DNA of 37,909 nucleotides from a virus. Below are positions 1 to 37,909 of the stretch, piece after piece (position 1 is the stretch's first letter; the number at the start of each line of letters is the position of its first letter). The notes beneath the pieces were generated by a model that saw only the letters and a program-made list of their open reading frames with translations, searched no databases and was not told the DNA's origin. The stretch lies in IMG/VR virus record IMGVR_UViG_3300008117_000121, positions 1 to 37,909 of that record; one strand, 5' to 3'. The translations under genes were made by a program, and so were the position numbers.

Positions 1-65
1 GCTGTCCACACCAAAATGAATGGCAGGATGGCAAAGATGAGTGCGATTTTTAATTTCTTTTTCAT
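1..65 (-). CDS. Partial gene: N-terminus with signal peptide or membrane anchor
   Basis: An ATG at 63-65 on the minus strand opens a frame that runs off the left edge with no stop. The visible residues start MKKKLKIALIFAILPFILVW: three lysines, then about 15 hydrophobic residues. That is the pattern of a Sec signal peptide or single N-terminal membrane anchor. The upstream leader is A/T-rich with no Shine-Dalgarno site, as for other genes here. A hairpin with a U-tract (80-122) lies just upstream in the same direction. The product could be an exported phage protein, a lysis component such as a spanin or holin, or a lipoprotein; no Cys lipobox is visible in the available part. Function is unknown. 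Confidence 0.5.
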   Translation of the reverse strand, partial: MKKKLKIALIFAILPFILVWT

Positions 66-79
66 AAATATGTGTGTTT

Positions 80-122
80 AAAAATCTCTCCATCTAAACC
101 TAATAGGCAAACTTAGGAGAGA
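80..122 (-). terminator. Hairpin with U-tract ahead of the partial gene
   Basis: A 7-bp perfect stem (85-91 with 116-122) encloses a 24-nt loop and is followed on the minus strand by five U residues (84-80). It sits 15 nt upstream of the start codon at 65. It may terminate a transcript from the 120-560 region or act as a leader attenuator for the partial gene. The long loop makes it weaker than the other terminators here. Confidence 0.35.
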
Positions 123-185
123 AATAGTTTTCGTATCAGTGTGTTTAATTAGTTGATTTACAATTAGTTACATTCTCAAAGCACA

Positions 186-272
186 AGTTGTAATAGTTTG
201 GTTCATGAAAGCCTCACATAGTCAAGCTATGCAGCGTATCCCCGATTTAAGAGTATGCTCTCTATTACAACT
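186..272. repeat. 11-bp inverted repeat enclosing two hairpins
   Basis: AGTTGTAATAG at 186-196 is the exact reverse complement of 262-272. The enclosed 65 nt can form two more helices: CATAG/CTATG near 218-232, and AGCGTAT with GTATGCT around 232-259 using two G-U pairs. The result resembles a three-way junction. The G-U pairs would be A-C mismatches in the minus-strand RNA, so plus-strand transcription fits better. A T6 run follows at 292-297. The same 11-mer (12 with one flanking base) recurs at 515-526, so alternative pairings are possible. Confidence 0.4.
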
Positions 273-558
273 ATGCACTAAGAGAATAAGCTTTTTTGTC
301 TGTTCATAACGCAACTAAAGCTTGTTAAATGTTGCGTGTCCCCACACCAAAGGATGTCATTAGTGTGATTTTCGAGATGTCAGTTATAACAAGAACAGGG
401 ATGGAACACTTGCAATCTATTCCATATATTCAAGCCATCTCAATTTACCCCTCTGCATCTCAGATGTGTAATAGATAGTCCTTGCAAACTATATGTTGGC
501 ATCTATATCCCCATACTATTACAACTGTCTACCCTTGGGAAGTAGAAATGGTGCATTA

Positions 559-585
559 ATAAAAAAGAGCCCATTACAGGCTCTT
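559..585 (-). terminator. Intrinsic terminator of the 590-826 gene
   Basis: A perfect 7-bp stem (AAGAGCC 565-571 with GGCTCTT 579-585) has a 7-nt loop and is followed on the minus strand by a run of six U residues and more A/U. It starts five bases after the stop codon of the minus-strand gene at 590-826, as expected for a single-gene transcription unit. Confidence 0.8.
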
Positions 586-589
586 AAAA

Positions 590-826
590 TCATCCAAATA
601 TGCTATGTGGTGAAGAATCACCAAACAGCTCATCAGCACAACACTCACACACCCATCTAACAGCTGAAGGCTCTTTAGCATCTTTAGAGTTAAATGTAGA
701 TATCTTAACTCTTGGATCTCCCCAGCTATCATTCACATCACAACCACAATCATCACATACACATTTGTGCTTAATAGGTGCATCAGGAAGTGTAATCTTT
801 CCTATAACCTTTGGACCTTGTACCAT
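590..826 (-). CDS. Small Cys-rich, zinc-ribbon-type protein (78 aa)
   Basis: An unknown 78-residue protein with clustered cysteines: C22, C24, C27 and C29 in the first half, and C60, C62 and C63 in the second. CxxC-type knuckles about 30 residues apart suggest a zinc-binding fold, perhaps a nucleic-acid- or protein-binding adaptor. The C-terminal half is acidic (ADELFGD). The gene is flanked by terminators on both sides (848-882 upstream, 559-585 downstream), so it looks like a monocistronic unit; its leader would begin downstream of the hammerhead element at 943-1002. No enzymatic motif is visible. An overlapping plus-strand frame at 600-848 is judged a shadow because it lacks such a pattern. 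Confidence 0.7.
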   Translation of the reverse strand: MVQGPKVIGKITLPDAPIKHKCVCDDCGCDVNDSWGDPRVKISTFNSKDAKEPSAVRWVCECCADELFGDSSPHSIFG

Positions 827-847
827 AATATATAAATTTAATTGGTG

Positions 848-882
848 ACAAAATAAAAAGCACAGCTATAATTAGCCGTGCT
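848..882 (-). terminator. Hairpin terminator upstream of the 590-826 gene
   Basis: A 10-bp stem (859-868 with 873-882, one G-U) with a 4-nt loop is followed on the minus strand by a run of five U residues, then AUUUU. It would end transcripts arriving from the hammerhead/mini-ORF side before the zinc-ribbon gene. A short A/U tract on the other side means it could work weakly in both directions. Confidence 0.65.
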
Positions 883-942
883 TTAAAATCTCTTTCACAG
901 TAATGTAGAACTGTCAGGTTAACCTCTATACCTGCATTTGTG

Positions 943-1002
943 TTTCTGTTTCGACCCTCAATTAGGTCATCATCAGCATAGACAATAGTCTATGGACAGA
1001 AA
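943..1002 (-). ncRNA. Candidate type III hammerhead ribozyme
   Basis: All three helices and the conserved core can be placed on the minus strand. Stem III pairs UUUCUG (1002-997) with CAGAAA (948-943), plus U996 with A949. The predicted cleavage triplet is GUC (997-995), cutting after C995. Stem I is CAUAGAC (994-988), loop UAUU, GUCUAUG (983-977), seven perfect pairs. The core is CUGAUGA (976-970). Stem II pairs GACC (968-965) with GGUC (956-953), then comes GAAA (952-949). Stem III is open, which defines type III. One departure from consensus is U969, an extra or unpaired base between the core and stem II, which might slow cleavage. The element abuts a hairpin at 1002-1030 and precedes the leader of the 590-826 gene. 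Activity is inferred, not shown. Confidence 0.75.
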
Positions 1003-1030
1003 AGGCTTGACAACATAATCATCAAGCCTT
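1002..1030 (-). terminator. Hairpin abutting the hammerhead element
   Basis: A perfect 9-bp stem (AAGGCTTGA on minus 1030-1022 with TCAAGCCTT 1010-1002) has an 11-nt loop and is followed by UUCUGUC. The U-tract is short, so termination may be partial. The base following the stem is the start of hammerhead stem III, so read-through transcripts would carry the ribozyme directly after this hairpin. Confidence 0.5.
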
Positions 1031-1052
1031 AAAACAATCGATTAAAGAGAGA

Positions 1053-1118
1053 CTATTTAAAGTCCCACTCTTGTGCATCCTTAACATTAAGAATAACACA
1101 ACCATTAATAATACTCAT
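1053..1118 (-). CDS. Possible 21-aa peptide gene
   Basis: An ATG at 1116-1118 on the minus strand opens a 21-codon frame ending in TAG: MSIINGCVILNVKDAQEWDF plus a final lysine. Amino-acid use looks protein-like and the leader is A/T-rich like other starts here. A hairpin follows 22 bases after the stop, matching the gene-then-hairpin pattern of its two minus-strand neighbours. The length is too short for statistical confidence. It could be a micro-protein, a leader peptide or chance. Confidence 0.35.
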   Translation of the reverse strand: MSIINGCVILNVKDAQEWDFK

Positions 1119-1439
1119 ATTGTGTGTGTATTTAAAACATTAACAAATAGTATAAGCATTAAGAGGATATTCACTCACCTAATTAACCCACATCCATAGT
1201 GTTGGACTGATTAATGCTATATATATGTCAAACTGAATCAATATTTACATTCTATATTTATATATTATATGTATAAGTTGTATGTACACCACCTCTCATT
1301 CTCTCTCAATTCATATATAAAGGTGAGTTTTGTTTAACGTAAAGTTTGAAAAACCCGTGTTTTCTTGCATCAACGTTAAACAAAATGGGTTATTATGCCC
1401 ACCCATGTGCTTATTCACTCCCACCCTTTATATATGGAA
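1119..1439. other. AT-rich spacer with inverted repeats, no gene seen
   Basis: About 320 bases without a convincing gene. AGCATTAA (1155-1162) and TTAATGCT (1211-1218) form an 8-bp inverted repeat around a 48-nt interior that includes TCCA/TGGA. Next is a strongly AT-rich tract (1212-1290) with many TATA steps, then a 13-bp inverted repeat (1328-1385). ATGGGT/ACCCAT pairs at 1385-1390 and 1401-1406. It probably holds the 5' leader and promoter of the minus-strand mini-ORF/ribozyme transcript; no exact Bacteroidota -7 element was found on that strand. Confidence 0.4.
1328..1385. repeat. 13-bp perfect inverted repeat
   Basis: TTTTGTTTAACGT (1328-1340) is the exact reverse complement of 1373-1385, separated by 32 nt. 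The spacer itself has GAAAA/TTTTC complementarity. There is no U-tract, so it is not a standard terminator. It may be a protein-binding site, an RNA leader structure or part of an origin. It lies between the terminator of the 1469-1846 gene and an AT-rich tract. Confidence 0.5.
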
Positions 1440-1466
1440 TAAAGAAAAGGGGCATTAAGCCCCTTT
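1440..1466 (-). terminator. Intrinsic terminator of the 1469-1846 gene
   Basis: An 8-bp perfect stem (AAAGGGGC 1446-1453 with GCCCCTTT 1459-1466) has a 5-nt loop and is followed on the minus strand by a U-rich tail (UUUUCUUU). It begins two bases after the stop codon of the minus-strand 125-aa gene. Confidence 0.8.
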
Positions 1467-1468
1467 CA

Positions 1469-1846
1469 TTACGCAATCAGATCCTCAAGAGCCACTGCTT
1501 TTGGAGCATACTCTTTTGGAGTGATGCTTTTAACAGCAGTGACAATCAGACCACCACCAGGTAAGCTAATGAACGGAATTCCACTCTCACCTTCAAGAAT
1601 CTCGAAGTTAAGAACGTGTCCTAATTCAATGCTACCATTACGCAGACCGTCTGAAACTTGTTGAGAACAAGTGACAGCAGCAGACTGACCATTCTTCTTC
1701 TGAAGAATGACAACCACACGTTTGTCTGTGTCCTTAAAGTTTTTAGGAATGAGAGCAAGACTACCGTCCTTACCAACAAGTTCAAGCACTGTGCCTTGTG
1801 ATTCTAATGTAGACTCTGTTCTTTCGTAGTTTTGAAACTGTACCAT
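1469..1846 (-). CDS. Unknown 125-aa protein, likely beta-rich
   Basis: I do not recognise this family. It is a 125-residue soluble protein with alternating hydrophobic/polar stretches typical of beta strands (VVVILQKK, VLNFEILE) and a glycine-rich turn (SLPGGG) near residue 97. It has no signal peptide, membrane segment or cysteine cluster; only one Cys is visible, near residue 60. The ATG at 1844-1846 is preceded by an A-rich leader. It is a single-gene unit reading away from the late operon, with a strong terminator directly after it. Its position beside the divergent control region would suit an early or regulatory gene, but that is inference. The plus-strand frame at 1346-1564 is a shadow. 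Confidence 0.75.
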   Translation of the reverse strand: MVQFQNYERTESTLESQGTVLELVGKDGSLALIPKNFKDTDKRVVVILQKKNGQSAAVTCSQQVSDGLRNGSIELGHVLNFEILEGESGIPFISLPGGGLIVTAVKSITPKEYAPKAVALEDLIA

Positions 1847-1874
1847 GTTTTTTGATTTTGTGATTTAACAATAT

Positions 1875-2071
1875 GGGGGGTCACTCGACACTCCCAAACT
1901 TTCGGTGGGGTTTCAATTGGGATTAGTCTCCCCTCCCATGCATATAATAGGTGGGGGGATGGTAAAGGAATAGTTTTATGTAGGGGGGCTTTTTGTAAAG
2001 ATGGGGGTTAACAAAAAATTTTTTTGGTAATATCAAATAATTGTTTGTAACTTTGGGGTGGTTGGGTGGGG
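1875..2071 (+). other. G-run-rich divergent control region
   Basis: This intergenic tract between the leftward 1469-1846 gene and the rightward late operon carries repeated runs of three to six G on the plus strand (near 1875, 1907, 1952, 1983, 2003, 2055, 2064 and 2068). That is striking in an AT-rich genome. The last cluster (2055-2071) overlaps the end of the -7 promoter element and the expected transcript start, and has enough G-runs for a two-layer quadruplex. No ORF is present. Confidence 0.5.
2023..2055 (+). promoter_or_regulatory. Bacteroidota-type promoter for the rightward operon
   Basis: TTTG at 2023-2026 and TAACTTTG at 2048-2055 match the primary-sigma consensus of Bacteroidota (-33 TTTG, -7 TAnnTTTG) at every defined position, with a 21-nt spacer. 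Transcription would start near 2060, about 130 nt ahead of the first gene at 2194. This suggests that the host RNA polymerase transcribes the structural operon. Confidence 0.7.
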
Positions 2072-2193
2072 AAGTGATTATACACTATATGGAATATGAT
2101 GTATGTGGAGAAAAGTTGTTCATAATATAGCATTGTAGTGAAAAATGGTCTTTATTAAGTTTGGAAGTTGTCCTATCTTTGTTTAAACTATAT

Positions 2194-2544
2194 ATGGAAG
2201 GTATTATATTAGTACAGAAGTTGAGAAAAAAGGAGAATGATGTGTTTTCCTTAGCTGAAAGGTATTACACTATTCTATCAGCTATTAATGATCTCCATTT
2301 GACAGAAAGAGAAATACAGCTCATAGCATTTACAGCTGTTAAGGGGAATATTTCCTATGCTAATATAAGAGAGGAGTTTTGTAACAAGCACAATACATCC
2401 TCAGCCACAATAAATAATATTATTTCTAAGCTGAAGAAGATAGGAGTTCTTATTAAGGATGGAACAAAGGTGAAAGTGAATCCTGTCATTATTCTGGATT
2501 TTAATAAGAACATTTCTTTGGAAATAAAACTGACACATGGATAA
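2194..2544 (+). CDS. Winged-helix-like DNA-binding protein (116 aa)
   Basis: This is the first gene of the rightward operon. From about residue 25 it has the flow of a winged helix-turn-helix: LTEREIQLIAF, then a helix beginning SYANIREEF, a recognition-helix-like SSATINNIISKLKK, and a wing-like VLIKDGTKVKV. It is most likely a DNA-binding regulator, or a candidate small terminase because it lies in the packaging gene cluster. I chose the ATG at 2194; an in-frame TTG at 2161 would add 11 residues but has poorer context. The 3' end overlaps the next gene by 8 bases, suggesting translational coupling. Confidence 0.65.
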   Translation: MEGIILVQKLRKKENDVFSLAERYYTILSAINDLHLTEREIQLIAFTAVKGNISYANIREEFCNKHNTSSATINNIISKLKKIGVLIKDGTKVKVNPVIILDFNKNISLEIKLTHG

Positions 2545-2953
2545 GCCTTTGTCACTTTCTGTCAAAGATTTCCTTATTAGGAAGATGGCTGTTAAGCTTC
2601 TTACAAGTGAGAAGACGATAGAAGCAGTGGTCAACCACCAGTTTACATCAGCTAATAATGCTCTTTTAAAACATAACAGTTTAGAGCTTAGTGGGTTTGG
2701 AAAGCTCTTGTTTAATACAAAGAAGGCTCGTAAGAAGTTTGAAAAAATGCTTGCTCAAAAGGAAGCTCTTCAAAAACAGCTTGTCAATCCAGAAGTGTCA
2801 GAAAAGAGAAAAGAGACAGCTAAGGCTAAGCTCGATTCTCTTGAAATAGCAATAGAGATATTAAAACCAAAAATAGATGCTAGACCTCAGCAAGATTTAC
2901 GAGGGATGGAGGAACAACTTGATTCCCCCCTCCCATCTGAAAACATTGATTGA
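2537..2953 (+). CDS. HU/IHF-like DNA-binding protein (138 aa)
   Basis: The first 70 or so residues resemble the HU/IHF family: two N-terminal helices (FLIRKMAVKLLTSEKTIEAV), then the turn LSGFGKLLFN followed by a basic KKARKKFEK segment, like the helix-turn-strand of HU. The remainder is a charged, probably coiled-coil helix (QKEALQKQLV to EIAIEILKPKI) and a short acidic tail. IHF-like proteins are a recognised component of crAss-like genomes. The gene overlaps the one before by 8 bases and the next by 77 bases. A role in bending or organising packaged DNA is plausible but inferred. A second related protein may be encoded at 23065-23541. Confidence 0.6.
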   Translation: MDKPLSLSVKDFLIRKMAVKLLTSEKTIEAVVNHQFTSANNALLKHNSLELSGFGKLLFNTKKARKKFEKMLAQKEALQKQLVNPEVSEKRKETAKAKLDSLEIAIEILKPKIDARPQQDLRGMEEQLDSPLPSENID

Positions 2954-3182
2954 TTCTACGTACATAGAAAGAATGGCTATTTGCTTACAATGTGAACACC
3001 ATTCTGACAATGCTAAGGCAAACGGGTATAAATCAAAAAGGCCAGATGCACATTGTACAAATTGTGGATGTACGCTAGCAGCAAAGACAAAATGCCTTTC
3101 TTGTGAATGTCCTCTGAAGAAGTGGATGGGAGTGGTGAAGACACAGGAGGAAGAACAGAAGCTTAAAAACGATATAAAATAA
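2877..3182 (+). CDS. Zinc-ribbon protein (101 aa)
   Basis: Cysteines occur in an ordered series: CLQCEHH, CTNCGC, then CLSCECPL. That is the layout of a zinc ribbon or rubredoxin-like knuckle near residues 36-80. The N-terminal 35 residues are helical and hydrophobic-patterned (LDLSKIYEGW), which supports the start at 2877 despite the 77-base overlap with the preceding gene. The likely role is nucleic-acid or protein binding in packaging or late expression; the exact function is unknown. The next gene begins six bases after the stop. Confidence 0.65.
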   Translation: MLDLSKIYEGWRNNLIPPSHLKTLIDSTYIERMAICLQCEHHSDNAKANGYKSKRPDAHCTNCGCTLAAKTKCLSCECPLKKWMGVVKTQEEEQKLKNDIK

Positions 3183-3188
3183 CAGCCT

Positions 3189-3419
3189 ATGAAAGCAAGA
3201 TTTGTAAAACTGCCCTTAGATTCATTTATCAAAACACTTGTAGATTTGTATGAGAAAGGAGTGGACTATGTAGATCTTGTAGGAGAATCAGATGTTATGC
3301 AGGATTATATAGAAATACATTTTACAGATGAATACATGTGCGCAGAGGCGCAAGATAATTTTGAAAAAGGAAATGATGACAATACATTTTTAGATGAAGA
3401 TTTAAACCAAATAATATGA
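3189..3419 (+). CDS. Small acidic protein (76 aa), unknown
   Basis: A 76-residue acidic protein with no recognised motif. The N-terminal half looks like a helix-strand unit (FVKLPLDSFIKTLVDLYEKG) and the C-terminal third is very acidic (DDNTFLDEDLN). It starts six bases after the previous gene and its TGA overlaps the next ATG by four bases, so it is clearly part of the coupled small-gene string upstream of terminase. Function unknown. Confidence 0.6.
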   Translation: MKARFVKLPLDSFIKTLVDLYEKGVDYVDLVGESDVMQDYIEIHFTDEYMCAEAQDNFEKGNDDNTFLDEDLNQII

Positions 3420-3604
3420 ACTATCAAACTACACAAGATGCCTTTATGGCTATGGAAAGATTAGCAGCTTTATGTGCCACACCTGGAATTAACGAGGATA
3501 CACAAAAAATTGCTAATGCTTACATCCAAAACATTCTTAATTCAGTGGTGAAAGACTCCATCACTAAGATGACAGCGAAAGGTGCAGGGCTTGTAGTGGC
3601 GTAA
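3416..3604 (+). CDS. Small helical protein (62 aa), unknown
   Basis: A 62-residue, mostly alpha-helical protein (FMAMERLAALC, then QKIANAYIQNILNSVV) with a small hydrophobic C-terminus. It has no recognised domain. It overlaps the preceding gene by four bases (ATGA junction), which supports coupled translation. Its place in the pre-terminase cluster suggests a packaging or head role, but nothing in the sequence proves this. Confidence 0.55.
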   Translation: MNYQTTQDAFMAMERLAALCATPGINEDTQKIANAYIQNILNSVVKDSITKMTAKGAGLVVA

Positions 3605-3614
3605 ATTAAAGAAG

Positions 3615-3899
3615 ATGACAAAGAAACCAAGGTATTACAACCAAGTGTTGAAAATACTTCAACAACTACAACAAGGCTATCCTACATATAATATAGGTAG
3701 GCACATTGCAACAGCCCTAGCTGATTATGGAGATTTCTGGGGACTTTCAGATAAGGAATTTCTGTTTGCTCTTAGGAAGTACAAATCCCAGCTTGATATG
3801 GATGTTCCCCATTCTGATGATGTTGAGATAGATGACATTATTCAGGAAGCTATGGATCTTGATAACATTCTAAAAGAAGAAGATAATGGCGAGTATTAA
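3615..3899 (+). CDS. Small protein (94 aa), unknown, pre-terminase cluster
   Basis: An unrecognised 94-residue protein. The first two thirds look helical with aromatic residues (YYNQVLKILQQLQQ, then FWGLSDKEFLFALRKYKS); the last third is acidic (DDVEIDDIIQEAMDLDNILKEED). It overlaps the next gene by 14 bases. The basic front and acidic tail could suit a protein-interaction adaptor, but no function can be assigned. Confidence 0.6.
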   Translation: MTKKPRYYNQVLKILQQLQQGYPTYNIGRHIATALADYGDFWGLSDKEFLFALRKYKSQLDMDVPHSDDVEIDDIIQEAMDLDNILKEEDNGEY

Positions 3900-4218
3900 G
3901 AAAACTACATATATAAATACAGAGCTTGACTGGGCTGAACAACAACTCACATCCTGGAAAGCTTATGTAGATGCTAATCCTCTCCATGAATTAAAAGATA
4001 GGATTGAATGGAAACCTACAGCTAAAGGTGGAATGATGCCTATGGTGATTGCTTCCATAGAAGCTCAAGGAAAGTTTATTCAGGAAACCATGAAAAATTA
4101 CTTAGCTTTGCTTGAGGTGGTGGATAAGCTACGCTCTGCTGAAGAAGCTAAAGTGGAAGTGAGAGGAAAAGGAGAACTGTCATCCATGGCTGAAGATTTT
4201 CTTAAAAGCAGAAAATAA
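3886..4218 (+). CDS. Helical protein directly before TerL (110 aa)
   Basis: A 110-residue helical protein ending in a basic, charged tail. Its stop codon shares bases with the TerL start (TAATG), the tightest possible coupling. In many tailed phages the gene immediately before TerL is the small terminase, so this is a positional candidate. I cannot see a clear helix-turn-helix, and the winged-helix-like protein at 2194-2544 is an alternative. Confidence 0.6.
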   Translation: MASIKKTTYINTELDWAEQQLTSWKAYVDANPLHELKDRIEWKPTAKGGMMPMVIASIEAQGKFIQETMKNYLALLEVVDKLRSAEEAKVEVRGKGELSSMAEDFLKSRK

Positions 4219-6230
4219 TGAACATACAGAGCATAGACTACAAAGATTGGTATTTAAACCAAAAGAGAATTCCTGATAAGGATTCTGCAGAATACAAACC
4301 ATTCTTTAATTTCCATAAAGAACTATGCTTAAATGGAGCTATGATGGGTGATGTTTACATCAACCCATTTTTATATTGGCATCTCAACTTCTGGAACACA
4401 GAAGTGGATGTCATGGATGAACGTGGTAGGATTTCTCAGAAATATGCCAATCCCCTGCTTAGAGACAATGAGTGGGTGATAACAAATGAGATTGATAAGG
4501 CTCAACAGGAAAAGAAAGGGTTAGTAATATTAGGAATCAGACGTTTGGCTAAGTCTGTAATAGAAAGTTCTTACATAGGATGGGGAGCGACATTTGATGA
4601 AAACTCACAGAACATTATTGCTGGACTGAATGCTCCAGATATAAAGCTTATTACAGATAAGATTGATAAAGGACTCAACTTCCTTCCAGAAGCTTGGAGG
4701 TGGCAGAGAATAGAGGATAATTGGAAGAATCAGGTGAGTCTTGGTATTAAAACAAAAGGTGGAGAACGTATACCATTCTCTCAAATCCTCATCAGGAACC
4801 TTGATGAAGGTAATAACGAGGAGGCCATTGCTGGTACAAAACCTCGTAAATTAATTATAGATGAGATTGGTAAGGGAAACTTTCTTAGAGGTTTCCAAGC
4901 AGCTGTACCTGGTTTCACAACACCATATGGTTGGGGATGTTCTCCCATCCTCACAGGAACTGGGGGTGATATGAAGAAATTCATGGATGCTAAGTCTCTC
5001 ATGTTTGATGTGGACAATTTCAACTTTCTTACATATAATAATGAGAAAGACGAAAAGCGTGTTCACGGACTTTTCATTTCCTATAAATATAGGATGGAAG
5101 CCAAAGAACCTTCTACATTAGGAGACTATCTCAACAATCCTGCTCTCAAGGAGATTCCAATGTTAGTGAGCAATGAAGAGAAAGCTCTAAACATCACCAA
5201 CAACAATCTAGAAAGACTAAAGAAAGCAGGAGACAGAATAGCCTATCTTAAGGAGAAAATGTACTATCCTATAGAAGTGGATGACATTTTCTTAAATGAG
5301 GACACAAACATATTTGATATTGAGGCTGCTAAGCGTCAGAAGTTTAGATTGATGCAACAGGAGAAAACAGGTATTCCTGTTGTTCTGTTTAATGATGGAG
5401 ATAAGATTGCACATGAGTTTACAGACAAACAACCCATCACCAACTTCCCTCTTAAGAACAGTGATTTAAAAGATGCTCCTGTTGTAATATATGAATTTCC
5501 TGTAGCTAATCCTCCTTATGGGTTATATGTTGCAGGAGTGGATCCTTACAGACAAGGTAAATCAGCATATAGCTCTTCTTTAGGAGCAGTGTATGTTTAT
5601 AAACGTATGCATGATATTACAGGTGAAAAGTATCAGGATATGTTTGTAGCTTCTTATGTAGCACGTCCTGATAAGAAGGAAACCTGGGAAGAACAAGCAC
5701 GCTTGCTCATCAAGTATTATAATGCTCGCACCCTTTGTGAAAATGATGATATTTCGTTTATTGAATACATGAAATCAAAAGGAGATGCACACTATTTGGA
5801 AAAGCAACCACAGTGGCTTATGGAAGTGGTACCAAACACCACAGTTAAACGTGAATACGGAGTACATAGATCTTCAGACAAAATCATCGATTATCTTCAC
5901 AATTGCTTGAAGAAGTATTTGGAAGAGGTGATATATAAGGAGACAGATGAAAACGGTAATGTCATAAGAGAGGTGACAGGTGTGAGCAAAATGTTCGATC
6001 CTGTTCTTCTGGAAGAAATAATACAATACAACGATCAAGGAAACTTTGACCGTATTGTAGCAGCAGAACTAGCTATTGCTCAAGCTATGAAAATGGATCC
6101 CATATTAGGAAAGGTTGGGGGGTCTGGTGATTCAAGAGTGGCAGCATTGTTTTCAAACAAATCAAAACCCAGATTATTTTCAGAATCAAGAGGTTTATTT
6201 AATACAAAGAAACATAAATTGTTCTCATAA
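4218..6230 (+). CDS. terL: Terminase large subunit
   Basis: The DNA-packaging motor and headful nuclease, 670 aa, near the usual crAss-like size. The ATPase half shows a Walker A-like loop, GIRRLAKS (residues 106-113), in which the usual glycine before K-S is replaced by Ala. Walker B is KLIIDE (211-216), and a coupling-motif-like ILTGTGG lies near 244-250. The nuclease half shows the RNase H-fold aspartate in AGVDPYRQGKS (D442) and an acidic residue in TLCENDD (E508). The start overlaps the preceding stop and the end overlaps the portal start, so TerL, portal and the small genes form one translational unit. Identification is strong from motifs, length and gene order. Confidence 0.92.
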   Translation: MNIQSIDYKDWYLNQKRIPDKDSAEYKPFFNFHKELCLNGAMMGDVYINPFLYWHLNFWNTEVDVMDERGRISQKYANPLLRDNEWVITNEIDKAQQEKKGLVILGIRRLAKSVIESSYIGWGATFDENSQNIIAGLNAPDIKLITDKIDKGLNFLPEAWRWQRIEDNWKNQVSLGIKTKGGERIPFSQILIRNLDEGNNEEAIAGTKPRKLIIDEIGKGNFLRGFQAAVPGFTTPYGWGCSPILTGTGGDMKKFMDAKSLMFDVDNFNFLTYNNEKDEKRVHGLFISYKYRMEAKEPSTLGDYLNNPALKEIPMLVSNEEKALNITNNNLERLKKAGDRIAYLKEKMYYPIEVDDIFLNEDTNIFDIEAAKRQKFRLMQQEKTGIPVVLFNDGDKIAHEFTDKQPITNFPLKNSDLKDAPVVIYEFPVANPPYGLYVAGVDPYRQGKSAYSSSLGAVYVYKRMHDITGEKYQDMFVASYVARPDKKETWEEQARLLIKYYNARTLCENDDISFIEYMKSKGDAHYLEKQPQWLMEVVPNTTVKREYGVHRSSDKIIDYLHNCLKKYLEEVIYKETDENGNVIREVTGVSKMFDPVLLEEIIQYNDQGNFDRIVAAELAIAQAMKMDPILGKVGGSGDSRVAALFSNKSKPRLFSESRGLFNTKKHKLFS

Positions 6231-8836
6231 TGGCAATTATTAGGTATACAAAAGATGCAACGATACGTTATGCGTATCTAAATATATTTCCTGACCAGTT
6301 TAAAACTGAAAAGGAGAAGAAAGATGAAAGTTGGATAAAGAATACAATGGACTACTTTGCAAACAAGGCTTATGCTGAGTATGTAAAGAATAGGGACACA
6401 TTTGTTAAAAACTACGATCTTGTAAAAGGAATTCTTCGTATGGAGGATTTCTATCAAGAACCTGAAGTGAGAAGTTTCACAGACATGCTCACATCAAATC
6501 TAGAACTTCCTGCTTATGTAAAACATTATTCCATCATCACCACTCCTATTAATAACCTTGTTGGTGAAATCACCAAAAGACCAGACACCTATCGTGTTAA
6601 AGCTTTTGATGATGACAGCAAATCAGAAGAATTAGAATTCAAAACTGGTATTCTTCAAGAATATGTCACTTCACAAGCTAGAAAAAAGATAATGGAACAG
6701 CTTGCTATGGAGGGAATGGGTGAAGAAGGTGGCGAAGAGGTTCCTGAGGAGCAGATAGAACAAATGACAATGCAACAGATACAGGATGAACTAGATTCAT
6801 ACACATCTGTAGCTGAGAAATGGGCAAACCATATTCTTACATGTCAGAAGATGGAATTCAATATGAAAGAAAAGAGCGAGGATGCTTTTAGAGACTTGCT
6901 TATTTCTGGAAGAGAGTTCTACCATATATATGAGGACAACTCTAAGCTTGGATTTAATATAGAGGTGGCCAATCCTAAAAACACGTGGTTCCTCACTACA
7001 CCTGATAAGAAATATACATCTGATACCACTGGTAGGGCTCAGGGAGCATATGCTGCTGGTACGGTGCAAGTGATGGAGCTTTCTGAAATAATAGAATCTA
7101 TTCCAGATATCACAAAAGAAGAAATAGATCACTTAAGATCTTCTCTCCAGGATTATGGATTAATTAACGTAAGAGAATCCAACCTAGGAAACCCTAACGT
7201 TTCTCCAGGTATTGATTCTGTAACATACGACACTTATGACCCACTTGTACTTCAAACAAGGATGATTGTTGAAAGTGAGATGAAGGATAATAATGACGGC
7301 CTTAAAGATTTCCTTGGTCTCACTTCCAACGTGTCATCATTTGGATACAAGTATGTTGTTGTGAGAGCTTATTGGCTTTCTAAAAAGAAAATAGGAAAGC
7401 TTATTTATTTAGATGAGCTTGGTAATGAACAATCCACACTGGTAGACGAGAATTACAAATCTGGAACTATTCCTACACAACAGTCTTTGGAATGGGGATG
7501 GATTAATGAGTGGTACCAAGGAACTAAGATTGGACCTGACATCTATCACATAAAACCATATAGACTTTTAAACTATTGTCCTATTATAGGATTGACACAC
7601 GAGATTAAAAACACAGAGACAAGAAGTTTGGTGGATATGATGAAACCTTTCCAGGTGTTGTATAATGTCTGTATGAACCAGCTTTACAAGCTTCTTGAGA
7701 AAGAGGTGGGTAAGGTGTATCTGACATCTATTAGACACGTACCTATTCCTAAAGATGGTGATGCTCAGGATGCTCTTGATGTTTGGGAAATGGAAGCAAG
7801 GAATAGAGGGGTGGTGTTTATTGATGACTCCCCAGAAAACCTCAAATCTCCATCCTCTTTCAACCAGTTTAGAGATATTGATCTTACACGTACACAGGAG
7901 ATACAATCTCGTTATCAATTAGCAATGCAATTGAAAAATGAGTGTTGGGAGTTGATTGGTATTACAAGACAAAGGGTGGGAAGTGTAATGGCTTCAGAAT
8001 CAGCCACTGCTACAAACACAGCAATGCAACAATCATATGCTCAAACAGAACCTTTGTTTGTAGCACATGAATATATTATGGGTCAGCTCTATCAAGCTAT
8101 TCTAGATGCTGCCCTGTATGTAGAAAGTCAAAAGCCCCAGTCTACACTATCTTATATCACTTCTGAAGGAGAATCAGCCTTTGTTCAGGTGAACGGTACA
8201 GATTTAAAATTCCGTGATTTAAAAGTGTTCCCAACTAACAGACCTGAGGATAACCAAATGTTCCAAGAAATTAGACAATTGGCACAACCTCTTCTTCAAA
8301 ATGGTGGCTCTATATATGATGTTATTGAATTGTATAGCACTAAGTCTGTAAGAGAAATGAAGAAGAAATTCAAAGATCTCAAAGAAAGACAAGAGCAAAT
8401 GCAAGATCAACAAATGCAATTGCAACAGCAACAACAGCAACAACAAGCTGAACAAGCACAAGCTCAATTACAACTTCAGCAACAACAGCATGAGGAGAAG
8501 ATTGCAAATGATAACTATCAAAGAGAACTTGATAGGCTTTCCAAAGAGAAGATTGCCATCATACAGGCTACAGGGTTTGGTAACGTAGAATCTGAAGATG
8601 TTAACCAAAACGCTATTCCTGATGTATTGGAAATGAGCAAGATAGCTAATGAAGAGTCAAAAGCTACAAAAGAATATCAAACAAAACTTGCAGAAATAAA
8701 CAGTAAGAACAAACAAGCTTCTGATAAAATAGCTCTTGAAAGAGAAAAGCTTCAAGTGGCTAGAGAGAACCAAGCTAACGATCTTGCTATCGCTAAGGAG
8801 AATGCTAAAGGAAGAAACAAAAAACCTGCTAAATAA
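6230..8836 (+). CDS. Portal protein with Q-rich C-terminal extension
   Basis: A very long portal (868 aa), typical of crAss-like phages, lying directly after TerL. The N-terminal half carries alternating helices and strands with the portal-like stretch SIITTPINNLVGEITKRPD, and the central part leads to a long helical region (about 560-660, SATATNTAMQQSYAQ). The C-terminus is a long charged coiled coil with a glutamine-rich tract around residues 725-760 (encoded near 8395-8490). A portal dodecamer would form the DNA gateway at one capsid vertex, with the C-terminal helices reaching into the head. Start and stop codons overlap neighbours on both sides. Assignment rests on position, length and crAss-like composition. 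Confidence 0.88.
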   Translation: MAIIRYTKDATIRYAYLNIFPDQFKTEKEKKDESWIKNTMDYFANKAYAEYVKNRDTFVKNYDLVKGILRMEDFYQEPEVRSFTDMLTSNLELPAYVKHYSIITTPINNLVGEITKRPDTYRVKAFDDDSKSEELEFKTGILQEYVTSQARKKIMEQLAMEGMGEEGGEEVPEEQIEQMTMQQIQDELDSYTSVAEKWANHILTCQKMEFNMKEKSEDAFRDLLISGREFYHIYEDNSKLGFNIEVANPKNTWFLTTPDKKYTSDTTGRAQGAYAAGTVQVMELSEIIESIPDITKEEIDHLRSSLQDYGLINVRESNLGNPNVSPGIDSVTYDTYDPLVLQTRMIVESEMKDNNDGLKDFLGLTSNVSSFGYKYVVVRAYWLSKKKIGKLIYLDELGNEQSTLVDENYKSGTIPTQQSLEWGWINEWYQGTKIGPDIYHIKPYRLLNYCPIIGLTHEIKNTETRSLVDMMKPFQVLYNVCMNQLYKLLEKEVGKVYLTSIRHVPIPKDGDAQDALDVWEMEARNRGVVFIDDSPENLKSPSSFNQFRDIDLTRTQEIQSRYQLAMQLKNECWELIGITRQRVGSVMASESATATNTAMQQSYAQTEPLFVAHEYIMGQLYQAILDAALYVESQKPQSTLSYITSEGESAFVQVNGTDLKFRDLKVFPTNRPEDNQMFQEIRQLAQPLLQNGGSIYDVIELYSTKSVREMKKKFKDLKERQEQMQDQQMQLQQQQQQQQAEQAQAQLQLQQQQHEEKIANDNYQRELDRLSKEKIAIIQATGFGNVESEDVNQNAIPDVLEMSKIANEESKATKEYQTKLAEINSKNKQASDKIALEREKLQVARENQANDLAIAKENAKGRNKKPAK

Positions 8837-9363
8837 TGCTAGATAGTAACATCCTCATAAGTACAATTGAATGGATAGGGGAAAAGTGGAACAATTACCT
8901 TTCCCCAGTGTCTATATTAAGGTGTTATGAAGGAGGTGTGTTATTAAGACTTGGTAAGTACAAAAGAGATCTAAAAGAAGGACTTAATTTCAAAATCCCT
9001 CTGATTGATGAGATTCACACATGCGTGAAGACAATAGATACATTTCCTCTTTCTCCAATAGACATTACAACAATAGATGGTAAACAGGTGAGTGTGGAAC
9101 CTATTGTAATGTTTGATATACACGATCCTAAGAAATACCTAATAGACACCAATGATGCTGCTGGAAACATAAGAGATGTTTCACGTGGAACAATTGCAGA
9201 CTATCTCACTGACTGCTCATGGGAAGAAATTAAAGAAAAGAAAACTCTAACAGCTATAAAGAATGCTATCAAAAAAGAATGTGAACCTTTAGGTATAACA
9301 GTGTATAAAGTGTTCTTTGCTAGAATTGTGACAACAAAAGTGTATACAGTGTTCAAAGAGTAA
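8836..9363 (+). CDS. SPFH/band-7 (stomatin/prohibitin-like) protein
   Basis: A 175-residue protein that reads like the head of an SPFH domain. After a short N-terminal helix come a glycine-rich entry, YEGGVLLRLGKY, then LKEGLNFKIPLID, a TIDTFPLSPIDITTIDGKQV strand pair and VEPIVMFDIHDPKKYL, with a following helical stretch and the KKECEPLGITVYKVFFARI segment typical of band-7 proteins. Cellular stomatins/prohibitins form membrane-associated rings; here no clear membrane segment is visible. It starts on the portal stop codon and ends before an intergenic promoter, placing it between portal and scaffold. A virion or host-membrane role is possible; its function in this module is unknown. Confidence 0.65.
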   Translation: MLDSNILISTIEWIGEKWNNYLSPVSILRCYEGGVLLRLGKYKRDLKEGLNFKIPLIDEIHTCVKTIDTFPLSPIDITTIDGKQVSVEPIVMFDIHDPKKYLIDTNDAAGNIRDVSRGTIADYLTDCSWEEIKEKKTLTAIKNAIKKECEPLGITVYKVFFARIVTTKVYTVFKE

Positions 9364-9372
9364 ACGTTTTTA

Positions 9373-9423
9373 GTTAGAGTAAAAAATATTAATGCTATAT
9401 TATCCGCAAAAATCAACTCTAAC
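9373..9423. repeat. 8-bp inverted repeat ahead of the scaffold promoter
   Basis: GTTAGAGT (9373-9380) is the exact reverse complement of 9416-9423, with a 35-nt A/T-rich spacer. It lies 10 bases after the SPFH stop and just upstream of the candidate promoter at 9436-9466. It may be an operator-like binding site or an RNA hairpin at the end of the upstream message; there is no U-tract after it. Confidence 0.4.
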
Positions 9424-9435
9424 ATGCATTTCTTC

Positions 9436-9466
9436 TTTGTAGATAATTAATAGTGACTTAGTTTTA
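9436..9466 (+). promoter_or_regulatory. Candidate Bacteroidota-type promoter for scaffold-MCP
   Basis: TTTG (9436-9439), a 19-nt spacer and TAGTTTTA (9459-9466) match the -33/-7 consensus except for the last base. The predicted start, around 9472, lies 20-25 nt before the scaffold ATG. A dedicated promoter would fit the need for large amounts of scaffold and capsid protein. Confidence 0.5.
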
Positions 9467-9494
9467 CATTGAAAACCAGATAAATAAACTACAT

Positions 9495-10757
9495 ATGGCC
9501 GAAAATTTGGACATGTCCCAATCATTTGGGAACTTTAGCATTGAGAACACTATGGAGATGGGAGCTGGTAGTGCAGAACTTTTAAATGATCTGTTAGCTC
9601 CTGAAACTTCAACAAGCAGTCCTGATGAAATAAAAGACATCAAGGATGATCCTTCCCCAGCACAATCTTCCAAAAAAGAATCTTCTGAAGAAAAGAAACC
9701 TGCTCCTGAAAAAGAGGAGGATAAGTCTTTGGAAAAGTTTCTTCTTTCTGATACAGAAGAGGAAGAAGATGAAGAAGAACCTGCTGTTCCAGAAAAAACT
9801 GCTAAAAGTAAAGCTCCTGAAGCTGCTTCTGAAGAAGAGGCTTCTGAGCAAGAAGATGGTGAGCAAGAAGTTTCACAGTTTGGTGCTCTTGCAAAAGACC
9901 TTCTTAAACTAGGTGTATTCTCAACAGATGAGGATGAGGATGAAGAAGAAATTCAAACACCTGAACAATTCCTAGAAAGATTCCAAAAAGAAAAACAAAA
10001 GGGTGCAATTGAAGTAGTAAACAACTTCATTGGACAATTTGGAGAAGACTACAAAAGAGCATTTGATGCTATTTTTGTAAAAGGTGTTGATCCAAAAGAG
10101 TATTTCGGTACATATAATAGTATAGTGAATTTCTCTGAAATGGATCTTTCTGAAGAATCCAATCAAGTGAGAGTGATTAAACAAGCTCTTGCAGATCAAG
10201 GGTTTGAACCAGAAGATATAGACACAGAGGTTGAGCGTCTTAAAAACTATGGTGATTTAGAAACAGTGGCTACAAAACACCACAAGGTGTTGGTTAAAAA
10301 GGAAGCTGCTAAATTACAAGACCTCGAACAAAAGTCTCAAAGAGAATTACAACAAAGACAAGCTATCAAAGAAGAATACATTAGCAATGTACAAAACGTT
10401 CTTCAGGAGAAGCTTAAAACAAAAGAGTTTGACGGTATTCCCATCAACCCCAAACTAGCAAACGAACTACAAGATTTCTTACTAGTGGATAGATATAGAA
10501 CAGCTTCTGGTGAAACAATCACAGAATTTGATCGCTCTATCCTGGAGTTGAAGAGACCAGAAAACCATGAAAAAAAGGTGAAGGTTGGACTTCTTCTCAA
10601 GATCCTTGAAAAAGATCCCACCCTTTCTACAATTCAAAAGACAGGTATAAGTAAGAAATCCAATCAGTTATTTGGAGAGGTGGCAAGACAGGTGACAAAA
10701 GCTAAAGGCACATCATCATCTTCTTCTCCTTCCAAATCCAATTCATGGTTTCTTTAA
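9495..10757 (+). CDS. Capsid scaffolding protein
   Basis: A 420-residue protein in the scaffold position directly before the MCP. Residues about 45-155 are extremely acidic and low-complexity (runs such as TEEEEDEEE and DEDEDEEE), probably disordered. The middle, about 155-330, is helical with coiled-coil character (KKEAAKLQDLEQKSQRELQQ). The C-terminus is basic and Ser-rich (VARQVTKAKG, then a serine run), as expected for the part that contacts the inner shell surface. Scaffolds guide procapsid assembly and then leave or are degraded. It begins a likely separate transcript from the 9436-9466 promoter and is followed by the MCP after 27 bases. Confidence 0.8.
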   Translation: MAENLDMSQSFGNFSIENTMEMGAGSAELLNDLLAPETSTSSPDEIKDIKDDPSPAQSSKKESSEEKKPAPEKEEDKSLEKFLLSDTEEEEDEEEPAVPEKTAKSKAPEAASEEEASEQEDGEQEVSQFGALAKDLLKLGVFSTDEDEDEEEIQTPEQFLERFQKEKQKGAIEVVNNFIGQFGEDYKRAFDAIFVKGVDPKEYFGTYNSIVNFSEMDLSEESNQVRVIKQALADQGFEPEDIDTEVERLKNYGDLETVATKHHKVLVKKEAAKLQDLEQKSQRELQQRQAIKEEYISNVQNVLQEKLKTKEFDGIPINPKLANELQDFLLVDRYRTASGETITEFDRSILELKRPENHEKKVKVGLLLKILEKDPTLSTIQKTGISKKSNQLFGEVARQVTKAKGTSSSSSPSKSNSWFL

Positions 10758-10784
10758 TCTCTAACAAAATAAAAAGGTAACAAA

Positions 10785-12338
10785 ATGGCAATTCAAACAA
10801 TCCCAGGTCTTACTGGTTTTACGTATGCTCGTGTTGCTTCTATGGATAAGCGTGCTGTAGGTAAGCTTACAGATGCCAATCACTTAGAAAGCTTTCACAG
10901 CACCGAACCTGCTGATTATGATAAAAAGATCATCAGCTTGTACACACAGTCTAGCTTATACAGCAATGACTTCTTAGACATGATTAACAAAAGCACTCCT
11001 TATTACATTGATAATAACAGTGATGCTTGGAAATGGGATGTACAAGTTCCGTACAAATTCCCCAAAATCATCAATGTTCCTGACAGCACATTGAATTTAC
11101 AAAAGCCTGGTATCGATGGTCAAGAGTTTTCTCTTGTTCTTGATACTAATGAGTTCTCTAAGAACGCTATTGTTTCTGTAGGTTCTCGTCAATATGGTCC
11201 TCGTTTCTACGTTATTAAGGATCCCGTTCCTTATAACATGGGATACTTGTACTCTTTCACTCTAGTTTCTGATAATCCTACAGTGGATTTCGTAACTTCT
11301 ACCTTCTTACAAGTGGGTATTGAACTGGAACTGGTTGATGCTGCAATTGGTGAATTCGATCAAGACTTATTAGGTCTTCCTCGTTTGGGTGAAAAAATCA
11401 CTATGTTTGAATCTCTTGGTTCTGCATATGGTTTCGAACACAAAATCACTGAGTGGGCTGATGACAAAATGATGAGAGATGCTTCTGGTAAACCTCTTGA
11501 CATTCTGGTATATGCTCCTCAACGTAGAAATCAGCTTCCTTTAACTCGTAATGATGTTAAATGGGAACCGTTTATTGAGTTCTGGATGCGTAAGTCTATG
11601 CTTGAGTTGAAAGTTAAGCGTATGATTTGGAGCAAGCCTGGTACAGTTAAAACAAATGGCTCTAAGCAAGAATTGAAGCGTACTTCTGCTGGTGTATATC
11701 ACAGAATGCGTAACAATGGTAACTTGGTACAATACAATCGTGGTGAGTTTTCTGCAAACCTGATTCGTTCTGTGTTTGGTGATCTGTTCTACCGCAGGGT
11801 GGATGTTAAAGATCGTAGAGTGAAAATGTACACTAACGAAGCTGGATTTGATGTATTCCAACAAGCTCTGAAAGCTGACGCTCTGAACAGTGGTCTTACT
11901 TTCATGGCTGATAGCGGAAATCGTTACTTACAAGGAGAAGGTCAACACATCACTTATAACTTTGCTTTCGATGCAATGGTTACTCGTGAAACTGGTCGTG
12001 TTGAACTGATTCACCTGAAAGAACTTGATCTTCCTCAATCTAATCTGGAATTCGGTCAGAACAAGAAATCTACACCTGTATTCATGGTATTTGATGTTAG
12101 TCCAATGAGCGATGGTTCTTTGGTTAACAACATCCGTGAGGTGCGTATGAAGGGTGCTCCTTCTATGACTTGGGGATATATTGATGGAACTCGTCACCAC
12201 TTAGGATTTGCTAAGTCTCAAGGTATGAGCTCTGCAAACAAATTCCCTGGTTATGAAATCTGGATGAAAGACCGTTGTGATGTATTCATTGAAGATCTGT
12301 CTCGTACAGTATTGATTGAAGAAATCCCACAATTCTAA
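10785..12338 (+). CDS. Major capsid protein (HK97 fold)
   Basis: A 517-residue protein matching the crAss-like MCP in length, position and style: it starts AIQTIPGLTGFTYARVASMD and has no signal or membrane segment. Its subunits would build the icosahedral shell. The arginine codons are mostly CGT, whereas the large tail and internal proteins downstream use AGA almost exclusively; glycine and other codons are also biased, as expected for the most highly expressed gene. The start is preceded by an A-rich leader (AATAAAAAGGTAACAAA). A structured RNA segment follows the stop codon (12345-12478). Confidence 0.88.
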   Translation: MAIQTIPGLTGFTYARVASMDKRAVGKLTDANHLESFHSTEPADYDKKIISLYTQSSLYSNDFLDMINKSTPYYIDNNSDAWKWDVQVPYKFPKIINVPDSTLNLQKPGIDGQEFSLVLDTNEFSKNAIVSVGSRQYGPRFYVIKDPVPYNMGYLYSFTLVSDNPTVDFVTSTFLQVGIELELVDAAIGEFDQDLLGLPRLGEKITMFESLGSAYGFEHKITEWADDKMMRDASGKPLDILVYAPQRRNQLPLTRNDVKWEPFIEFWMRKSMLELKVKRMIWSKPGTVKTNGSKQELKRTSAGVYHRMRNNGNLVQYNRGEFSANLIRSVFGDLFYRRVDVKDRRVKMYTNEAGFDVFQQALKADALNSGLTFMADSGNRYLQGEGQHITYNFAFDAMVTRETGRVELIHLKELDLPQSNLEFGQNKKSTPVFMVFDVSPMSDGSLVNNIREVRMKGAPSMTWGYIDGTRHHLGFAKSQGMSSANKFPGYEIWMKDRCDVFIEDLSRTVLIEEIPQF

Positions 12339-12344
12339 TAACCC

Positions 12345-12478
12345 TCCTAGGGATCTTTCCTAGGACTAATACCGAGAGGAGATTGCCCCCCACTTCAGAG
12401 TGGGGGAGCTCTTCTCAAAACAGAGGTTGAGTGTTGGGGTGTCCCCAGCAGCCATGATCTTCGATGATCATTCCTCTG
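12345..12478 (+). ncRNA. Multi-helix structured RNA after the MCP gene
   Basis: Within the 168-nt gap between the MCP stop and the next gene, nearly every base can pair. Helix A is 12345-12351 with 12359-12365. Helix B is an 8-bp outer stem (12374-12381 with 12409-12416) capped by CCCCCACT (12387-12394) pairing with 12399-12406 around a 4-nt loop. Element C is a three-way junction closed by CAGAGG (12421-12426) with CCTCTG (12473-12478); it contains an 8-bp hairpin 12432-12439/12443-12450 with a triloop and a 6-bp hairpin 12454-12459/12466-12471. There are no U-tracts, so plain termination is unlikely. It may stabilise MCP mRNA, set the ratio to downstream genes, or be a processing site. Confidence 0.6.
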
Positions 12479-12506
12479 CCAAATAAAAACCACAAAAACT
12501 ACAAGT

Positions 12507-13475
12507 ATGGGCAAGATTGGAAAAATTTCCACTATTAAGAAAGAGTATAATAACTCTCAACTTCAGACAATGCAAGGTGGTCTTTCTACAAGAGGACTAA
12601 CAAGAATTCCTGGTACAGGTGTTTTTAAATATCCTTACAAGGAACTTGATGGAACCTATAGAACAGGGCTTGATCCACATGCATCTTACATTCGCAGAAT
12701 CTCTGATCCTACAGAAAAAGAATTGGAAATTGAGCGTGTAACAGCTCTTAGAGAAAAACTTGAGAATGCTCTTGGAGGTCTTGATCTTGGTCCTCGTTCT
12801 AAATTCTGGAACTATGGACTCTCCACTTCTACAGAAGACACACTGCATGTGCAAGCTGTAAAACTGTTAGATGGAGACAATTTCTTTGATCTCAATGTTC
12901 CTCTCCAGGAATTAGCTTTTGCTTGGTTGCGTGTTCACCCAACAATTGCAAGTTCCTACCAAGCTTGGGAGCGTGGTGAATTTGCTGCTGACACACAATT
13001 TTATGTTGTGGATGATGAGATTGAGAACGCAGTGGTGTTCAAGAAGAAACAACTTATCAATAAAGCAATTGTTAAGTTTGACAGTATGACTCCTGAGAAA
13101 AAGAGAAAAGTGGCTAGATTGTTAGGACTTCCTGTAACAGATGATACAAAAGAAGAAGTGGTGTACAACTTAGTAGATAATGTCTTAAAGCAAACAGAGT
13201 TTAAGAATGGTAAATACCAAGGACTCAATCCTGTAGAGGTGTTTACAAGGTTTGCAGATATGAAAGACAACTTGCTCCATATTAAGGATCTTGTTAAACA
13301 AGCTCTGACACACTCCATATACAGACTGAAACCAAACGGTAAGGTGTATGAAGGAGAATTTGAAGTGTCAAAAGATGAAGAAGATTTGGTGAAGTTCTTA
13401 GCGGATGATGACAATCAAGATGAACTGATCACCCTTGAACAAAAATTAAAAACTAAGAAACTCGCTGCTGTATGA
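12507..13475 (+). CDS. Conserved-type head protein after MCP (322 aa), function unknown
   Basis: A 322-residue soluble protein that follows the structured RNA behind the MCP and overlaps the next gene by four bases (ATGA). The N-terminus is basic with a disordered look; the centre has a helix-rich stretch (ELEIERVTALREKLENAL), an aromatic patch (FAWLRVHPTIASSYQAWERG) and a SAP/LEM-like helical unit (PEKKRKVARLLGLPVTDDTKE, about residues 195-215). The C-terminus is acidic (FLADDDNQDELITLEQ) then basic. By position it is likely a head-completion or head-associated protein. I cannot assign a family. Confidence 0.7.
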   Translation: MGKIGKISTIKKEYNNSQLQTMQGGLSTRGLTRIPGTGVFKYPYKELDGTYRTGLDPHASYIRRISDPTEKELEIERVTALREKLENALGGLDLGPRSKFWNYGLSTSTEDTLHVQAVKLLDGDNFFDLNVPLQELAFAWLRVHPTIASSYQAWERGEFAADTQFYVVDDEIENAVVFKKKQLINKAIVKFDSMTPEKKRKVARLLGLPVTDDTKEEVVYNLVDNVLKQTEFKNGKYQGLNPVEVFTRFADMKDNLLHIKDLVKQALTHSIYRLKPNGKVYEGEFEVSKDEEDLVKFLADDDNQDELITLEQKLKTKKLAAV

Positions 13476-14203
13476 TACCTGTAGATAGTTTATTATATAA
13501 GATTGACCAAAGGCTAAATAAACTATCTACTAATGATCATCAACAGATTAATTTAGAAGATAAGATTTTAGCTTTGAACGAAGCTCAGATAAAACTTATC
13601 AAACAAAAGGTTGATGGTTTTAGCACAGTGAGTGGTCTGGGACTGGATGCTTTCAAGAAGCGTTATGAGGATCTACAATCGTTAGTTGTAACATACAATG
13701 ATGGTGTTCTACCCTTAACGCAAGCAGATCCATTATTAAACAGATGGTCAGCTAACATACATGCACTCAATCCAAAGTATATGTTCTATGTTGATAGTTA
13801 TGTACTAGCGGATAAAGGAAAATGTAAGAATAGACAAATATGGATAAATAGAGATTTGTCAAAACATGGTGATACGTCTATTCTCTTAAATAATGTTCAT
13901 TACAAACCTTCCTTTGAGTATCAAGAAACGTTCAACTGGATTTCGTCTGATTCAATAAGTGTATTTACAGATGGAACGTTTACACCAAGTAATATATACA
14001 TATCTTATATGAGATATCCAGTGTATATAGATAAAGAGGGATATATCAAGTTTGATGGTACTCCTTCTGCAGATGTAGATTGTGAACTAGAGACTTACCT
14101 GGAGGATGAACTCTTAGATTTAACAGTTCAAAACCTAGCAATGTACACAGAAAATCAATTTGCTGTACAAAGTTCACAAGTAAGAATTCAAACAAACGAA
14201 TAG
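13472..14203 (+). CDS. Likely head-tail adaptor/ring protein (243 aa)
   Basis: A 243-residue protein with an N-terminal helical half (LEDKILALNEAQIKLIKQKV), a beta-rich central part (MFYVDSYVL; YISYMRYPVYIDKEG) and a C-terminal helical stretch, ELETYLEDELLDLTVQNLAM. A beta domain followed by helices resembles adaptor/ring proteins of podovirus-like necks, including the 22343 and 23545 products. It is translationally coupled to the gene before (ATGA overlap) and ends in TAG. The role is inferred from architecture and context only. Confidence 0.6.
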   Translation: MIPVDSLLYKIDQRLNKLSTNDHQQINLEDKILALNEAQIKLIKQKVDGFSTVSGLGLDAFKKRYEDLQSLVVTYNDGVLPLTQADPLLNRWSANIHALNPKYMFYVDSYVLADKGKCKNRQIWINRDLSKHGDTSILLNNVHYKPSFEYQETFNWISSDSISVFTDGTFTPSNIYISYMRYPVYIDKEGYIKFDGTPSADVDCELETYLEDELLDLTVQNLAMYTENQFAVQSSQVRIQTNE

Positions 14204-14229
14204 TTTTTTTCACCTTTAAATAAAACAAA

Positions 14230-15402
14230 ATGGCTGATTTTTCATTAACTACGCTCTTCGTAGTTCCAGTAGGTCAAACATCGTTTCCTAGCTCTGGTTC
14301 TACGCAAGACCTTACAGCTGGCCAAGTTGGTATTTTCTCCAACAATTACGCAGCTACCCTCACTCCTGGTAACTTCCCTTATTTCTACATTGCTCAAGGT
14401 AGAACAAACACCTATTTGCAAGGCTCTAAGCGTTCAGACAAAATTGCTGGATGTGCTCAAGGTGGTTCTTGTAGATCAAATGTTACTGAGTGGTATAAGG
14501 TGAGAGGTTGTGCTACCGCAACTAATCAAATTAGTGACATCACTGATTTCAACGTGAAATGTGGTGATGTTGTTACATTGACTGTTCGTGCACACTCTTC
14601 TTACATTGACACTCTGTATTTCAATGGTTTGACACGTTCTGTAACTGTTCAAGCTCCTTGTTGCGATTGTGGTGGTGATCCTTGTGAAACTGTTAATGTT
14701 GATGCTCTGATTGACCAATTCATCACTAAATTAGAAGCTACAGCTCCTGATTTCTTAGGTGGTGATACTACTGGTACAAATCCTGACAACATCACTTTAA
14801 GCACTTTCTTCACTTTCACTAATGTTGGTGGTACTATTCTTCGTATTGAAGGTAAGCCTCTGACTAAATATGGTCAACCTTGTGATGTTGCAGCGTTCCC
14901 TTATGAGTATGACAGACTGTGGTTCCGCACATTCATCTATTCTGGTCCTGCTACCACTGCTGACTTTATTGTTGCAGACAATTGTAACATTGTAGCTACA
15001 TCTACAATCACTCAAACTTCTAACTATCCTACAGGTACTTCTGATGAAATCATCCAACTTGAGAAGAACTACTATTCTTACCAAGCTGGTTACTTGAAAC
15101 ATCTGTACAGAATGGTAGGATATAATGGAAACTTTGAGAGCTGGGTGAGCGATGGTACAACTTATGATACATATTATATCAAGTTCAATGCCTACGATAA
15201 ATCTGGTTACCAATGGGGTGATTATATCGAGCAAGATGCTATGGTTATCATCGCTGTTCCTCAAGGAACTCCTTCAACAAACCTTTCTAATGCATTAGAA
15301 GATGCTCTTGGAGAGATTGAGTTTGATAACACTTGTATCACTACTACCACTTCTACTACCATTGCTCCTACAACCACTTCTACTACTACTGTTCCAGCAT
15401 AA
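14230..15402 (+). CDS. Abundant head/appendage protein with Thr-rich tail (390 aa)
   Basis: A 390-residue, mostly beta-strand protein with a hydrophobic small-residue style typical of surface decoration or fibre proteins. A cysteine group, CCDCGGDPC, lies near residue 147, and several further cysteines are spread out. It ends with a low-complexity threonine tract punctuated by Ser, Ile-Ala-Pro and Val-Pro (about 15340-15399). The same style of tract appears in four other genes here. It is followed by a strong hairpin, so it is probably well expressed; some CGT codons support this. It could be a head auxiliary or head-fibre protein. No catalytic motif is seen. Confidence 0.6.
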   Translation: MADFSLTTLFVVPVGQTSFPSSGSTQDLTAGQVGIFSNNYAATLTPGNFPYFYIAQGRTNTYLQGSKRSDKIAGCAQGGSCRSNVTEWYKVRGCATATNQISDITDFNVKCGDVVTLTVRAHSSYIDTLYFNGLTRSVTVQAPCCDCGGDPCETVNVDALIDQFITKLEATAPDFLGGDTTGTNPDNITLSTFFTFTNVGGTILRIEGKPLTKYGQPCDVAAFPYEYDRLWFRTFIYSGPATTADFIVADNCNIVATSTITQTSNYPTGTSDEIIQLEKNYYSYQAGYLKHLYRMVGYNGNFESWVSDGTTYDTYYIKFNAYDKSGYQWGDYIEQDAMVIIAVPQGTPSTNLSNALEDALGEIEFDNTCITTTTSTTIAPTTTSTTTVPA

Positions 15403-15429
15403 CATAGAAGAAAATAAGATCATACAACC

Positions 15430-15478
15430 TGTGCCAGAGGGTCAGAGAGGATAATTCTCAAAGTCCTCTGGCACATTT
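15430..15478 (+). terminator. Stable hairpin with U-rich tail after the 390-aa gene
   Basis: An 11-bp perfect stem (TGTGCCAGAGG 15430-15440 with CCTCTGGCACA 15465-15475) encloses a 24-nt loop with its own short GAGAG/TTCTC stem and is followed by UUUAUUU. It lies 27 bases after the stop codon and 12 bases before the next ATG. Partial termination or mRNA 3'-end stabilisation is likely. The CAGAGG/CCTCTG core resembles the closing stem of the junction at 12421-12478. Confidence 0.6.
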
Positions 15479-15490
15479 ATTTAGAATAAC

Positions 15491-16054
15491 ATGGCAGAAT
15501 TAAGACTAGATATAGCAGTGATTCCTACGTATAATTCTCAAACGTTGGGAATTGCTGACACATCAACATATCCCTCTCCTTCATCTATCTCTGCTCCTTC
15601 AATTGAATTTAATGTTCCTTCTTTTGGGAAGGTGGTGTTACCATTTAATGCTAACAGCTTCAACTTGTTTAATTCCACATCGTTAGGAATTACACAAGTG
15701 GGTGATACATTATTGCCTCTTCCAGATGGTGTATATTACATTAAATATACAATATCTCCTGCATATAAGAACTTTGTTGAGAAAACAATCATGCGTGTTG
15801 ATGCTCTCCAGGAGAAGTTTGATAGTGCATTTATGAAACTAGATATGATGGAATGTGATAGGGCAATTAGAACACAACAGAAGGTGCAATTAAACAGTGT
15901 GTATTTCTTTATACAAGGAGCTATAGCTGCTGCAAATAATTGTGCTGTTGATGAGGCTAACAAACTTTATAAGCAAGCTAACAAAATGCTTGATAACTTT
16001 GTTAGAAATGGATGTCAGTGTTCTGGCACAAACTACGTAACCAACTTTTACTAA
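15491..16054 (+). CDS. Structural protein, beta N-terminal and helical C-terminal (187 aa)
   Basis: A 187-residue protein. About the first 95 residues are beta-rich (LRLDIAVIPTY, SFGKVVLPFNA, VYYIKYTISPAY), and the rest is helical (EKTIMRVDALQEKFDSAFMK, then a Cys-containing helix and KQANKMLDNFV), ending CQCSG. This two-part layout suits a small fibre or connector subunit. The gene follows a hairpin terminator and is followed two bases later by a zinc-ribbon mini-gene. The family is not recognised. Confidence 0.65.
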   Translation: MAELRLDIAVIPTYNSQTLGIADTSTYPSPSSISAPSIEFNVPSFGKVVLPFNANSFNLFNSTSLGITQVGDTLLPLPDGVYYIKYTISPAYKNFVEKTIMRVDALQEKFDSAFMKLDMMECDRAIRTQQKVQLNSVYFFIQGAIAAANNCAVDEANKLYKQANKMLDNFVRNGCQCSGTNYVTNFY

Positions 16055-16055
16055 T

Positions 16056-16208
16056 ATGGCTAAGTGTACCAAATGTGGAGCTAATTTTGGCTGTGGATGT
16101 CAATTAATTAATGGACTGTGTGCAGCATGCCATGCTGCTGCTCAAAAAGGAACAAAAAGATTTAGAAATGCTATCACCAAGGCTTATCAACTGTGTAGAT
16201 TGTTCTGA
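16056..16208 (+). CDS. Zinc-ribbon micro-protein (50 aa)
   Basis: A 50-codon frame starting at ATG 16056 and ending in TGA: MAKCTKCGANFGCGC, then CAACHAAAQKG and a basic tail KRFRNAITKAY. The paired CxxC motifs (C4/C7 and C22/C25, with C13/C15 between) are classic zinc ligands. It lies one base after the preceding stop and overlaps the start region of the next gene in another frame. The regular Cys spacing argues that it is real rather than a chance frame. Function unknown; possibly a structural zinc knuckle or nucleic-acid binder. Confidence 0.6.
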   Translation: MAKCTKCGANFGCGCQLINGLCAACHAAAQKGTKRFRNAITKAYQLCRLF

Positions 16209-16437
16209 CATTTGTGTTGTAATCTCAGAAATAGATTGCAAAATAGCACAGATGGCAAAGGATCTGTATAACAACACCATCTATTCTCTCAACAGGAATA
16301 TAGATGGAGGTGTTATAAATGATCTTTTAAACTACAAAAGAATCCTACAATACAGAATTTGTAATATAGAATATGGTGGTAGAAACTTTTCTGATGAACA
16401 AATCATCAGCAGGATTAAATTGTTAATACATAAATAA
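16168..16437 (+). CDS. Small helical protein (89 aa), unknown
   Basis: An unrecognised protein of 89 residues if started at ATG 16168 (108 if started at 16111). I prefer 16168, which has an A-rich upstream stretch (GAACAAAAAGATTTAGAA) and limits the overlap with the zinc-ribbon micro-gene to 41 bases. It starts MLSPRLINCVDCSDICVVIS and continues as helices (CKIAQMAKDLYNNTIYSLNR; DLLNYKRILQYRICNI), with five cysteines in all. It ends nine bases before the collar-fibre gene. It may help fibre assembly or attachment, judging from its neighbours. Confidence 0.6.
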   Translation: MLSPRLINCVDCSDICVVISEIDCKIAQMAKDLYNNTIYSLNRNIDGGVINDLLNYKRILQYRICNIEYGGRNFSDEQIISRIKLLIHK

Positions 16438-16446
16438 AATATAAAA

Positions 16447-17553
16447 ATGAGTTGCTCAAATTGTTATAATGGATGTCCTCAGATAACCTCTGATCAATGT
16501 GTCAAATATACAGGAATAGATGTTCCTGTTCTTGGTATAAAGAATGGAGATAGTCTTTCCTATGTAGAACAAGCCATCATCACCTTTCTAACATCCACAT
16601 TGGATGGTACAGGGGTGAAACCTAAAATAGAAAAATCCATAATATGTGATGTAGTGAAGAAATATCTTCCTACATGTGGTGATCTTACAGTGGTGGACTT
16701 TATAAAATCTCTTGTTCAGGTGGTTTGTGAGTTAAAGACACTTGTTGATGGGACTATTACAGACATCACCACTATAAATAACTTTATAACATCTCTTGAA
16801 GCTGATTATAATATAAACACTTGTTTGACTGTCACAACACCAGGTTTAACTCCTACATCTGGAACACATGCTATATTACAAGCTGTCATTGCTAGACTTT
16901 GTACGTTTATCAATATAGATGCGGATCTTACATATGTTAGACGTGATGAAATTGACGTTATTATTCAGAGCTATCTATCATCACTTCCTGCGGCAACAAA
17001 GTTTTATACAAGAATGGTTCCTTATGTAGCAGTTCCATTTTTCCCCACTCCCGCAATTTTAGGAAAATTCAATAATGGTGTTGGTCAAGATGAATGGGAA
17101 AAAATTTATTTTTGTAATGGTAGCAATCTCACTCCTGATTTACGTGGTAGAGTTCCTGTAGGTGTAACAGATGGCACTATGGGAGGAGGTCCTCTCCCTG
17201 CCCAAACCGATCCTACCTTTAGTACGTTTAATCCTACATATGCACAAAACCTTCCTGTTGGAAATAATAGTTTTACATTAGGTGTTAATGAAATTCCAGA
17301 ACACGATCATCCTGGAAGTACAATAGTTATAGATCAAGATCCCCATAGACATAATTATACTACGGGAAGTAATGATGTTGATGGTTGGCAAGGTGATAGT
17401 GATGTCGATGACTTTGGTCCAATAACTGCACAGACAGATAGTGCTACAGTCACATTACGTCCAACATTAACAATAGCTAGACAAGGAGGAAGTCAACCTC
17501 ACCCTAACATCCAACCTGGTTTAGGTTGTTATTACATAATGTACATTCCATAA
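16447..17553 (+). CDS. Tail-collar-domain fibre protein (368 aa)
   Basis: The C-terminal half fits the phage tail collar domain (PF07484 type): the glycine-rich TPDLRGRVPVGVTDG, the histidine-bearing IPEHDHPG and DPHRHNY, and the closing PHPNIQPGLGCYYIMYIP. These His-rich collar domains trimerise around metal in other phages. The N-terminus starts MSCSNCYNGC and has a VKYTGIDVPVLGIKNGDSLS stretch also found at the start of the 17572 and 18883 products, probably a shared attachment module. In the middle is a helical stalk (DFIKSLVQVVCELKTLV). It would be a receptor-binding or head/tail appendage fibre. Confidence 0.72.
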   Translation: MSCSNCYNGCPQITSDQCVKYTGIDVPVLGIKNGDSLSYVEQAIITFLTSTLDGTGVKPKIEKSIICDVVKKYLPTCGDLTVVDFIKSLVQVVCELKTLVDGTITDITTINNFITSLEADYNINTCLTVTTPGLTPTSGTHAILQAVIARLCTFINIDADLTYVRRDEIDVIIQSYLSSLPAATKFYTRMVPYVAVPFFPTPAILGKFNNGVGQDEWEKIYFCNGSNLTPDLRGRVPVGVTDGTMGGGPLPAQTDPTFSTFNPTYAQNLPVGNNSFTLGVNEIPEHDHPGSTIVIDQDPHRHNYTTGSNDVDGWQGDSDVDDFGPITAQTDSATVTLRPTLTIARQGGSQPHPNIQPGLGCYYIMYIP

Positions 17554-17571
17554 TATATTAAACTTATATAA

Positions 17572-18246
17572 ATGTCTTGTTATCCCAATAATTCCTGCAA
17601 TAGAAATGTCCTGAAAAGCTGTAGTAACACAGATGTTGTTGTCTATACAGGAGAAAATCTCACATGTACAGGAGTAGAATATGGTGATAGTTTAACCACT
17701 GTTCTTCAAAAGTTTGATGAGAAATATTGCGAAATATTAAACATTATAGAAAACTGTAACACCACCACAACTACCACCACAACCATCGATGTACCAGTTG
17801 TGCCACCAGTTCAAGTGTGTACAAGTCCTTTTGCAAAGATTTTAGAGTCTCTTGGAGAATACACACCAACTACAACAACAACTACCACTCTTACTCCTAA
17901 TTTAATAAGACTCACTCCTGCAAATTCAGACGGGTTCTTTGGTTTAACTATGGAAAGAATTTCTGGTGTAAATCCTGACAATCTTATTTTTTCAATGCAA
18001 ATTGATGCGTACATGACATCAAATTGCACAGGCGGTAGTGGTAGTTATTCGTTCAATCCTTCTTTGGATGCAGGAGAATCTTTTGATTTTGATGGTGTTA
18101 TGCCAGAAAATCCAGCATTTGTTACTGCAAAAATAGTAAGTTTAACAGTGAATGGAATAGCTTCGGTTACAACATCTCCTCAAACAATCACTATTAATGG
18201 AACAAATTATATTATAGAAGGATTTAATACATGTACAACTCTTTAA
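17572..18246 (+). CDS. Small fibre protein with poly-Thr linkers (224 aa)
   Basis: It has the MSC-type N-terminal module (VVVYTGENLTCTGVEYGDSL, then a helical VLQKFDEKYCEILNIIENC) shared with its neighbours, followed by a run of eight threonines (17761-17784), a short linker, a second run of seven threonines (about 17869-17889) and a C-terminal beta domain of about 120 residues (IRLTPANSDGFFGLTMERIS to the end). The layout, anchor + flexible Thr linkers + beta head, suits a receptor-binding or decoration fibre. It follows the collar fibre by 18 bases. Confidence 0.6.
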   Translation: MSCYPNNSCNRNVLKSCSNTDVVVYTGENLTCTGVEYGDSLTTVLQKFDEKYCEILNIIENCNTTTTTTTTIDVPVVPPVQVCTSPFAKILESLGEYTPTTTTTTTLTPNLIRLTPANSDGFFGLTMERISGVNPDNLIFSMQIDAYMTSNCTGGSGSYSFNPSLDAGESFDFDGVMPENPAFVTAKIVSLTVNGIASVTTSPQTITINGTNYIIEGFNTCTTL

Positions 18247-18270
18247 CAAACAATTAGTAAAAATAAAAAT

Positions 18271-18861
18271 ATGAGTGTTCCTACTGTAACCCAGTTACTA
18301 CAAGTTTTAGAAAGAGGAGAAGTTTCTCCACAATGTGATTGTTGTCCTTGTTCAAACATATATGTATTTGCAAGTGTTGAAACAGCTATTACGTTAATAG
18401 AAGCCCTCAACTGGAACTCTAATCAAAATGATTGTACAACAAGAAGTTACACTACAAGTTGTTGTACAGAAAACTGTTTAGATAAGATAGAAGAACTTTA
18501 CAGTGTTGATGTAACAAACATGATTTTAGATAAAGGGGTGTACGAATATTCCTTATTAGGAAAAAGATCAACTCTTTGTGATATATATGACTATTTAAAA
18601 GAAAACAATGTTCCTGAAGGAGATGCTGTTACATTTATTGAAACTGTGTTAGATAATGGGATTGTTTTCCAATGCTATGAAGATAATCAACTATTAAGTA
18701 ACGTAAACACTTATTTACAGTGGGCTGAAGCAAGGGATATTATTAATTGTACCAATCCTAATCCATGTAATTGTCTTCCTCCAGAACAATGTTGTTTGTC
18801 TGTAATTGGAAGTGTATCCACTTACCTACTATACAATACAGCTATTACTCCTGAGCCTTGA
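18271..18861 (+). CDS. Cys-rich structural protein (196 aa)
   Basis: A 196-residue protein with 15 cysteines, grouped in four places: QCDCCPC near residue 22, SCCTENC near 64, single Cys in the middle, and NPCNCLPPEQCC near 168-176. It is otherwise helical and acidic. There is no signal peptide, so the cysteines probably bind metal or form bonds after assembly or lysis. It sits between two MSC-type fibre genes and is preceded by an A-rich start region. The exact family is not recognised; probably a fibre-associated or attachment protein. Confidence 0.55.
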   Translation: MSVPTVTQLLQVLERGEVSPQCDCCPCSNIYVFASVETAITLIEALNWNSNQNDCTTRSYTTSCCTENCLDKIEELYSVDVTNMILDKGVYEYSLLGKRSTLCDIYDYLKENNVPEGDAVTFIETVLDNGIVFQCYEDNQLLSNVNTYLQWAEARDIINCTNPNPCNCLPPEQCCLSVIGSVSTYLLYNTAITPEP

Positions 18862-18882
18862 TAAAAAACAAAAACTAATTTA

Positions 18883-20340
18883 ATGTCCTGTCATTCAAAT
18901 AAAATAGTTCGTGTAACATATCCAAAGAATTGCTGTCCAGAAGTGGATGATTCTCAACAACTTACGTATTCTGGACCAGCCCTACCATGCATTGATGTAC
19001 AAACAAACCAAACATTCAATGATGCTGTAAAAGAATTAGACACTTTGCTTTGCAATGCTATTCAGGAACTTTTTGAATGTAAACAGATTTGTTTATCGTT
19101 TTCTGGCGAAGCTTTCACTTTAAGTTTAACAATTCAATCAACAGGTGTAGTTAATGGAAAACCTGCTTATGAAAATATTCCTGTTGGTGAAGATGGTGGT
19201 GAAATCAGTGTTAAATGGTCAAACACAAATAATAAATGGGAGTTTTATATTAATGACGAATTTGGATATACACTTGATAGTGATTGTTATTTTCCTATTT
19301 CAGATGTAAATGAGTGGGTGTGTGCAGGTGATGCAGAGTTTTGTCTTAAAACCACTGGAGTTTCCACTTATGAAGGTGTTTGTACCACCACAACCACCAC
19401 TGCTGTTCCTTTATGTTTGACAATAAAAGATCTTACTGAAGTGGTTGGTATTCAAAATACATACTACAACTGCGCACCTACAAGTACGCCAATAGTAAAC
19501 GGTCAACCATCTTATGAATACACCACTGATTTTGGACCATTGGTAATTTTTTGGAATAGTGATAACGAAAGATGGGAAGCTAGAACATCTGTGTCATCAC
19601 CAACTTTATATGCTTATTTAAACCTACCATACACTCCACCAAACATTCCAGTTCCTGATGGGCTATACGTAACTAGTGTTTTACCAGAAGCAGAAGGATG
19701 GGTTATACCAAGTGAAGCAATTAATCAAGTTATATATTCAACAAAATTAGGAAATTGTTGTGGTTGTTTCTTTATACAATACCCAACTACCAACAGTTAT
19801 TCAGGAACATACATTAATTGTAATGGTGATGAGATGGAATGGCAAATACCTGAAATTGTTGAGAGTGTTTCTGGTAGAGGTATTTGTACATCAAGTCCCC
19901 AAACAGTTACATGGAGTGGTACACCAAATGGATTTTCGTATATTCCTGGAGATGAGTCTTGTGTGTGCCAACCCACTTCTTTCGGTGATTTTTGTACTTG
20001 TGTTCTATGTATTGAGTTTCCAGGATCAGAAGGAATTACAGGTCCACTTTTTTACAATGCTACACAAAATGGTATTATAAATGAAATTCCTTGGTTTGCG
20101 TTTGCAACATCTTCTTGTATTAAATATAACAATGCCCTTTTTAGATGGGAAATATATACAGATTGTAACAACCCTGGTTCATTATATGCATATTTAACAA
20201 ATAGTGGTTATCTACTACCTTTAGGTGGTGAATGGGTTTGTGCTCCTGAAGTAAATTGTCAATTTACTTTTGGATTACCAACAGCAATAACAATAGGAGC
20301 ATGTCAAATTACTACCACCACCACCACTACACTACCTTAA
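18883..20340 (+). CDS. Multidomain fibre protein with three related repeats and poly-Thr
   Basis: A 485-residue protein. The MSC-type N-terminal module (residues 1-66; LTYSGPALPCIDVQ, then a helix with Cys) is followed by three related beta units at about 68-167, 177-290 and 375-460. The first two share an NGxPxYE stretch and all three share a xxWE-type strand pair followed later by a Tyr- or Trp-containing turn. A six-threonine run (19384-19401) separates units 1 and 2, and a seven-threonine run ends the protein before Leu-Pro-stop. Repeated carbohydrate-binding-like modules would suit adhesion. Shadow frames inside are ignored. Confidence 0.6.
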   Translation: MSCHSNKIVRVTYPKNCCPEVDDSQQLTYSGPALPCIDVQTNQTFNDAVKELDTLLCNAIQELFECKQICLSFSGEAFTLSLTIQSTGVVNGKPAYENIPVGEDGGEISVKWSNTNNKWEFYINDEFGYTLDSDCYFPISDVNEWVCAGDAEFCLKTTGVSTYEGVCTTTTTTAVPLCLTIKDLTEVVGIQNTYYNCAPTSTPIVNGQPSYEYTTDFGPLVIFWNSDNERWEARTSVSSPTLYAYLNLPYTPPNIPVPDGLYVTSVLPEAEGWVIPSEAINQVIYSTKLGNCCGCFFIQYPTTNSYSGTYINCNGDEMEWQIPEIVESVSGRGICTSSPQTVTWSGTPNGFSYIPGDESCVCQPTSFGDFCTCVLCIEFPGSEGITGPLFYNATQNGIINEIPWFAFATSSCIKYNNALFRWEIYTDCNNPGSLYAYLTNSGYLLPLGGEWVCAPEVNCQFTFGLPTAITIGACQITTTTTTTLP

Positions 20341-20368
20341 TGTTAATTGTTAATAAAATCAAAAAATC

Positions 20369-20929
20369 ATGACAGTATTAATTCAACTTACAACAGCAGG
20401 ATCTGATACAGGACCTTTTAACCTATATTCAAATCTTGACTCCTTTGGAACACCGTTTGAAATAGGTGTAGCAAAAGTGGATCTTTTGTCAGGATATTTA
20501 AGTACACTTGTTCCTGATGGTACAACAACAATCAGGGTTTGTTCTGCCTCTATTTATTGTGCAAACTGTGTAGATATAACAATTGAACCCCTACCAACTA
20601 CCACAACTACATCAAGTACATCTACTAGCACTACAACATCTACAACCACTTCTGGTCCATTACCATTAGATTTTGATGCTATTTTTAACTGTGATTCATA
20701 CCCTTCATCAATCAGTATCTCAATAACTAATATTACTGGAGGGACACCTCCTTATTCTGTAGGAACAACGTATTTCCCATCAGAAGCTGCTGCTTTAGCT
20801 AACGCATCTTGGACTCTTGGTATTTCTATTTCATACACCATTCCTCCCACCAATGGTACATACTGGATGGTCATTAAAGATGATGTAGGTACAATTGTTG
20901 CAAAGGATGTAACAACAACATGCTCTTAA
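20369..20929 (+). CDS. Two-domain adhesin-like protein with Thr/Ser linker (186 aa)
   Basis: The N-terminal beta domain (TVLIQLTTAGSDTGPFNLYS, then a DLLSGYLSTLVPDGTTTIRV stretch and two Cys) resembles the start of the 30822 product, which has the same GPF-x-IY core. Next is a long Thr/Ser linker (about 20597-20655), then a C-terminal domain with ITGGTPPYS and NGTYWMVIKDDVG, much like the SprB-repeat or Ig-like modules common in Bacteroidota adhesins. It is the last gene before the terminator at 20966. It is likely a surface appendage or receptor-binding component. Confidence 0.55.
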   Translation: MTVLIQLTTAGSDTGPFNLYSNLDSFGTPFEIGVAKVDLLSGYLSTLVPDGTTTIRVCSASIYCANCVDITIEPLPTTTTTSSTSTSTTTSTTTSGPLPLDFDAIFNCDSYPSSISISITNITGGTPPYSVGTTYFPSEAAALANASWTLGISISYTIPPTNGTYWMVIKDDVGTIVAKDVTTTCS

Positions 20930-20965
20930 AACTTCCTGTTTTGTTGGTTTTACAGGATATGTTCT

Positions 20966-20995
20966 CCCCAAATATTTCTATATTTGGGGTTTTTT
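20966..20995 (+). terminator. Strong intrinsic terminator ending the fibre operon
   Basis: A perfect 10-bp stem (CCCCAAATAT 20966-20975 with ATATTTGGGG 20980-20989) with a UUCU loop is followed directly by six U residues. It is the clearest terminator in the window and separates the head/fibre genes from the tail module. Confidence 0.92.
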
Positions 20996-21000
20996 AATTA

Positions 21001-21025
21001 AGTTGGTTAGTGTAACTAACCAGCT
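21001..21025. promoter_or_regulatory. Palindromic hairpin or operator after the terminator
   Basis: TTGGTTAGT (21003-21011) faces ACTAACCA (21015-21022), giving eight Watson-Crick pairs around a 3-nt loop, extendable to 11 bp with one G-U. It has no U-tract after it, so it is probably an operator-type protein-binding site or 5'-leader element for the phosphoesterase gene that starts at 21048. Confidence 0.4.
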
Positions 21026-21047
21026 CAGTTAAAATAATTTGGTAAAT

Positions 21048-22340
21048 ATGGAATTAAATTCTAACTTTACTGTAATTTTAACCAAACCTCGCCTTATGCA
21101 GGATCAAAATTCCTTGTTATATCAGCTGGAACAAATGCTCCACTGGAAGAAAAGTAGAAGTTTCTACGCTAAAAAACTAAATATTACAGAGGATGAGATT
21201 GATGAGTTGATGAGAGAACTGAGAAAGAAAGACACTGTAAGAAATGACGCTGAAACAGCAGCATACATTGGAGCTCTTGAGGAACATTTAATAGAGGTGA
21301 ATAATGAAAAGGGCACATTAAAAAGCACAATAGAATCTACCTTTGAGCCAAAATCTGATATAGAGCTGGCTGAATTACACAAGATAGATCTCAATAAATA
21401 CAAGATATCAAACTACTGGTCTAAGCTGAAAAGCAATGGTAAGTTTACATCTTCTGTATTTGCCACTCTTAAAAAACCTACAGATTACACTGCTGAAGAC
21501 TTTGCTAAGTTTTTGGAGAACTATGTTCCTAAGGAGGTAAAAGTTAGACCTATTGATTATGAAGAACTTGAATATTATGATGTAGATGATGTAGATATTG
21601 AGGTTTCTATCTCTGACTTCCATTTGGCAAAAAAGACCTTAGAAGGAGAAACTATAGAGGAGAAGAAAGAACAATACATGAGTGTCCTTACTGATCTTGT
21701 AGAGAAGGTGAGAAACTCTTATGACATAAACAAGATAGTTTTCCCTATCTCTAATGACTTCTTTCATACAGATAACTACCAGAATAGTACAACAAATGGC
21801 ACTCCTCAGGATGTACTAGTGGGATATGATAATGAGTATGAGGAGGGGTTTGACCTACTGGTTCAAGCCATAACCTATTTGCAGGAAGTTGCTGGAACTG
21901 TGGAAGTTATATTGGTTCAAGGGAACCATGATCGCACTAAGTCATTTTATCTAGCACATGCCCTTGAAATCTTCTTCAGGGATAATGAAAAGGTATTTTT
22001 TGAAAGAGATCATTCTACTGTAAAGTCTACAATACTTGGTAACACCTTTATAGGATACCATCACGGAAACTGCAAAATAGATGAATTACCTCTGCTGTTT
22101 GCTACAGGAGATACTGCTGCAGGTTTTGGACTAGCTACATACAGAGAAATCCATACAGGTGACAAACATCACTATATGGCGAAAGAAATAAAAGGTGTTA
22201 GAATACAACAGATGCCTTCTCTCTCTGGAACAGATAGATGGCATGCTGACAACAACTATGTAAATAATATTAGAGCTGGACTCGTTCTAATCTATGATCC
22301 TGAGAAAGGTAAGATTGGAGAATTCGAAAGTAGAATATAA
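21048..22340 (+). CDS. Calcineurin-like phosphoesterase (430 aa)
   Basis: The C-terminal 250 residues carry the metal-binding motifs of the metallophosphatase family. In residues from the upstream TTG, DFH is at 193-195, ND at 239-240, GNHD at 295-298, HH near 341 and HTGDKHH near 372-378. The family cleaves phosphodiesters or phosphomonoesters with two metal ions. The N-terminal 180 residues are helical and charged and hold no obvious motif. I chose ATG 21048; an in-frame TTG at 21039 would add three residues. It opens the tail module after a strong terminator. Possible roles are nucleic-acid processing or a virion-linked hydrolase; the substrate is unknown. Confidence 0.75.
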   Translation: MELNSNFTVILTKPRLMQDQNSLLYQLEQMLHWKKSRSFYAKKLNITEDEIDELMRELRKKDTVRNDAETAAYIGALEEHLIEVNNEKGTLKSTIESTFEPKSDIELAELHKIDLNKYKISNYWSKLKSNGKFTSSVFATLKKPTDYTAEDFAKFLENYVPKEVKVRPIDYEELEYYDVDDVDIEVSISDFHLAKKTLEGETIEEKKEQYMSVLTDLVEKVRNSYDINKIVFPISNDFFHTDNYQNSTTNGTPQDVLVGYDNEYEEGFDLLVQAITYLQEVAGTVEVILVQGNHDRTKSFYLAHALEIFFRDNEKVFFERDHSTVKSTILGNTFIGYHHGNCKIDELPLLFATGDTAAGFGLATYREIHTGDKHHYMAKEIKGVRIQQMPSLSGTDRWHADNNYVNNIRAGLVLIYDPEKGKIGEFESRI

Positions 22341-22342
22341 TC

Positions 22343-23068
22343 ATGGCAACATTAAGAAAATTAGTATCAGATGTTCGTGGGATGCACAAGTTGCTTTCTA
22401 CAGATTCTCTTATTACAGATAGAGTGATTGCTTCTGAGATTAGAAACAATGCTCTTCTTCTTATTAAGAGAGAAACTAACCTTAGAAAGCTTTGGTCTAC
22501 ATCCACAATTTTTACCACCATTCCTTGTTTAGAAATGGTGGAAGTTCCTATTTCTGAATGTTGCGATTATGTTGATCCTTGTAGTGTAGCTAGAAGTAAG
22601 TTTAAACTTCCTCGCATTTCAGAAGGAAACTATCAATATGTCATCCAGGGAGTTTATTCTATAAACGCTATGGGTGGCACAGGTAAGAAACTAAAAGAAA
22701 TCACAATCAACAGATACACCAACTTGTTAAAACTTCCTATAATAAAGAAAGAAGATTATTATTGGATAATTAATGACTATTTATACATCAGCAATCCTCT
22801 TATTGAAAAAATAAGAATATCTGCTTTATTTGAGGATGAAGTTCCTAATGAGATAATGTATCCTGAATGTGGTTGTAATAACACTGTTCCTCTAGAGGAG
22901 CTTTGTAAAAACCCACTAGACAAACAATTCTCTCTCCCAGGATATTTAGAAAAACAAGCATTAGAACTCACTTCTCAAAAGCTCTTAGGAACCTATTTCC
23001 AAGTGAAGACAGATTTAACGGATGATGGTGTAGATGGTCAAGCACCAAATGTCCCAGCTGGAAAATGA
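22343..23068 (+). CDS. Tail ring/adaptor-type protein (241 aa)
   Basis: A 241-residue soluble protein starting two bases after the phosphoesterase stop and overlapping the next gene by four bases (ATGA). The N-terminal helices are basic (EIRNNALLLIKRETNLRKLW). A beta-rich centre has Cys pairs (ECCDYVDPC; ECGCNN), and the C-terminal helix contains EKQALELTSQKLLG. Combined with its place in the coupled tail cluster, this suggests a ring or neck component. The family is not identified by eye. Confidence 0.6.
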   Translation: MATLRKLVSDVRGMHKLLSTDSLITDRVIASEIRNNALLLIKRETNLRKLWSTSTIFTTIPCLEMVEVPISECCDYVDPCSVARSKFKLPRISEGNYQYVIQGVYSINAMGGTGKKLKEITINRYTNLLKLPIIKKEDYYWIINDYLYISNPLIEKIRISALFEDEVPNEIMYPECGCNNTVPLEELCKNPLDKQFSLPGYLEKQALELTSQKLLGTYFQVKTDLTDDGVDGQAPNVPAGK

Positions 23069-23541
23069 GAACCAAGATAGATTGGAGAAGCTCAAGCAAA
23101 GAAAATTACAACGATTTCTGTAGCAAACATCCCTCTGTCAAATTAACATTTGATGAGTGGAAAAACATCATCTACATATTTATGGACTCATTCAAGGAAT
23201 ACATCCTTGAAACTGGTGAGAGAGCAAAGCTTCCTTTTGGGTTTGGTGAGTTTTCAATAAACAAGAAGAAGAGAAGAAAGATAAAGGGTGTGGATGGTAA
23301 GGAGTTTGTCAATCTTCCTATAGACTGGCAAAAGACAAAAGAAAAAGGAAAAAGGATATATAATTTCAACTATCACACAGAAGGGTATTTCTTTGGATGG
23401 ATTTGGTTCAAATCAACCACTAGATTTAGAAATTCAGATATTTGGTATTTCAAACCTTCAAGAACCACTTCCAGACTTCTATCGCACTATCTAAAGGTAT
23501 CTGATAAATATCAGCACATTTATAACACCTGGAAAACTTAA
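23065..23541 (+). CDS. HU/IHF-like tail-module protein (158 aa)
   Basis: A basic 158-residue protein. The region FKEYILETGERAKLPFGFGEFSI resembles the HU/IHF helix and the following GFG turn, and is followed by a basic KKKRRKI stretch. The C-terminal third is aromatic-rich (GYFFGWIWF). IHF-like proteins in crAss-like phages are found in the tail cluster. It overlaps the preceding gene (ATGA) and is followed three bases later by the adaptor gene. It may be a ring subunit with a co-opted DNA-binding fold rather than a free DNA-binding protein. Confidence 0.6.
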   Translation: MRTKIDWRSSSKENYNDFCSKHPSVKLTFDEWKNIIYIFMDSFKEYILETGERAKLPFGFGEFSINKKKRRKIKGVDGKEFVNLPIDWQKTKEKGKRIYNFNYHTEGYFFGWIWFKSTTRFRNSDIWYFKPSRTTSRLLSHYLKVSDKYQHIYNTWKT

Positions 23542-23544
23542 AAG

Positions 23545-24468
23545 ATGTCCTACTACTATAAATATAATTTTACATCTCCTGAGATTGTCTATTCCACTGT
23601 AAAGGAAGAGCTTAAGAGCTATTTTGATACAGGGGCTGTAGATGATATGATGTTTCCCACCTATCTTGATAAGTGCTTGAGAAAGTTGGGCAGAGCAACT
23701 TATGTCATTTCTGAGGAACTTCTTCAAATAGAAGACTTCCAAGCAAGACTCCCAGATAACTTCTTTGCTGTTAGAGAGGCTTGGTTGTGTACAGATGTAA
23801 CAGGATTTCCCTATCAAACAGCTAATTCTTTCTATTCTCAAGCAGCTTCTGAAACAACAATTCAGGTGAGTCCTGTAGTTTCAAATGGTGTACCCTGTAC
23901 AAACAGTGAATGTACAACAGGATGTCCTGAATGTATGCCTGAGCTTATTCAAGCTGTATACAAGACTAATAATCAGATGAACATTTCTTACACAAAGAAA
24001 TATCTTCTGAAACCTGGAAACATCTCTGTAAGGGCAGATTGCACATTAGATTGTGCAAATTTTGGGTCTTCCTCAGCAGATTCATTTGATATTAGAGATA
24101 ATAAGCTTGTCACTAATTTTAGATGTGGCACAGTTTATTTGGTGTTCTATGCTACAGAATATGACAATAGCGGTAATCAAATGATTCCTGATAACTACCG
24201 TATCAGGGAATATATAGAAGCATTTATTAAATATAAGGTGTTTGAAACTCTGACAAATCAGACAAATGATGAAACATTCAATCAACTTCAAACAAAGTTA
24301 GCATATTACAAACAGCTTTCTGATGAGGCCTTTATCATGGCTGATATTGAAATTAAGAAGCAGGATGCATATGCTAAACAAAGAAGAATAAAGAATGATT
24401 TAAACAGGTTCAACAGATTCGAACTTCCTAACGTAACATACAGATATGGCTGGAGACGAAACTCTTAA
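23545..24468 (+). CDS. Tail tubular/adaptor protein (307 aa)
   Basis: A 307-residue protein with the layout of podovirus head-tail adaptors: N-terminal helices (SPEIVYSTVKEELKSYF; CLRKLGRATYVISEELL), a beta-rich middle with a Cys-rich loop (TNSECTTGCPECM), and a C-terminal helical bundle (REYIEAFIKYKVFETLTN; LAYYKQLSDEAFIMAD). It directly precedes the giant tail gene and overlaps it by 23 bases, so the two are co-translated. It most likely forms a ring between the portal-side adaptors and the tail tip. Confidence 0.65.
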   Translation: MSYYYKYNFTSPEIVYSTVKEELKSYFDTGAVDDMMFPTYLDKCLRKLGRATYVISEELLQIEDFQARLPDNFFAVREAWLCTDVTGFPYQTANSFYSQAASETTIQVSPVVSNGVPCTNSECTTGCPECMPELIQAVYKTNNQMNISYTKKYLLKPGNISVRADCTLDCANFGSSSADSFDIRDNKLVTNFRCGTVYLVFYATEYDNSGNQMIPDNYRIREYIEAFIKYKVFETLTNQTNDETFNQLQTKLAYYKQLSDEAFIMADIEIKKQDAYAKQRRIKNDLNRFNRFELPNVTYRYGWRRNS

Positions 24469-27400
24469 GAAAATAAAGGATTTAGTTAGTCCTAGTGCAG
24501 ATGCTATAAATAACAATAGTGGTGTTGCACAAACAGGGCTGAACATGGATCAATCTGTAAATCAGATTGGACAAGGATCGCTCACCTATGCCTTAAATGC
24601 TGCTGTTGAAAACTTTGATGCTAATTCTGTTAATTATCAGAATGAACCTGGTAATGAGTTTTGTGTACAGTTTCCTTCAGGGTTTTCTTTAATCGGACAT
24701 CATTTGATTGCTGAGCAAAATAAACATATATTCTTTCTTGTAAACCCTGACACAGGAGATTCTCACATAGGATATATGGATAATAATGATTGTGTCTACA
24801 AGATTTATGTAGATGCAAAGTGTTTGAATTTTAACATTAAAAACCCTATTCACAAAGTGGTGCATAAAATTACAAATTGCACTACAGAGATTTATTGGAC
24901 AGATGGTATCAATCCAAGAAGATACTTAAATTTAAATAATATTCCTTATATTATTAATCCTCTTTCTAATTTATGTTCTCCAATTTTTACAGGTGATTTA
25001 GATTGTAACCAATTAAAACTACAACCAAATTTTAAAATTCCTCTTTTATCAATAGTGGAAATTAAAGAAGGGGGTAATCTTACAGCAGGAACGTATCAGT
25101 TTGCTATACAATATTCAGATGCAACAGGTAATCCTTACACATCATATTATTCTGTCACAAACCCAACACCAATTGCTGATCCTATAATAACCACTCCAAA
25201 TTTTGATTACAATGTAGGTAAATCTATTGTTGTAGAAATTGAAGATTTAGATGAAACAGGTCAATTTCAATATTTCAATTTAGCCGTAATAAAAACAGTG
25301 AATGATATTCCTTCTGTGGAATTAGTAGGAACTTATTTTATTGATCAATTAACACAAAAAATAACATATACAGGACAGAACGTTACACAAATAAGACTAA
25401 CAATAAATGACATTTTTGAGAAGTTTCCTTATTATGAAATAGCTCAAGATTTAACAGTTGTACAAGATATTCTTGTTTGGGACAATCTCACCTCTATTGA
25501 CAGAATTAACTACCAGGAAATTGCATCTCAAATCAAGCTTCAATGGCAAACATACAAACTTCCTGTTGATGAGAACTATTCAAATGAACTAAACGCTACA
25601 AACCTTAGAGGATATTTAAGAGATGAGGTTTACGCATTTGAGATAGTGTTTCTTTTAAAAAATGGTAAACAAACGGATGGGTTTCATATTCCTGGAAGAG
25701 AGAAAAATCTATTTGAAAAATCTGCACCAAGTGTATCATCTAACAATCCAGATTTTGTAGGTAGTCCAGATAGTGTAAATCCAGTGACTGGTGTTGGATC
25801 AAGTGCATATTGGAAAATTTACAACACTGCTATAGATCTTGGTCCAGTGACAGGAGACAAGATAGAAAATGCTGTGCCTCATAGATATGGAGACTTTGCT
25901 TATTGGGAATCAGATGAAGAATATCCTTGTAACGAAGATATTTGGGGAGATTTGAAAGGTGAAAAAATCAGACACCACAAATTCCCTGATGTTCTTGTAA
26001 GTCCAATATTTGAATCTAAGCTTTTCCAAGGGGTTGGTAATTTGGTAATGGAAAAGGGGTCTGTCTATCCTATTGGTTTAAGAGTTGATGTGGATCAGAT
26101 TCAAAAACTGATACTGACATCAAATCTCACTCCTGAACAAAAAGCTGATATAGCTGGGTTTAAAATAGTTAGAGGTGACAGAAGTACAAATAAATCCATT
26201 ATTGGAAAAGGTATACTTAGGAACGTAGGAACTTATGAGAGAGAGTTACAAACTTTTTATTTTCCAAACTATCCATACAATGAACTTGAGGCTGATGTAT
26301 TTATAAATCAACAAAATAATGCTTTTCAGGAAGAAGGTAGTCCTTGGCTTATTATTTGTCAACAGAGTGGTGAGTATGAATACACAGATATAAATACTGG
26401 AAGAACTACAAAAGCACCCATGGTTGCTGGTCAAACTTATGAAATTATTTCTTCCACAAGACCAATATGGCTTAGTGGTAGAGCAAATATTGGTCCAGGA
26501 AACTATGAGGTTTGGGAAATTAGTAGTTGTGCTGGTGGTGTTGGATATAGGAGTGATTGGACCGATCCATTTAATGAATTTAATCTTCTAGGTACACCTA
26601 AAAATCATTTCGTTACTGCAATTAATCAATTTGGTATTGGTAATCCTCTTAATTATTGTGAAACATATGATGGTGTAGTTTTAGATGTTAATGGTACAAT
26701 TAACTATCAGAAAAGATGCACTGGTGTTTTAACAAACACATCATCTTTAGGAGCTTGTTCGGTACAACAATATACACAAAAACCAAGAGTTGTTCAAAGA
26801 AAAGCAGAGTATGATTTTACAGTGGGTAGAATAAGTCCATTGTCAAAAGGTATAAATTTACCAATTCCTACAATCGGTTCTAGCACGGAAGGTGCTTTTA
26901 GAATGGTGTTTAATTCTCCAGAAACATCTTTTGGAAACCCTTTTTTAGGAAATGTAATTAAGCTTGAGAATGTATTGTTTGGTAAGGGACTTGGTCATTT
27001 TGTAAAAGTTAAAGACAATGCTAATTACAAACTTCTTAGTAAACAAGCACAAACGGATGCTCTTAAATCATCTTTTGATATTGGAGGATCTGATATATCA
27101 GCAGTTTTTGCAGTATATCAATCTTATTTAACAATTTACGTAAATGGTATTACTAGAAAAAACTATGCTTATTCCTATAATTCTATAGCTAGTTATGCTT
27201 ATTCAAGTGATATTCCTAATGCGCTTGGTATAAAACAAAGATCTCTTGATATTGCTCAATATTTAATTCCAGGTGTATTAAATGTAGGAGATGATAAAAA
27301 CATAAACAACTATCAAAGAGAGTCATCTGTATATTTAAAAACTACAAATAGAAAGATAGACGTTACAGTTTCTGGAACAAATTACACTATATGTAACATC

Positions 27401-30400
27401 ACTCCAGTACCACCTGTCCCAAAAGTAGAGTTTAGCATTGGGTTTGACTATATTGATGTTGATTACAATAAACAATCCATAACCCTGTCTCCACAAGAAT
27501 GTCGATCCATAACATCTGTAACAATACCTGTAAAATTTTTTGGAAGCAATAGTTACACTTTAACTAAAACTAGCACACAATCATTCTTTAAAACAAACTT
27601 CCCAACCCCACCCCTACCATTTCCAAATCAAACAAGCACATTGATGGATCCTTCAACAGGACTATCAAAAATTTCTGAAAAGTCAAGAATTATTATATCA
27701 GAAGTGAATGCCTGTAGTGCTCCAGCCAAAGAGCAGGATATTAGAGTGGTGTCTTATTATGGATCTTTGAAAAATATAAATAACAGTCAATGGGGACAAA
27801 TTTATTCCTACAATACAATAGATACAGGATTTCAAAGAAACGTTGATTATTCAAAAAATCCTGATCCTGTAACAGTATTTGGTGGAGACACATTTATAAG
27901 TAGATTTACATTTAAGACAAAACTTCCTTTTTTTACAGACAATAGAGTGGGGGCTCCTGATGATAGTGATATATTCTATGATGAAATAGGAAATATCGGT
28001 TATCCCAAATATTGGCATTCTTCTAGATCTATCACTGAAACTTACGATGCTAATGGTATAAAACTTTCAAATATAATATCGTACAAAGCTCACGTTTTTG
28101 ACTGTCCTACAAACACAAATCAACCTTTTGTAGCAAATGCTCCTGGTACATACAGAACTTTTTACGATGGATATTTTTATTTATTTGCTTATGGGATTCC
28201 TGATTTTTATTGTGAAACATCCTATAATTTAGACCTTCGTCAAGCATTTAATCCAAGAGAAGGGGATTTCTGGCCTCATGTGAGTACGGGTATTCCTGAT
28301 GATTGGGTGCAAGAGAGTTTTGTTTCTATAGCTAACGATAATACATACTATTACAATAGAACGTTTAGTAAACAAAATAAAGAGAACTTTTTCTCACATC
28401 TTCCTCCAGATTGGAAGGAAAAATTGTGTTTTACAAATTATCCATTCAGAGCTATATATTCAGATAGACAAGTTGAGAATGCTGATAATAGAGTGAATAA
28501 CTGGTTATATTATAGAGCAGCTTCTTTCTTTGACTTCCCTCAAAATTATGGAAAACTTACATCTTTAGATGGTATTCAGAACAGGGCTGTGTTAGCAAGA
28601 TTTGAGAATAAGTCCTTACTTTACAATACACTTCTCACTGTTGATACAAGTAATCCTCAAGCTGCTTATTTAGGAAACGATACTCTTTTCAGAAGTGCTC
28701 CTCCTATTGATTTTGCAGAAACTGATCTTGGATATGTAGGAAGTCAGAACAAGTTCCTTTTGAAGATTCCTCAGGGACAGATTACAGTGGATGCTAAAAG
28801 GGGACAGATATTCCTTATTTCAGGAAACCAAGCTACAGACTTAACAGCATTTGGATCTGGTATGAATAGGTTCTTTACAGATCATTTAGCTTTTGAGATT
28901 CTTAGATTTTTCCCTGATCTAGAGCAAGTGATAAATAATGAAAGAATTATTATTCCAGGTGTAAATACAGACAATCATTATAATGGAATAGGATTACATG
29001 GTGTATATGATAGTAAGTATGACAGGGTGATTATCACCAAACTTGATTATGTACCATTAAGTGATGGGGTTAAGTATGATTATAGCACCAAAGATTTTTA
29101 TATAGAAGAAATTATAAATAACACTCCTGTTAGAACAATTATTTATTTGTCTGATAGAGAGTATTTCTGTAATAAGTCCTGGACACTATCTTTCAATTTG
29201 AACACTAAAACTTGGGTGAGCTTCCATAGTTATCTCCCCAACTTCTATATGGGAGAAAATAACTTCTTCTATTCAGGAGTGAATGGGTGTTGTGATGGGT
29301 TTGATTTAAGTGGGTTTGGTGTAATTGCTACAAGTAGTTTGGCTGAGGTGGTTGATAGAACTACCACTACTACAAGTACTTTATATGTTCCTCCCTCACC
29401 TCCCACTAATGATTGTGATTTGGCTGGAACAGGATATTCTATAGATTGTTCTTTGGATGGTATAGCTACTGATTTAACTCCAACTACTACAACCACTACC
29501 ACTTGTCGTTTTGGGGAAAATAGATATAGATTCATAAATGGATATGTTATAGATTCTGTAACTATTACATCATCAATAAGTTTACAAGTTGTTTGTAACG
29601 CAGCAAATTACTATGCAAATATACCATCTGCAACATGTGATTATTTATTTACACAAATAACTGGATTTTCAGATAGTTTATCAGTTGGTCAAACTGTATA
29701 CCTTTCTCCATGTAATATTTTTCCTGATGGTTGGTATTTTACAAATAATTATGCTGACGATGGGTTAATTTATTACATAGTTGGTGGAAGAATACTTGAA
29801 ATAACTTCTTGCGTTTGCACTGTGACAAACACCACTACAATTGCTCCAAACATTCCTGAATGTTGTTCCAATGTTTATGTTGTAAATAACAAAGTGATAT
29901 TCTCAAATGGAGATGGAGACTATACATTAGATTTTCCTGGATATGTTGCTTCTACAGGAATAGCAATGACTATTGAAAAATTCTGGGCAATAAATACACA
30001 AATTAATGAATGGGATATTACACTTGCTCCATTCTCAGCAACATTTAATAGAAACATCGCTTTCCCAGGAGGATTTACAACTTCTTCAGGAGTTGTAGCA
30101 ATAAACAATACAACATTAATTGTTGTAAATGACACACCTTCTCCTCAAAAAGTGGTGGAACTTGATATAACAGGATTAACAGCATCTTTAACAAATCAGT
30201 TTGATTTACAGACTGATAGGGTGGCAATTGGAACCATGTTATATACAATAGATGGAAAACTAATTATTATAAACCAAGATACAATATCTTCAGATTACTA
30301 TCTTTCTCAATATGATTATTCTACAGGAATCCTTGAAGTAGATTTTAATATGGGATCTTTCACTGCATCTACAATAGCTTATTGTGATTGTAACATATAT

Positions 30401-30811
30401 GTAACAGACAGTTTTGGTAAAATATCAACAGTTATTAACACTTATCCTGGATATAAACTATTAACAGTGTCCCCTCCAACAGGAATCACTGTAACAGCAG
30501 CTACACAACCAGCAGGTTGTATTGTAAAATCTCTTACAGAAAATCCATTGTTAACAACCACTACCACCACTGTTCCACAAGCTTATTGTTACACGGTGTC
30601 ACTTTCTGGAACAGGATATCTTTCTTGGATAGATGGTTTTGGACAAAATAGGTTTGTAAGTTATACTGGTCCGCAAACAATAACTCTTTGTGCTCAATAT
30701 GGTTCAATTTCTAGTGATGGTGCATTAAGATTCAGTAAATGTACAGATTACGCACCTTGTACAACTGAAGGAGATTGTCCAACTACCACCACTACAACAA
30801 CAACACCCTAA
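24446..30811 (+). CDS. Giant tail 'muzzle'/stabilisation-type protein (2,121 aa)
   Basis: This is the largest gene. The N-terminal 150 residues contain the crAss-like tail stabilisation signature: GLNMDQSVNQIGQGSLTYAL, then NYQNEPGNEFCVQFPSGF and TEIYWTDGINPRRYL. The first 1,640 or so residues are mostly beta strand, with conserved-looking aromatic patches. The last 480 are cut into modules by threonine runs at about residues 1639, 1680, 1796, 2037 and 2113; the module between 1800 and 2035 has repeated strands reminiscent of a beta-propeller, and the protein ends in eight threonines and a proline. It would form the tail tip gate that holds DNA and proteins. Its length and place match the muzzle protein seen in crAss-like virions. 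Confidence 0.75.
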   Translation: MAGDETLKKIKDLVSPSADAINNNSGVAQTGLNMDQSVNQIGQGSLTYALNAAVENFDANSVNYQNEPGNEFCVQFPSGFSLIGHHLIAEQNKHIFFLVNPDTGDSHIGYMDNNDCVYKIYVDAKCLNFNIKNPIHKVVHKITNCTTEIYWTDGINPRRYLNLNNIPYIINPLSNLCSPIFTGDLDCNQLKLQPNFKIPLLSIVEIKEGGNLTAGTYQFAIQYSDATGNPYTSYYSVTNPTPIADPIITTPNFDYNVGKSIVVEIEDLDETGQFQYFNLAVIKTVNDIPSVELVGTYFIDQLTQKITYTGQNVTQIRLTINDIFEKFPYYEIAQDLTVVQDILVWDNLTSIDRINYQEIASQIKLQWQTYKLPVDENYSNELNATNLRGYLRDEVYAFEIVFLLKNGKQTDGFHIPGREKNLFEKSAPSVSSNNPDFVGSPDSVNPVTGVGSSAYWKIYNTAIDLGPVTGDKIENAVPHRYGDFAYWESDEEYPCNEDIWGDLKGEKIRHHKFPDVLVSPIFESKLFQGVGNLVMEKGSVYPIGLRVDVDQIQKLILTSNLTPEQKADIAGFKIVRGDRSTNKSIIGKGILRNVGTYERELQTFYFPNYPYNELEADVFINQQNNAFQEEGSPWLIICQQSGEYEYTDINTGRTTKAPMVAGQTYEIISSTRPIWLSGRANIGPGNYEVWEISSCAGGVGYRSDWTDPFNEFNLLGTPKNHFVTAINQFGIGNPLNYCETYDGVVLDVNGTINYQKRCTGVLTNTSSLGACSVQQYTQKPRVVQRKAEYDFTVGRISPLSKGINLPIPTIGSSTEGAFRMVFNSPETSFGNPFLGNVIKLENVLFGKGLGHFVKVKDNANYKLLSKQAQTDALKSSFDIGGSDISAVFAVYQSYLTIYVNGITRKNYAYSYNSIASYAYSSDIPNALGIKQRSLDIAQYLIPGVLNVGDDKNINNYQRESSVYLKTTNRKIDVTVSGTNYTICNITPVPPVPKVEFSIGFDYIDVDYNKQSITLSPQECRSITSVTIPVKFFGSNSYTLTKTSTQSFFKTNFPTPPLPFPNQTSTLMDPSTGLSKISEKSRIIISEVNACSAPAKEQDIRVVSYYGSLKNINNSQWGQIYSYNTIDTGFQRNVDYSKNPDPVTVFGGDTFISRFTFKTKLPFFTDNRVGAPDDSDIFYDEIGNIGYPKYWHSSRSITETYDANGIKLSNIISYKAHVFDCPTNTNQPFVANAPGTYRTFYDGYFYLFAYGIPDFYCETSYNLDLRQAFNPREGDFWPHVSTGIPDDWVQESFVSIANDNTYYYNRTFSKQNKENFFSHLPPDWKEKLCFTNYPFRAIYSDRQVENADNRVNNWLYYRAASFFDFPQNYGKLTSLDGIQNRAVLARFENKSLLYNTLLTVDTSNPQAAYLGNDTLFRSAPPIDFAETDLGYVGSQNKFLLKIPQGQITVDAKRGQIFLISGNQATDLTAFGSGMNRFFTDHLAFEILRFFPDLEQVINNERIIIPGVNTDNHYNGIGLHGVYDSKYDRVIITKLDYVPLSDGVKYDYSTKDFYIEEIINNTPVRTIIYLSDREYFCNKSWTLSFNLNTKTWVSFHSYLPNFYMGENNFFYSGVNGCCDGFDLSGFGVIATSSLAEVVDRTTTTTSTLYVPPSPPTNDCDLAGTGYSIDCSLDGIATDLTPTTTTTTTCRFGENRYRFINGYVIDSVTITSSISLQVVCNAANYYANIPSATCDYLFTQITGFSDSLSVGQTVYLSPCNIFPDGWYFTNNYADDGLIYYIVGGRILEITSCVCTVTNTTTIAPNIPECCSNVYVVNNKVIFSNGDGDYTLDFPGYVASTGIAMTIEKFWAINTQINEWDITLAPFSATFNRNIAFPGGFTTSSGVVAINNTTLIVVNDTPSPQKVVELDITGLTASLTNQFDLQTDRVAIGTMLYTIDGKLIIINQDTISSDYYLSQYDYSTGILEVDFNMGSFTASTIAYCDCNIYVTDSFGKISTVINTYPGYKLLTVSPPTGITVTAATQPAGCIVKSLTENPLLTTTTTTVPQAYCYTVSLSGTGYLSWIDGFGQNRFVSYTGPQTITLCAQYGSISSDGALRFSKCTDYAPCTTEGDCPTTTTTTTTP

Positions 30812-30821
30812 AGAAACGTAG

Positions 30822-31694
30822 ATGTCTAAAGCAGTTTACATAAAATTAGCGAAATCTGCACCAAATGCAGGACCATTTACTATTTATGATAGTCTAGGAA
30901 ATGTTTTAGCAAATAACGTTTCTATGAAAGATTTAATTGGTGGTGTTGCTTATTCTGTTAATAATGATATCAATTATGTAATAGTAGAATCAAAAGGAAG
31001 ATGTAAATTTAAAAAAACAATTTTTATTGATGATCAGAACATTAGTTTAATGGACTATGCGAATATCATCTATACACAAAACCTTACAGGATGTATATGG
31101 AGACATCTTAAGAATCCTCAGATATATAATACATATTACGGAGAAACACAACCTTACATAATTGAATATCCTTTTGCATACAAATATTACGATGAAATAT
31201 TGCAGAATGTAAAGGATTATACAAAGGTGTATCAATACCTCCCAGACCAATTTGGGGTGTTTGATGATAATAGGAAAATACAATTAGACAATGCTTGGTT
31301 TAACAAAGCTGTGTTATACAACGATCAACAATCCTCTGGTCTACTAGAGTTGGTGGCAAAACCAATGAACAACCTAAAGGAATACATGAAGTATCCTACA
31401 TACAATGTTGATAGTAAGACAATTACATATACAAAGAGTGATAACTTCTATCAGTATAATACTTTCTGGTCTCTAGTTAAGGATAAAAAGGAACTTCTTT
31501 TTACAAAGACTTGTGAATCTTTATCTTTGGATAAGGTGGTGAACCAGGCAAATATGGACTATGGTAAACGTTCATATAGAAAGGAACCTCTAAGAGCTAA
31601 GGATTTGAAGGTGAGACACATCTTAGACAACCGTTCTGATATACACCTAGTGAGCCAATTCATTGTTACACCTACACAAATATCGTTCAAATAA
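30822..31694 (+). CDS. Tail-associated protein with GPF-x-IY N-terminal domain (290 aa)
   Basis: It begins with a small beta domain (MSKAVYIKLAKSAPNAGPFT, then a YDSLGNVL strand and an INYVIVESKGRCKFKKTIFI stretch), related to the N-terminal domain of the 20369 product. The rest (about residues 75-290) is aromatic-rich and helical (FAYKYYDEILQNVKDYTKVY; FYQYNTFWSLVKDKK), with no recognised motif. It starts ten bases after the giant protein's poly-Thr end and overlaps the next gene by one base. It is likely a tail or appendage component. Confidence 0.6.
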   Translation: MSKAVYIKLAKSAPNAGPFTIYDSLGNVLANNVSMKDLIGGVAYSVNNDINYVIVESKGRCKFKKTIFIDDQNISLMDYANIIYTQNLTGCIWRHLKNPQIYNTYYGETQPYIIEYPFAYKYYDEILQNVKDYTKVYQYLPDQFGVFDDNRKIQLDNAWFNKAVLYNDQQSSGLLELVAKPMNNLKEYMKYPTYNVDSKTITYTKSDNFYQYNTFWSLVKDKKELLFTKTCESLSLDKVVNQANMDYGKRSYRKEPLRAKDLKVRHILDNRSDIHLVSQFIVTPTQISFK

Positions 31695-33913
31695 TGGCAA
31701 AGAATTGGTTAGATAAATACGAATATCCAAAAGCCCAAAATGGTATAGAGGGTACAATGGGAGGACTTACAGACAAAGGTTTCAATTATAATGGAGCCTG
31801 GGGAGGTCCTTCTATGCAAATGGGTGGAACATTACAACCCCCTATGGCAGGAGCTATTCAAACAGTTCCTATGGCTCAAGAAGGAAAAAATGTTTCTAAA
31901 ACTTGTCCTCCAGGTTTTGTAAACATTGAAGGAAAATGTTTTGATAGAGCAAGCAAAGAATACAAAGAACTTTATGATTATGGAATAGGGTATATGGATA
32001 AAGATGATGTTCTTGTATCGTCTAGAATGAATCTTCCTGAGATAGTTTTAAAACCTTTATCTTCACAACAATTTATAGATGATTATGCTGAAGAAAAATG
32101 GCAGAAATATGCATTCGATCAACTTGGTAAAAAGTATGGGTTTCCAGAAGTTAAATCTCAACTAGAATACAAAAAAAAATATCCCTACAATCCATTCTCT
32201 AAAGGAAGAGCACATTATTCGGATAATACAATATATGGAGAAAACGTGCGTGATTATATGGAAGAATTAGCCCATCATGTAAATAGAAAAGGTCAAACTG
32301 AAAGATGGATTTTAAACGATCTTCCAGCTTACATAATGGGAAAAGATCCATACGAAATTGAGGGAACAGCTGAGCACATGGCCCATTCTATCACTTCACC
32401 AAAACTTAAAAAAGAGTTTGAAGAATATAGAGATAAATATTACGATGAGGTGTATAGACCAGAATGGATGGATGACCCTGAAATAAGGAAATCTGGCATG
32501 CAAAGAGCATGGCAAGAATATAAACCAACTGAAAAAAAACAAATGGGTGGATATGTCTATCCCACAACATTTGTTCCTCAAGCACAGAAAGGATTAACTT
32601 TTCTTCAACCTACTAGCTCTAAACTTCCAATAGGTTATCCAGGTGGACCTATTCCAGCTAGTTCAGAGGTAGCTATGTCTATTGGTGGAGAAGGTGGTGA
32701 ACCAGCATATTTAGTTCCATCATTTAAATATGGACAACCATTAGAAGATGCTTATAAAGAGTTCTTAAGAACAGGAGAACATCTTGGTGGTCCTTTTAAA
32801 ACATGGCAAGAAGCAGATGAATGGGAACAAAACATCAGACATCCTTATGTAGAAAAAGGACAAGATATTCCTACACCTTTAAAAACATGGAGTAAAGACT
32901 ATCCTCTTCCTACATATAAAATGGGAGGTTCTATTCCTGGTTCTGTAGGATTTACATACGCACGCACGCAAGACATTCCCTCTGAAGGTCCTTATGCAAA
33001 GAAAACTCTTCCTAGTGCTCAAGATGGAAAAAGAATTGTTGCTGATAATACAAGAGTAGTTAAACCTGGAGTAAAAAAAACTTTAGATGAAGTAAACAAA
33101 GGTAAATCAAAGTATAAGGATCAATTAAAACCTGGAAAACCATTTAAATCTAAAGACACTAGACATTGGCAAAGTGATTCTAGAACAAAAGAGAGAACAG
33201 GTCCTGCAGTAGACTTTTTAAAAAAAGCAAGTGCTATTGGACAATTTGTACCACACCCACTTGTAAGTTATCCATCAATAGCATTGAACACTATGATAGG
33301 AGGCGCAGACACATACTTAGCATATAAAGATAATGATATGCAAAATGCTGCAATTAATGCAGTTGGTGCAATTCCTCTTCCAGGATTTGGTGCTATAAAA
33401 GCTTTAAGAAATACACCTGGACTCAATAGTAGACAAAAAGCAAGTGTTATAAAAGCTGCTGCTGGTGCATTAGGATTAGATATATTTGGTACAGCTAGCG
33501 ACCTTACTAATAACTTTGGAAAAGAAAAGCAAAAGAATGGTGGTTCAATGTCCTTCTATCAACATGGACTAGATTGGACTCCTAGGAACATTAGTAAGAA
33601 TGGATCTGTTGTAAAAGATGATATGGGATATTGGAATCCTGACAATTGGGGAAGGATAGTGGAAATAGATTCTCCCAATATAACAATGAAAGGGGTTAAT
33701 CAGGACTTAATAGGAGTGTCTAATACAGGGGATGTACAATATATGACTCCTGGGAATGATTATAAATTCAAGGGTAAGAAGGTGACAGAATATCCTGTAG
33801 CTAAAAATGGTATAAATCAACAGGATGAAAAGACTGTTCAACATTTAGATCAATTACTTAACTTTACAAATAAACCTAAAGCCAAGAATGGTTGGCTTGA
33901 TAAATACAAATAA
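31694..33913 (+). CDS. Virion protein with zinc-peptidase-like motif (739 aa)
   Basis: Near residues 188-231 there is YMEELAHHVN, followed 25-30 residues later by YEIEGTAEHMAHS. This EExxHH + EGxAExxAH arrangement resembles a metallopeptidase active site, although the strict HExxH order is absent. The rest is low in hydrophobic segments and contains recurring short motifs such as MAQEGK, AQKGLTF, KMGGSIPG and AQDGKR, and WLDKY at both ends (residues 5-9 and the C-terminus). A hydrophobic, glycine-rich stretch lies near residues 540-600. It is probably an internal or tail virion protein that may process proteins or peptidoglycan. Confidence 0.55.
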   Translation: MAKNWLDKYEYPKAQNGIEGTMGGLTDKGFNYNGAWGGPSMQMGGTLQPPMAGAIQTVPMAQEGKNVSKTCPPGFVNIEGKCFDRASKEYKELYDYGIGYMDKDDVLVSSRMNLPEIVLKPLSSQQFIDDYAEEKWQKYAFDQLGKKYGFPEVKSQLEYKKKYPYNPFSKGRAHYSDNTIYGENVRDYMEELAHHVNRKGQTERWILNDLPAYIMGKDPYEIEGTAEHMAHSITSPKLKKEFEEYRDKYYDEVYRPEWMDDPEIRKSGMQRAWQEYKPTEKKQMGGYVYPTTFVPQAQKGLTFLQPTSSKLPIGYPGGPIPASSEVAMSIGGEGGEPAYLVPSFKYGQPLEDAYKEFLRTGEHLGGPFKTWQEADEWEQNIRHPYVEKGQDIPTPLKTWSKDYPLPTYKMGGSIPGSVGFTYARTQDIPSEGPYAKKTLPSAQDGKRIVADNTRVVKPGVKKTLDEVNKGKSKYKDQLKPGKPFKSKDTRHWQSDSRTKERTGPAVDFLKKASAIGQFVPHPLVSYPSIALNTMIGGADTYLAYKDNDMQNAAINAVGAIPLPGFGAIKALRNTPGLNSRQKASVIKAAAGALGLDIFGTASDLTNNFGKEKQKNGGSMSFYQHGLDWTPRNISKNGSVVKDDMGYWNPDNWGRIVEIDSPNITMKGVNQDLIGVSNTGDVQYMTPGNDYKFKGKKVTEYPVAKNGINQQDEKTVQHLDQLLNFTNKPKAKNGWLDKYK

Positions 33914-33914
33914 C

Positions 33915-36900
33915 ATGAAAGCAAAGTTCTTCAAAATCGCTGGTGTTAAGAACGAATCTGAGTTCTACAAGAAATATCCTACAGAGGCTGCATTCTTCAA
34001 AGCCCATCCTGAAGCAAAAAAACTTAAGAAGGCTCAGGTTGGTGACTTATTATCAAAGTCTCCAGGAGAAGGGTATAATTGGGATCCTTATATGAATCAG
34101 TGGGTGGAAGGAGGAATGGATTATTCTCAAACGCAATCTAAGGGCACTCCTGCTACAGGAGTGGTGAATGTTGCTGGTCAACTTGTAGGAGGTTTAACTT
34201 CTGGTAGTGGGGGAGGAGGTACTTTTGCTAGTTCAGCAATACCTAATGTTGCATCAAAAACTGGAGGAAATAAACCTGATGTATTAGGAGGTATTGCTAA
34301 AGGACTTCCTTTAATAGGAGATATAGCAGGAGCAATTGGTAATATAGGACAAATGAAAAGACAACGTAAGGAATTGGAAAAAGCTAGAAAAGTGAGTGAT
34401 GTAGCACTGCAAGCTTCTCAAACCCAGCCTGAAAAAATTTCCAGAAGATACGCACAACAACAAATCATAAGTCCTAATGAAAGATTTATTCCTGGAGGAA
34501 AAAGAACAGAAATCCTTGCTGAATATGGTGCTTCTATAGGAGGCAATCCTACAGAAATACAAAACATGTACAATCCTGGTGACTTGTATTCCAACCTTGG
34601 ATATGAACCTTTGTCTGAAAGCGATGTGGTAAAACAATATAGATCAGGAGGAGATGTTCCTAAAGCAAATACAGGATTTGTAGATTTTATGTCTGGTGGC
34701 GGTGGACAAGCTATATCAAATTTAATGGGAGCAGGATTTTCTCAAATTAGTGGTGGTGCTGCTGCTGGTTCTCAGATTGGTGGAGCATTAGGAAGTGTTG
34801 CAGGATTAATTCCTGGAGCTGGTCCTGTTGCTAAAGCTATAGCTCAACCATTATTTCAAGCAATTGGTGGAGAAATAGGTACAATTCTCGATGCGAAAGG
34901 TTCTGCAGAACAAAAAAGAAATGAAAGAAAGCTTAAAAGAAATATAGAAACCATGACAATGCAAGATTCCACAAGAGGGTTACTGGGAAATTATTCTTCA
35001 TTTGTTAGAAATGGTGGCGATATTCCTTATGCAGAACATGGATGGGTGAGTCATGATTGGCAACCACAATTAATCACTAAATGGGGAGATGTAAATGTTG
35101 AAGATGTTGATGATATATTTAGACCAGCTGATATGAGAACACTTGAACATGGAGGACTTTTAAAAGCTCAAGGAGGCATGAACCTTCCCTATCCAAATTA
35201 TGAGGAAAGAGTGAATAGATTTAGAAATATAATGGGAAAATATTCTGAGCAAGAATTAAATAGAAGAGCTACAACAGAAGCTGGACTAGCAGAATACGCA
35301 AAGCTCTATCCTAATGAACCATTTACAAAAGAAGATATTAGTTTTTTCCAAGACTACACAACAAAGGTGCTAGATCCTCAAACACAAGCATTTATGCAAA
35401 GAAGAGGAAATCAGGATTGGAAACCTGGAACACAGCGCAGTGGAACAGATGCTATTTGGGGACCAAAAACACAAAAACAACCTTTTGCAACAGCAGCAAT
35501 TAAACCTGCAGGGGCTTCTGAGTTCACTGAACTTGGAACTGTAAGAAGTGGGTTTTCTACATCTGGTACGGATAAAGGGGGAAGTGTTGATATGAAAGGG
35601 TTAGTTCCAAGTAAAATGATTCTGCCTGGTGGAAAATCTGTTGGTATAGAGTTTATTGAAACTAGTGAAGGTAAAAAACCTTATTTCAGAAACCCATCTA
35701 CAGGAGATATAGCTCCATACGATTCTAGTAAATATCACTCTGATACAGGTAGATATTACAGAACAGGTGGAAACATTAGACAAAATAATCTATCTGAATT
35801 AGACAATTTCAATTTTGGTGGTAGCTTGAAAACACATTGGGGAGGAAGAGCTGAAGTGGATTCTTACAATCCCTATCTCCCAGGAACAGGTGAAACAGTG
35901 ATGTTCAAAGGAAACCAACACAGTGAAAGTGATGGTACAGGTAAAACAGGTATTGGTGTTTCTTATGGTCCTCAGGAACATGATAGTTACACAGATTATG
36001 CAGAATATGGAACAGAACAAGCAGCTGATGTTGAAGTGGAAAATGGAGAACCTGCAGCACAACTTCCTGATGCTAATGGAGATCTTTCTATGACTGTATT
36101 TGGTGCATTGAAAATAGACAAGAATGCAGCTATGGAAATAGGTGATGATGAATCTAAGGGATTGACATATAAGAAATATGTAGATAGATTAAACGATAAG
36201 GAAAACAAAGCAAACACTAAATTAGCTAAAGCAAATAAGCAATTAGAGGAGTTGAAGGTTGTAACACCATTTGACAGATTGAAACTCAATAGCTTACAAT
36301 CTACAATTCAAGGAGAGAATGATAAGCTTAAGGATTATGCTGTGAAGAAAGTTACAGCTGCTGAGGTGCAGAATGCTTACAATGAAACAGCTGAAGAATA
36401 TGGAGTGGATGCTGATGCTTTGGCTAAAGGTAAAATTAAACAGTCTAAAGATATGGGTAATGCTAAATACGGAACAAAGAAAGCACAGGATGGAAGTGTT
36501 GTAGATTATTTAACAAAAGAAGGCATGCCTTCAGATTTTAAATCAAGAAAAAAACTTGCTGAGGAAAGAGGTATAAAGAATTATAAAGGGACAGCTAGTC
36601 AAAACATAGAATTGCTTAATAAATTAAAAAGTAGTAGCTCTTCCAATTTAAATAAACAACCTAAAATTACAGATGCTGATTTTGTAACACCAGAGCTAAT
36701 TGGAACTGATTCTAAACCTGTAGAAAAGTCTCAACTTGAACTTTTAGAAGAACAAGGACTTGGACCATCTAATTGGAGAAAGGATGTTAATGCTAGTGCA
36801 GCAGCTAGTAAACTTCCTAAGAAAAAAGAAGGTGAAACAGACTGGCTGGACTTTGCAAAAATAGCCTCTGGTCAATTAGCAAACCTTCTTAGAAGACCTC

Positions 36901-37610
36901 TTCAGGAAGATCTTAGAGGTGATCAATTGTATGGAGAAATGTTAGCAAAATCTCAAAATCAATTACAGCCTGTACAAGCACAAACATATCAACCTCTGTT
37001 AGACACACCATTTGATGTGTCTTTCCAAGATCAGTTAAACCAAAACCAAGCTACATTCAATGCTCTACAAAGACAAATAGGAGCTAATCCTGCAGCTTTA
37101 TCAACTCTAGCTGCTCAGAAGTATTCAGCAGACAAACAAGTGTTAGCAGACCAATTTAGAACAAATCAGGCTATGAGAGCAGGTGTGTTCTCTAAGAACA
37201 GAGACACTCTCAATGATGCAGCTCTCAAAAACTTGGCTATTCTGGATCAACAATACACTAGACAAGCTGAGGCTATTAGTAAGACAAAAGCTACAGACCT
37301 TGAGATTGCTAAGTCTATTTCTGACAAAATTGCTAAGAACAGGCTTGAAAACAGACAATTTGCTGCATATTCTAACATGTTCCCTCAATATGGATTCAAC
37401 AGGAACATGATGGCAGTCTCCCAAGCCCCTACATTCTTTAATACAGGAATAGTTCCAGGACTCTCTCCTGAAGATGCAAAAGCATTTCAGGAAAAATATG
37501 ACCAGAAGAACAAAGAAAAAACACAATCTTCCACTACAGCTAAGTATGGTAAAAACCTTAAAAAACACTTTAAAAACGGATCAATCGTAAAATCTCTAAA
37601 GAACATCTAA
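33915..37610 (+). CDS. Large internal (cargo/ejection) virion protein (1,231 aa)
   Basis: I start it at ATG 33915 (MKAKFFKIAGVKNESEFYKK), one base after the previous stop; an ATG at 33888 would add nine residues and overlap that gene. The glycine/alanine-rich stretches near residues 120-150 (LGGIAKGLPLIGDIAGAIG) and 260-310 (ISGGAAAGSQIGGALGSVAG) look amphipathic and could insert into membranes during ejection. The C-terminal third is helical and Gln/Asn/Ala-rich (QPVQAQTYQPLLDTPF; ALKNLAILDQQYTRQAEAIS). The GG-x2-P-x-A-x2-G motif recurs (GGDVPKANTG; GGDIPYAEHG; AQDG). It resembles crAss-like cargo proteins that are delivered into the host. Confidence 0.65.
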   Translation: MKAKFFKIAGVKNESEFYKKYPTEAAFFKAHPEAKKLKKAQVGDLLSKSPGEGYNWDPYMNQWVEGGMDYSQTQSKGTPATGVVNVAGQLVGGLTSGSGGGGTFASSAIPNVASKTGGNKPDVLGGIAKGLPLIGDIAGAIGNIGQMKRQRKELEKARKVSDVALQASQTQPEKISRRYAQQQIISPNERFIPGGKRTEILAEYGASIGGNPTEIQNMYNPGDLYSNLGYEPLSESDVVKQYRSGGDVPKANTGFVDFMSGGGGQAISNLMGAGFSQISGGAAAGSQIGGALGSVAGLIPGAGPVAKAIAQPLFQAIGGEIGTILDAKGSAEQKRNERKLKRNIETMTMQDSTRGLLGNYSSFVRNGGDIPYAEHGWVSHDWQPQLITKWGDVNVEDVDDIFRPADMRTLEHGGLLKAQGGMNLPYPNYEERVNRFRNIMGKYSEQELNRRATTEAGLAEYAKLYPNEPFTKEDISFFQDYTTKVLDPQTQAFMQRRGNQDWKPGTQRSGTDAIWGPKTQKQPFATAAIKPAGASEFTELGTVRSGFSTSGTDKGGSVDMKGLVPSKMILPGGKSVGIEFIETSEGKKPYFRNPSTGDIAPYDSSKYHSDTGRYYRTGGNIRQNNLSELDNFNFGGSLKTHWGGRAEVDSYNPYLPGTGETVMFKGNQHSESDGTGKTGIGVSYGPQEHDSYTDYAEYGTEQAADVEVENGEPAAQLPDANGDLSMTVFGALKIDKNAAMEIGDDESKGLTYKKYVDRLNDKENKANTKLAKANKQLEELKVVTPFDRLKLNSLQSTIQGENDKLKDYAVKKVTAAEVQNAYNETAEEYGVDADALAKGKIKQSKDMGNAKYGTKKAQDGSVVDYLTKEGMPSDFKSRKKLAEERGIKNYKGTASQNIELLNKLKSSSSSNLNKQPKITDADFVTPELIGTDSKPVEKSQLELLEEQGLGPSNWRKDVNASAAASKLPKKKEGETDWLDFAKIASGQLANLLRRPLQEDLRGDQLYGEMLAKSQNQLQPVQAQTYQPLLDTPFDVSFQDQLNQNQATFNALQRQIGANPAALSTLAAQKYSADKQVLADQFRTNQAMRAGVFSKNRDTLNDAALKNLAILDQQYTRQAEAISKTKATDLEIAKSISDKIAKNRLENRQFAAYSNMFPQYGFNRNMMAVSQAPTFFNTGIVPGLSPEDAKAFQEKYDQKNKEKTQSSTTAKYGKNLKKHFKNGSIVKSLKNI

Positions 37611-37650
37611 TCTAATTGGTTATATAAGATTACCAAATTTGATTATTTCT

Positions 37651-37682
37651 GTTGGAGAATATAATAATTCAAATTAAATTTG
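37651..37682 (+). promoter_or_regulatory. Weak candidate promoter before the last gene
   Basis: TAAATTTG (37675-37682) matches the -7 TAnnTTTG element exactly, with GTTG at 37651-37654 (one mismatch to TTTG) 20 nt upstream. The start site would fall almost on the ATG at 37690, giving a leaderless or near-leaderless message, which lowers confidence. A 5-bp hairpin precedes it at 37616-37636. Confidence 0.3.
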
Positions 37683-37689
37683 TACACTC

Positions 37690-37909
37690 ATGGCCTCGTT
37701 TACAGATATCATTCCTCAGTTTAACCCCTACGTTCAGCAATTGCCTGTTGAGGCAATGGTGCAAGTAGGTATGGCTAAACAAAAAGCTTATGAAGAGAAC
37801 GTCACCAAAATCCAAGGAGAGATAGATAGGGTGGCTGGATTGGACATCATCAGGGGTGTGGATAAGGAATATCTACAATCCAAAATGAATGCCTTAGGTA
37901 ACAAACTCA
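37690..37909 (+). CDS. Virion protein, partial at right edge
   Basis: An ATG at 37690 opens a frame that stays open to the window end (73 codons visible). It starts MASFTDIIPQFNPYVQQLPV and continues as a long charged helix (AKQKAYEENVTKIQGEID; YLQSKMNALGNKL). It lies downstream of the large internal protein, in the same direction, with a 79-base gap. The helical, charged beginning is like other internal or tail proteins of crAss-like phages. Its function cannot be told from the fragment. Confidence 0.6.
   Translation, partial: MASFTDIIPQFNPYVQQLPVEAMVQVGMAKQKAYEENVTKIQGEIDRVAGLDIIRGVDKEYLQSKMNALGNKL

Follow-up and report, generated by a model that had tools for sequence, protein, structure and literature searches.

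The minus strand of a crAss-like phage record was found to carry a whole type III hammerhead ribozyme with one additional U in its core. The window, which is the entire stretch of DNA that was analyzed, is a 37,909-base virus record that encodes a crAss-like terminase, portal, and major head protein (PHROG matches); by these three proteins, the record is a crAss-like phage of the order Crassvirales, a relative of crAssphage. The element has the tested structural features of a type III hammerhead, and the subtype with the inserted U, which often abuts a terminator and was found across Crassvirales, is a new form of a known hammerhead kind. In the openly licensed literature, no paper was found that names hammerhead ribozymes and Crassvirales together. 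The ribozyme is probably a cis-acting, self-cleaving element that cuts leftward read-through RNA between an upstream terminator and the next gene; structure, covariation, and context were observed, and from them we infer that the RNA cleaves, that this affects the messages, and that termination occurs. The parts of the ribozyme are listed below.

942 to 1002, minus strand: whole type III hammerhead ribozyme, 61 nt, recognized by anatomy, fold, covariation, and shuffles; predicted cleavage between 995 and 994
996 to 1002, minus strand: 5' strand of stem III, UUUCUGU, pairing with 949 to 943 and also serving as U-rich tail for the terminator-like hairpin upstream
995 to 997, minus strand: GUC cleavage triplet, read from the sequence
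977 to 994, minus strand: stem I, CAUAGAC-UAUU-GUCUAUG, 7 bp (994 to 988 with 983 to 977, loop UAUU), with compensatory changes at all seven pairs in relatives
970 to 976, minus strand: catalytic core strand CUGAUGA, read from the sequence
969, minus strand: extra unpaired U between A9 and stem II, common to the crAss-like subtype
953 to 968, minus strand: stem II, GACC...GGUC with loop UAAUUGAG (968 to 965 with 956 to 953), all four pairs covarying in relatives
949 to 952, minus strand: GAAA, the core G12 A13 A14 plus A15.1, read from the sequence
943 to 949, minus strand: 3' strand of stem III, ACAGAAA, read from the sequence

From 1002 to 942, the minus strand reads UUUCUGUC CAUAGAC UAUU GUCUAUG CUGAUGA U GACC UAAUUGAG GGUC GAAA CAGAAAC, with the predicted cut directly after UUUCUGUC. 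The core nucleotides C3 U4 G5 A6 N7 G8 A9 correspond to CUGAUGA at 976 to 970, and G12 A13 A14 correspond to GAA at 952 to 950. A949 pairs with U996 as A15.1-U16.1, and the cleavage-site nucleotide H17 is C995. Every element sits, to the base, where the first-pass annotation had placed it. Stem III has 6 to 7 bp. Helices and core strands follow in the order III-I-core-II-core-III with closed stems I and II, both in the minimum-energy fold and in 33 copies with 94% paired cells. The linker between A9 and stem II, which in hammerheads has no nucleotide or one unpaired nucleotide as in CChMVd(+), consists of the single unpaired U969, whereas the consensus has none. In a model-free prediction, the minimum-energy fold of the segment was the hammerhead itself (-19.4 kcal/mol, z -3.5), with stem II gaining a U-G pair in a shifted register, and the hammerhead still formed when the upstream terminator-like hairpin was included (-33.9, z -5.7). 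In a 201-nt context, the minimum-energy fold displaced stem III, so folding order may matter. A strict finder for types I and III gave one match in the window; 300 dinucleotide-shuffled versions of it had no match. A tertiary contact between loop I and loop II is needed for hammerheads at physiological Mg2+. The loops are conserved within the subtype, loop II having been fixed in part of the searches.

The covariation of the stems was examined in two sets of copies. In a plain MAFFT alignment of 18 copies of the crAss subtype, 94.7% of the pair cells were standard, compared with 35 to 49% when the partners were slid, and double-sided changes were present in 8 of the 18 pairs. Among 33 distinct copies, collected by searching with a covariance model (R1) and with another pattern in which stem II was left free, such changes were found in 14 of the 18 pairs (stem I, 7/7; stem II, 4/4; stem III, 3/7). 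Because the alignment of the 33 copies was fitted to the model, the 18-copy count is the cleaner one. Stem II varied among GACC/GGUC, GGUG/CACC, GAUG/CAUC, GAUC/GAUC, GCUU/AAGC, GGGG/CCCC, and others. The first-pass annotation had named covariation at homologous positions and conserved copies in related genomes as checks; both were found, the former including every pair of stems I and II. Its identification of a type III hammerhead thus stands on exact anatomy, strong covariation in relatives, and conservation as a sharply bounded island.

Since close homologs of two neighboring proteins gave only two viral-contig loci each, relatives were reached through the ribozyme core pattern and through the terminase. 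The core pattern CTGATGATGACC..GGTCGAAAC, which includes the extra U and leaves stems I and III free, was present in 78 viral contigs. Among 68 distinct testable matches, 59 complete a hammerhead (33 of type III and 26 of type I), compared with an expected 1% when the flanks were shuffled. Replacing the extra U by A, C, or G in the pattern gave 11 contigs, and omitting the extra base gave at least 120. The 78 contigs with U against 11 with the other bases indicate that, at least for the GACC/GGUC stem II, phage hammerheads often have an unpaired U after A9 and strongly favor it over any other inserted base. Insertions into the supposedly rigid hammerhead core are therefore widespread in nature, most of them by far being U rather than A, C, or G. 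The first-pass annotation had seen U969 correctly but had called it a departure; it is better read as a recurrent feature of a subtype than as a defect. Two matches in bacterial or archaeal genomes (L331 and L332) lacked the stems and were rejected as chance. No convincing ribozyme was found in L001 and L002, despite a 70% identical 125-aa gene. At L217 (2948 to 3009, minus strand), a hammerhead of the crAss-like subtype has an additional core A (CUGAAUGA) and is possibly decayed.

An Rfam covariance match, which the first-pass annotation had proposed as a check and whose absence it had listed among the refuting outcomes, was lacking: no Rfam hammerhead was found at the gathering cut-off or at E 10, either in the whole window or in the short interval. 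The cause is technical. As a positive control, a phage hammerhead without the insert (L118) matched RF00008 with 38 bits and an E value of 5e-7, below the gathering cut-off of 48.5 bits, which the window copy did not reach either. Loci with three to seven predicted hammerheads likewise gave no Rfam hammerhead match at gathering. The curated cut-off thus misses ordinary phage hammerheads, and the failure speaks about the model and not about the RNA. The window copy shares the type III stem order with RF00008 (Hammerhead_3) but, unlike the insert-less phage hammerhead, does not match it even with the threshold relaxed to E 10; the inserted U plausibly costs it additional bits. Curated RNA models, when applied with standard cut-offs, therefore overlook phage hammerheads.

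The ribozyme has the following features around it on the minus strand.

1469 to 1846, minus strand: gene of a 125-aa protein, the first same-strand gene upstream, with no family match above the cut-off
1053 to 1118, minus strand: putative 21-aa mini-ORF upstream of the ribozyme
1002 to 1030, minus strand: terminator-like hairpin AAGGCTTGA...TCAAGCCTT abutting the ribozyme, with the tail UUCUGUC (predicted fold)
857 to 884, minus strand: second terminator-like hairpin, 12 bp with a U-rich tail, between the ribozyme and the next gene; absent from L004 and L080
828 to 859, minus strand: leader that immediately precedes the 78-aa gene, with 91% conservation in L003 and L267
590 to 826, minus strand: gene of a 78-aa Cys-rich small protein, with homologs directly after the ribozyme in L004/L216 and L080
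565 to 585, minus strand: terminator-like hairpin after the 78-aa gene

The mini-ORF and the small gene, between which the ribozyme had been described, both exist as open reading frames. The small gene had been called a zinc-ribbon gene; a CxxC...CxxC pattern is visible by eye in the 78-aa protein, but no zinc-ribbon match to Pfam was found for it. The location had also been described as a late/early boundary, which holds for the gene blocks; in close relatives, the ribozyme is on the opposite strand, about 3.0 to 3.8 kb from the start of the terminase gene. After the 125-aa gene, window positions 1312 to 1436 hold nested perfect inverted repeats (CATATATAAAGG/CCTTTATATATG and TTTTGTTTAACGT/ACGTTAAACAAAA), and about 80 nt of this repeat region are conserved in L038/L236, L225, L239, and L290.

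Next, we examined the positions of the other copies relative to genes and signals. In the larger hammerhead set, an ORF of 40 aa or more had its ATG within 45 nt of the ribozyme in 45 of 59 copies with the U insert (76%) and in 89 of 97 without an insert (92%), compared with 21% of random same-strand positions. The usual distance from the ribozyme to the start codon in the crAss-like subtype was about 15 to 35 nt. The downstream genes of this subtype were mostly unrelated to each other, thereby indicating that the conserved feature is a ribozyme placed before a start codon. Upstream, a hairpin of at least 6 bp directly abutted the ribozyme in 13 of 33 copies, compared with 48 of 1,105 control windows, and in many of these copies the U-rich stretch after the hairpin doubles as the 5' strand of stem III. 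Of 17 hairpin-less copies, 11 had a TATAAT-like hexamer within 16 nt, compared with 18% of control windows, although several of these copies are orthologous and the count overstates their independence. TATAAT is a -10-like sequence and may mark a promoter, although Bacteroidota promoters differ from those of sigma-70.

These arrangements suggest how the ribozyme would act. In leftward transcripts that are not ended by the terminator-like hairpin of the upstream unit, the RNA would cut itself after C995, seven nucleotides beyond this hairpin. The upstream RNA would gain a defined 3' end consisting of the hairpin, the short U-rich tail UUCUGUC, and a 2',3'-cyclic phosphate, and the downstream RNA would carry a 5'-OH and the stem I hairpin at its front and lead into the next small gene. 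Across the family, the ribozyme would separate messages and set the 5' end of the mRNA of the next gene; it would be idle if no read-through transcripts exist. In the window, the distance from the ribozyme to the ATG is 115 nt, unlike the 18 to 23 nt in L004 and L080. Here, the cut would mostly leave an RNA of about 140 nt with a 5'-OH (994 to about 853), and the 78-aa mRNA would arise only on further read-through. Because a terminator and an independently conserved leader intervene, the mRNA-processing role is weaker in the window than in its relatives. The outcome proposed by the first-pass annotation, that messages are separated or a small RNA is freed, is plausible in either form.

The second terminator-like hairpin, directly downstream, means that the window copy may release this RNA of about 140 nt. 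As the main function, with the ribozyme giving a noncoding RNA from 994 to the terminator at 884 to 857 its clean 5' end and the gene using its own promoter, this is rather unlikely. The predicted product has a stable fold (-43 kcal/mol, z -4.9), and two hammerheads flank a conserved noncoding segment in other family members. In addition, L003 and L267, in which R1 found no ribozyme, conserve the 32 nt that immediately precede the ATG, suggesting that the 78-aa gene may have its own promoter. However, the 60-nt segment between the ribozyme and the terminator has no homolog in any compared locus, and the ribozymes of L004 and L080 are too close to the gene for such an RNA.

The preferred reading, cleavage of read-through RNA between units, was then considered against the distribution of the ribozyme. 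Among 50 related records, 20 had an R1 match at E <= 0.1, of which 18 were strong (E below 1e-17) and 2 (G023 and G038) were marginal. Genomes usually had one copy or two copies about 450 nt apart. Of about 49 close relatives for which enough of the region was sequenced, 8 carried the ribozyme, and this patchy presence indicates that it is dispensable. Some carriers had terminases that were only 24 to 33% identical to each other, whereas their ribozymes were 90 to 98% identical. The window ribozyme was 100% identical to that of L080 over 63 nt and to that of L004 over 61 nt, with largely unrelated flanks; in L080, whose terminase is only 30% identical to that of the window, the similarity ends sharply at the ribozyme edge. 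A homologous Cys-rich small gene also lies 3' of the ribozyme in L004 and L080 (53 to 63% protein identity), and the terminases of L004 and L080 are 31% identical. The simplest reading of these sequence comparisons is that the ribozyme, sometimes with its gene, was transferred between distant crAss-like phages. Near-identical copies in very distantly related phages suggest a mobile module common to these phages that would divide their messages.

Such transfer could also mean that an active ribozyme is kept and spread mainly within a recombining cassette among crAss-like phages, with little regulatory use. Near-identical ribozymes and one noncoding cassette of about 450 nt (L041/L022, 91%) across terminases of 24 to 33% identity are consistent with this, as is the patchy presence among close relatives. 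We consider it unlikely: the spacing to start codons is tight, terminator-like hairpins often precede the ribozyme, genomes usually have one copy in one place, and no mobility gene was noticed beside the copies in an unsystematic look.

The window terminase was 83 to 96% identical to those of the best 80 environmental viral contigs, and the identity fell to about 25 to 40% for annotated phages, among them Cellulophaga phi17:2 and crAss-like phages of the human gut; relatives of this terminase were found in Cellulophaga phi17:2, csAssE-Sib, and many crAss-like records. No DNA similar to the window was found among annotated phage records. The ribozyme copy was absent from three records with related terminases (Leptolyngbya phage Lbo-JY46, Cellulophaga phi17:2, and csAssE-Sib).

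The extra U could slow the cleavage reaction. A stronger form of this effect, in which the U inactivates the core and the fold is kept as a structured leader for mRNA stability or protein binding, is very unlikely. An inserted U is unusual in the described consensus and lowers Rfam scores. However, in the 18-copy alignment the A15.1-U16.1 pair is invariant and H17 is C in all copies except one with U, although the DNA search patterns fixed neither U16.1 nor H17; a mere hairpin would not need these nucleotides. Moreover, the CChMVd(+) viroid hammerhead is active with an extra unpaired A after A9 (PMC3705267, citing De la Pena and Flores 2001). Both RNAs have one unpaired nucleotide directly after the conserved A9, which is A in the viroid and U in the DNA phage; the comparison covers the position of the insert. 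A chance resemblance or another RNA, for which the best Rfam match over the ribozyme was SNORD43, a C/D-box snoRNA (18 to 19 bits against a cut-off of 45, below which it is itself a chance match), is refuted by the covariation and also by the absence of shuffled matches and the conservation across phages.

With cleavage of read-through RNA as the preferred reading, we tentatively propose a wider scheme, which is possible but doubtful as a whole. Crassvirales would exchange a "terminator-ribozyme" horizontally, in which the U tail of the terminator is the 5' strand of stem III and read-through RNA is cleaved a few nucleotides later. Termination and cutting would give nearly the same 3' end, insulating neighboring units. 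In terminator-less copies, a TATAAT start would lie near the cleavage site, such that mRNAs made by cutting and those made by new initiation would have a common 5' end, and a related cassette would excise a structured RNA of about 400 to 450 nt. If true, this coupling is a compact insulation of adjacent transcription units in AT-rich phage genomes. A retrozyme-like or circular RNA would have a unit bounded by two hammerheads and a ligase or reverse transcriptase route; the window record has a single hammerhead copy. RtcB was not found in 21 related records, and in the search for a T4-type RNA ligase, no control gave a match. Polynucleotide-kinase-like domains were rare and not tied to ribozyme carriers.

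Hammerheads in phages and prophages have been reviewed (PMC6155905 and PMC7761336). Tandem hammerheads flank prophage genes, and Perreault et al. (2011, PMC3088659) proposed that they divide long phage transcripts into mRNAs of gene length; they were active in vitro and, in one arrangement, in E. coli (PMC3088659). The crAss-like copies share with phage and prophage hammerheads the core, the type III topology, the place beside phage genes, and the proposed transcript-cutting role. Unlike the tandem copies, they are usually single, have a fixed place in the genome, carry a U after A9, and are often fused to a terminator-like hairpin. The theta ribozymes of gut phages (PMC10879173) are also self-cleaving, lie in phage genomes, and process neighboring RNA, but have an HDV-like fold and a tRNA context, whereas no tRNA was found in the window. 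The crAss-like family is a small testable system for the job of phage hammerheads: genomes usually have a single copy at a constant position ahead of a start codon, often with a terminator-like hairpin on the opposite side, and the ribozymes are near-identical in phages that otherwise have little in common.

Several other ribozyme loci were observed. Paired type III hammerheads 450 to 463 nt apart are present in L008 (4229 to 4760, minus strand), L022 (9306 to 9825), and L041 (12434 to 12955, minus strand). The segment between them is conserved and noncoding (longest ORF, 16 to 45 aa), has no Rfam match, and has a predicted structure that covaries, with 24 double-sided pairs in the three sequences; this cassette would be excised as an RNA of about 450 nt. 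The L041 and L022 cassettes are 91% identical, and the terminases are 26% identical. L029 and L328 retain parts of the cassette and only the second ribozyme. L031 and L167 have about six or seven consecutive hammerheads on one strand, each separated from the next by an ORF of 65 to 219 aa, which may allow nearly gene-by-gene RNA cutting within one operon. L032 has two ribozyme classes in one phage region: a Pistol ribozyme (1279 to 1355; Rfam, 53.8 bits) lies upstream of three same-strand type I hammerheads. In L008 (1745 to 1822, minus strand), ARAGORN predicted a tRNA with the stop-reading anticodon TTA, a hint of recoding. Two Rfam tRNA matches in L041 (6570 to 6676 and 7632 to 7763, minus strand) span 107 and 132 nt, over the normal length, and possibly contain inserts.
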